From a virus: a stretch of 33,095 bases of DNA. The translations under genes were made by a program, and so were the position numbers. The stretch is taken from positions 1 through 33,095 of the IMG/VR virus record IMGVR_UViG_3300035070_001800, one strand, 5' to 3'. Below, piece by piece: positions 1 through 33,095 of the stretch. Under the pieces are notes generated by a model. The model did not search any database and was not told where the DNA came from. It was given only the letters and a program-made list of their open reading frames with translations. Positions within the stretch are counted from its first letter, which is position 1. Every line of letters begins with the position of its first letter.

Positions 1-151
1 CGGGACAATCGCAGGTAAATCCTTTATAGGTCATTTTAACTGTATACACATTGCCATTGCTACCTGACACATTCCATTCGGTGTCAACTGCCCAATGACC
101 TTTAGTATTGATTAGATCACTAGGAAATATACGTGGTCCATACTTTGACAT
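1..151 (-). CDS. partial CDS, N-terminal 50 aa, SWIM-zinc-finger-like start
   Basis: The reading frame opens with ATG at 151-149 and runs off the left edge after 50 codons, so only the N-terminus is present. The visible end reads MTYKGFTCDCP, with Cys47 and Cys49 in a CxC arrangement. SWIM zinc fingers have the pattern CxC-xn-CxH, so this could be its first half, but the CxH half lies outside the window. The gene starts 6 bases after the stop of the 60-aa gene, and a GAGG lies upstream of the ATG, so the two are probably translated from one early transcript. Function is not identified. Confidence 0.6.
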   Translation of the reverse strand, partial: MSKYGPRIFPSDLINTKGHWAVDTEWNVSGSNGNVYTVKMTYKGFTCDCP

Positions 152-157
152 TAAAGA

Positions 158-340
158 TTATGCCTCGTCAATTAGAAAACAATTATCCTCTTCATCTTTA
201 CTCAAGTAAATCGAGTTGAAAAGAGATTCAGGTACCGCACCCAGACCGACTGCATAACGAGTTTTACAATAGTGTGCATAATCTTCACACTCAGTGATTT
301 CTGGTAGAAATAGATGGGATGTGATAATTTCTTGTGTCAT
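158..340 (-). CDS. small hypothetical early protein, 60 aa
   Basis: A 60-aa acidic protein with no motif I recognise (it ends EEDNCFLIDEA). The ATG lies 25 bases downstream of the predicted +1 of the consensus promoter at 372-400, with a purine-rich AAAGAGA stretch upstream as a weak ribosome-binding site. It is first in a short early unit that continues into the partial gene at the window edge. Small phage proteins expressed from strong host-type promoters are often host-takeover factors, but nothing in this sequence shows that directly. Confidence 0.65.
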   Translation of the reverse strand: MTQEIITSHLFLPEITECEDYAHYCKTRYAVGLGAVPESLFNSIYLSKDEEDNCFLIDEA

Positions 341-371
341 TTTATTCTCTTTCTCACTAACTTATACATTC

Positions 372-400
372 TTTATAGAGTATTTTTTTCTTGATGTCAA
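372..400 (-). promoter_or_regulatory. sigma70-type early promoter
   Basis: On the minus strand, TTGACA (400-395), a 17-bp spacer and TATAAA (377-372). The predicted +1 is near 365, giving a leader of about 25 nt to the ATG at 340. The sequence before the -35 (TTTTTTACTTGACA) and the leader (TATAAGTTAGTGAGAAA) resemble those of the promoter at 648-676, suggesting a duplicated promoter-leader unit. Confidence 0.8.
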
Positions 401-418
401 GTAAAAAATAATGTTTAT

Positions 419-616
419 TCAACTAAATTTTTCTACGTGGACAACAAACCCAACTTGGCGCTTAGGATCATTAACGTCATGCCCGCTATCGTGCGTAAAT
501 GGTCCACGAATGTGAGTGTCACGGTCAGGGCGGCCTGTTTCTTTTGTATTAAAACCTTTGATATAAGTTTCGGCTTCTTCTTTTGTTTTGAAGAAATAAC
601 TGTTTTTCTTATGCAT
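419..616 (-). CDS. small hypothetical early protein, 65 aa
   Basis: A 65-aa, Lys- and His-containing protein beginning MHKKNSYFFKTKEEAETY and ending in VGFVVHVEKFS. The KTKEEAETYIKGF segment looks like a short helix after a beta strand, a layout common in small T4-like phage proteins, but I do not recognise the family. The start follows AAGGGA by six bases and lies 25 nt downstream of the predicted +1 of the promoter at 648-676. It appears to be a single-gene early unit, because another promoter precedes the next gene. Confidence 0.65.
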   Translation of the reverse strand: MHKKNSYFFKTKEEAETYIKGFNTKETGRPDRDTHIRGPFTHDSGHDVNDPKRQVGFVVHVEKFS

Positions 617-647
617 GACGAATCCCTTTTCTCTAACTTATACTTAC

Positions 648-676
648 TTTATACAGTGATTCGTTTAGATTGTCAA
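648..676 (-). promoter_or_regulatory. sigma70-type early promoter with CGAATCA spacer motif
   Basis: On the minus strand, TTGACA (676-671), 17 bp, TATAAA (653-648). The spacer carries CGAATCA just before the -10, as in the promoters at 19280, 32126 and 33062. The -35 box contains the TGA stop codon (675-673) of the upstream glycosyltransferase gene. Confidence 0.85.
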
Positions 677-1497
677 GTAAAAATGTTATTTATATTGCCT
701 TCGAATATAAAATGACCAGTATGATCCAACTTTACTAATGGATCAAGCCATATCTTACCACCAATATTTTGCCACCGTCTACAGAACGCATAATCTTCGG
801 ACAAATATCGTTTTGTATCAGGTTCTAGATATGTATCAAAGAATAAGTATGTCCATTTTGCAAACTCTGGATCCATATTCAAATCATTATTAAAATAAAG
901 ATCTGGATATTCTTCAATCATTTTCATAATGACTTCACGTTTGATAAGCATAAATCCAGTTGCAGCATCTTTTAATTCTGTGAGGCCGTCTGTCATTTGT
1001 ATTTTTGGTTTATCGTCATCCAAATTATATTTAAAATTAAGTGCATAGTTTGAACCAATTGAGTTTAATAAGTTTGCATCAATTGATGTATTATTTACTA
1101 CATTTTGTTTTATATTATTCCAGTTCAAATCTTTTTTAGGATATGCACCCACAATAATATCTTTATCGTGTTGCAGCATATGTAAGATATCTAGTGCATC
1201 AAAATTTATATCAGCATCAATAAACATCATATGTGTTGCATCTGGATTAGCCATGAAATATGCTACCATGTGACATCTAGCACGTGATATTAAACTTTCG
1301 TTAGCACTAGTAGTCAGGGAGTATGGTATTTCATGTTTCGTGAACATCATATGTGCACGGGTCCACGACCTAAAGAAAGGTTCAGTTAATTGTCCGCCAT
1401 AGCAGGGAGTACAGTAATGAACATGTGTTTTTCTTATAAAATCTAAATCGATTTCTTTTCTAAATTGTAGGCAATGCTCTAATGCGTTATTATTCAA
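673..1497 (-). CDS. glycosyltransferase-like protein (GT-A fold, DxD motif)
   Basis: A 274-aa protein that probably transfers a sugar from a nucleotide donor. The N-terminal block HVHYCTPCYGGQLTEPF (25-41) and SRAR (71-74) precede FIDADINF (92-99), whose D94-A-D96 is the likely metal-binding DxD motif of a GT-A fold. Similar proteins occur in T4-like marine phages. The acceptor is unknown; phage DNA, a host surface sugar or a virion protein are all possible. The start is a TTG: no in-frame ATG lies between it and the conserved N-terminal block, and a 7-codon ORF overlaps it. It is a single-gene unit under the promoter at 1533-1561, and its stop codon is part of the next promoter's -35 box. 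Confidence 0.75.
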   Translation of the reverse strand: MNNNALEHCLQFRKEIDLDFIRKTHVHYCTPCYGGQLTEPFFRSWTRAHMMFTKHEIPYSLTTSANESLISRARCHMVAYFMANPDATHMMFIDADINFDALDILHMLQHDKDIIVGAYPKKDLNWNNIKQNVVNNTSIDANLLNSIGSNYALNFKYNLDDDKPKIQMTDGLTELKDAATGFMLIKREVIMKMIEEYPDLYFNNDLNMDPEFAKWTYLFFDTYLEPDTKRYLSEDYAFCRRWQNIGGKIWLDPLVKLDHTGHFIFEGNINNIFT

Positions 1498-1513
1498 TTT
1501 TTATCCGCTTCAT
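1490..1513 (-). other. possible 7-codon upstream ORF overlapping the TTG start of the glycosyltransferase
   Basis: An ATG at 1513-1511 opens a frame reading MKRIKIE and stops at 1492-1490, so it overlaps the TTG start (1497-1495). This layout could couple translation to a weak start codon. Its ribosome-binding site is poor, and the short ORF could be chance. Confidence 0.3.
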
Positions 1514-1532
1514 TAACTTATTGTTAGATTAT

Positions 1533-1561
1533 ATTCTACACGATTCTAAAGTATTTGTCAA
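1533..1561 (-). promoter_or_regulatory. sigma70-type promoter for the glycosyltransferase
   Basis: On the minus strand, TTGACA (1561-1556), 17 bp, TAGAAT (1538-1533). The TGA stop of the upstream kinase gene (1560-1558) lies inside the -35 box. The predicted +1 is near 1526, about 29 nt before the TTG start. Confidence 0.75.
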
Positions 1562-2259
1562 CTTCTTTGATCTTTAATCCAGTTCTTAGCCTGTGGCATA
1601 GATGGCGCCTTATTTAAAAATTTATCAATTGCTCTATCAACTTCTAAGAAATTTGCTTTACGTTCTGGATCTTCTAGGCCACCAGAGTTATCAACAACAT
1701 GAAAGTTTGCTGCACCAAATACTTGTTGGAATTTCATAAGATTGTTTTGAACTTGCTTCCACATTTTAGACACCATTTCAGATGGAATGCTTCTAGGACG
1801 GTTTTTGTTGCGATCTTGTGCCACATCTTCACTTGTGTTAACGAATAGCATCATTGTATCGTAACCTAATGCTTTTAGTTGTTCACTTGCTTTAGAAACT
1901 TTGGCAACATCTTTACCAGTGCCGTCAATGATAAGACCCAAACGACCTTCTAGATAACCGCCCTTGCCTGTTGTAATATCGCCTTGACGTTTATTAGTTA
2001 AGTCTTTTGCTTTGTTACGTGTTCCTTGTCCGTCTGGGCTTGCGATAACCAGGGGGTCTGACATGTCCATATCTTTTTTCTTCATTAGATATTCATAGAT
2101 GTCATCGCTGTTAACAGTTTTCAAACCTGTACCCGAAAGCATTTTACCAGCGACAAATGATTTGCCACTACCAGGTCCGCCTGCTAGAAATACTGCTTTA
2201 AAAATGTGAGGATCATTAACGCCCTCTTCAACTGGTTTGATGATTTCATTTACATGCAT
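1558..2259 (-). CDS. zeta-toxin-like P-loop kinase
   Basis: A 233-aa P-loop protein. After a short leader (MHVNEIIKPVEEG) comes AVFLAGGPGSGKSF with a Walker A GGPGSGKS (27-34), then NSDDIYEYL (50-58), whose aspartates sit where zeta-type kinases bind substrate. RNKNRPRSIP is a likely arginine-rich lid. Zeta-family enzymes phosphorylate small molecules or nucleotides, for example UDP-GlcNAc; the substrate here is unknown. The start has a strong AGGAG and lies 23 nt downstream of the +1 of the late promoter at 2287-2295. It is therefore a late gene, which is odd for a metabolic kinase and would fit a virion-packaged or lysis-time enzyme. No antitoxin gene is adjacent. Confidence 0.8.
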   Translation of the reverse strand: MHVNEIIKPVEEGVNDPHIFKAVFLAGGPGSGKSFVAGKMLSGTGLKTVNSDDIYEYLMKKKDMDMSDPLVIASPDGQGTRNKAKDLTNKRQGDITTGKGGYLEGRLGLIIDGTGKDVAKVSKASEQLKALGYDTMMLFVNTSEDVAQDRNKNRPRSIPSEMVSKMWKQVQNNLMKFQQVFGAANFHVVDNSGGLEDPERKANFLEVDRAIDKFLNKAPSMPQAKNWIKDQRS

Positions 2260-2286
2260 TGATATTTTCTCCTAGTAATGTATATT

Positions 2287-2295
2287 GTATTTATC
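2287..2295 (-). promoter_or_regulatory. T4-type late promoter GATAAATAC
   Basis: GATAAATAC on the minus strand. The TAA stop of the 697-aa virion gene (2293-2291) lies inside the motif. The predicted +1 near 2282 gives a 23-nt leader to the zeta-like kinase gene. Confidence 0.75.
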
Positions 2296-4384
2296 TAGGA
2301 CCCAAAACTGTTTGTTCTTTTATTGATTCCCAAGATGCAATACTACTTGCTATTTTAGGAGAAACATTATTAACGATTCTAGTATGTCGTGGTTTTATAC
2401 TATTATTAAATAATACACGCTTCTCTTCTTCCTTTACTACGTTAAAATCAGCACCTGGTGATTCATATGTCAGTTCCTTTTTTACATTATGTAGATCACG
2501 TAAAATGTTCTTGTATCCAGAAAGTTCTTCGATTATTATTAATGCTTGCTTTTTTTGTCCAGTTTTAAATATAACAGAATTAGATTCAGTATATGTCCTA
2601 ATATCACTAATTGTATTTCGAATTAATGTCTGTTGTGAGGTTACATCTTTCCCTATAGTAGGTCTCCACAGTGTTTTAAATACTTCTGCAAGAACAGACA
2701 TTAGTGGCAATGCATTTCCTTTATTGTCAGTAGTTATATTATTACCAGCAGTATCTATAATATCTGCATCCGATGCTGCAGATGCAATTTGTGGATTTGA
2801 TGCATCGCCCCTTGTGTCTGATGTAACATCATTGGTCACTGTGCCGCCTTGTGTAATACCATCCACATCTTGAATACTAGGAAGCGTCTCCAACTCAGGA
2901 ATAGGCAATTGAGGTGTTCCCCTAGAAGTAGATATAATATCAGATAATGTTGCTGATAATGAATTGCTACCAGTTAATGGTTTTTTAACAACACGTGTTG
3001 ATCCGTCGGATGATGTAATAGTTTCAAATTCAGAACTTAATCCATTATTACTATCATACAAGTCAAATAAGTATGCGTCTATTGGTTGATATATACTTGC
3101 TGCTAAACTAAATGGCGACTGTGGGACTCCCGGCTGTGAGGATGCTGCATCCTTTGCTGTACTAATAATTGAATCAACATCACCAGGAAACGCCCGAGAG
3201 TCAACCGTAGTAGGGATATTAAATCCAGCATTGCCTGTTGGTAACGGAGCATTTAATAATCCAGCAGCAGTTTTTAATTCAGGTGATCCAGTATTCATCA
3301 AGACTGCCAATTTGCACGGATCTAACATCGCACCTGCCATCGCCATTGCTGCTAGTTTGTCTGCTATCTGGGATGCCATATTTGCAATATTTGCAATTTC
3401 TCCAAATATTTGATTTGCTACGCTTGACACGGCATTCATCGCACTTGATGCCATACTCCCCAAATCGCCTAGCATGCTTTTAATATTTGGCAATGATCCC
3501 ATTATTGAATTCAATGCATTATTAACTACCCCAGATATATTACTTATTAGTGAATCAATATTATCAGATATTGGACCGACCAATCCTGAAATTATATTTG
3601 AAATATCACTAGAAATTCCATCAAAGAAATCCATAATGCCAGTCTGATTTAGTATATTCATAAGTGAGGATTTTGCACTATCTAATAGACTAAACGCACT
3701 ATCGAAACTACCAGACATAATACCCATTAATTCGTTAAATAGGCTACAACTATTATCTTGTTCACCAAAAGATTTATTAAGTCCCGATAAGGTATCAGCA
3801 TCTTGTAATGTCTGTGGCAAATCTTGAATTTGGCTATCAGTATGTAATTTTAAATTATTAAACATAGTAATAGCAACTGTTCCCAACGTTGCACCAAGCA
3901 ATATTTTATCAAAATCTAATCCTGTTGCCGCTAACACACCTGCAATAATTGTACTTTGTGCAAGGACACTACCACCATTGTTAGTATCAGATAGCAAGTT
4001 AAAAGAATTATTTGCATTATTTAATGATAAAACTCCTTGACTTGAATTGTATTCTGTATAGTTTGTAATACCATCTGTAGAAATTGTATTATATGGATTT
4101 GAAAAATTATTACTTGCTAGTTCACTTGATATAATAGATAATGCTTGCTTTCTATTATATTGTTCTTCCGCAGCGTTTAACTCTGCTAACTGTGAGGGAG
4201 TCAATTCAATTTTATTTTTTTCATCATAGTATTCTACTGGTGTGTTAACTGTTTCTCCCAGAGTCTCAAATATAATATTGCTTGCGGTGGGATTATTTGA
4301 TCCAGTTAGGCTTCCGCCACCTTTACGAATAAATTCTTGATATAATCTTTCAAATTCTGCTTCACTCATTGCCATATCATTCAT
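2291..4384 (-). CDS. large virion/baseplate-associated protein, 697 aa
   Basis: A long Ser/Asn/Ile/Ala-rich protein without a recognised enzymatic motif. Residues about 230-350 are a run of small amphipathic helical segments (repeats of the IISGLVGPISDNIDSLI type and AMAMAGAML), which look like a coiled or membrane-active helical region. The flanks are low-complexity and Ser/Thr/Asp-rich, and the C-terminal 120 residues are more charged. The ATG overlaps the stop of the PAAR gene by 4 bases (ATGA), so it is translationally coupled to a baseplate spike-tip protein. This supports a baseplate, tail-tip or ejected-protein role. It is last in the late unit starting at 5028. I do not recognise an exact T4 homologue; a tail-length or injection protein is possible. 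Confidence 0.65.
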   Translation of the reverse strand: MNDMAMSEAEFERLYQEFIRKGGGSLTGSNNPTASNIIFETLGETVNTPVEYYDEKNKIELTPSQLAELNAAEEQYNRKQALSIISSELASNNFSNPYNTISTDGITNYTEYNSSQGVLSLNNANNSFNLLSDTNNGGSVLAQSTIIAGVLAATGLDFDKILLGATLGTVAITMFNNLKLHTDSQIQDLPQTLQDADTLSGLNKSFGEQDNSCSLFNELMGIMSGSFDSAFSLLDSAKSSLMNILNQTGIMDFFDGISSDISNIISGLVGPISDNIDSLISNISGVVNNALNSIMGSLPNIKSMLGDLGSMASSAMNAVSSVANQIFGEIANIANMASQIADKLAAMAMAGAMLDPCKLAVLMNTGSPELKTAAGLLNAPLPTGNAGFNIPTTVDSRAFPGDVDSIISTAKDAASSQPGVPQSPFSLAASIYQPIDAYLFDLYDSNNGLSSEFETITSSDGSTRVVKKPLTGSNSLSATLSDIISTSRGTPQLPIPELETLPSIQDVDGITQGGTVTNDVTSDTRGDASNPQIASAASDADIIDTAGNNITTDNKGNALPLMSVLAEVFKTLWRPTIGKDVTSQQTLIRNTISDIRTYTESNSVIFKTGQKKQALIIIEELSGYKNILRDLHNVKKELTYESPGADFNVVKEEEKRVLFNNSIKPRHTRIVNNVSPKIASSIASWESIKEQTVLGPR

Positions 4385-4686
4385 CCATTAATATATGTTT
4401 TGCTTGCACCTGACGTAACTTTAACGCCGCACGAATGCGAATCATTAACTCTGCCGGCTGGTCTGCCATTAACATAAACATTAGACGCACCTTGGGCCAG
4501 TGGCGTAGTATGCGGAACACATGATGGTGGTGAACCTTGTGGAATATCATGTGGAAATGTTTTATCACCCACACGATACGCAAGCTTCCCTTCAATAATA
4601 ACATTCTCACTGCCCATGCCACATTTTCCTGGAGCACACGGCGAGTGAGGTGTAAGTAAATCAGTTGTTCTTGCTGCCTGTGGCAT
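4381..4686 (-). CDS. PAAR-repeat baseplate spike-tip protein (gp5.4-like)
   Basis: A 101-aa protein with the hallmarks of PAAR proteins: MPQAARTTD at the N-terminus, then DLLTPHSPCAPGKCG, repeated G-S-x-NV-x-(I/V)-x-G-x-x-A-x-R motifs (GSENVIIEGKLAYRVGD and ASNVYVNGRPAGRVND), and SHSCG followed by VTSGASKTYING. PAAR proteins fold as a sharp metal-stabilised cone that caps the gp5-type spike and pierces the outer membrane; the His and Cys residues here are candidate metal ligands. Length is as expected for gp5.4. It overlaps the upstream Lsm-like gene by 1 base (TAATG) and the downstream 697-aa gene by 4 bases, so the three are one coupled late unit. Confidence 0.9.
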   Translation of the reverse strand: MPQAARTTDLLTPHSPCAPGKCGMGSENVIIEGKLAYRVGDKTFPHDIPQGSPPSCVPHTTPLAQGASNVYVNGRPAGRVNDSHSCGVKVTSGASKTYING

Positions 4687-4997
4687 TATGTAATTAATCC
4701 TGGGGTATCTGGTACTACCAAGCCACTTGTAGCGGCGCGGTATGCATCGGTTGTTTCTTTGTTTGTTTTTAACACTGCTACTACTTTATCTGCTTTAAAT
4801 GATACTTCGCCTTCTGCATCACCAGTAATGGTGAATGGCTGAAATGCTGCGCCTTGCGGGCCAATTGCAATAGTCAATGGTCTAGCAAGAACAATTGTTT
4901 CAGCATCTTCACTTATCAATTTTCCCAATGCCTCTTGCCCACTCATTAGAGAAATGGTAACAATATCATTTACTTTGTGTTTTACTTGTACTAACAT
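4686..4997 (-). CDS. small late protein with Lsm/SH3-like beta-barrel pattern
   Basis: A 103-aa protein. The segment VNDIVTISLMSGQEALGKLISEDAETIVLARPLTI (9-43) alternates short strands in the way of Sm/Lsm-like small barrels. The second half has further strands (EVSFKADKVVAVL) and a flexible tail ending in PDTPGLIT. Similar small proteins occur in late clusters of T4-like marine phages. It heads the PAAR/697-aa unit, 18 nt downstream of the +1 of the late promoter at 5020-5028, with AGGATAA before the ATG. A structural or assembly role is inferred from context; RNA binding is possible only by fold analogy. Confidence 0.6.
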   Translation of the reverse strand: MLVQVKHKVNDIVTISLMSGQEALGKLISEDAETIVLARPLTIAIGPQGAAFQPFTITGDAEGEVSFKADKVVAVLKTNKETTDAYRAATSGLVVPDTPGLIT

Positions 4998-5019
4998 TTT
5001 ATCCTCATTCTATTATGTT

Positions 5020-5028
5020 GTATTTATT
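5020..5028 (-). promoter_or_regulatory. T4-type late promoter AATAAATAC
   Basis: AATAAATAC on the minus strand in the 51-base gap between 4997 and 5049, matching the recurrent late motif except for the first base. The predicted +1 near 5015 gives an 18-nt leader to the 103-aa gene. Confidence 0.7.
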
Positions 5029-5048
5029 CTTTTAATTAACGTATACTA

Positions 5049-5492
5049 TTATACATCTCTAAATTTTAACTTATCCAATATAAGTTCTTTAGAAAAACGT
5101 TTTAAGATATCGAAGTCCGCATGTACATCATCTACTCTCTCAAGTATTCCACTACTCCGGTTTAATAACCATCCATCTACAATACATATAAGGTATATAT
5201 CACCGTACAGTAAATCATGTATTAGTAAAAGTTCCGGATCTTTATCTGGGTGAGCGTGGTGTACTGTATAGAAACAACCTAAACCGTTTCCACTATTAGT
5301 ATAAAATTCTTCACTAATATATTCCCACACATCTGGCCAAGTAGTAAGATTATCATAGTTAAATCCTTGACTATGATAATCTAAACTTTTCCACCAATCT
5401 ACCACTTTTTGTAAGTTAGTTTCTGTGAAATTATTTTTAAGTTCTAATCTTTGTTGACGCCACTCATATAGAAGTGTCGATTTATCTTTCAT
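5049..5492 (-). CDS. conserved hypothetical phage protein, 147 aa
   Basis: A 147-aa protein rich in Trp and Tyr. WPDVWEYISEEFYTNSGNGLG (52-72, roughly) and CFYTVHHAHPDKD are its most distinctive segments, and LLLIHDLLYGDIYLICIVDGW is strongly hydrophobic. I recognise the general type from T4-like marine phages but not a function. It begins directly after the stop of the 729-aa fibre-like gene with no intergenic base, so it is the second gene of that late unit. A chaperone or accessory role for the tail protein is possible from position only. Confidence 0.6.
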   Translation of the reverse strand: MKDKSTLLYEWRQQRLELKNNFTETNLQKVVDWWKSLDYHSQGFNYDNLTTWPDVWEYISEEFYTNSGNGLGCFYTVHHAHPDKDPELLLIHDLLYGDIYLICIVDGWLLNRSSGILERVDDVHADFDILKRFSKELILDKLKFRDV

Positions 5493-7682
5493 TTACATTG
5501 ACCATCTTCTTAACGTATAACTAATTTCTGTATTATAATTTGCATCTTGCGTAAAGTAAATTTGTAAATCGTCGCCCTTTTCTGCAGTAGCAGTGAAAAC
5601 ACCAGATACATCTGAAATAAATGTTTGTACATCCCACTGTGGATTTGCGTTACTAATTATAACATCATCACCTGATTGTGTTGCAACTGCACCGACTGTT
5701 GTGTTTGCAGAAGTTAGTAACCATGCATCAACTAATTCCTTTGTTGTAGCAGTTAGGCGAACTGTATCTTCACGTTTCACATCAAATTGAATATTAGAAA
5801 ATTCTACTTCCGGTGCCACTGGTGGCGCAGGTACCGCTGGCGGTTCAGGATACAATGGGTTAGGATACATCTCTGCGATATTATCTGTATTAAAATCTTG
5901 CCAAATTTCAGTATGTTCGTCTGTTAATTTTACTTGTGGAATACCATGAGGATGACCGTTTATAATTTTTATTTGTCCAGCACGAACAAATACCTTGTTA
6001 TCTCCGCGCTGTATTAAAGAATAATCAATAAAGAATGTAGTGCATATATCAAAATGATATCGTAAGAATATGTCGTTTGGAATTTCAAATGTTTTCTTAA
6101 ACAAACTAGAACGTTTTCCACTGTGGTGAGAGTGTGATGATAGATGCTGATCTGCAAAAATTTGATTATATGTATTTTCTGTTAATACTTCTACATTTCT
6201 ACGTGATCTTGCATAAAATGGTGCAGTAAATTCTGGAACCTCGATAAAACCAACATCAGTAGTATCAGCATAGTCAACGTCTGATGGACTGCCAACTAAT
6301 GACTTTGTATAATAATATGCTCTATGTGTATTACTATAATCATATAGAGTAAAATCATTTGATCCTGGTTGATCTTTTTCTTTAATATAAATTGTAGCAA
6401 GTCCAACTTCGGATGTTTCAGGTTCTGCATATGTTAACTGATAGTCAAGTGTGTTCTGGGCTGCAATTGTCTCAGTTCTATACGTTGGCAAAGTAGTATC
6501 ATCATATCTATAGTAGTTATTAATTTCCTCTATTGTCATTGTAGACAAATCGGAGCCGAGAGGAACAGTTGCAACTCTAGGTGATAGTAAATCAAACTCT
6601 GATAACACAAGTGATAATCCATTCTGTACATCACGACTGTAATCTATATAATAGTCATTGGTTACAAGCGGTGACCCATCGCTACGAAGTGATGGGGTTG
6701 AAAGTGGAGTTATATCTAAGTCCTGTGTTTCAATATCAGTTGTATGAAATTGAAAATCTTGGACACCACTACCAAGTTGCTGCCAAGCAGTATCTTGTTT
6801 ATACCAATATGTAACTCTATCTGGGCCAGTTATAACTGCTATATCACTATTTGTACCAAGACCAGAAATTGGCTGAGGAGGAATTGTTGTATAATTTATA
6901 TTTGCATTCAACGGGTGATAATTAAGGACATGATCTATAACTTCAGGGACCCATTCGGTAGAATCCCACTTGAATAATCCAAAGTTAGATTTATTCATAT
7001 AGGTCGAAGTGTCATTAGGGGCAATATCTTGTGATGGCATTGCATCATTATGTTTCATATACAATGAAGTTACAGTTATATCTCTTACTGAATCATATGT
7101 TACTGACGTTACCACGCCGTGTGTATAATCTTCAACACCGATGACCTCTAATACTTCGCCATTTCCATTTAGTGGACCAACTGCAATTGATGTAAACTGC
7201 AAATTAATATCATTTGATGGTGCACCCATAGTTCTGTATTCAGTGTTACCAATCTTTTTTATAATATATGTTTTTCCAGGATCAATCTCAGATGATGGTA
7301 TTCTATTTTGAGCATATTTGTATTCTTTTAGATATAATGTTTCGCCAACTGTGAATTGCACATTGCCTTTCCATTCTACATTTTGTAAATAAAAATGCAT
7401 TGCTTCAATTAACGCATCAATGTCTTGTACATTTCTTATTACTAAATCTTCATCAATTTTTAAACCAGGCTCAGGATTGTCATCGCTATCTAACCAAGTT
7501 TGTATAACTGCGTGTGCATTTGCGAAAGCATCAAATTGAATTTCATCAATTGCATCATCGATGCCAACGAACAATTGGTTAGTATCAGTAGTGAAGCCCA
7601 TTTCACCGGTTTCTAGTGTATCGACGCCTATTTCCTCACGGAGGCCGCGCCTTAGTAGAATTTTTACGTTTGTTATTGCCAT
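5493..7682 (-). CDS. tail fibre/baseplate structural protein with Mtd_N-like N-terminus
   Basis: A 729-aa late protein. The N-terminus ILLRRGLREEIGVDTLETGEMGFTTDTNQLFVG (9-41) follows the pattern LRRG...L..GE.GF.TDT..LFVG of the N-terminal domain found in major tropism determinant and many tail-fibre proteins. The rest is beta-rich, with Pro-rich linkers (PEPPAVPAPPVAPE near residue 620) and a final beta domain ending in SYTLRRWSM. Such proteins form fibres or baseplate appendages that contact the host. It starts 19 nt after the +1 of the late promoter at 7706-7714 with a good AGGAG. The 147-aa gene follows without a gap. Receptor binding is plausible but not shown. Confidence 0.75.
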   Translation of the reverse strand: MAITNVKILLRRGLREEIGVDTLETGEMGFTTDTNQLFVGIDDAIDEIQFDAFANAHAVIQTWLDSDDNPEPGLKIDEDLVIRNVQDIDALIEAMHFYLQNVEWKGNVQFTVGETLYLKEYKYAQNRIPSSEIDPGKTYIIKKIGNTEYRTMGAPSNDINLQFTSIAVGPLNGNGEVLEVIGVEDYTHGVVTSVTYDSVRDITVTSLYMKHNDAMPSQDIAPNDTSTYMNKSNFGLFKWDSTEWVPEVIDHVLNYHPLNANINYTTIPPQPISGLGTNSDIAVITGPDRVTYWYKQDTAWQQLGSGVQDFQFHTTDIETQDLDITPLSTPSLRSDGSPLVTNDYYIDYSRDVQNGLSLVLSEFDLLSPRVATVPLGSDLSTMTIEEINNYYRYDDTTLPTYRTETIAAQNTLDYQLTYAEPETSEVGLATIYIKEKDQPGSNDFTLYDYSNTHRAYYYTKSLVGSPSDVDYADTTDVGFIEVPEFTAPFYARSRRNVEVLTENTYNQIFADQHLSSHSHHSGKRSSLFKKTFEIPNDIFLRYHFDICTTFFIDYSLIQRGDNKVFVRAGQIKIINGHPHGIPQVKLTDEHTEIWQDFNTDNIAEMYPNPLYPEPPAVPAPPVAPEVEFSNIQFDVKREDTVRLTATTKELVDAWLLTSANTTVGAVATQSGDDVIISNANPQWDVQTFISDVSGVFTATAEKGDDLQIYFTQDANYNTEISYTLRRWSM

Positions 7683-7699
7683 TTCGTGTAACTCCTAGA

Positions 7700-8389
7700 T
7701 TACATGTATTTATCAAAATACTCTTGAACCTTAGTAGCCCATAACAATGAATACTTATCGAATTCTTCCCCTTCTACAACAAATTCTTGATAATTACCGA
7801 GATTATCTGCCTCAGCGTCCCACCCAATCATCATAATAACAATAGTGCGAATATCAGTGCCATATAATTCATTGTGTGCTGCTGCATATGCTGCGCCTTG
7901 TAAGAAATAATCATCTATCCATGCACGTTTTTTAGGTTTACGTGTTGTTTTGAAGTCAATAATTGCTTGCTGTCCTTTATATACGCCAATGCAATCTGCG
8001 GTACCAGCATATAACCCAGGGTAATATAGAGGTACTTCTGTCCCCCATACTTCACTAATCTTACTAAGACCATCTTTGATAACAATGTCTGAAAGTTCTT
8101 TGGCCATCTGATGGATGAGATTTGATCCACTTGGTCTATCTTCTTCCAGAATAAACTTTTCTAAATGCAAGTGTACTTGTGTGCCAATTCCAGTAGCAAG
8201 GTTCATAATACGATTTGCTTCTTCATTGCCAACACGGCGGCGCCATTCATGTAACGCTGTTTTATCTGCAAGTGCACTCAAAACTGTTGTAACACTTGGC
8301 AAGGGCTTACCTTCAGGTGTTTGATAGTGACGGGATCCGTCTACATTCACACGTGATAGGGGAGCATAGGTATAAGTTTCTTTTAACAT
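7700..8389 (-). CDS. MGME1/RecB-like exonuclease (PD-(D/E)XK)
   Basis: A 229-aa nuclease. LPSVTTVLS (30-38) and GIGTQVHLHLE (67-77) precede the catalytic block: Glu118 in GTEVPLYY, Asp132 in YAGTADCIGV and Asp145-x-Lys147 in IIDFKTTRKPKK, then Gln164 in YFLQGAAYA. This order is typical of the RecB/MGME1 family of PD-(D/E)XK single-strand exonucleases, which occur in T4-like marine phages. A role in recombination, DNA end processing or host DNA breakdown is likely. It has its own sigma70-type promoter whose predicted +1 is the A of the ATG, so the mRNA should be leaderless. Its last codons GAT AAA TAC form the late promoter of the next gene. Confidence 0.85.
   Translation of the reverse strand: MLKETYTYAPLSRVNVDGSRHYQTPEGKPLPSVTTVLSALADKTALHEWRRRVGNEEANRIMNLATGIGTQVHLHLEKFILEEDRPSGSNLIHQMAKELSDIVIKDGLSKISEVWGTEVPLYYPGLYAGTADCIGVYKGQQAIIDFKTTRKPKKRAWIDDYFLQGAAYAAAHNELYGTDIRTIVIMMIGWDAEADNLGNYQEFVVEGEEFDKYSLLWATKVQEYFDKYM
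7706..7714 (-). promoter_or_regulatory. T4-type late promoter GATAAATAC inside the exonuclease coding end
   Basis: GATAAATAC on the minus strand is read in frame as Asp-Lys-Tyr, the codons just before the last Met and stop of the exonuclease. The predicted +1 near 7701 gives a 19-nt leader to the 729-aa fibre-like gene. Confidence 0.75.
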
Positions 8390-8395
8390 ATTTCT

Positions 8396-8424
8396 ATTAT
8401 ACTATACTTTTATATAAATTACAA
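8396..8424 (-). promoter_or_regulatory. sigma70-type promoter giving a leaderless exonuclease mRNA
   Basis: On the minus strand, TTGTAA (8424-8419), 17 bp, TATAAT (8401-8396). With the -10 hexamer at -12 to -7, +1 falls at 8389, the A of the exonuclease ATG. The rest of the 137-base gap (8390-8526) holds the terminator at 8473-8500 and AT-rich sequence in which I see no gene. Confidence 0.75.
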
Positions 8425-8472
8425 GTCTTTATTTACTATAATATAGTTATATAGCAATTATTATATGCCAAG

Positions 8473-8500
8473 AAAAAAGCGTAAGATTAATCTTACGCTT
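8473..8500 (-). terminator. rho-independent terminator after the 162-aa late gene
   Basis: A perfect 24-base palindrome at 8477-8500 (AAGCGTAAGATT and its complement). On the minus strand it is followed by six T (8478-8473). It ends the late unit 10347-8527 before the exonuclease promoter. Confidence 0.85.
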
Positions 8501-8526
8501 TAATAGATTATAATTTTTTAAATTAA

Positions 8527-9015
8527 TTACAAATGTTTTTTTAATTCTTCAATCATAGTTGCTTTTGTATTTCTACGATCCAATTGCACACCTAGATTTT
8601 CATCTGCCCAAATATCAATTTCTTTTTTAGTCATAGTTTCAAAATCAGGATTAGTTTCTACTTTTTTATTATTTTTAGTGTCGATGATTAAACTAGTTTC
8701 AGTCTTTTCTACTGTAATTGGAGTGACGGTTTCTACTACTGCATCTTTTACTTTTTCTTCAACTGCAATTTGAATTTGTTCTTTTTCTGCTTCAAGATTT
8801 TTTGCTGCGGATTCAGCCTGTGCATCTGCAATTCTTGCAGCATTCTCTCTTGCTGCTTTATTTACTAATGTTTCCCTACGTTTTTCTGCAACCTCTGGTG
8901 ATAACGATGCCAACACTGCTTCAGTTGTATTGTTTTCAATAGATTTTAGTAAATTCTGCATTTCTTTTTTAGAAACTACTTTCGGTTCTTTACCGCCTTT
9001 TATGATAAGTGGCAT
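8527..9015 (-). CDS. late coiled-coil protein with C-terminal HeH/SAP-like domain
   Basis: A 162-aa late protein. Residues 40-95 are Ala/Glu/Lys-rich and should form a long helix or coiled coil. The C-terminus (127-162) has the pattern MTKKEIDIWADENLG-x-x-LDRRNTKATMIEEL, which matches the short helix-extended-loop-helix (HeH/SAP-like) motif found at the ends of many phage head and tail-completion proteins. The start overlaps the stop of the 106-aa gene by one base (TAATG), and a strong terminator follows. A structural or DNA-contacting virion role is inferred; no T4 name can be assigned. Confidence 0.65.
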   Translation of the reverse strand: MPLIIKGGKEPKVVSKKEMQNLLKSIENNTTEAVLASLSPEVAEKRRETLVNKAARENAARIADAQAESAAKNLEAEKEQIQIAVEEKVKDAVVETVTPITVEKTETSLIIDTKNNKKVETNPDFETMTKKEIDIWADENLGVQLDRRNTKATMIEELKKHL

Positions 9016-9335
9016 TATTTCATTCTCCTCGATGTTGCTTTAGAAGCAAGTTTTTTAACTGTATCTCTAGAATCATCATCTTTATTTGATGTGGGGGCAA
9101 ATTCTAAGTCAATACTATTTAAACTTACATTACTAACATATTTACTATTTGATAACATATCAATCAAACTTTCTGGGGTAATAGAATGACCCAAATCATT
9201 TAATTCACGTACCATTATATCCGTTCCGATGGTATTAATATCATTCGCCTTTAAGCGAACAAGATATACATTTATATCATTAATAAGTTGCGACTTATAA
9301 TTGTCATTTTCGCTTAAAAGTGTTGAAATTTTCAT
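9015..9335 (-). CDS. small late protein, 106 aa
   Basis: Begins MKISTLLSENDNYKSQLIND, a leader shared in style with other late proteins of this window, and ends in a basic tail KKLASKATSRRMK. The middle (VRELNDLGHSITPESLIDMLSNSKYV) looks like a small helical, winged-helix-like domain. It lies one base after the stop of the 336-aa gene and overlaps the next gene, so it is part of the late unit 10347-8527. The family is not recognised. The leader contains L-S-E before Asn, similar to prohead-protease sites (see findings). Confidence 0.6.
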   Translation of the reverse strand: MKISTLLSENDNYKSQLINDINVYLVRLKANDINTIGTDIMVRELNDLGHSITPESLIDMLSNSKYVSNVSLNSIDLEFAPTSNKDDDSRDTVKKLASKATSRRMK

Positions 9336-9336
9336 A

Positions 9337-10347
9337 TTATGATCTCTTTGCTCTGCCTAGAGGTTCGTCATTAGGACCAGATGCTGCTTCATCGCCGCTT
9401 GCAAAATCTACTTCTACATCATCTTCGAAATCATCTTGCATATCACCGCCGATTACGTCACCTGCAGACATATCATCTGCTGGAGCTTCGCCATTCAGAA
9501 CCAAAACTGCGTCATTCACAGTATCTTTTGTTGCACGTGCTTGTCCCAATAATCCTGCTACTGCATCATTTACTGCATCTTTAAATGATGCTGCTCTTTC
9601 TGGACCGTGTGAATATGCCATTTCATCTGTCAGTGGGCCAAGTTGATCGTTTTGTAGTTTGCCTAGTTTTTCAATCATGTCTTGTAGTTCATCTACTATA
9701 CCACGAGCCGCCATCATAACTTCCGCTTCTGCAGCATCACTTTCAAGTAATTTGTTAAGTTGTGCTAGTAGGCCTTCTTCTAACTTTTCTTTTTTCATTT
9801 TATATTCCTTTGGTGCTTCGTAAGTATTGCTATACTTTGTCATTGTATCAAACTTTGGTGCATCACCTTCGTTTGTTTTTTCTGCTTTTGACGCATGTAC
9901 TGCTTTACGCTGTGCATCTGATTTGTATTTACCCTCAGTTGCTACTGATTCATTCTTTAAGAATGCCGGTTTATCATCTGACTTATCGTCTGGTGTGCCA
10001 TTGTCATCCATTGGCATCTTACCGTCGCCTTTGGCTTTCTTCTTAGCCGGCGCTTTGCCTTTTTTCTTTGCATCTTGATATGCTTTTAAACCTGCTGGTA
10101 ATTCACCTTCCGCAACGTGTGCTTTCAATAGTGATTTGATTGTTTCAATCATAAGCATGTTTTCAACATATGCACGATCCTGATAGTTCGAAGTCATTTC
10201 ACGCTTTTGTGCTTCCAATTGAACTTTCGCTTCTCTTAGTGATTCTAAATCACCTTCTATTTCATAACCGAAATTGCTTTTCATATACTCATTCATTTTT
10301 GAAGAGATAGCAACTGGGTTAGAGTTGTAAAAAATTGTTTTATTCAT
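9337..10347 (-). CDS. virion-associated protein with Lys-rich and acidic regions, 336 aa
   Basis: An N-terminal helical domain (about 1-95: SSKMNEYMKSNFGYEIEGDLE and EMTSNYQDRAYVENMLMIETI) is followed by a Lys/Ala-rich segment KKKGKAPAKKKAKGDGKMP (94-112). Then come a disordered acidic/lysine-rich stretch, a conserved-looking helical block AARGIVDELQDMIEKLGKLQ (about 213-232) and an extremely acidic C-terminus (DMQDDFEDDVEVDF). Alternating basic and acidic low-complexity regions suit a head-interior, scaffold-like or DNA-associated role. It is the first gene after the late promoter at 10380-10388. Similar proteins are seen in T4-like marine phages; exact function unknown. Confidence 0.65.
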   Translation of the reverse strand: MNKTIFYNSNPVAISSKMNEYMKSNFGYEIEGDLESLREAKVQLEAQKREMTSNYQDRAYVENMLMIETIKSLLKAHVAEGELPAGLKAYQDAKKKGKAPAKKKAKGDGKMPMDDNGTPDDKSDDKPAFLKNESVATEGKYKSDAQRKAVHASKAEKTNEGDAPKFDTMTKYSNTYEAPKEYKMKKEKLEEGLLAQLNKLLESDAAEAEVMMAARGIVDELQDMIEKLGKLQNDQLGPLTDEMAYSHGPERAASFKDAVNDAVAGLLGQARATKDTVNDAVLVLNGEAPADDMSAGDVIGGDMQDDFEDDVEVDFASGDEAASGPNDEPLGRAKRS

Positions 10348-10379
10348 GATATTTGCCCCAATACATAAAGTTATATTAT

Positions 10380-10388
10380 GTATTTATC
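10380..10388 (-). promoter_or_regulatory. T4-type late promoter GATAAATAC
   Basis: GATAAATAC on the minus strand in the 62-base gap between 10347 and 10410. The predicted +1 near 10375 leaves a 28-nt leader to the 336-aa gene. Confidence 0.75.
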
Positions 10389-10409
10389 TTTTTAGTTTCA
10401 TTTTATAAT

Positions 10410-11036
10410 CTATTTAATCGATTCATATATAGATTTAATACTACGTTTGGCACTTCCTGCTTCTGATTTTGCTCTAGTAAATCTTGCTTCGGCAACATTC
10501 ATTTTACTAATATCTTTACGCTTTTTCGCTTTTGCATATGTATCTTTATATTGTATCGCATCAAAATAAAATTGTTCAAATACTGCATTACTCGCCATTA
10601 TTTTTGTTAATTCTGGTGAGTTCATTTTCTTCCCAGAATTCAAGTGTTTTGTAATAACATATGCAGTTTCGTATAAACAAATATTCTCAAATAGTGTATC
10701 ATTTGAACGATTGTCTCTAATATCATAGTAACCATCATCAGTCTTCTCAACTGAAAACATTCCTACTTTTACACCATTTGGTGTCTTTGTAGACTCATTC
10801 ATCGTTGTTGCAACTTTTTTAGAAACATTTGAACTGGCACTGTTGAACGCATTCAAAATATTTTCCATTGCTTTAATATCTGCTGTCTTTACTCCGATAG
10901 ATGTATCTATATGTCCAGATTGCTCTGCTGCTTGTTTTTCATAGGCAACTTGCTCTTTCAATGCTGATTTGTCACCGTTAAGTGCTTTCATCAGATTTGA
11001 CATTGCATTTACATCTTTTTGGCTAGGTGCTGTCAT
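10410..11036 (-). CDS. late virion-associated protein, 208 aa
   Basis: A 208-aa, Lys/Ala-rich protein. The N-terminal 100 residues are helical (QKDVNAMSNLMKALNGDKSAL and DIKAMENILNAFNSASS). A compact beta-helix block follows (VGMFSVEKTDDGYYDIRDNR and FENICLYETAYVITKHLNSG), then a basic helical C-terminus (KAKKRKDISKMNVAEARFTRA). I recognise the general type from late regions of marine T4-like phages, but no function. It is last in the late unit that starts at 12388, 11 bases after the 64-aa gene with TCCTCC-complementary GGAGGAC before its ATG. Confidence 0.6.
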   Translation of the reverse strand: MTAPSQKDVNAMSNLMKALNGDKSALKEQVAYEKQAAEQSGHIDTSIGVKTADIKAMENILNAFNSASSNVSKKVATTMNESTKTPNGVKVGMFSVEKTDDGYYDIRDNRSNDTLFENICLYETAYVITKHLNSGKKMNSPELTKIMASNAVFEQFYFDAIQYKDTYAKAKKRKDISKMNVAEARFTRAKSEAGSAKRSIKSIYESIK

Positions 11037-11047
11037 TTTGTCCTCCG

Positions 11048-11242
11048 TTAGTTGACACGATACCCTTTTAGTGTTGGTATTAATACGCCTTTATGCACTA
11101 GTTTATCAGCGATTAAGGCATTTCTATCACTTAATTGCGATTCATTAACATATTCATTTTCAGAAAAAAATTCTACCAAAAGATCATTTTCTTCTTCGGT
11201 GACCATAACATATATGCCACCTAAAACTTCCTGTAATTTCAT
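11048..11242 (-). CDS. small late protein, 64 aa, winged-helix-like pattern
   Basis: A 64-aa protein beginning MKLQEVLGGIYVMVTEEENDLL. The order helix (EENDLLVEFFSE), helix (SDRNALIADKLVHKGVL) and strand pair (IPTLKGYRVN) fits a minimal winged helix-turn-helix, in which the final hairpin is the wing. This is a pattern reading, not a family match. It sits between two late genes with short spacers and has AAAGGAG before its ATG. Confidence 0.5.
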   Translation of the reverse strand: MKLQEVLGGIYVMVTEEENDLLVEFFSENEYVNESQLSDRNALIADKLVHKGVLIPTLKGYRVN

Positions 11243-11253
11243 ATTAAACTCCT

Positions 11254-11814
11254 TTACTTATTGAGTTTATTTAATAGACTTCTAAATTGTATTGCTGTTT
11301 TAGGATCATTTGCAAGAGCGCCCAATGATTTTGCTTGCTGCGCCATCGCAAAACGTTGCACAGGCGTTAATGCTTTTCCTTGCTCGGCTCTATCTAATGC
11401 TTTTGCTGCCTGTTGACCGCTAATACCGCCCAAGGCCTTCTTGCCCAATCGTTGCATTGCCTGTGACTTCTTGGACATTGTAGCAGGATCAGAATCGCCA
11501 TCTGACTGTTGCTGTGCTTGCTGCGCTTGAGCCTGTTGTACGCCCTTCATTTCACCCGGTGTTAATGAAGTACGTGTACCTTGAGAGCCTGTAGAATATG
11601 CTTCATCGACACTAAACCCCAAAACTTCTTTGGCTGCATTTTCATTTCTATCACGTAATGCCCGCATCAATTCAACATATTTACCGAAATCAAGAGTTTT
11701 CATTCGGTTACGTACATCATCATCACTGGAACCAACTAAATCTGCGATACCAGTCAATCTTGTATTATAAGTTTCAGTGACCATTGCGTTTTCTATACTA
11801 TCTTTTAATCCCAT
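11254..11814 (-). CDS. late Gln/Ala-rich protein, 186 aa
   Basis: A 186-aa protein with a folded N-terminal region (SIENAMVTETYNTRLTGIADLVG and GKYVELMRALRDRNENAAKEVLG). A Gln-rich linker (VQQAQAQQAQQQSDGDSDP, about 90-108) follows, then a helical C-terminus (MQRLGKKALGGISGQQAAKAL, ending FRSLLNKLNK). This architecture is common in structural or scaffold-like late proteins. It lies 7 bases after the basic 94-aa gene, in the late unit from 12388. Function not identified. Confidence 0.6.
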   Translation of the reverse strand: MGLKDSIENAMVTETYNTRLTGIADLVGSSDDDVRNRMKTLDFGKYVELMRALRDRNENAAKEVLGFSVDEAYSTGSQGTRTSLTPGEMKGVQQAQAQQAQQQSDGDSDPATMSKKSQAMQRLGKKALGGISGQQAAKALDRAEQGKALTPVQRFAMAQQAKSLGALANDPKTAIQFRSLLNKLNK

Positions 11815-11821
11815 TATTTCT

Positions 11822-12106
11822 CTACCTATTCAGCATTTTTAAGCGTTTACTTGCTGGATTCATTCTCTTAGTCATTTTTGATTTTCGTGCCATACGAGAA
11901 CCCATTTTTGCTTTAGTTTTTGCTAATGTAAATCGTTTCTTAACATTAACTGGCTTAAAGCATGCAGTGGGGTTAGCAACTGTTTTACCTTTTAATCTAC
12001 CTGACGAACAACGATATTTACGTACTACTTTTTTGCCACTACGAGCATAAACAAGTTTTGCTTCATAAAATTCTTCATCAGGTGTTACAATTTCTTCTAT
12101 AAGCAT
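11822..12106 (-). CDS. small very basic late protein, 94 aa
   Basis: After an acidic leader (MLIEEIVTPDEEFYEAK) the protein is strikingly basic: ARSGKKVVRKYRCSSGRLKGK, then VKKRFTLAKTKAKMGSRMARK and SKMTKRMNPASKRLKMLNR. It has two cysteines (KYRCSSGR and TACFKP). The charge suggests nucleic-acid or acidic-surface binding inside the head or at the neck. The acidic leader before a basic body resembles internal head proteins that lose an N-terminal targeting peptide, which is inference. It starts on the stop of the coiled-coil/membrane gene (TAATG overlap). Confidence 0.6.
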   Translation of the reverse strand: MLIEEIVTPDEEFYEAKLVYARSGKKVVRKYRCSSGRLKGKTVANPTACFKPVNVKKRFTLAKTKAKMGSRMARKSKMTKRMNPASKRLKMLNR

Positions 12107-12354
12107 TATATCACCTTAAACACAGAAGTCAATAGTGCAATTAGCAATGTACCAAATAATGTTGAACTTGCCCAAACAACTATCTTTTTTAACTCCGTAA
12201 ATTGTTCCTTTGTATCCAATGTCTGTCTTTCTACTAATGTTTCTAACCGCCTGATTGAATCATCTAGTTTCCTAAATCGTTCATGATTAACTGCCACATG
12301 AGTTTCTAAACTCTGCATCTCAAGTGCTGCTAATTGCGGTTCATTTATAGACAT
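12106..12354 (-). CDS. XhlA-like coiled-coil protein with C-terminal membrane segment
   Basis: An 82-aa protein: a helical coiled-coil part (AVNHERFRKLDDSIRRLETLV, about 21-41) and a single membrane span near residues 58-78 (VVWASSTLFGTLLIALLTSVF). This resembles XhlA-type proteins that assist holin-mediated lysis, but such proteins also occur as membrane anchors, and no endolysin gene is nearby. I place the start at 12354 rather than the in-frame ATG at 12390. The upstream ATG lies within the late promoter GATAAATAC, whereas GGAGAAG sits properly before the ATG at 12354. First gene of the late unit running to 10410. Confidence 0.6.
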   Translation of the reverse strand: MSINEPQLAALEMQSLETHVAVNHERFRKLDDSIRRLETLVERQTLDTKEQFTELKKIVVWASSTLFGTLLIALLTSVFKVI

Positions 12355-12379
12355 CGTTCTTCTCCACGAATTGTTATAT

Positions 12380-12388
12380 GTATTTATC
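12380..12388 (-). promoter_or_regulatory. T4-type late promoter GATAAATAC
   Basis: GATAAATAC on the minus strand. The predicted +1 near 12375 gives a 21-nt leader to the ATG at 12354. It lies just downstream of the strong terminator at 12418-12448. Confidence 0.75.
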
Positions 12389-12417
12389 ATTTTAGTTTAA
12401 AAGGATTATCCACATAT

Positions 12418-12448
12418 AAAAAAACCCAGTATTAATACTGGGTTTTTT
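12418..12448 (-). terminator. strong rho-independent terminator, palindromic
   Basis: The stem CCCAGTATT/AATACTGGG at 12425-12442 is a perfect palindrome, flanked by seven A and six T. On the minus strand the hairpin is followed by seven T. It could work in both directions, but only minus-strand genes lie around it. It closes the transcript carrying the 129-aa gene and the structured element at 12480-12544. Confidence 0.9.
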
Positions 12449-12479
12449 CTTTACATTCACTGCTTAATGGGGGATCTCC

Positions 12480-12544
12480 ACATTCTATTTCATTATGCGA
12501 ATGATTCCAAGACCATACTAGGTAGTGGGCGCTCAATAGAATGT
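12480..12544 (-). ncRNA. candidate structured RNA, three-way junction
   Basis: The 157-base stretch between the XhlA-like and 129-aa genes contains a 65-base segment closed by a perfect 10-bp stem, ACATTCTATT (12480-12489) with AATAGAATGT (12535-12544). Inside are two hairpins: TCATT/AATGA with a 5-base loop at 12490-12504, directly abutting the outer stem, and CCATAC/GTA(G)TGG with a 3-base loop at 12513-12528. A strong terminator follows on the minus strand and a weak late-promoter-like TATAAATC precedes it. I match it to no known RNA family. It could be a small RNA or a 3' UTR element of the 129-aa gene. Confidence 0.4.
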
Positions 12545-12545
12545 A

Positions 12546-12553
12546 GATTTATA
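12546..12553 (-). promoter_or_regulatory. weak late-promoter-like TATAAATC
   Basis: TATAAATC on the minus strand differs from TATAAATA in the last base and includes the TAA stop of the 129-aa gene. If used, transcription would begin near 12540, within the outer stem of the candidate RNA. Confidence 0.3.
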
Positions 12554-12938
12554 GTAGGTCTGACATCTCAAATTCCATCGTGATAGGATCCATTGGTACA
12601 CCATTAATATCTACACCGTAGAATATTTCTTTAAGTAGTGCAACATTGTCACCAGCACGTTCAAACGCTTGTCCGTGTTCTACTGCAAATTTAAAAATCA
12701 TACCATTACCAGTTAATGTTGGAGCAAGACCAGTAAGTGTTACTGGAATGGGACTATTCATTATTACTGGTTGTGCAACTAGATTAATTAAGTTACATAC
12801 GTCATCAAAATTTTGCTGTGACTGGTCTAATATATCACCAGTTGAAGTGATATCCAATGTCTTTACATATATTGTATAAAAATTCAAGTTGCCTGATATA
12901 TTTTCACTTGAACCCGCAGAACCGTGTATTCTTGCCAT
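12549..12938 (-). CDS. late structural protein, 129 aa
   Basis: A 129-aa protein, MARIHGSAGSSENISGNLN at the N-terminus, then a mainly beta body (FYTIYVKTLDIT and IPVTLTGLAPTLTGNGMIFKF) and an acidic C-terminus (MEFEMSDLL). A compact beta protein with its own late promoter (12965-12973) and followed by a terminator suggests a separately dosed virion protein, such as a tail, neck or decoration component. I recognise the general type from T4-like marine phages but not a function. Confidence 0.6.
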   Translation of the reverse strand: MARIHGSAGSSENISGNLNFYTIYVKTLDITSTGDILDQSQQNFDDVCNLINLVAQPVIMNSPIPVTLTGLAPTLTGNGMIFKFAVEHGQAFERAGDNVALLKEIFYGVDINGVPMDPITMEFEMSDLL

Positions 12939-12964
12939 ATTGTTTCTCCTAATAATGTATATGA

Positions 12965-12973
12965 ATATTTATC
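12965..12973 (-). promoter_or_regulatory. T4-type late promoter GATAAATAT
   Basis: GATAAATAT on the minus strand, with predicted +1 near 12960 and a 22-nt leader holding AGGAGAAA before the ATG at 12938. It lies directly after the terminator at 12997-13024. Confidence 0.7.
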
Positions 12974-12996
12974 AATAATTATTAATGATTTAAAAT

Positions 12997-13024
12997 AAAA
13001 AAGACCCAGCAATGCCGGGTCTTT
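12997..13024 (-). terminator. rho-independent terminator after the 87-aa gene
   Basis: On the minus strand the stem GACCCGGC/GCTGGGTC with loop ATT (13021-13003) is followed by six T. A smaller hairpin, ACTCTA/TAGAGT (13027-13042), lies between it and the gene. It makes the 87-aa gene a single-gene transcript. Confidence 0.85.
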
Positions 13025-13049
13025 ATACTCTATAGATAGAGTTTATGTA

Positions 13050-13313
13050 TTAGTAATCAAAGTCTGTTACTGTGTAACCAGTTGCTGTACTTAGTGTTGC
13101 TGCATCCCATGCGCCGTTGTTTTCAACTGCGAAACGAACATCTGTGCCTGCGCCGCCGTTAACACCTAGGATAACTACTGTTGCACGTGTGCCTACTGCT
13201 TCAACAAGAACTTTGTTGTCAACTGCGCCCGCGCCTGCGTCTGCTGTGAAATGTACTAGTGAGCCTGTTAGGAACTGACCTGCATCATATGATTCATGTA
13301 CTTTTGCTACCAT
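13050..13313 (-). CDS. small late virion protein, likely highly expressed, 87 aa
   Basis: An 87-aa Ala/Gly/Val-rich beta protein (GQFLTGSLVHFTADAGAGAV and RATVVILGVNGGAGTDVRF). It is GC-richer and more evenly codon-biased than its neighbours, as expected for an abundant virion protein. It is transcribed alone between its own late promoter (13360-13368), with a 42-nt leader and GGAG, and a strong terminator (12997-13024). A small, abundant, isolated beta protein suggests a head-decoration or tail-surface protein. The family is not recognised. Confidence 0.6.
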   Translation of the reverse strand: MVAKVHESYDAGQFLTGSLVHFTADAGAGAVDNKVLVEAVGTRATVVILGVNGGAGTDVRFAVENNGAWDAATLSTATGYTVTDFDY

Positions 13314-13359
13314 TTTATTTTCTCCATTAAATGTTTTGGGACTCTATTGTCCTATACTT

Positions 13360-13368
13360 TTATTTATC
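13360..13368 (-). promoter_or_regulatory. T4-type late promoter GATAAATAA
   Basis: GATAAATAA on the minus strand, with predicted +1 near 13355 and an unusually long 42-nt leader to the 87-aa gene. Confidence 0.65.
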
Positions 13369-13391
13369 TTTTTTGTACCAGAAATTATATA

Positions 13392-14240
13392 TTACTTTCT
13401 TCTGGATTGAAATTTTGTTAGACCAGATTTTGTTGGTCTATCATACGTTGTTTTTGCCAATCGTTTGCCTAGTTCTTCAGCGCCCTTACTAATAGCATAA
13501 ATGCCACCAATTGCTGCTGCCCCTTTAACAATAGGTTTATCCCAAATCTTTTTCTTTTTATCGTTTCTATCATTTACCATATAATTGCCACGCTTTTGAA
13601 AAGATAGTAATGGTTTCATAAACTCACTGCGGAGTGCTTTGGAACGCATATATTGAACACAGCGTGTTACTACTAGTGCACGTTGATTTTGATTCAAATT
13701 ATCCCAATCACCAATCAATCGGCGCATTGATTTCATCATACTATCTTGTATATTCAATTGGTTTTGGAATCTAAGTAACATTTTTTGCTCAAACGCTGAA
13801 TTAGTTTTGTTATTTCCAATATGAGTTAGATATTGTACTAAATCTGCTTTTTTAGGTGATAATCTTTTCTTAGCAATTACATCTTTTTCATTACTATCAT
13901 CTTGGTCTTTGCCCATCAAACGGTTTAAAGAAATGTATAGATCCGTTCCACTTGTTCTAAATGTATCAAAATTTCTAAAGGCTGCTGTACGTTTTGCATA
14001 TTCACTTGCTAATGGCGCATAATCATAATCTTTATTAAAAATATTTAATAGCATTAAATACATGAATGAAACATTGGCGGCATCATCTAAATTAACCTCA
14101 CTTGCTATCTTTTTATTTCTAAACAAGCGGCTTTCAGTTAGTTCGTGTACTAATTGTAAACTTTTATCATCATTGTCATCAATTTCGTGGCCACCATATA
14201 TTGTTGCCCATTGGCTTGCTGTATATTTTTTTTCACTCAT
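13392..14240 (-). CDS. late protein with basic, disordered C-terminus, 282 aa
   Basis: A mostly helical 282-aa protein (ASEYAKRTAAFRNFDTFR and FEQKMLLRFQNQLNIQDSMM). A hydrophobic helix near 238-255 (VKGAAAIGGIYAISKGAEELG) may insert in a membrane or pack in a core, and the tail is basic (KRLAKTTYDRPTKSGLTKFQ, ending SRRK). The ATG overlaps the end of the small DUF6356-like gene by 8 bases. It is last in the late unit from 16279. I do not recognise a family; an injected or internal virion protein is possible from charge and position. Confidence 0.6.
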   Translation of the reverse strand: MSEKKYTASQWATIYGGHEIDDNDDKSLQLVHELTESRLFRNKKIASEVNLDDAANVSFMYLMLLNIFNKDYDYAPLASEYAKRTAAFRNFDTFRTSGTDLYISLNRLMGKDQDDSNEKDVIAKKRLSPKKADLVQYLTHIGNNKTNSAFEQKMLLRFQNQLNIQDSMMKSMRRLIGDWDNLNQNQRALVVTRCVQYMRSKALRSEFMKPLLSFQKRGNYMVNDRNDKKKKIWDKPIVKGAAAIGGIYAISKGAEELGKRLAKTTYDRPTKSGLTKFQSRRK

Positions 14241-14442
14241 GTGTCATCCCCTTAAATAGGTTCGCAAGATTAATAATTTTATTACTTGCATATGTTTTGC
14301 AGCATCTAGGTATGATTGAATGTATAATAATTGCAAATACGGCAATCTGAAGTTGTAGAGCAATACCAAGTGCAAATTTTGCATGTTGTAACGGCCCCAT
14401 ATTCGCTTCTTCCAAGTGTTCTTTACATTCTTTACTAAACAT
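14233..14442 (-). CDS. small membrane protein, DUF6356-like
   Basis: A 69-aa protein. HLEEANMGPLQHAKFALGIALQ followed by the hydrophobic span LQIAVFAIIIHSIIPRCC (about 31-48) matches the pattern HLxEAxMxxxQHxKFAxxIxLxL...IIHxxxP of DUF6356 small membrane proteins found in phages and bacteria. One transmembrane helix is expected, with the charged N-terminus in the cytoplasm. The function of the family is unknown; in a late operon a lysis or envelope role can be considered. It lies 12 bases after the ligase-like gene and overlaps the next gene. Confidence 0.7.
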   Translation of the reverse strand: MFSKECKEHLEEANMGPLQHAKFALGIALQLQIAVFAIIIHSIIPRCCKTYASNKIINLANLFKGMTHE

Positions 14443-14454
14443 ATTATTTCCTAA

Positions 14455-15801
14455 TTACTTTGCGAAATTCGCAGCACTAAATTCTAATCTATCAACAATT
14501 TTCATGGCGCGGCCAACATGGTCTACGATAACAAAACCCTCAGGGTCAGTTACGTTAAAAGAGCCATCTGGCTGTTCAATAAAACTATCAATCGCTTTAA
14601 TGTCTCGCATTTTGCGCTGAAACATCATTTTTACTGCTTCGGTTTTTAAATACGCTCTATACATATTAGCAATATTTTGCGCATTCTCTTCAATAAACTC
14701 AACAACTTGTTTCTTTTTATCTAATTTTGCTAGTCCTGCTTTTCCTTCTGGCCCAGTTTTTAATTTAGTCATATCAGTATCAAACTTGTCTTTTAATTTA
14801 TTAATAAAATCTGATACGAATTTATCTGCATCTTGTTCTAATGCATTGCCTGAACGAATAGGTGTGTTTGCGTGTGCCTTAAGTGCAGCAACTATATCTA
14901 TTCCACCAATACTATTATTAATTTTCTTAAATACTTCTGGACTAGGGATATCCAAACTTGCAAGTTCGTTAATTGCAGTTTTAATTGCACTAATTTCCTT
15001 CTTATTAAGATTTACTTGCCCCGATACATCTTTAATACGTGCATCTGTGTACCAAACATTAGATGATTTATTCAAGTTACTTGCATCATAGCCAAATCTA
15101 GCACTCATATCTGCTAATGTATCGCCCTCATAACTGGTATGAAATACTACACCAAGATCAGATGATAACATTTCACGTGCAGTATTACTATCGGCAGGAA
15201 CAACGTATGTTATAGTATTAGGCTTGAACGCTATATACTTTTCACCTTCAATCTGTACTTCTTTTAAATCATCACGTGTAAAAAGAAGATCACCTTGAAC
15301 TACTCCAGAAATGCCCAAGTTTTTAAGGTGTTCAAGTGATGCATATAATTTATCACGCAATCCTTTTTTACTTATTGCTTCGCCGTTTTTGGTGACATCA
15401 GCATGGTTTTTTTCAATGTCTTCCGGCTTTTTATTTAATTTAGGGCTTTTTGCAAATACGCCTTTGGTTCCAACAAAGAATTCTCCATCTTCTGGATCAA
15501 CGCCGGCAAATATCGCAGGGGCGCCGTCCCATTTTGTTGTAATCGCATCGCCGCCGCCGTCTCCATCCAATGAAGATAATAATTTGGAGTAAGTGCTAAC
15601 AACACGTTTTAATCCCTCTTGCCCATACATGAAGATTAATTCCTCAGCATGATCCAAGTGCGTATTTTTTGCTTCACTCAAATCTTTATCAAACAGACCC
15701 TTTAGTTTTGAGTGAAATCCTATTTGCTTTTGGCGAGGTTTACGAGGCCCTCTAAATCTGCGCTCAAGGCCTTGACTTAAAATAATCTCACTGATTTTCA
15801 T
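14455..15801 (-). CDS. nucleic-acid-ligase-like nucleotidyltransferase (DUF6267-like)
   Basis: A 448-aa protein. After a leader (MKISEIILSQGLERRFRG) and a helical region (THLDHAEELIFMYGQEGLKR, 47-66), it shows motifs of the covalent nucleotidyltransferase fold: Lys90-W-D-G in ITTKWDGAPAIFAG, VGTKG (110-114), VVQGDLLF (167-174, like the ligase motif with an acidic residue) and YIAFKPNTITY (189-199, with a motif V-like lysine). DNA/RNA ligases use the Lys of K-x-D-G as AMP acceptor. The C-terminal 200 residues are helical and unrelated to known ligase domains. It sits in a late operon, not with replication genes. Activity is inferred; related phage proteins are annotated only as DUF6267. Confidence 0.7.
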   Translation of the reverse strand: MKISEIILSQGLERRFRGPRKPRQKQIGFHSKLKGLFDKDLSEAKNTHLDHAEELIFMYGQEGLKRVVSTYSKLLSSLDGDGGGDAITTKWDGAPAIFAGVDPEDGEFFVGTKGVFAKSPKLNKKPEDIEKNHADVTKNGEAISKKGLRDKLYASLEHLKNLGISGVVQGDLLFTRDDLKEVQIEGEKYIAFKPNTITYVVPADSNTAREMLSSDLGVVFHTSYEGDTLADMSARFGYDASNLNKSSNVWYTDARIKDVSGQVNLNKKEISAIKTAINELASLDIPSPEVFKKINNSIGGIDIVAALKAHANTPIRSGNALEQDADKFVSDFINKLKDKFDTDMTKLKTGPEGKAGLAKLDKKKQVVEFIEENAQNIANMYRAYLKTEAVKMMFQRKMRDIKAIDSFIEQPDGSFNVTDPEGFVIVDHVGRAMKIVDRLEFSAANFAK

Positions 15802-16016
15802 TTCTTATCTCCAAATGGATTTTCACCAGTTAATTGCGGTCTTGCAAACCACAACTTAAACCACTCATCCGTTCCAGGCTGTATATTATTCTTTTTCTGA
15901 TACTCGCCTTTTTCTTGGCCAGTATGTGAAATATTCTCCTGATGTTGAGATACATCATAGGGCTTATATATACCTGCTAGAACCTTTAGTTGGTGTAACT
16001 GCTGTTCAAAATCCAT
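15798..16016 (-). CDS. small late protein, 72 aa
   Basis: A 72-aa hydrophilic protein with a helical start (FEQQLHQLKVLAGIYKPYD), a disordered middle (SHTGQEKGEYQKKNNIQPG) and a conserved-looking tail TDEWFKLWFARPQLTGENPFG. The last motif recurs in short proteins of many marine T4-like phages and may be a docking peptide for a larger virion protein. Coupled to the next gene by ATGA overlap and to the 78-aa gene by a 1-base overlap. Confidence 0.6.
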   Translation of the reverse strand: MDFEQQLHQLKVLAGIYKPYDVSQHQENISHTGQEKGEYQKKNNIQPGTDEWFKLWFARPQLTGENPFGDKK

Positions 16017-16252
16017 TATTTGTCTACACTATTCATGCCTCGCTTAAACTTCCGCGGGTCTTTTGTACGGATACTGTTAACTAAACGTTTTTGCAAATCA
16101 TTTGAGGTTTCTTCATCAAAATTATTTTCAATGAATTCCATCAAATGTATCGCACCTGCAATAAGGTGTTCACCCTTTTGTTCAACTAGCCGCTTATTAT
16201 CTTTATCATAAGATATGCTGTTTAGTTCTTCAAATAGACTTTTACGTTTCAT
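16016..16252 (-). CDS. small late helical protein, 78 aa
   Basis: A 78-aa protein, helical and charged (SLFEELNSISYDKDNKRLVEQ and AGAIHLMEFIENNFDEETSND), with a basic C-terminus (KDPRKFKRGMNSVDK). It is the first gene of the late unit 16279-13392, 14 nt from the predicted +1, with GGAG before the ATG. Position before the 72-aa and ligase-like genes suggests a shared virion-assembly setting, but the protein itself gives no function. Confidence 0.6.
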   Translation of the reverse strand: MKRKSLFEELNSISYDKDNKRLVEQKGEHLIAGAIHLMEFIENNFDEETSNDLQKRLVNSIRTKDPRKFKRGMNSVDK

Positions 16253-16270
16253 AACAATTCTCCGTTAAGT

Positions 16271-16279
16271 GTATTTATC
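16271..16279 (-). promoter_or_regulatory. T4-type late promoter GATAAATAC overlapping the gp41 stop
   Basis: GATAAATAC on the minus strand, whose GA is part of the TGA stop of the helicase gene (16280-16278). The predicted +1 near 16266 gives a 14-nt leader to the 78-aa gene. Confidence 0.75.
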
Positions 16280-17699
16280 AAGTTTCGTCAAAAGCAGAAC
16301 GACTTTTAGTTTTAAGCATCGATCTGAGTGAACTTGCTGCCTGCGTCTTTTCAAATACCGGAGTATCATCTTCATCTGATTTGTTTAGAGTAGTTTTCTT
16401 TCTAAGTTGGTCAACCACACTAGAAGAAACGTTTGTTGATGATGGTGTGCCGGCGCCATTACTATTTTGGTCTGGATCATCTGTAATGCGCAAACTATCT
16501 CTATCAAATAATAAACTTACTTTACTACCAACACCAGAAGATGATCGTGTTTTTAACAATTGAAGTTGGTATTGACCTCTCTCACGCATTGCATTAGATG
16601 TAAAGATACCTATAACGTTATCTGCAGTTTGAATTTTACTAATGCCACCAGCAATATGAGAGTGATCAAATTCAATTTCTTCAACTGCACTACGATTTAA
16701 TTGTGATGCTGTCACTGTAACAGTCTGTGTTTCCATAGAAAAGTTACGCATTTCTTCAGTAACATATTTGTCTTTGGTGAATGTATCACCTGCTTGGACC
16801 TTTTTAGTTGCTGGCATTAACAAATCTAGATAGTCAATACACATACAATCAACTGTTTTGCCAGTTTGTATCTGAAGTTCTTTCAAGTAAGACCTTAGAT
16901 CATTGATTGTTGAACCACTCGGAAGATACTTTATACGTAGCATACCGGACTGTTTGCCTTTCGCTTTGACTTGTAGTTCAACATCATCTAGGTCTTTAAA
17001 AATGCGTCTAGTACTGCGGTCCGTCTGCATTGCATACATACGCATACTTGAAAGTTCCTCGGATAACTCCAATGTGAAGTAGACACAATTCAACCCAGCC
17101 TCCGCCCAATTCAGGCTCATATTTTGCATAAAAAGGGATTTACCTGCCCCGGAGCCGCCTGCAAAAATCGTAATCTCCCCACGATTAATGCCACCATATA
17201 ACTTATCATCAAGAGATTTCCAACCAGTCGTAATCTGACCATTATTGTCTTTCATCCGTTCAAGCACACCTCTAGGATCAGCAAAATAATCTGTTCCTAA
17301 ACTACGTGCCAGTCCAATTTGAACAGCCTCTTTAATTCTAAGTTCTACTTCACCGTATTTGCCAGTCTCAAGTAAATCTGTGCTATCGATAATAGCCTTC
17401 TCAATAGCCTTGTGCCGGCAAAATGTCTCAAACTCATCCACAAACCATTCTTCGTGCTGGGTTATGTTGTCCAACTTCTCAATGTCTTGCCCCGTTTCTG
17501 CCTTAATAATTGCAGTATCTGGCAGTGTAGAATAATCTTCACTATAATCAATAAGTTGTTTGACCACAGGACGAACACTGCGGTCAAAATATTCAGGCTT
17601 AATAATCCCTCTGATCCTAGTATATAGTTCAGGATTAGTCACCATGAATTGAATGAATAATTTCTGTAAGTCTGTGCTATAATTTTTTACTTCTGACAT
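16278..17699 (-). CDS. 41: DnaB-like replicative DNA helicase (T4 gp41)
   Basis: A 473-aa RecA-fold helicase that should form a hexamer, unwind DNA at the fork 5'-3' and work with the gp61-like primase in this window. An N-terminal DnaB-like domain (1-130) precedes FAGGSGAGKS (Walker A 181-188), the CIDYLDL Walker B block (287-293), and TASQLNR (about 333-339), the usual DnaB-family motif. SSSGVGSKVSL (about 389-399) probably holds the arginine-finger region. Length matches T4 gp41 (475 aa). The C-terminus from 415 is disordered. Its promoter predicts a transcript starting at the A of ATG, so translation would be leaderless. Its TGA stop overlaps the next late promoter. Confidence 0.95.
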   Translation of the reverse strand: MSEVKNYSTDLQKLFIQFMVTNPELYTRIRGIIKPEYFDRSVRPVVKQLIDYSEDYSTLPDTAIIKAETGQDIEKLDNITQHEEWFVDEFETFCRHKAIEKAIIDSTDLLETGKYGEVELRIKEAVQIGLARSLGTDYFADPRGVLERMKDNNGQITTGWKSLDDKLYGGINRGEITIFAGGSGAGKSLFMQNMSLNWAEAGLNCVYFTLELSEELSSMRMYAMQTDRSTRRIFKDLDDVELQVKAKGKQSGMLRIKYLPSGSTINDLRSYLKELQIQTGKTVDCMCIDYLDLLMPATKKVQAGDTFTKDKYVTEEMRNFSMETQTVTVTASQLNRSAVEEIEFDHSHIAGGISKIQTADNVIGIFTSNAMRERGQYQLQLLKTRSSSGVGSKVSLLFDRDSLRITDDPDQNSNGAGTPSSTNVSSSVVDQLRKKTTLNKSDEDDTPVFEKTQAASSLRSMLKTKSRSAFDET

Positions 17700-17705
17700 T
17701 TGTAT

Positions 17706-17734
17706 ATTATATCATTTCTATGTATAAAAGTCAA
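17706..17734 (-). promoter_or_regulatory. sigma70-type promoter giving a leaderless gp41 mRNA
   Basis: On the minus strand, TTGACT (17734-17729), 17 bp, TATAAT (17711-17706). The predicted +1 is 17699, the A of the helicase ATG. Confidence 0.8.
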
Positions 17735-17739
17735 CACTT

Positions 17740-18606
17740 TTAATCAAACAGTGCCGGGTTTAAATTAGTTTCTTCTTTTTTGCGCAACCGATCACGCTTC
17801 CAACCTTCGCGCTGCTTTTCTCTTTTGGCAAGTTCTTCAGCAGATGGTGCAATAGGGGCTGGGTCAGGTAATACTTCAACTTCATTTAGTGTTGGCAAAA
17901 AAGCATCATATGCATTCTTATTCATTTCAAACCCAACAAACTCTCTACCGTAACGTAATGCAGTTCTCGGTGTAGTAAAGCCGCCACAAAATGGATCCAT
18001 TACTACATCGCCACGATTACTGCTATATAGTATAAACTTTTCAATCCAATCTTCATTCAGTTGGTTCTTGTTTTTAATTTGTCCCGGCTTATGACTTCGT
18101 GGCATTGTTTGTACTGTTAATCGGTCGTGATAACTATCTTTACTGTCTGTGTAATAAGCATTAGTATTAAATGTGCGCTTTTGTTTGCTTGTTTCTGGCT
18201 TTGACCAAAATAAAACATGATAGTGGCTACTTACAAATTTGTTTTTAGTTGATACACCAAAACTATATTGTGCAATAATATGATTTATTTCTTTTAAGTC
18301 AGTTGAATGTAATGCATTAAGTATATGATGTAAATTTGTATAGCCACTAACAATATACATACTGCCACCAGGACGCAAGACTCTTGCACATTCAGTAATC
18401 CATTGTTTAGAGAATTCGCCATATGTTTCCAATGGAACTTCTACATAACCTGGAACTACATTACCTTCATCACGATTGTAATGAGCGTCAAGTTTATCAC
18501 CCTCTATGCCATACGGCGGGTCAGTAAATATTAAATCTACTGTTCCATCTCCTATATGTTCACGAATACCGCTAGTACAATCTTGATTATAAACTGTATG
18601 ATTCAT
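17740..18606 (-). CDS. DNA methyltransferase 1 (DPPY, N6-adenine or N4-cytosine type)
   Basis: A 288-aa beta-group amino-methyltransferase: catalytic FTDPPYGI (D29-P-P-Y32) comes first and the AdoMet-binding motif MDPFCGGFTTP (203-213) near the end. It transfers a methyl group from S-adenosylmethionine to adenine or cytosine in DNA; the target sequence cannot be read from the protein. Motif I has GGF rather than the usual GSG, a mild deviation. The C-terminus (250-288) is a Lys/Arg-rich helical tail. AAGGAG precedes the ATG, and a consensus promoter lies 23 bases upstream. The adjacent upstream gene looks nuclease-like, so a restriction-modification pair is possible. Confidence 0.9.
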   Translation of the reverse strand: MNHTVYNQDCTSGIREHIGDGTVDLIFTDPPYGIEGDKLDAHYNRDEGNVVPGYVEVPLETYGEFSKQWITECARVLRPGGSMYIVSGYTNLHHILNALHSTDLKEINHIIAQYSFGVSTKNKFVSSHYHVLFWSKPETSKQKRTFNTNAYYTDSKDSYHDRLTVQTMPRSHKPGQIKNKNQLNEDWIEKFILYSSNRGDVVMDPFCGGFTTPRTALRYGREFVGFEMNKNAYDAFLPTLNEVEVLPDPAPIAPSAEELAKREKQREGWKRDRLRKKEETNLNPALFD

Positions 18607-18628
18607 TTACTCTCCTTAATATCTGATA

Positions 18629-18657
18629 ATTATACTATAAATCGAATAAGATATCAA
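18629..18657 (-). promoter_or_regulatory. sigma70-type promoter for methyltransferase 1
   Basis: On the minus strand, TTGATA (18657-18652), 17 bp, TATAAT (18634-18629). The TGA stop of the upstream nuclease-like gene lies in the -35 box. Predicted +1 is 18622, leaving a 16-nt leader with AAGGAGAG. Confidence 0.8.
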
Positions 18658-19238
18658 GCATTTTCTATACTTTGTTTTACAGATTCAATTACCGCACGTT
18701 GTGCTTTGCGTTTTGCATCTTTATAATTAACTTCTACTAGTTTGGTATCTGAAATATCTTCCGGTCGAAAAATAAACTCCAATGCATTAAATGGAATATG
18801 CGCTTCAATTCCGTCAGATACACTAACCAAATATGGTTTAATATCATCTGCACTGATAATTGCAATTGCATTTTGTTGACCTAGCATATAAAAATCAGCA
18901 GGGTTTTCAATTGTGGTGCCTTTGTTTTCGCCTAAACTATTTTTTATTTTTACTTTAACTGTCTTTTTTTGATTGTTACGTTTGGTAAACATACCATCAG
19001 TCATGTATTTAAATTCGATATCTAAATTTTCTAGCGTGTCTCTATGGTCTCTGCCAATATCATCAACCCAAACTAGGCGCCCGTCTGATGCTGATTCAAC
19101 TGTTTGTTCAATTATATCTGCCTTATCAAATCTATCTTTTCGGTCATTCAATTGTGATCCCAAACTATATACAACCGAACTATATACTTGTGAATTAATT
19201 ACTGATTTTAATTGATCTGCATACGTAGACGTTTCCAT
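18654..19238 (-). CDS. putative restriction-endonuclease-like protein, 194 aa
   Basis: A 194-aa protein. SDGRLVWVDDIGRDHRDTLENLDIEFKYM has Asp59/60 and then D73-I-E75-F-K77, which fits the D...(D/E)xK metal-binding pattern of PD-(D/E)XK nucleases. The later block NPADFYMLGQQNAIAIISADD (112-132) resembles the strand-helix region that follows the active site in several type II restriction enzymes. It lies directly upstream of methyltransferase 1, the usual arrangement of a modification partner. I choose ATG at 19238 because AGGAGA lies 7 bases before it; a GTG at 19277 is only 3 nt from the promoter -10. Nuclease activity is inferred from short motifs only. Confidence 0.5.
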   Translation of the reverse strand: METSTYADQLKSVINSQVYSSVVYSLGSQLNDRKDRFDKADIIEQTVESASDGRLVWVDDIGRDHRDTLENLDIEFKYMTDGMFTKRNNQKKTVKVKIKNSLGENKGTTIENPADFYMLGQQNAIAIISADDIKPYLVSVSDGIEAHIPFNALEFIFRPEDISDTKLVEVNYKDAKRKAQRAVIESVKQSIENA

Positions 19239-19279
19239 TGCACTGTCTCCTATAGTGTCATAAAGTCTAATATACACTC

Positions 19280-19308
19280 TTTATATAGTGATTCGTATTA
19301 GTTGTCAA
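19280..19308 (-). promoter_or_regulatory. sigma70-type early promoter with CGAATCA spacer motif
   Basis: On the minus strand, TTGACA (19308-19303), 17 bp with CGAATCA just before the -10, TATAAA (19285-19280). Predicted +1 is 19273, a 35-nt leader. The -35 follows the U-tract of the terminator at 19311-19334 directly. Confidence 0.85.
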
Positions 19309-19310
19309 GT

Positions 19311-19334
19311 AAAAAGGGCACCGAAGCGCCCTTT
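19311..19334 (-). terminator. rho-independent terminator with TTCG tetraloop
   Basis: On the minus strand the stem GGGCGC/GTGCCC with a TTCG loop is followed by five T, then by the -35 of the next promoter. It starts at the stop codon of the 72-aa gene and ends the primase-ClpP unit. Confidence 0.9.
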
Positions 19335-19552
19335 TATTTTCCACTACCAAATCTGTCTTTTGGTCTATAAAAAATCTTTTGATTATGAAATCTTCCTAAC
19401 AAATCTCGAATTTCTTTCAACTCTGCTGCCAAGTCATCATCATATTCTTCCATTAAACGCTGTGCTCTCCTTGAAACCTTTGCACTTAATGCATTTTCTA
19501 TGATTTCTAGATCCCTAACTGATAACTTAAAATTTTCATTTGGTTTTATCAT
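19334..19552 (-). CDS. conserved small phage protein, 72 aa
   Basis: A 72-aa mainly helical protein (SVRDLEIIENALSAKVSRRAQ then DDDLAAELKEIRDLLGRFHNQ). The pattern S-V-R-D-L-E-x-I-E-x-A-L is one I associate with small proteins of T4-like marine phages. It follows clpP by 13 bases and is last in the primase-ClpP transcript. It could be a partner of ClpP or primase; position is the only support. Confidence 0.65.
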   Translation of the reverse strand: MIKPNENFKLSVRDLEIIENALSAKVSRRAQRLMEEYDDDLAAELKEIRDLLGRFHNQKIFYRPKDRFGSGK

Positions 19553-19565
19553 GATATTATATACT

Positions 19566-20252
19566 CTAGTATGTAGTAATAATTTTATCAGCGATGCCGT
19601 GCCTAACTGCCTCCTCGGGCGTTAACCATACATCACTCTCTGGCAAAAGATTCTTACGAATATATGTTTCATTTTTACCAGTACATTTCTTATAATGGTC
19701 AAGCATACGTTCAGTTGATAATTCAAACTCTTTAACAATCGACATTAGTTCGTGTTCTTTACCTTTTGAACCCCAACTATATTGATGTGACATTACACTT
19801 GTGTTCTGAGTAAGATAACGATGTCCTTTTTCGCCAGACATCATTAGTAGTACCCCACAACTTGCAATCATGCCCATGCCATACGTATGTACTGGGATTT
19901 CACTTTGTTTAATTGTATCGATTAAATGCATTGCACTTGCAACTGAACCACCCGGAGAATTAATATAAAGATGAATAACAGAAGGACGTTGTTCTGCAGG
20001 CATCATGTTATATTCCATAATCATTTTTACCAATGGCATACAATTTTCTTGATTGAATTCCTTATCCATGAATAAGACACCGTTATCATACAGAATTTCA
20101 CCTGGCTTTTTAGGTTGCGTAGGTGGCGGTGGCATCTGCATCTGTGGGGGGACAGGTTGCTCTTTGGGTGACGGGATTACTTTTGTCTCTACAACTGGTT
20201 TCTTCCCTACCGTCTTTTTGGTTGTTTTCTTTTTAACTGGATTCTTTGCCAT
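19566..20252 (-). CDS. clpP: ClpP-like serine protease
   Basis: A 228-aa protease of the ClpP/crotonase fold. The catalytic triad is visible: Ser131 in GMIASCGVLLM, His156 in VMSHQYSWG and Asp207 in LPESDVWLTPEEA. LYINSPGGSVASAMHLID (95-112) is the family's oxyanion-loop region. The core matches usual ClpP length (about 180-190 aa), but residues 1-50 form an unusual Lys-rich then Pro/Gln-rich extension. ClpP forms tetradecameric barrels and normally needs an AAA+ partner; no ClpX/ClpA gene is in the window. Marine T4-like phages carry such proteins, with possible roles in host-protein turnover or capsid maturation. It is cotranscribed with the primase. Confidence 0.9.
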   Translation of the reverse strand: MAKNPVKKKTTKKTVGKKPVVETKVIPSPKEQPVPPQMQMPPPPTQPKKPGEILYDNGVLFMDKEFNQENCMPLVKMIMEYNMMPAEQRPSVIHLYINSPGGSVASAMHLIDTIKQSEIPVHTYGMGMIASCGVLLMMSGEKGHRYLTQNTSVMSHQYSWGSKGKEHELMSIVKEFELSTERMLDHYKKCTGKNETYIRKNLLPESDVWLTPEEAVRHGIADKIITTY

Positions 20253-20271
20253 ATATTTGTATTTCCTATTA

Positions 20272-21273
20272 TTATCCCAAACGCATCTTTACGTTTATTT
20301 TAGTACTATTACTTATCTTACTATCAATTATACTTTTTAAAGTATATAACTTACCATATTTATTAACTGCATCCGCTGCATCTTTTATTTCATTTTCCCA
20401 TCTTGGAAAACTAACACTCCAACCATTTTCAATAGCCTGTTTAATTAATTTTTCACCTGCTTTATCTCTGTCAGGACTTAATATGATTTCGCCTTTAAAT
20501 AAATTAATATAGTCTATTTGTTCTTTACTTGCTTCGTTACTCATTACAGCAACACAATCTAATGCCGCTGCATCAAATACACCTTCAGTTACTATTAAAT
20601 ACTGTCGATGACTCTTAATAACATCAATATTATATATGAAGTCCTTGGGAGTCTTCATCATATATTTTGAATCTGCTTTTCCTGTATAGTCCCTGCCCGT
20701 GTAACCTACTATGCGGCTGCCCTGGTAGTATGGAATAATGACTCTGTTTCTAAATACTGGATGTGGACTCCAATATATATTACTTACATGGTCATATAGT
20801 CCACGATCTATTAGGTATTTAGCACCTAAAATTGCTCTTTTATCAGGTGCGTCAATTTGTAGTAAATCATCCAATAATACACTTCCTTCGGGTAATTCAC
20901 AATCTTTAAATTTGGGTATAATAGTACTAGATTTTTCACTAGTAAATATCATTGGACCGTCTGCTAATTCTTTATCTCGTATTGCTTGCAATTGAATACG
21001 TTTAATATCACCATCCGGAATGCCCAAATTACGCATTAGTAAAATCATTTTTTTGTTAATGACCCTACCTGATTTATGTGATGCAGTAAACCCGCAGTTA
21101 AAACAATGATACGAAATACTTTCATCATCTGTGCGAATACCACCACGTAATCTAGTATCGTTACGTGCTTCGCCGTTTTCTATACAACAAGGACAGTTAA
21201 AAGACAACCACCCACCCGATGATTGCCGTCTCTTGTGCGGTAAATGTGAATATAATACTTGTTGTATTTCCAT
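20272..21273 (-). CDS. 61: DNA primase (T4 gp61-like)
   Basis: A 333-aa DnaG-type primase that makes RNA primers for lagging-strand synthesis with the gp41-like helicase. The N-terminal zinc ribbon has Cys27-P-C-Cys30 (FNCPCC) and Cys57-F-N-Cys60 (YHCFNCG). The TOPRIM core shows LIVTEGVFDAAAL (226-238; Glu230 is catalytic) and SPDRDKAG (266-273; Asp268 and Asp270 bind metal). Length is close to T4 gp61 (342 aa). The consensus promoter upstream predicts +1 exactly at the A of ATG (leaderless). clpP follows 19 bases after its stop, with AGGAAA before it. Confidence 0.93.
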   Translation of the reverse strand: MEIQQVLYSHLPHKRRQSSGGWLSFNCPCCIENGEARNDTRLRGGIRTDDESISYHCFNCGFTASHKSGRVINKKMILLMRNLGIPDGDIKRIQLQAIRDKELADGPMIFTSEKSSTIIPKFKDCELPEGSVLLDDLLQIDAPDKRAILGAKYLIDRGLYDHVSNIYWSPHPVFRNRVIIPYYQGSRIVGYTGRDYTGKADSKYMMKTPKDFIYNIDVIKSHRQYLIVTEGVFDAAALDCVAVMSNEASKEQIDYINLFKGEIILSPDRDKAGEKLIKQAIENGWSVSFPRWENEIKDAADAVNKYGKLYTLKSIIDSKISNSTKINVKMRLG

Positions 21274-21279
21274 AGTTAA

Positions 21280-21308
21280 ATTATAACATTAATTTAGTTC
21301 ATAGTCAA
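21280..21308 (-). promoter_or_regulatory. sigma70-type promoter giving a leaderless primase mRNA
   Basis: On the minus strand, TTGACT (21308-21303), 17 bp, TATAAT (21285-21280). The predicted +1 is 21273, the A of the primase ATG. Confidence 0.8.
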
Positions 21309-21320
21309 GGCGTTTTTAAA

Positions 21321-22247
21321 TTAGTCAAATAAATTTGAGTTGTTAAATCGTTCTGCCATTTTTTTATACATCTCTGGGTCACGCTCAATTAATATTGCAT
21401 TTCGGTTAATCAATCTTGCTGCTGAACCTGTACTACCACTACCGGCAAAAGTATCTAGAACTGTATCATTGGGATTACTACATAATGTAATAAAATATTC
21501 TAAGATTTCTTCTGGCTTTTGAGTCGGATGTATTTTATTTTTGCCCAAACCGCCACTATATGATATTGTATTTGGAACCACACAATGAACTACATCATTA
21601 GTTTTTTTCAAATTACTATAAACTTTTTTGGCATCATCTAATGCATCATTAAAGCATTTATCCAAATTACCGTAGATATCATCTTTAATATGCTTATACA
21701 AAATACTACTTACTTTGTCAGCAAGACTATAGCGTTCAACTATTGTACCCTTAACTGCATCACTATTAAATGTACGTTTACCACCGGGTTTAATACCAAA
21801 TATAATATATTCACACCCACTTACTGGATTTACATTCCTATTGAACGGCACTGCGGCTGGCTTTTTCCAAGTGAATACACGCTTGGGTTCAAACCCAACT
21901 GATTCCATTGCTTCCCAAAGATGACTAATATATACATCACTGATGAAAACACAAAACGTCCCACCCTTGCGCATCTTATTAAACCATACTTCAGACCATT
22001 CTATAAGTTGCAGTTTGAAATCAGTATTGTCTAGACTATCCCAATTTTCTGCAAAAGTCTTGTCAAATTTTTGACTATGTATTGCATTTTTATTTTCGCC
22101 AGTTACTGGATCAACCCATTTAACTTCCTGAGCACCTCTATCACTTATATTATAAGGTGGGTCAGTTAACAACAAATCAATTGAGTTATTATCAATTTGA
22201 TTCGCAGCCGTTCGCATATCGCCGTTTATAGTAATAATTTTATTCAT
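21321..22247 (-). CDS. DNA methyltransferase 2 (DPPY, N6-adenine or N4-cytosine type)
   Basis: A 308-aa beta-group amino-methyltransferase: LLTDPPYNIS (27-36) with the catalytic DPPY, HPTQKP (240-245) and AdoMet motif LDTFAGSGSTG (264-274), all canonical. It methylates adenine or cytosine in DNA with S-adenosylmethionine; target unknown. It is clearly a different gene from methyltransferase 1: beyond the shared motifs the sequences differ, and the motif I here is complete. The target-recognition region between (about 160-235) is longer. It has its own consensus promoter, and the mRNA is predicted leaderless. Two methyltransferases suggest protection against more than one host or phage nuclease. 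Confidence 0.92.
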   Translation of the reverse strand: MNKIITINGDMRTAANQIDNNSIDLLLTDPPYNISDRGAQEVKWVDPVTGENKNAIHSQKFDKTFAENWDSLDNTDFKLQLIEWSEVWFNKMRKGGTFCVFISDVYISHLWEAMESVGFEPKRVFTWKKPAAVPFNRNVNPVSGCEYIIFGIKPGGKRTFNSDAVKGTIVERYSLADKVSSILYKHIKDDIYGNLDKCFNDALDDAKKVYSNLKKTNDVVHCVVPNTISYSGGLGKNKIHPTQKPEEILEYFITLCSNPNDTVLDTFAGSGSTGSAARLINRNAILIERDPEMYKKMAERFNNSNLFD

Positions 22248-22253
22248 GCGTTT

Positions 22254-22282
22254 ATTATATACGCAAAGTTAATAAATGTCAA
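22254..22282 (-). promoter_or_regulatory. perfect-consensus sigma70 promoter giving a leaderless mRNA
   Basis: On the minus strand, TTGACA (22282-22277), 17 bp, TATAAT (22259-22254), identical to the E. coli consensus. The predicted +1 is 22247, the A of the methyltransferase 2 ATG. Confidence 0.85.
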
Positions 22283-22286
22283 TAGA

Positions 22287-23576
22287 TTATTTTAAACTCA
22301 TTTTGAAGCCAAGTTTATTTCCTGCTGCATAGCCTGCCCAGCCAAATTCAAAGTTTGCCTTTTTAAAAGATGTTTTCTGAAATAACATTGCTCTATTTTT
22401 AACATCAATATTTACTTGGATTACACTCAATTTTCGTGCTAAATCTTGCAACGATTGCTGTATCTCTTCGTTCATATTTAGATACTTCCAAATCCATTCA
22501 CCCAATGGGGAAACTATGTAACGTACTCTATCATCTCTTTCCCATATAGCATCAGTGAGTTTTGTTTTCATAGTTGCATGAAATGGCTCTAGTATTTGCT
22601 TCAAATCTTCTTTGTTTTCAAAACTATTGAGCCAGTCTGATATTGTAGTCAGGGACATATCTTCTCTTTTTATCCCAGAAATTTCACTTAATGATTGCAA
22701 TGGCGTAGTGCCAAAATAACTATGTAATTTAATGATACCATCTTTTGCACTATTTTCATTAACAGTTTTAAATACAATATAACTCTTCTGTTCTGCGGGA
22801 TTTACTTTGCCTTCTCTGATCTTATCAGAAAGAGCATCAATAATATTCTGAATAGTAACTTTGCCGCCACCGCCAGATTTGACACTGATAGGATAATCGA
22901 TATTTAATCTTTCGCCGTAAAAATCAATTAATGCAGCATTACTTAGTTTTGGGAAATAAGCATTAGCAAATCCCATATTCGAATGGCTCCAAATTGCAGA
23001 AAGTATTTCCCCATAATTTTTAGAAATAGTTGCCAAATCACTGGGAGTAAATGCAGATAAATCTATATTAGCAAGTGATATAGTATTACTCTTTGTAGTA
23101 GATAGTTTTGCTATATTAAACAATACTTCTGCATGATCAGGATATTTTTCTTGTAAACTATTTTGTAATGTAGATAATATTTCGCTTGCGTTTGCTCTAC
23201 TTCCTGCAAATCCCAAATCTTCCGGTGTTAATTCTTTGCCGCCGAACTTTTTATCAGATGATGTATTTGTGCCTGTGATATTATTAACCCAAAGAAGTTC
23301 CGTTCCTGGATCAACAAATTCGTTACCATCACGCATTTTTAACTGGTAAGTTTCAAATGAGCCACTAATACTTTTAGTAGTATCAAAAACATCAACCCCA
23401 TAATTATTAAAAAAACGCTTAAAATCTTGTAAGTTACCATCTAATCCAAAACGTATATGTGTGCCGCCTCTACTTCCGGATGTTAATTTAACATCCGCAT
23501 CTTTCAACTGCGCACCTAACCATTTTTTAAAATCAGTTGCAAGCCCACTTTCTAATAATTCTCTAGTAATTTTCAT
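22287..23576 (-). CDS. late protein of unknown function, possible nuclease-like motif, 429 aa
   Basis: A 429-aa protein, leader MKITRELLESGLATDFKKWLG. The segment GEILSAIW (189-196), ALIDFYGERLNIDYPISVKSGGGG (215-238; Asp218 and Lys233) has the order Glu...Asp...x-K followed by a Gly-rich turn, which is suggestive of an atypical PD-(D/E)XK-like core with Ser in place of the acidic residue before Lys. This is weak evidence. The C-terminus ends in a basic FGWAGYAAGNKLGFKMSLK. It starts directly at the end of the 274-aa structural gene and shares its late promoter, so it is a late gene. I do not recognise a named family. Confidence 0.6.
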   Translation of the reverse strand: MKITRELLESGLATDFKKWLGAQLKDADVKLTSGSRGGTHIRFGLDGNLQDFKRFFNNYGVDVFDTTKSISGSFETYQLKMRDGNEFVDPGTELLWVNNITGTNTSSDKKFGGKELTPEDLGFAGSRANASEILSTLQNSLQEKYPDHAEVLFNIAKLSTTKSNTISLANIDLSAFTPSDLATISKNYGEILSAIWSHSNMGFANAYFPKLSNAALIDFYGERLNIDYPISVKSGGGGKVTIQNIIDALSDKIREGKVNPAEQKSYIVFKTVNENSAKDGIIKLHSYFGTTPLQSLSEISGIKREDMSLTTISDWLNSFENKEDLKQILEPFHATMKTKLTDAIWERDDRVRYIVSPLGEWIWKYLNMNEEIQQSLQDLARKLSVIQVNIDVKNRAMLFQKTSFKKANFEFGWAGYAAGNKLGFKMSLK

Positions 23577-24401
23577 TTAATTTCTCAACATTACTTTTGT
23601 TATTGAACCGCTAGTTGCAGTATAACTTATTCTTATCCAATTTACATTAGCATTTACCATATATGCTTGCACACCAGTTTCATTATTAACTATAATATTT
23701 TTATCATAGAATAGATTAGGGGTAAGATCAAACCAATCAGTATCATTTAATGATGGTTGCACACTGAGATCCCCTTGAATATTCACATTACCGGAAAATC
23801 CATCAAAATACAATGCAATTGTATGTAATGACTTAGACTTAATAGTATTACCACTACCATCAAATGTAGTAGTTGTAAAGGTTGTAATTTCTTCACCATT
23901 TACAACATTAGTAACAGGAAAAAATGTAGTCGTTTCCTGTGAATCTTCAAACTGTGGATAAATGTCATCAATTACTTCAATTGTGCCCTTGGCGTTATCA
24001 TATGTATCAGTATATATAATTTGCTCCACACCGTTTTCAACAGTATACATTGCAAACTGATAAAAACCTTCTGGAAGCATAATTGTATCGGCAGTAGTAA
24101 TAACAAGTGACGCCATTCCTTTAGTTGCATTAGTAATATCCAAATATCTGAATAAAACATTTTCACGACTTTCTCTATCATACATTTTCCAGATAATAGT
24201 TTTCCCACTTAAATCAATTGATTTTCTATCAGTGTCTTTTATCTTAAATCTAAGAGTATTATCAATACCCTTGTGTAATTTGTGGTGTCCATCATACATT
24301 GGCATATTCCCTAGGTAGGTTGTCGCAGCAGATGTGCCAGTTTCGTCTAGGCAAACTACTTCTATTTCTCTGTTATACTGCAATACATTAAAGTTAATCA
24401 T
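23577..24401 (-). CDS. late baseplate/tail structural protein, BppU-like N-terminal region
   Basis: A 274-aa beta-rich protein. The segment IDNTLRFKIKDTDRKSIDLSG then IIWKMYDRESRENVLFRYLD (about 46-85) and LPEGFYQFAMYT (about 107-118) resemble the Ig-like N-terminal domain of BppU-type baseplate upper proteins, which mount receptor-binding proteins. The C-terminal half is another beta domain (SGNVNIQGDLSV and NWIRISYTATSGSITKVML). It is transcribed from the late promoter at 24406-24414, whose predicted +1 is the A of the ATG, so it may be leaderless. The 429-aa gene follows without a gap. Confidence 0.65.
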   Translation of the reverse strand: MINFNVLQYNREIEVVCLDETGTSAATTYLGNMPMYDGHHKLHKGIDNTLRFKIKDTDRKSIDLSGKTIIWKMYDRESRENVLFRYLDITNATKGMASLVITTADTIMLPEGFYQFAMYTVENGVEQIIYTDTYDNAKGTIEVIDDIYPQFEDSQETTTFFPVTNVVNGEEITTFTTTTFDGSGNTIKSKSLHTIALYFDGFSGNVNIQGDLSVQPSLNDTDWFDLTPNLFYDKNIIVNNETGVQAYMVNANVNWIRISYTATSGSITKVMLRN

Positions 24402-24405
24402 ATAT

Positions 24406-24414
24406 GTATTTATC
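24406..24414 (-). promoter_or_regulatory. T4-type late promoter GATAAATAC placed for a leaderless mRNA
   Basis: GATAAATAC on the minus strand, 5 bases before the ATG at 24401. With the octamer at -13 to -6, +1 is 24401. No ribosome-binding site is visible. Confidence 0.7.
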
Positions 24415-24438
24415 TTTCAGGACACCTAATTTAAATTA

Positions 24439-24446
24439 TATAAATA
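24439..24446 (+). promoter_or_regulatory. plus-strand late promoter TATAAATA
   Basis: A perfect T4 late octamer on the plus strand, 5 bases before the ATG at 24452. The predicted +1 is 24452, again leaderless. It lies back to back with the minus-strand late promoter at 24406-24414. Confidence 0.65.
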
Positions 24447-24451
24447 TAGTT

Positions 24452-24838
24452 ATGGATGATAAAAAAATAAAATGGATACAGGAAAACTACCCGTTTTTCT
24501 CATGTGTTCGCTATGGTAAAAAAGAATTTAACGACTATCTGGGGATTGTTATTAACACTGACAATGTAATTACTTCTATGTATAATTGGGAAATAATACC
24601 AACTCCAGAATTACGCAAACAGTTTATTGAGTTAGGCGAACAATGGTGGTGGGAATCAAATAGACTGATTCCTATCAATCTATTTTTAGGTGCTCAAATA
24701 ACACCATATAAAAATTGGATCGTAAATATGAATTCCAAGGATGTAGAAATATCTTGGGGGCCACAAACGAGTTTAAATAATATTGTACAAAAAAGAATTA
24801 AGCGGCGGTCGATTCAACTTGTTCGCAAATTAGATTGA
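24452..24838 (+). CDS. conserved T4-like phage protein, 128 aa, only plus-strand gene
   Basis: A 128-aa protein beginning MDDKKIKWIQENYPFFSCVRY, with GKKEFNDYLGIVINTDNVI, IELGEQWWWESNRLIPINLFL (about 73-93) and a basic end (KRIKRRSIQLVRKLD). The E-Q-W-W-W-E-S-N-R-x-I-P-I-N motif is one I recognise from conserved proteins of T4-like marine phages, which makes this a real gene and not a shadow. I choose ATG at 24452 over the in-frame ATG at 24404, because the first 16 residues precede the conserved start and overlap the opposing late promoter. Its end overlaps the oppositely transcribed DnaE-like gene by 41 bases. Function unknown. Confidence 0.8.
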   Translation: MDDKKIKWIQENYPFFSCVRYGKKEFNDYLGIVINTDNVITSMYNWEIIPTPELRKQFIELGEQWWWESNRLIPINLFLGAQITPYKNWIVNMNSKDVEISWGPQTSLNNIVQKRIKRRSIQLVRKLD

Positions 24839-25385
24839 GTTGAACCACAATACTTAATGCATAGGCTATGGCGTGTGCTTTCTTAAAATAGTAACTATTA
24901 TCTACAGGGCGTGTCCATACATTTTCTTTAATTACATCAACGCTTGCATTGAGTAAATAACGTTTTGCAGGACGAATTATGGCAAGAACTTCTGCTAATT
25001 CTATGACACTTCTTGGTTTTAACACTCTCAAAACATCAATATGACTACGTACATGTGCAAGTTGTTCGACAATTTCTGGATGTTCTAATAACTCCCAGAT
25101 AGGCTCTTTATCAGTTAGTTCATTTAGGTGTTCTTCGTTGCGAACACCACTGTACAAACTATTATTAAGAAAATCTAATTTAAAGTATCCACGTTCTTCT
25201 GCTTCTTTGTATTCGATACTTGCAAGATTACTAACTGGATCATATGGTATTTCAGATACATACACTCCACTATTGTGTTTTGAATAAACACCATTCTTTT
25301 TGATACTTGCAGGTATATGCTCAATTAAATTAAGAATTTCATCTCTATCTAAAATATCAATATCAATGTCTGTTTGAATTTTCAT
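24798..25385 (-). CDS. DnaE-like fragment protein without polymerase catalytic core, 195 aa
   Basis: A 195-aa protein that reads like pieces of bacterial DNA polymerase III alpha in the right order. EYKEAEERGYFKLDFLNNSLY (about 58-78) resembles the E-x-x-G-L-x-K-x-D-F-L-G-L-x-x-L block. LRVLKPRSVIELAEVLAIIRP (119-139) resembles LKPxxFEDIIALxALYRP. YYFKKAHAIAYALSIVVQLNL (165-185) resembles FxKSHAxAYxLISYxTAYLK. The PHP domain and the catalytic aspartates of the palm are absent, so no polymerase activity is expected. I choose ATG at 25385 because it forms an ATGA overlap with the upstream stop; a GTG lies two codons earlier. Last gene of the uvsW operon. Confidence 0.7.
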   Translation of the reverse strand: MKIQTDIDIDILDRDEILNLIEHIPASIKKNGVYSKHNSGVYVSEIPYDPVSNLASIEYKEAEERGYFKLDFLNNSLYSGVRNEEHLNELTDKEPIWELLEHPEIVEQLAHVRSHIDVLRVLKPRSVIELAEVLAIIRPAKRYLLNASVDVIKENVWTRPVDNSYYFKKAHAIAYALSIVVQLNLICEQVESTAA

Positions 25386-25690
25386 TTCCACACCATTATA
25401 AACATTGCAGCATCATCATCCAATTCAAAGTATAGGGACCCTCTGTGCGCTACGTAGGACCCCTCACAGGTATCATTGCACCAATCTATTAATTCTGTCA
25501 ACAAACCAGATCCGGGAACCATTTCATTCGTAAATTTAATATTTTCTTTAGATACACTAGTCCAATTTAGAAATTCTTTATTTTCAAAGTCTGAGAAAAA
25601 CTTGCGGCGATTACGGGCTTTGCCTTCAATTTTACGAAGTCTATCCAATAATGCACGTGTATTATGATTTCTTTTAATAAGAGAAGTCAT
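25382..25690 (-). CDS. small conserved phage protein, 102 aa
   Basis: A 102-aa protein: basic helical N-terminus (LIKRNHNTRALLDRLRKIEGK), a middle with Trp/Cys (LIDWCNDTCEGSYVAHRG) and a C-terminal strand-helix SLYFELDDDAAMFIMVWK. The last part resembles the C-terminus of the 74-aa protein at 28414-28638 (FYFTSSEICSMFIFV), so the two may be distant paralogues of a small RRM-like or ferredoxin-like fold. I place the start at the ATG at 25690, where TGATG overlaps the upstream stop; a TTG lies one codon earlier. Function unknown. Confidence 0.6.
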   Translation of the reverse strand: MTSLIKRNHNTRALLDRLRKIEGKARNRRKFFSDFENKEFLNWTSVSKENIKFTNEMVPGSGLLTELIDWCNDTCEGSYVAHRGSLYFELDDDAAMFIMVWK

Positions 25691-26154
25691 CAATTGCGTA
25701 TTTCCTCTTCATTTTCATCTGTATCATTTCCATATAACAATGCTTCGGCTGCACGATACTGGTAATACAAATCTTGTAGTACCGAATATTTTTCAATCAT
25801 TTCCGATTTTGGTTCAAGTATATGTAATCTTTTTTCTATAGCATCGAGTCGTCTTTCAGTTCTGTCTTCATAAGATTCTATATTATCTTGGAAACTAAAG
25901 AGATCAAGTTCAAAATCACTAACATCAACCGTTCCGTGACTTTTTGTATTTGATGTAAGTGGCAGTGTACTATGATGCGAAATACTACTACTACTAATAT
26001 CTATATCATCTTCATATTGAAGAGTTAACGTAAACTCACCGAAATCATCTATATTATTTTCAGTTGGGGGATCGTTATCTGAAATATGTTTTTTAATTTC
26101 CTTGTCCCAATCTGTAATTGCTTCTATTGGATATTTACCTGCACCTGGATACAT
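25690..26154 (-). CDS. conserved phage coiled-coil protein, 154 aa
   Basis: The start is MYPGAGKYPIEAITDWDKEI; the middle is acidic and Ser-rich. The C-terminal part TERRLDAIEKRLHILEPKSEM (about 99-119), then YSVLQDLYYQYRAAEALL, matches the E-x-R-L-x-x-I-E-K-R-L-x-I-L-x-P block I recognise from many marine phage proteins of unknown role. The ATG at 26154 is chosen because GGGAG lies 7 bases upstream and it follows the PRTase stop. A longer frame from 26196 would overlap the PRTase gene by 41 bases. A coiled-coil oligomer is expected. Confidence 0.65.
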   Translation of the reverse strand: MYPGAGKYPIEAITDWDKEIKKHISDNDPPTENNIDDFGEFTLTLQYEDDIDISSSSISHHSTLPLTSNTKSHGTVDVSDFELDLFSFQDNIESYEDRTERRLDAIEKRLHILEPKSEMIEKYSVLQDLYYQYRAAEALLYGNDTDENEEEIRN

Positions 26155-26155
26155 A

Positions 26156-26653
26156 TTATGTCTCCCACGGGAATTGCACCCAATTATCTTCATCATCGGG
26201 AAACTCTTTACTCCAATAATCAGTATCTACAATTGAATTAGGACTACTGAGTAGTGCAGCAAATCGAACATTATTGTGCCAGACTTGATCCCAACGTTCA
26301 GATTTGGGTAAACACGATTGTTGCCAATCTTTCATTATCCATGCCATCGCATCACCGCCGCGATTTATATCATCAATGATTAGCATATTCTTTGAATCTT
26401 TTTCATATCCAAATGCATCTTCTGACATCCAACAATTACTTTCTGTATTTTCCTCTAGTCCATCGGCACCAAGTTGGACACACAATGTATGCATAGGTAT
26501 TTCAGTCATGTGAGAAAGCATTACTGCTGGAACAAGCCCGCCGCGTGTTATACCCACAATGTAATCAGGGCGCCAGTTATCCTTATACATGTCCATTGCG
26601 ATATCTTGTATTGCCGAATTAACTTTTGCCCAGTCATATGTAATTAGTTTCAT
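26156..26653 (-). CDS. phosphoribosyltransferase-like protein, 165 aa
   Basis: A 165-aa type I PRTase fold. YIVGITRGGLVPAVMLS (31-47) is the core beta-alpha unit, and MLIIDDINRGGDAMAWI (90-106) is the PRPP-binding loop with the acidic pair Asp94-Asp95. These enzymes move a phosphoribosyl group from PRPP to a base, so salvage of a purine or pyrimidine for phage DNA is the simplest idea. The hood region that would fix the base is divergent. The start at 26653 (TAATG overlap with the AbrB-like gene) is chosen over the in-frame ATG 39 bases earlier. Part of the uvsW operon. Confidence 0.85.
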   Translation of the reverse strand: MKLITYDWAKVNSAIQDIAMDMYKDNWRPDYIVGITRGGLVPAVMLSHMTEIPMHTLCVQLGADGLEENTESNCWMSEDAFGYEKDSKNMLIIDDINRGGDAMAWIMKDWQQSCLPKSERWDQVWHNNVRFAALLSSPNSIVDTDYWSKEFPDDEDNWVQFPWET

Positions 26654-26856
26654 TATTTGGTTCCCGTTTCTTTTATTTTTTGTAAACTCCATATTCCGTT
26701 TGCATCTTCAACCCATTCAAGTTCAGTGCCGTCATCCCAGCCAAGATGTAGTAGCATATCTTCAGGCAAGTATATACATAGTTCTCCTGTTTCGGGATCT
26801 TCAAATACAGTTGTTTTCTTATCATATAGTTTACTTGATGTTCTTGTCGTGCTCAT
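26653..26856 (-). CDS. small AbrB/SpoVT-like protein, 67 aa
   Basis: A 67-aa protein. The pattern ELCIYLPEDMLLHLGWDDGTELEWVED (25-51) is close to the swapped-hairpin AbrB/MazE pattern (hydrophobic-x-L-P-x-x-h-h-x-x-L-G-h-x-x-G-x-x-h). Such proteins bind DNA as dimers, either as antitoxins or transition-state regulators. No toxin gene is adjacent; the neighbours are a zinc-finger protein and a PRTase, so a phage regulator is more likely than an antitoxin. It overlaps the upstream stop by 4 bases (ATGA). Confidence 0.7.
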   Translation of the reverse strand: MSTTRTSSKLYDKKTTVFEDPETGELCIYLPEDMLLHLGWDDGTELEWVEDANGIWSLQKIKETGTK

Positions 26857-27530
26857 AATCCTGCTCTTTCTAATACTTCGTTTACAAATTGCACATCATC
26901 CTTTTTTGTAGAAAACTTATTTGTCCAAAATGTAGGTTCTAAATATTCATTTATTAAATTCAATTCATGTTCATTAAAATTTGCCATTGCTTCGCTACAA
27001 CTATAGCAATTAAAAATAATCCAAGGGCTAATGCGTCCTGACTTGATCCAATGAATAAGACGCGGCTTACTAATCTCCCTAAAGAATACATTAAACGGTC
27101 TATCATATTCTCTTCCCCATTGCTGCATTAATAATATGCCTCGCTCTATTGCACGTTCGGCAGTTTCTTTTTTATTTAACTCACGGATATAAGTTTCATA
27201 AACTGCATCACTGCACCATTTATCTAAGTGTACACTATTATTAATAACAAAGTCAATAAATTTCTCTGGATCAATTGCATTAATATCTATAATATGTCTG
27301 CCGAACTTTGTAAATGCAGTGTAGTAATTAGATTTTGAAAATTCTTCATATGATTTTTCTTTAGTTTTTACACCCTGTGTTAACTTATAAAATTGATTAT
27401 ATGCCATGTGCCCTAGTCTAACATATTTAGCATCCTTATTAAGCCATCTGCGTTTAGGCTCACATAGGTGCACTGAAAGAGTCTTTTCTCTTTTAAAAGA
27501 CTTTTTACAATATTGACATTCAAAACTCAT
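26853..27530 (-). CDS. zinc-finger protein, 225 aa
   Basis: An N-terminal zinc-finger-like motif, FECQYCKKSFKREKTLSVHLC (3-23), has Cys5-x-x-Cys8 and then His21-x-Cys23, a C2H2-type finger with a noncanonical spacing at the end. The rest is a helical, Trp-rich domain (WIIFNCYSCSEAMANFNEHEL near 174-194). Similar proteins occur in T4-like marine phages. It probably binds nucleic acid or protein, and in this operon a role in replication or transcription is likely. It overlaps the upstream gene by 11 bases and the downstream AbrB-like gene by 4. Confidence 0.7.
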   Translation of the reverse strand: MSFECQYCKKSFKREKTLSVHLCEPKRRWLNKDAKYVRLGHMAYNQFYKLTQGVKTKEKSYEEFSKSNYYTAFTKFGRHIIDINAIDPEKFIDFVINNSVHLDKWCSDAVYETYIRELNKKETAERAIERGILLMQQWGREYDRPFNVFFREISKPRLIHWIKSGRISPWIIFNCYSCSEAMANFNEHELNLINEYLEPTFWTNKFSTKKDDVQFVNEVLERAGL

Positions 27531-27945
27531 ACGGGCACGGTCCCTCGTCTAATGTAAACCCACCAGTGATGAATACTTCGGGATCAAGTTCATCATCATA
27601 CCCCCGGGCATATAGGAAGTTTACACCATCATCTTCATAGCCCTCAATAAATTTCAAGTGTGCATCAGTCTGTGCAATTACTTCTAGCGTCTTAGTATCA
27701 ATGAATTCATATTCATCAGTGCCATCAAATACCGCATCTATATATGCTTCCTCGAATGCACTATATGTTTCGATAGTTTCAGTAGTATCAATATCAGAGA
27801 TATCAACCGTATCATCAATTGCTACACTCATGCTGCCGTTCTTCCAATTAGTATCAATTTTGAACATTATTCCGTCAGAGTTTTTGAAATATTGAATTTC
27901 ATTAATACCATACTTGGCTGCATTTGATAATGTATACCACTTCAT
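27520..27945 (-). CDS. acidic hypothetical protein, 141 aa
   Basis: A strongly acidic 141-aa protein (VDISDIDTTETIETYSAFEEA and DELDPEVFITGGFTLDEGP), ending CPYEF. The N-terminus MKWYTLSNAAKYGINEIQYFK looks globular. Such acidic proteins can mimic DNA and inhibit host nucleases or bind DNA-binding proteins, but there is no specific motif here. It is tightly packed between gp62 (ATGA overlap) and the zinc-finger gene (11-base overlap). Family not recognised. Confidence 0.6.
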   Translation of the reverse strand: MKWYTLSNAAKYGINEIQYFKNSDGIMFKIDTNWKNGSMSVAIDDTVDISDIDTTETIETYSAFEEAYIDAVFDGTDEYEFIDTKTLEVIAQTDAHLKFIEGYEDDGVNFLYARGYDDELDPEVFITGGFTLDEGPCPYEF

Positions 27946-28421
27946 TTCTTTTTCCTCTTCTTCTTACCAAATATTTCATCTATAGATTGGTCATCAATTC
28001 CCATATCAATTGCCATACGCTTTATATCATTGTCAGTATTTATTTTTCTATATAGTTCAATTTCATCTGCCTTCAGATGTGGTAGTGCATCAGATAAAAA
28101 TTCAGTTACCTTATCTTTCTTTTTTATGGCAGTGGGAGGCTTAATCCATTCATGATATTGCTTCTTTCCTGCACCAGTTAAACACATTAACTTCCATATT
28201 AATTCATCGTGTTTATACAAATCTGTATAATATTTGTTAACAAAATCATTGGTCGCAAGTATTGCTTCCTCTGCGCCCGCCCCTTTAACACTACTGGCAT
28301 AACGCAAAAATAACCAACTACTCCATTTCTTCTTATCATCACTTGATAATCGAGAATACCAATCATAGTCACGCTTGTCTATTGCGTTAAGAATATCATT
28401 TAATGGAAGTTTATCAGTCAT
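27942..28421 (-). CDS. 62: clamp-loader small subunit (T4 gp62-like)
   Basis: A 159-aa protein. PLNDILNAIDKRDYDWYSRLS (6-26) followed by KKWSSWLFLRYASSVKG (31-47) is the signature of gp62-type small subunits in T4-like phages, and the end is a basic KKKRKKK tail. gp62 joins four gp44 subunits to load the gp45 sliding clamp. It is slightly shorter than T4 gp62 (187 aa). No gp44 or gp45 gene is in the window. It is coupled to its upstream neighbour by an 8-base overlap. Confidence 0.8.
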   Translation of the reverse strand: MTDKLPLNDILNAIDKRDYDWYSRLSSDDKKKWSSWLFLRYASSVKGAGAEEAILATNDFVNKYYTDLYKHDELIWKLMCLTGAGKKQYHEWIKPPTAIKKKDKVTEFLSDALPHLKADEIELYRKINTDNDIKRMAIDMGIDDQSIDEIFGKKKRKKK

Positions 28422-28638
28422 TATCTATTCCTCTAGGTGGTGCAATATATTTGCCACCATTTACAAATATAAACATACTACAAATTTCACTGGATGTAAA
28501 GTAAAAACAGTCATTATTTTCAAAATATTCTACACTCCATTCATGTGTTTGTAAAGATTTTTCGCACCATGAAACAGCATTTTTTGTGTGTTGATAATTT
28601 ACAAGCAATACCCTATGCAATTCTTTCCAATCATCCAT
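28414..28638 (-). CDS. small hypothetical protein, 74 aa
   Basis: A 74-aa protein: WKELHRVLLVNYQHTKNAVSW then WSVEYFENNDCFYFTSSEICS and MFIFVNGGKYIAPPRG. A helix-strand-strand-helix order and the aromatic C-terminal strand resemble the 102-aa protein at 25382-25690. It overlaps the upstream kinase-like gene and the downstream gp62 gene by 8 bases each. Function unknown. Confidence 0.6.
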   Translation of the reverse strand: MDDWKELHRVLLVNYQHTKNAVSWCEKSLQTHEWSVEYFENNDCFYFTSSEICSMFIFVNGGKYIAPPRGIDND

Positions 28639-29062
28639 TTGCGCCTTTCCACTTAGTGTATCTATTAACTGCTAACATAAGAGTTTGCTGCGTATCATCA
28701 AACCATTCAGCAACATGGTAATCATATGATGTAGGCGTTTCGAATACCTTATTTGTATCTTCAAATTTACCTTCTTTGATAGTGTCCATCCACACAGTAA
28801 AATCAGGATTAAATTCTTTACGTGCTGCTTCTGTAGGGCAAACAAAGTCTGCTACAGCAATTTTGCCTGCCATAACAACACCATCTGCTAAATGTCGCAT
28901 ACGCACAGCCTGTCTAACACGCCCCGAAAGACTAAAGTCCCAATCGTCATAATCGGTTCTTACTTGATCAGCATTAATATGTACACCTCCAATGAGTTCA
29001 GCAAATGGTTTTGCTAATGTAGTTTTACCACTTCCCGGTAATCCAAATATTAATATTTTCAT
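28631..29062 (-). CDS. adenylylsulfate-kinase-like P-loop protein
   Basis: A 143-aa P-loop kinase with Walker A GLPGSGKT (7-14), INADQVRTDYDDWDFSLSGR (29-48) and VCPTEAARKEFNPDF (74-88), each matching the CysC (APS kinase) pattern (NADxVRxxxxDWDFS..GR and CPTEAxRxxF.PDFxVW.D). APS kinase phosphorylates adenosine 5'-phosphosulfate. It is shorter than bacterial CysC (about 200 aa), so the substrate may differ; phage members may act on nucleotides or 5'-OH ends. It is in the uvsW operon with AAGGAAA before the ATG. Confidence 0.8.
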   Translation of the reverse strand: MKILIFGLPGSGKTTLAKPFAELIGGVHINADQVRTDYDDWDFSLSGRVRQAVRMRHLADGVVMAGKIAVADFVCPTEAARKEFNPDFTVWMDTIKEGKFEDTNKVFETPTSYDYHVAEWFDDTQQTLMLAVNRYTKWKGANG

Positions 29063-29091
29063 AACTTATTTCCTTTTACACTATCATTGAA

Positions 29092-29592
29092 TTAAAAGAA
29101 ATCGTAACTACTCAATACATCAGGGATACGGTTCAAATCTTTTACAAAGTAGGCGCACTTTGGCTTGTCACCATATTCTAATGGAATAGCAAGAATATGC
29201 CCGTACTTTAGTTTAGGGAAGAACCATTTCACATCGGCAAATACATTATTAATTTTTATTGGTTGCCAATCCATGGTAAAACCGGCTAATGGGTTAGTTA
29301 AGATTGTATCAAAACTACGTTCATTAATACTAGTTAATGGAACAAATTCTAAGTCGCCTATATCCCTATGACCAATAAGTATATGCCAATCGATTGGCAT
29401 TTCTATTTTGTGAGTTCCGATTGTCATCGATATACTTGGTGCCTCAAATGTTTCAATGAAAACTAGAGGAATAAAGTAGAAATCAGGCTCTGCTTTATCT
29501 GTCACATCCATTACACAGTATCTAATATCTTCTATTTCTTCTGGCAAACTGTTCATTTCAAAACAGCGATTTTCTGGTGTTAATATTTTCAT
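29092..29592 (-). CDS. conserved T4-like phage protein, 166 aa
   Basis: A 166-aa beta-rich protein: SISMTIGTHKIEMPIDWHILI (54-74), PLTSINERSFDTILTNPLAGF and NVFADVKWFFPKLKYGHILAI, followed by PLEYGDKPKCAYFVKDLNRIP. The pattern F-x-D-V-K-W-(F/Y)-x-P-K-L-x-x-G-H-x-L-A-(I/V)-P-L recurs in proteins of T4-like marine phages, commonly near uvsW, without known function. It begins on the stop of uvsW (TAATG), so the two are translationally coupled and may act together in recombination. No catalytic motif is visible. Confidence 0.7.
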   Translation of the reverse strand: MKILTPENRCFEMNSLPEEIEDIRYCVMDVTDKAEPDFYFIPLVFIETFEAPSISMTIGTHKIEMPIDWHILIGHRDIGDLEFVPLTSINERSFDTILTNPLAGFTMDWQPIKINNVFADVKWFFPKLKYGHILAIPLEYGDKPKCAYFVKDLNRIPDVLSSYDFF

Positions 29593-31037
29593 TAGTATTT
29601 TACCTTTTCTATGCTAAATGGATATTCAGCATCTTTATAGAATTTCTTCCTTTCAGTTAGATGTCGTTTTGAGAACTTACACCTGCTTGTGATGTCCCAA
29701 ATTTGAACAAAATCTTTATCCTTCGCCACACGTACACCGCGACCGATAGACTGAATAACCCGCACAAAAGACTTGCCAGGCTCCAAAAGAACCATGTTGA
29801 ATATGCGAGGGATATTAATACCAACAGCGGCAACGCCGTAAGTAGCAATAGTGATTGAATTGGTAGCTTCATTTATTTCCTTATATGCTGTTTTCCTATC
29901 ATCAGATTTCATAGAACCTTGAACGAAATCTGCTTCTGGGAGTAGATCCTGTAATGCTTGTCCCGAATTGATACGCCCAGTTAAGACTAGGGTATTTCCT
30001 GTTTGTGATATTTCTTTAATTAAGTTTGCTAAGTATTCTTGTCTTTTTTTATCCTCTAGTAAAAATTTTAGTTCACTTTGATAATCAGTATATAATTGTG
30101 TCTCTTGTGTCTGAACTACATTTACATGACAATTGGACAACACGCCAATATCTTGCAAATCTTTTGCTGCTAGTCTATTCACAATGTCTCCCAAACTGGC
30201 ACGTATGGTAGCAAACTCATGATCAGACTTGGGAATGGTCCCCGTTAATCCCCAACGCAACGGAACACGTGCAAATACACTTGTTAACAAATCCTTTAGT
30301 ACATCAGCCTTTGCTTGATGTACCTCGTCTACAATTACACAGCACACGTCCTCGATAAAGTCCATGATATTTTCTTCGCCTTTTTTAGTTTTCTTTAGCA
30401 AGGAATTGAGGGATTGCCATGTACAGATGGTGTGGGTTTTTCCAATATCTTTCCTATCACCGAAGTAAACACCAGCATCTAACCCACAATTTAGATAGTC
30501 TTCTTCAGTCTGCCGTACCAAGTCCTTATTTGGTACAATAACAATTGAACGCCCATACTTTTCTACTAATTTAGACATAGTAGCAGTCATAATAGTTTTT
30601 CCGGCACCTGTAGCAATCTCTTGTAGAGCCTGTGGTGCCTCCAAAAACTTATTAACAACGTCAACTTGATAATCACGAAGGCGAATAGTTTCACCTGCTG
30701 CTGGATGTCCTTCGGGCCAACATGTGTCGCCCCAAAATTCATCATTAATTGTATCAAATTCTAATTTAGTATGTTCACGGCGATCATCAATGTCAATCTC
30801 ATATCCAGAACTCATAATGATGGGCAAAAGATCATCCAATAAATTTAGATAAGTTCTACCACCGACATCGCAAAACCGCACAGTTCCATCCCAACGTCCT
30901 AATTTATAGGCTGGCATATGATATGCGTGTGGTAGGAAGAACTTTAATTTATCACTACACTTACGGCGTGTAGCAGGATCAAGTCCTTCTAACTTTACAT
31001 TTACTTCGTCTTTGATTAAGATTGTACATTTTTTCAT
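29592..31037 (-). CDS. uvsW: UvsW-like recombination DNA/RNA helicase
   Basis: A 481-aa SF2 helicase. An N-terminal substrate-binding domain (1-115) precedes IATGAGKTIM (141-150, Walker A), IVDEVHQAK (235-243, DEVH box), WGLTGTIPK (262-270), and VIQSIGRGVRVA (427-438, motif VI with arginine fingers). T4 UvsW unwinds branched DNA, R-loops and origin RNA, shifting replication from origin- to recombination-dependent mode. Length matches T4 UvsW (about 500 aa). The consensus promoter predicts +1 at the A of ATG (leaderless). In T4 uvsW is a late gene; here its promoter is of the host sigma70 type, a difference in timing. Confidence 0.95.
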   Translation of the reverse strand: MKKCTILIKDEVNVKLEGLDPATRRKCSDKLKFFLPHAYHMPAYKLGRWDGTVRFCDVGGRTYLNLLDDLLPIIMSSGYEIDIDDRREHTKLEFDTINDEFWGDTCWPEGHPAAGETIRLRDYQVDVVNKFLEAPQALQEIATGAGKTIMTATMSKLVEKYGRSIVIVPNKDLVRQTEEDYLNCGLDAGVYFGDRKDIGKTHTICTWQSLNSLLKKTKKGEENIMDFIEDVCCVIVDEVHQAKADVLKDLLTSVFARVPLRWGLTGTIPKSDHEFATIRASLGDIVNRLAAKDLQDIGVLSNCHVNVVQTQETQLYTDYQSELKFLLEDKKRQEYLANLIKEISQTGNTLVLTGRINSGQALQDLLPEADFVQGSMKSDDRKTAYKEINEATNSITIATYGVAAVGINIPRIFNMVLLEPGKSFVRVIQSIGRGVRVAKDKDFVQIWDITSRCKFSKRHLTERKKFYKDAEYPFSIEKVKY

Positions 31038-31043
31038 AATAAT

Positions 31044-31072
31044 ATCATAACACTTTTTTCGATTAAAGTCAA
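31044..31072 (-). promoter_or_regulatory. sigma70-type promoter giving a leaderless uvsW mRNA
   Basis: On the minus strand, TTGACT (31072-31067), 17 bp, TATGAT (31049-31044). The predicted +1 is 31037, the A of the uvsW ATG. It directly abuts the U-tract of the terminator at 31074-31103. Confidence 0.8.
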
Positions 31073-31073
31073 G

Positions 31074-31103
31074 AAAAAACAGACACCCAAGGATGCCTGT
31101 TTA
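31074..31103 (-). terminator. rho-independent terminator after the AAA+ gene
   Basis: On the minus strand the stem AACAGGCA/TGTCTGTT with an 8-base loop is followed by six T, then by the -35 of the uvsW promoter. It closes the AAA+ ATPase transcript. Confidence 0.8.
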
Positions 31104-31120
31104 TAAAAATATATAATAGA

Positions 31121-32095
31121 TTATACACGCTTCATGCATGTTGTTTCTGCTAATCGCTTCCAACGTGCGGGGCTTAACTTACACAAGTCAGCCAATTTCT
31201 GAGCCATGCGAAGTGAAATTTCACGCATTTTTGCTTGATTATCTTCCAGGAATTTTACAATATCAACCTCCTGTTCTTTAGATAAACCTTTCTGATCGAA
31301 CAACCCACCATCACGTGCAATCTGCTTGATACGCAAGATTTTCTCACGTGTAGAGTCCATAGTCAAGTCAAGATAGTGACAACGTGACATAATAGCCTCA
31401 AGATGATCTTTGATTTTATTTGAACGAACATTATCGAATTTTAGATTCGTGATAAAGATTACACTACCCTTAAATTCAAAACGATCCGGAACACCCTCAC
31501 GGCGCAAGAAATGTGAGTCTGAATTCCAAGAAATATAACGCTTCTTACCACTATCAAGTGCCGCTTTAAGAATGTTTAGAGCATTTTCATCAAACAGAAT
31601 GCTATCACAGTCATCCAGAACAACGATGTTCTTTGAGTCTGAATACTTGTACAACATAGCGTACAAACCAATCGGTGACATTGTACCTTTAACGAAAGTG
31701 TGTCGAAGCGGATTATCTGCCATTACATCAAACAACGAATCTTTTTCAAGAATTTGTTCAACACCATATGTCTTACCGATTCCAGGAGGCCCTGAAACTA
31801 CCATACCACGTACAATTCCATCGCACGTTGCCTCTGTCATTTCATCAAGAATAGAGAAACGTTCAGCAATACGATCCATAACTTCAACATCAGTCTCACG
31901 ATGAAATGACACGACTTCAACATTTTCGGGCTGCACTTTTACTCGCATTTTAGAACGATTAAATTCTGTTTCACTTGCATCAACAGTTATGAAATAAGTA
32001 CCATCCTTTGCTTGTTTCATTTCTTGAACTACAGGAAAAATACCTGTTACTTCTTCATTGCGGTAAAATCCGTTTACGATTTGAACTACTGACAT
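31121..32095 (-). CDS. AAA+ ATPase, 324 aa
   Basis: A single AAA+ module after an N-terminal beta domain (about 1-65). Counting from the chosen start, VSGPPGIGKTYG holds Walker A (102-109), NIVVLDDCDSILF the Walker B (about 156-168), and VIFITNLKFDN sensor 1. The C-terminal lid ends in SPARWKRLAETTCMKRV. It is not a clamp-loader gp44 by sequence pattern; similar ATPases occur in T4-like marine phages with unknown substrates. I choose ATG at 32095 because GAGG lies 8 bases upstream; the ATG at 32101 would be too close to it. It is a single-gene unit between the promoter at 32126-32154 and the terminator at 31074-31103. Confidence 0.85.
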   Translation of the reverse strand: MSVVQIVNGFYRNEEVTGIFPVVQEMKQAKDGTYFITVDASETEFNRSKMRVKVQPENVEVVSFHRETDVEVMDRIAERFSILDEMTEATCDGIVRGMVVSGPPGIGKTYGVEQILEKDSLFDVMADNPLRHTFVKGTMSPIGLYAMLYKYSDSKNIVVLDDCDSILFDENALNILKAALDSGKKRYISWNSDSHFLRREGVPDRFEFKGSVIFITNLKFDNVRSNKIKDHLEAIMSRCHYLDLTMDSTREKILRIKQIARDGGLFDQKGLSKEQEVDIVKFLEDNQAKMREISLRMAQKLADLCKLSPARWKRLAETTCMKRV

Positions 32096-32125
32096 TTTCA
32101 TTTCCTCTTTGTGATTACTAACTTA

Positions 32126-32154
32126 GTTATAAACTGATTCGTGGATAATGTCAA
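32126..32154 (-). promoter_or_regulatory. sigma70-type early promoter with CGAATCA spacer motif
   Basis: On the minus strand, TTGACA (32154-32149), 17 bp with ACGAATCAGT before the -10, TATAAC (32131-32126). From CGAATCA through CTAAGT and AGTAATCA it is nearly identical to the promoter at 33062-33090, so one is probably a copy of the other. Confidence 0.85.
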
Positions 32155-32162
32155 GCATCCAT

Positions 32163-32414
32163 TTAGCGATGTCTCCATGGTTCTGCCAAATCGGCCAAAT
32201 GCCGTTGATGATTATTGTAAGAAATTTTGTAATCTTCCCAAGAACCATACGTATGAGTTGCAGGACCAACTTTATTATTACGTGCTTCGGCTGAGGAACG
32301 TGCCATTTTTTCACCAAAGGGATACCAATCAACTAATTCTTTTGTATCAGATGTATATACAACAAAAATAGGATAACCTTTTTTGACTTCTTTTCTTAGT
32401 TTTTCAATGTCCAT
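32163..32414 (-). CDS. small hypothetical early protein, 83 aa
   Basis: An 83-aa protein. MDIEKLRKEVKKGYPIFVVYT begins a helix then a strand; DWYPFGEKMARSSAEARNNK and GSWEDYKISYNNHQRHLADLA follow. I do not recognise the family. It is third in the early unit from 33090, two bases after the stop of the 56-aa gene. Function unknown. Confidence 0.6.
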   Translation of the reverse strand: MDIEKLRKEVKKGYPIFVVYTSDTKELVDWYPFGEKMARSSAEARNNKVGPATHTYGSWEDYKISYNNHQRHLADLAEPWRHR

Positions 32415-32416
32415 TA

Positions 32417-32587
32417 TTAAACCCTAGATAATTCAAAATAACAATCTGCAACAAGTTGTATAGCCAAATCGCCATATCGTTCTCTTACCTTGTCATATAC
32501 TGTTTCGACATCTTTACCAGATTTAATCAACTGACTGGCAAAGTTTTGTACTTCAATACGGAAACCTTGTGTTAATTGAGTATTCAT
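32417..32587 (-). CDS. small early protein, 56 aa
   Basis: A 56-codon frame, easily missed because of its size: MNTQLTQGFRIEVQNFASQL, then IKSGKDVETVYDKVRERYGD and LAIQLVADCYFELSRV. It is amphipathic and helical. Its ATG overlaps the stop of the 147-aa gene by one base (TAATG) and its stop lies two bases before the next ATG, so it fills the gap exactly. This tight packing is the main reason to call it real. No family recognised. Confidence 0.75.
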   Translation of the reverse strand: MNTQLTQGFRIEVQNFASQLIKSGKDVETVYDKVRERYGDLAIQLVADCYFELSRV

Positions 32588-33030
32588 TATGCAGCCTCTT
32601 TCATTTCATTACGATAGTTATATGGTTTATCCCACTTACCAACGTTAATATCAATATAGAAATCATGATCAAAGTAATCAATCTGTGAATTACTATTGTT
32701 ATAATAACCAGTAGATTTGATAGCAGCAAGTAAGTCACCAAAGAAACGTTTGATAGTTGGATCAACCGCATGTTCCTCACACCAGTAAGGATTAACTTGA
32801 TAGTTTCCAGTAGTAGAGCGAACCTGCTCACCACGGCGTTGTGCAATCGCACGATTATAAGCATTGATATCGCCGATGAAATCGAGTGGGCCGTTCCAAA
32901 GATTGACAACTAATGTACTGTGATTATCTACTGCAACAGTAACATCACGCCCACCAAAGCCGTATGATTTACAAACTGCTTTAACATTTTTAGCGATGAT
33001 TTTTTTGCGGTCCTGAGAAATATACGCCAT
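32587..33030 (-). CDS. early protein with LPD29-like domain, 147 aa
   Basis: MAYISQDRKKIIAKNVKAVCK, then YGFGGRDVTVAVDNHSTLVVN (near 23-43) and a C-terminal FDHDFYIDINVGKWDKPY (about 119-136). The order matches a domain common in phage and plasmid proteins (LPD29-like: start MAYISQExK, then NHSTLVV and a final D-x-x-Y-x-D-I-N-h-G-x-W-x-K-P-Y). Its role is unknown; such domains are attached to conjugation and anti-defence polyproteins. AAGGA precedes the ATG and the gene heads the early unit under the promoter at 33062-33090. Confidence 0.7.
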   Translation of the reverse strand: MAYISQDRKKIIAKNVKAVCKSYGFGGRDVTVAVDNHSTLVVNLWNGPLDFIGDINAYNRAIAQRRGEQVRSTTGNYQVNPYWCEEHAVDPTIKRFFGDLLAAIKSTGYYNNSNSQIDYFDHDFYIDINVGKWDKPYNYRNEMKEAA

Positions 33031-33061
33031 ATTGTTAGTCCTTTTCGCTGATTACTACTTA

Positions 33062-33090
33062 GTTATAAACTGATTCGTTAGATTTGTCAA
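33062..33090 (-). promoter_or_regulatory. sigma70-type early promoter with CGAATCA spacer motif
   Basis: On the minus strand, TTGACA (33090-33085), 17 bp with ACGAATCAGT before the -10, TATAAC (33067-33062). Predicted +1 is near 33055, leaving a 25-nt leader with AAGGA. Confidence 0.85.
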
Positions 33091-33095
33091 CCTTT

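What the first reader, a model, noticed from the sequence alone, without database searches (positions are those of the whole stretch)
24798..25385. Stand-alone mini-DnaE protein lacking the catalytic palm
The 195-aa protein carries three segments in the order found in bacterial Pol III alpha (K-x-D-F-L region, LKPxxxxELAxxLAxxRP region, and FKKAHAxAYALS region), but no PHP domain and no palm aspartates. A non-catalytic DnaE piece in a phage that belongs to a lineage with a gp43 polymerase could compete with host Pol III for clamp or tau, switching replication to the phage. It could also be a structural cofactor of the phage replisome; it sits in the operon with gp62 and UvsW.
Basis: partly seen in the sequence, partly recalled or inferred. 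Interest (0 to 1): 0.75.

Follow-up and report, generated by a model that had tools for sequence, protein, structure and literature searches.

The report
Catalytic half of split phage polymerase
The gene encodes the metal-binding (catalytic) half of a tiny, two-piece relative of the bacterial replication enzyme DNA polymerase III, a split enzyme already described in large phages, and not a non-catalytic decoy.

Summary
The ORF is real (24798-25385, minus strand, 195 aa) and derives from Pol III alpha, but it is not "lacking the catalytic palm". It opens with TDIDID, aligning with E. coli PDFDVD (D401/D403/D405). These residues are invariant in 85 of 85 homologues. The predicted fold (pLDDT 91) matches only Pol III alpha/PolC with Z above 5, at E. 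coli residues 397-784. The preceding stretch (280-393, GRGS nucleotide-binding motif) is a separate ~175-aa phage protein that stops just before the catalytic aspartates. The halves co-occur in every phage record large or complete enough to judge. PHP, clamp-binding and tau-binding parts are absent, so the proposed competition for clamp or tau has no anatomical basis. All 11 genomes checked also carry a family B polymerase. This split minimal Pol III alpha was published in 2021 (PMC7824862) for group 2.2 jumbo phages; the window gene is one of hundreds of members. Best reading: catalytic subunit of a two-subunit accessory DNA polymerase; activity is untested. Added here: residue map, exact seam, near-complete pairing, and a paired case in a 141-kb phage.

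The parts
24798..25385 (-). C-terminal (catalytic) half of split minimal DNA polymerase III alpha, 195 aa (phrog_11778)
   Evidence: ORF; PHROG E=1.5e-69; AF2 pLDDT 90.6; the only PDB chains with Z above 5 are Pol III alpha/PolC
25353..25373 (-). TDIDIDI motif (residues 5-11): D6/D8/D10 align with E. coli D401/D403/D405, the first catalytic Asp motif
   Evidence: hhalign register Q4-M399, T5-P400, D6-D401; invariant 85/85
25266..25280 (-). KHNSG motif (residues 36-40), equivalent to DnaE KHAGG in the palm
25167..25184 (-). FKLDFL motif (residues 68-73): D71 aligns with E. coli D555, K69 with K553
24969..25022 (-). LKPRSVIELAEVLAIIRP (residues 122-139), equivalent to E. coli LQPDCFEDMIALVALFRP at the palm/fingers boundary
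24852..24887 (-). FKKAHAIAYALS (residues 167-178): H171 aligns with E. coli steric-gate H760 in the fingers O helix
   Evidence: H760 role from PMC8485763; invariant 85/85
24404..24838 (+). Convergent opposite-strand ORF (phrog_11637, unknown function) overlapping the 3' end of the gene by 41 bp; conserved neighbour, not part of the polymerase
   Evidence: present on the opposite strand in 82 of 84 loci, usually overlapping
20272..21273 (-). DnaG-type primase gene in the same replication gene run
   Evidence: phrog_47 E=3e-40; same strand in 73 of 84 loci
16278..17699 (-). DnaB/gp41-type replicative helicase gene
   Evidence: phrog_19 E=5.9e-68; same strand in 64 of 84 loci
29592..31037 (-). 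UvsW-type helicase gene
   Evidence: phrog_16 E=1.9e-75; ResIII and weak UvsW_N; 49 of 84 loci

Best explanation
The gene encodes the C-terminal, metal- and template-binding half of a split, minimal DNA polymerase III alpha subunit. Shown by sequence and predicted structure: it supplies the three catalytic aspartates of the palm and the fingers helix with the steric-gate histidine, while a second gene elsewhere in the genome of its relatives supplies the preceding half with the GRGS motif. Inferred: the two chains assemble in trans into one Pol-beta-type palm plus short fingers; the N-half holds the dNTP triphosphate, the C-half holds two Mg2+ and the primer 3' end, and together they add deoxyribonucleotides. 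Inferred: with no PHP, clamp-binding or tau-binding parts and shortened fingers, the enzyme should be a low-processivity accessory polymerase that works beside the phage's family B replicase, for example in extending primers, filling gaps or repair.
For: Catalytic residues D6, D8, D10, D71 and H171 are invariant in 85/85 homologues and map to E. coli D401/D403/D405/D555/H760 (roles from PMC3919608 and PMC8485763). dN/dS is 0.06-0.14 against close relatives. The AF2 model (pLDDT 90.6) aligns to E. coli alpha 397-784, Taq 458-841 and PolC 968-1358, and no other family exceeds Z 5. The partner, found with PF07733 or a profile, aligns to E. coli 280-393 at Z about 10 and ends 35-44 aa after the start of the GxGRGS motif in all 56 loci tested, so the two proteins tile one enzyme with only E. 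coli residues 394-396 unassigned. Co-occurrence: of 61 named phage records listed with the C-half, 59 have the N-half by tblastn, Slicko01 has it by profile, and the remaining one is a 109-kb unverified partial record; the single N-only record, RAS14, has the C-half by profile. All 6 N-half viral contigs of 200 kb or more also have the C-half. 11/11 genomes carry PolB and 0/11 a PHP domain. Published as a split minimal Pol III alpha in PMC7824862, 2021.
Against: No biochemical test of the pair was found in the papers searched. Much of the Pol III fingers (E. coli about 642-737) and about 90 residues of palm (about 420-509) are missing, so polymerase activity is not guaranteed; another nucleotidyl-transfer activity is possible. 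The complex of the two halves could not be predicted here. The window is a 33-kb fragment, so its own N-half was not seen; pairing is inferred from relatives. Structural Z of the C-half is moderate (7-9, rmsd about 5 A).
Confidence: 0.8

Rival explanations
1. Non-catalytic DnaE piece that competes with host Pol III for the sliding clamp or tau and switches replication to the phage.
For: It is Pol III-alpha-derived, small and encoded by a phage lineage with its own PolB.
Against: All catalytic residues are kept and invariant. The protein ends at about E. coli residue 784, before the clamp-binding and tau-binding regions (established knowledge of E. coli alpha). A decoy does not explain strict co-occurrence with the nucleotide-binding half.
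Confidence: 0.04
2. The two halves assemble, but into a nucleotidyltransferase with a job other than templated DNA synthesis (for example end modification during repair).
For: Large losses in the fingers and palm; the core has a Pol-beta-type fold (stated in PMC7824862), a superfamily used for diverse nucleotidyl transfers.
Against: The steric-gate histidine and O-helix motif tied to dNTP selection are invariant; gene neighbours are primase, DnaB and UvsW for the C-half and clamp loader for the N-half.
Confidence: 0.13
3. The phage C-half complements or inserts into host Pol III alpha rather than pairing with a phage N-half.
For: Host DnaE contains the missing N-terminal palm segment.
Against: The phage nearly always encodes its own matching N-half; phage and bacterial proteins are only about 14-22% identical over the aligned fold.
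Confidence: 0.03

Closest known systems
Split minimal DNA polymerase III alpha of group 2.2 jumbo phages (PMC7824862, Viruses 2021, 13:63; 'Iyer et al.', author name from own knowledge)
   Same: Same phage group (Atu_ph07 and relatives), same division into an NTP-binding N-part and a Mg2+/template-binding C-part from distantly located genes, same coexistence with a family B polymerase.
   Different: Nothing essential. Added here: residue-level map, exact seam, near-complete pairing, list of lost modules, occurrence in a 141-kb phage.
phrog_11778 'DNA polymerase' family
   Same: Window protein matches over 188 residues at E=1.5e-69.
   Different: None; it is a member.
Bacterial DnaE / Pol III alpha (C-family)
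   Same: Catalytic Asp triad, D405 equivalent, KHxxG, LxP...RP and FxKxHA motifs, fold.
   Different: Split in two chains; no PHP, HhH, OB, clamp-binding or tau-binding parts; shortened palm and fingers.
Full-length phage Pol III alpha (phrog_405 type, e.g. Enterococcus phage VRE9_3, Pseudomonas phage PS44)
   Same: C-family homology (phrog_405 E=0.0023).
   Different: Those are single proteins of 770-1284 aa, not a ~175 + ~195 aa pair.

Membership tests
Split minimal Pol III alpha (PMC7824862) | Stand-alone C-part with Mg2+-binding aspartates and template-binding subdomain | tested here: met
Split minimal Pol III alpha (PMC7824862) | Separate N-part with NTP-binding motif encoded by a distant gene | tested here: met
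   Met in relatives, 11 kb to over 200 kb apart; in the window's own phage it could not be seen because only 33 kb is held
Split minimal Pol III alpha (PMC7824862) | Coexists with a family B DNA polymerase | tested here: met
   PF00136 in 11/11 genomes with the pair; no polymerase gene of that kind was sought in the 33-kb fragment itself
C-family DNA polymerase (Pol III alpha) | Asp triad D401/D403/D555 | tested here: met
   D6, D8, D71 invariant 85/85
C-family DNA polymerase (Pol III alpha) | DnaE-type D405 (Asn in PolC) | tested here: met
   D10 invariant; criterion from PMC3919608
C-family DNA polymerase (Pol III alpha) | PHP and (HhH)2 domains, nearly universal in cellular members | tested here: not met
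   No PHP in 11/11 genomes; the chain ends before the HhH region. So it is a reduced, split relative, not a standard member
C-family DNA polymerase (Pol III alpha) | DNA polymerase activity | not testable with these tools
   Needs purified N and C proteins
Clamp/tau-binding Pol III decoy | Clamp-binding motif or tau-binding C-terminal domain of alpha | tested here: not met
   Alignment ends at E. coli residue 784, before those regions

The most novel reading that the evidence does not exclude
The two small proteins form an active, dNTP-selective two-subunit DNA polymerase of about 370 residues, which would be among the smallest C-family enzymes, acting as a dedicated second polymerase (primer extension or gap filling) next to a family B replicase: a bacterial-type analogue of the eukaryotic Pol alpha hand-off.
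Probability: 0.3. Interest if true: 0.7.

Novelty: already known. Interest (0 to 1): 0.35.

Why it matters
If the pair is active, it would be a minimal, split version of the bacterial replicase working beside a T4/eukaryote-like replicase in the same virus. That bears on how multi-polymerase replisomes share work and on the origin of Pol III, and it gives a compact two-part polymerase that is easy to reconstitute. The correction also matters for annotation: many records call one or both halves hypothetical, membrane or structural protein, and the catalytic half could be mistaken for an inactive fragment.

Tried and rejected
Pfam scan of the single window protein (none) and phmmer against PDB (none) were too weak; profiles were needed. 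PF07733 on the window alone gave nothing; in relatives it finds the N-half. Searched for a fused N+C single-chain version: none in the 56 N-half loci tested (the frame always ends 35-44 aa after the start of the GxGRGS motif), nor among C-half ORFs (all at most 221 aa). Cellular origin checked: 11 hits in GTDB contigs, all MAG contigs of mixed taxa and most likely mis-binned phage (inference). Two alignment calls failed on wrong coordinates. No experimental paper on the pair found.

Full report
What was checked. The ORF at 24798-25385 on the minus strand is real: 195 codons from ATG at 25385. It belongs to phrog_11778 'DNA polymerase' (E=1.5e-69) and weakly matches the long phage Pol III family phrog_405 (E=0.0023). 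It is under purifying selection (dN/dS 0.06-0.14 against relatives of 72-85% nucleotide identity).

Profile alignment to a small DnaE set led by E. coli DnaE (L190) gives three collinear stretches: residues 4-22 to 399-419, 36-140 to 510-641 and 150-185 to 738-774. Column-shuffled versions of the alignment never came near the best score (0 of 100). The register puts D6, D8 and D10 on D401, D403 and D405, D71 on D555, and H171 on H760. D401, D403 and D555 are the magnesium-binding aspartates, absolutely conserved in the C-family, and D405 marks DnaE rather than PolC (PMC3919608). H760 is the modelled steric gate that selects dNTPs over rNTPs (PMC8485763). All five positions are invariant in 85 of 85 homologues. 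The profile search against PDB independently finds mycobacterial DnaE1 (E about 0.02-0.07), with stretches in order that include MPDIDIDF, KMDFL, RP and FNKSHA.

Structure. The AF2 model (41 sequences, pLDDT 90.6, pTM 0.73) aligns over nearly its whole length to Pol III alpha and PolC: Taq 458-841, E. coli 397-784, Geobacillus PolC 968-1358. Z is up to 9.2 with rmsd about 5 A; the best unrelated chain has Z 4.8. Foldseek ranks only Pol III alpha chains first. Z is moderate, so the sequence register carries much of the weight.

The missing half. PF07733 finds a second gene in five of the eight large C-half records tested, including all three complete named phages, about 30 kb to over 200 kb from the C-half. 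It is roughly 155-190 aa and carries WGxGRGSSxxSYxLxLIGxHxxDSxxYxLDxxEFLK, the counterpart of the DnaE GPGRGS...FERFLN segment, then ends. Its model (pLDDT 91.3) aligns over residues 79-173 to E. coli 280-393 at Z about 10, again with Pol III alpha/PolC far above anything else. So the two phage proteins tile E. coli alpha: 280-393, then 397-784, cut directly before the catalytic aspartates. The first ~78 residues of the N-half have no assigned match.

Pairing. Of 61 named records listed with the C-half, 59 have the N-half by tblastn. Of the two others, Alishewanella phage Slicko01 has it by profile and PP728206 is a 109-kb unverified record from a genus with ~346-kb genomes. The only N-only record, RAS14, has the C-half by profile. 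Each C-half search reported 63 records and listed 60, so one or two were not checked one by one. In metagenomic viruses, 6 of 6 N-half contigs of 200 kb or more have the C-half and both C-half contigs above 300 kb have the N-half. Contigs with one half only are 191 kb or shorter and likely fragments. All 11 genomes checked also encode a family B polymerase and none a PHP domain.

Genomic setting. The window gene sits in a run with primase, DnaB helicase and UvsW helicase, an order conserved in most relatives. The N-half sits about 1 kb upstream of the gp44-type clamp loader in CBB and Paride. In Slicko01 the halves lie about 11 kb apart with a replication factor C gene between them. This supports a replication role but is indirect.

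How it most likely works. Shown: the halves are complementary, conserved, co-inherited pieces of one Pol III alpha core with all catalytic residues. Inferred: they assemble in trans and add dNTPs, as PMC7824862 proposed. Inferred: lacking clamp-, tau- and PHP-parts and much of the fingers, the enzyme is a distributive accessory polymerase beside the gp43-type replicase.

Known or new. PMC7824862 (2021) describes this phage-specific minimal Pol III alpha, split into an N-terminal NTP-binding and a C-terminal Mg2+/template-binding protein from distant genes, in group 2.2 jumbo phages with a family B polymerase. An earlier paper had noted the N-half as a truncated Pol III alpha (CBB_328, PMC5259590; seen here to be the N-half). 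The finding is therefore already known. Additions here are the residue map, the exact seam, the near-complete pairing, and a paired case in a 141-kb phage, below the usual 200-kb jumbo limit.

Noticed in passing
window 24404-24838 (+): Convergent opposite-strand ORF (phrog_11637, no known function) overlapping the 3' end of the polymerase gene by 41 bp; present on the opposite strand in 82 of 84 loci, an unusually conserved antisense neighbour inside a one-direction replication gene run.
   Followed up: partly
   Followed up: partly
L188 and L185 (OQ508956.1 79038-79259 and 67615-68055): Alishewanella phage Slicko01 (141 kb, circular) carries both polymerase halves only 11 kb apart, outside the jumbo size class in which the split enzyme was described.
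   Followed up: yes
L193 1688-5466: Rhodococcus phage Trina has two adjacent genes both annotated Pol III alpha, the second lacking the usual N-terminal part: possibly an independent split.
   Followed up: no
window 19566-20252 (-): ClpP-family protease gene (PF00574 E=1.3e-34) next to the replication genes.
   Followed up: no
N-half proteins, residues 1-78 (e.g. L163:5995-6228): The N-terminal ~78 residues of the partner protein, placed where Pol III alpha has PHP, are predicted with confidence but were not spanned by the PDB matches.
   Followed up: no
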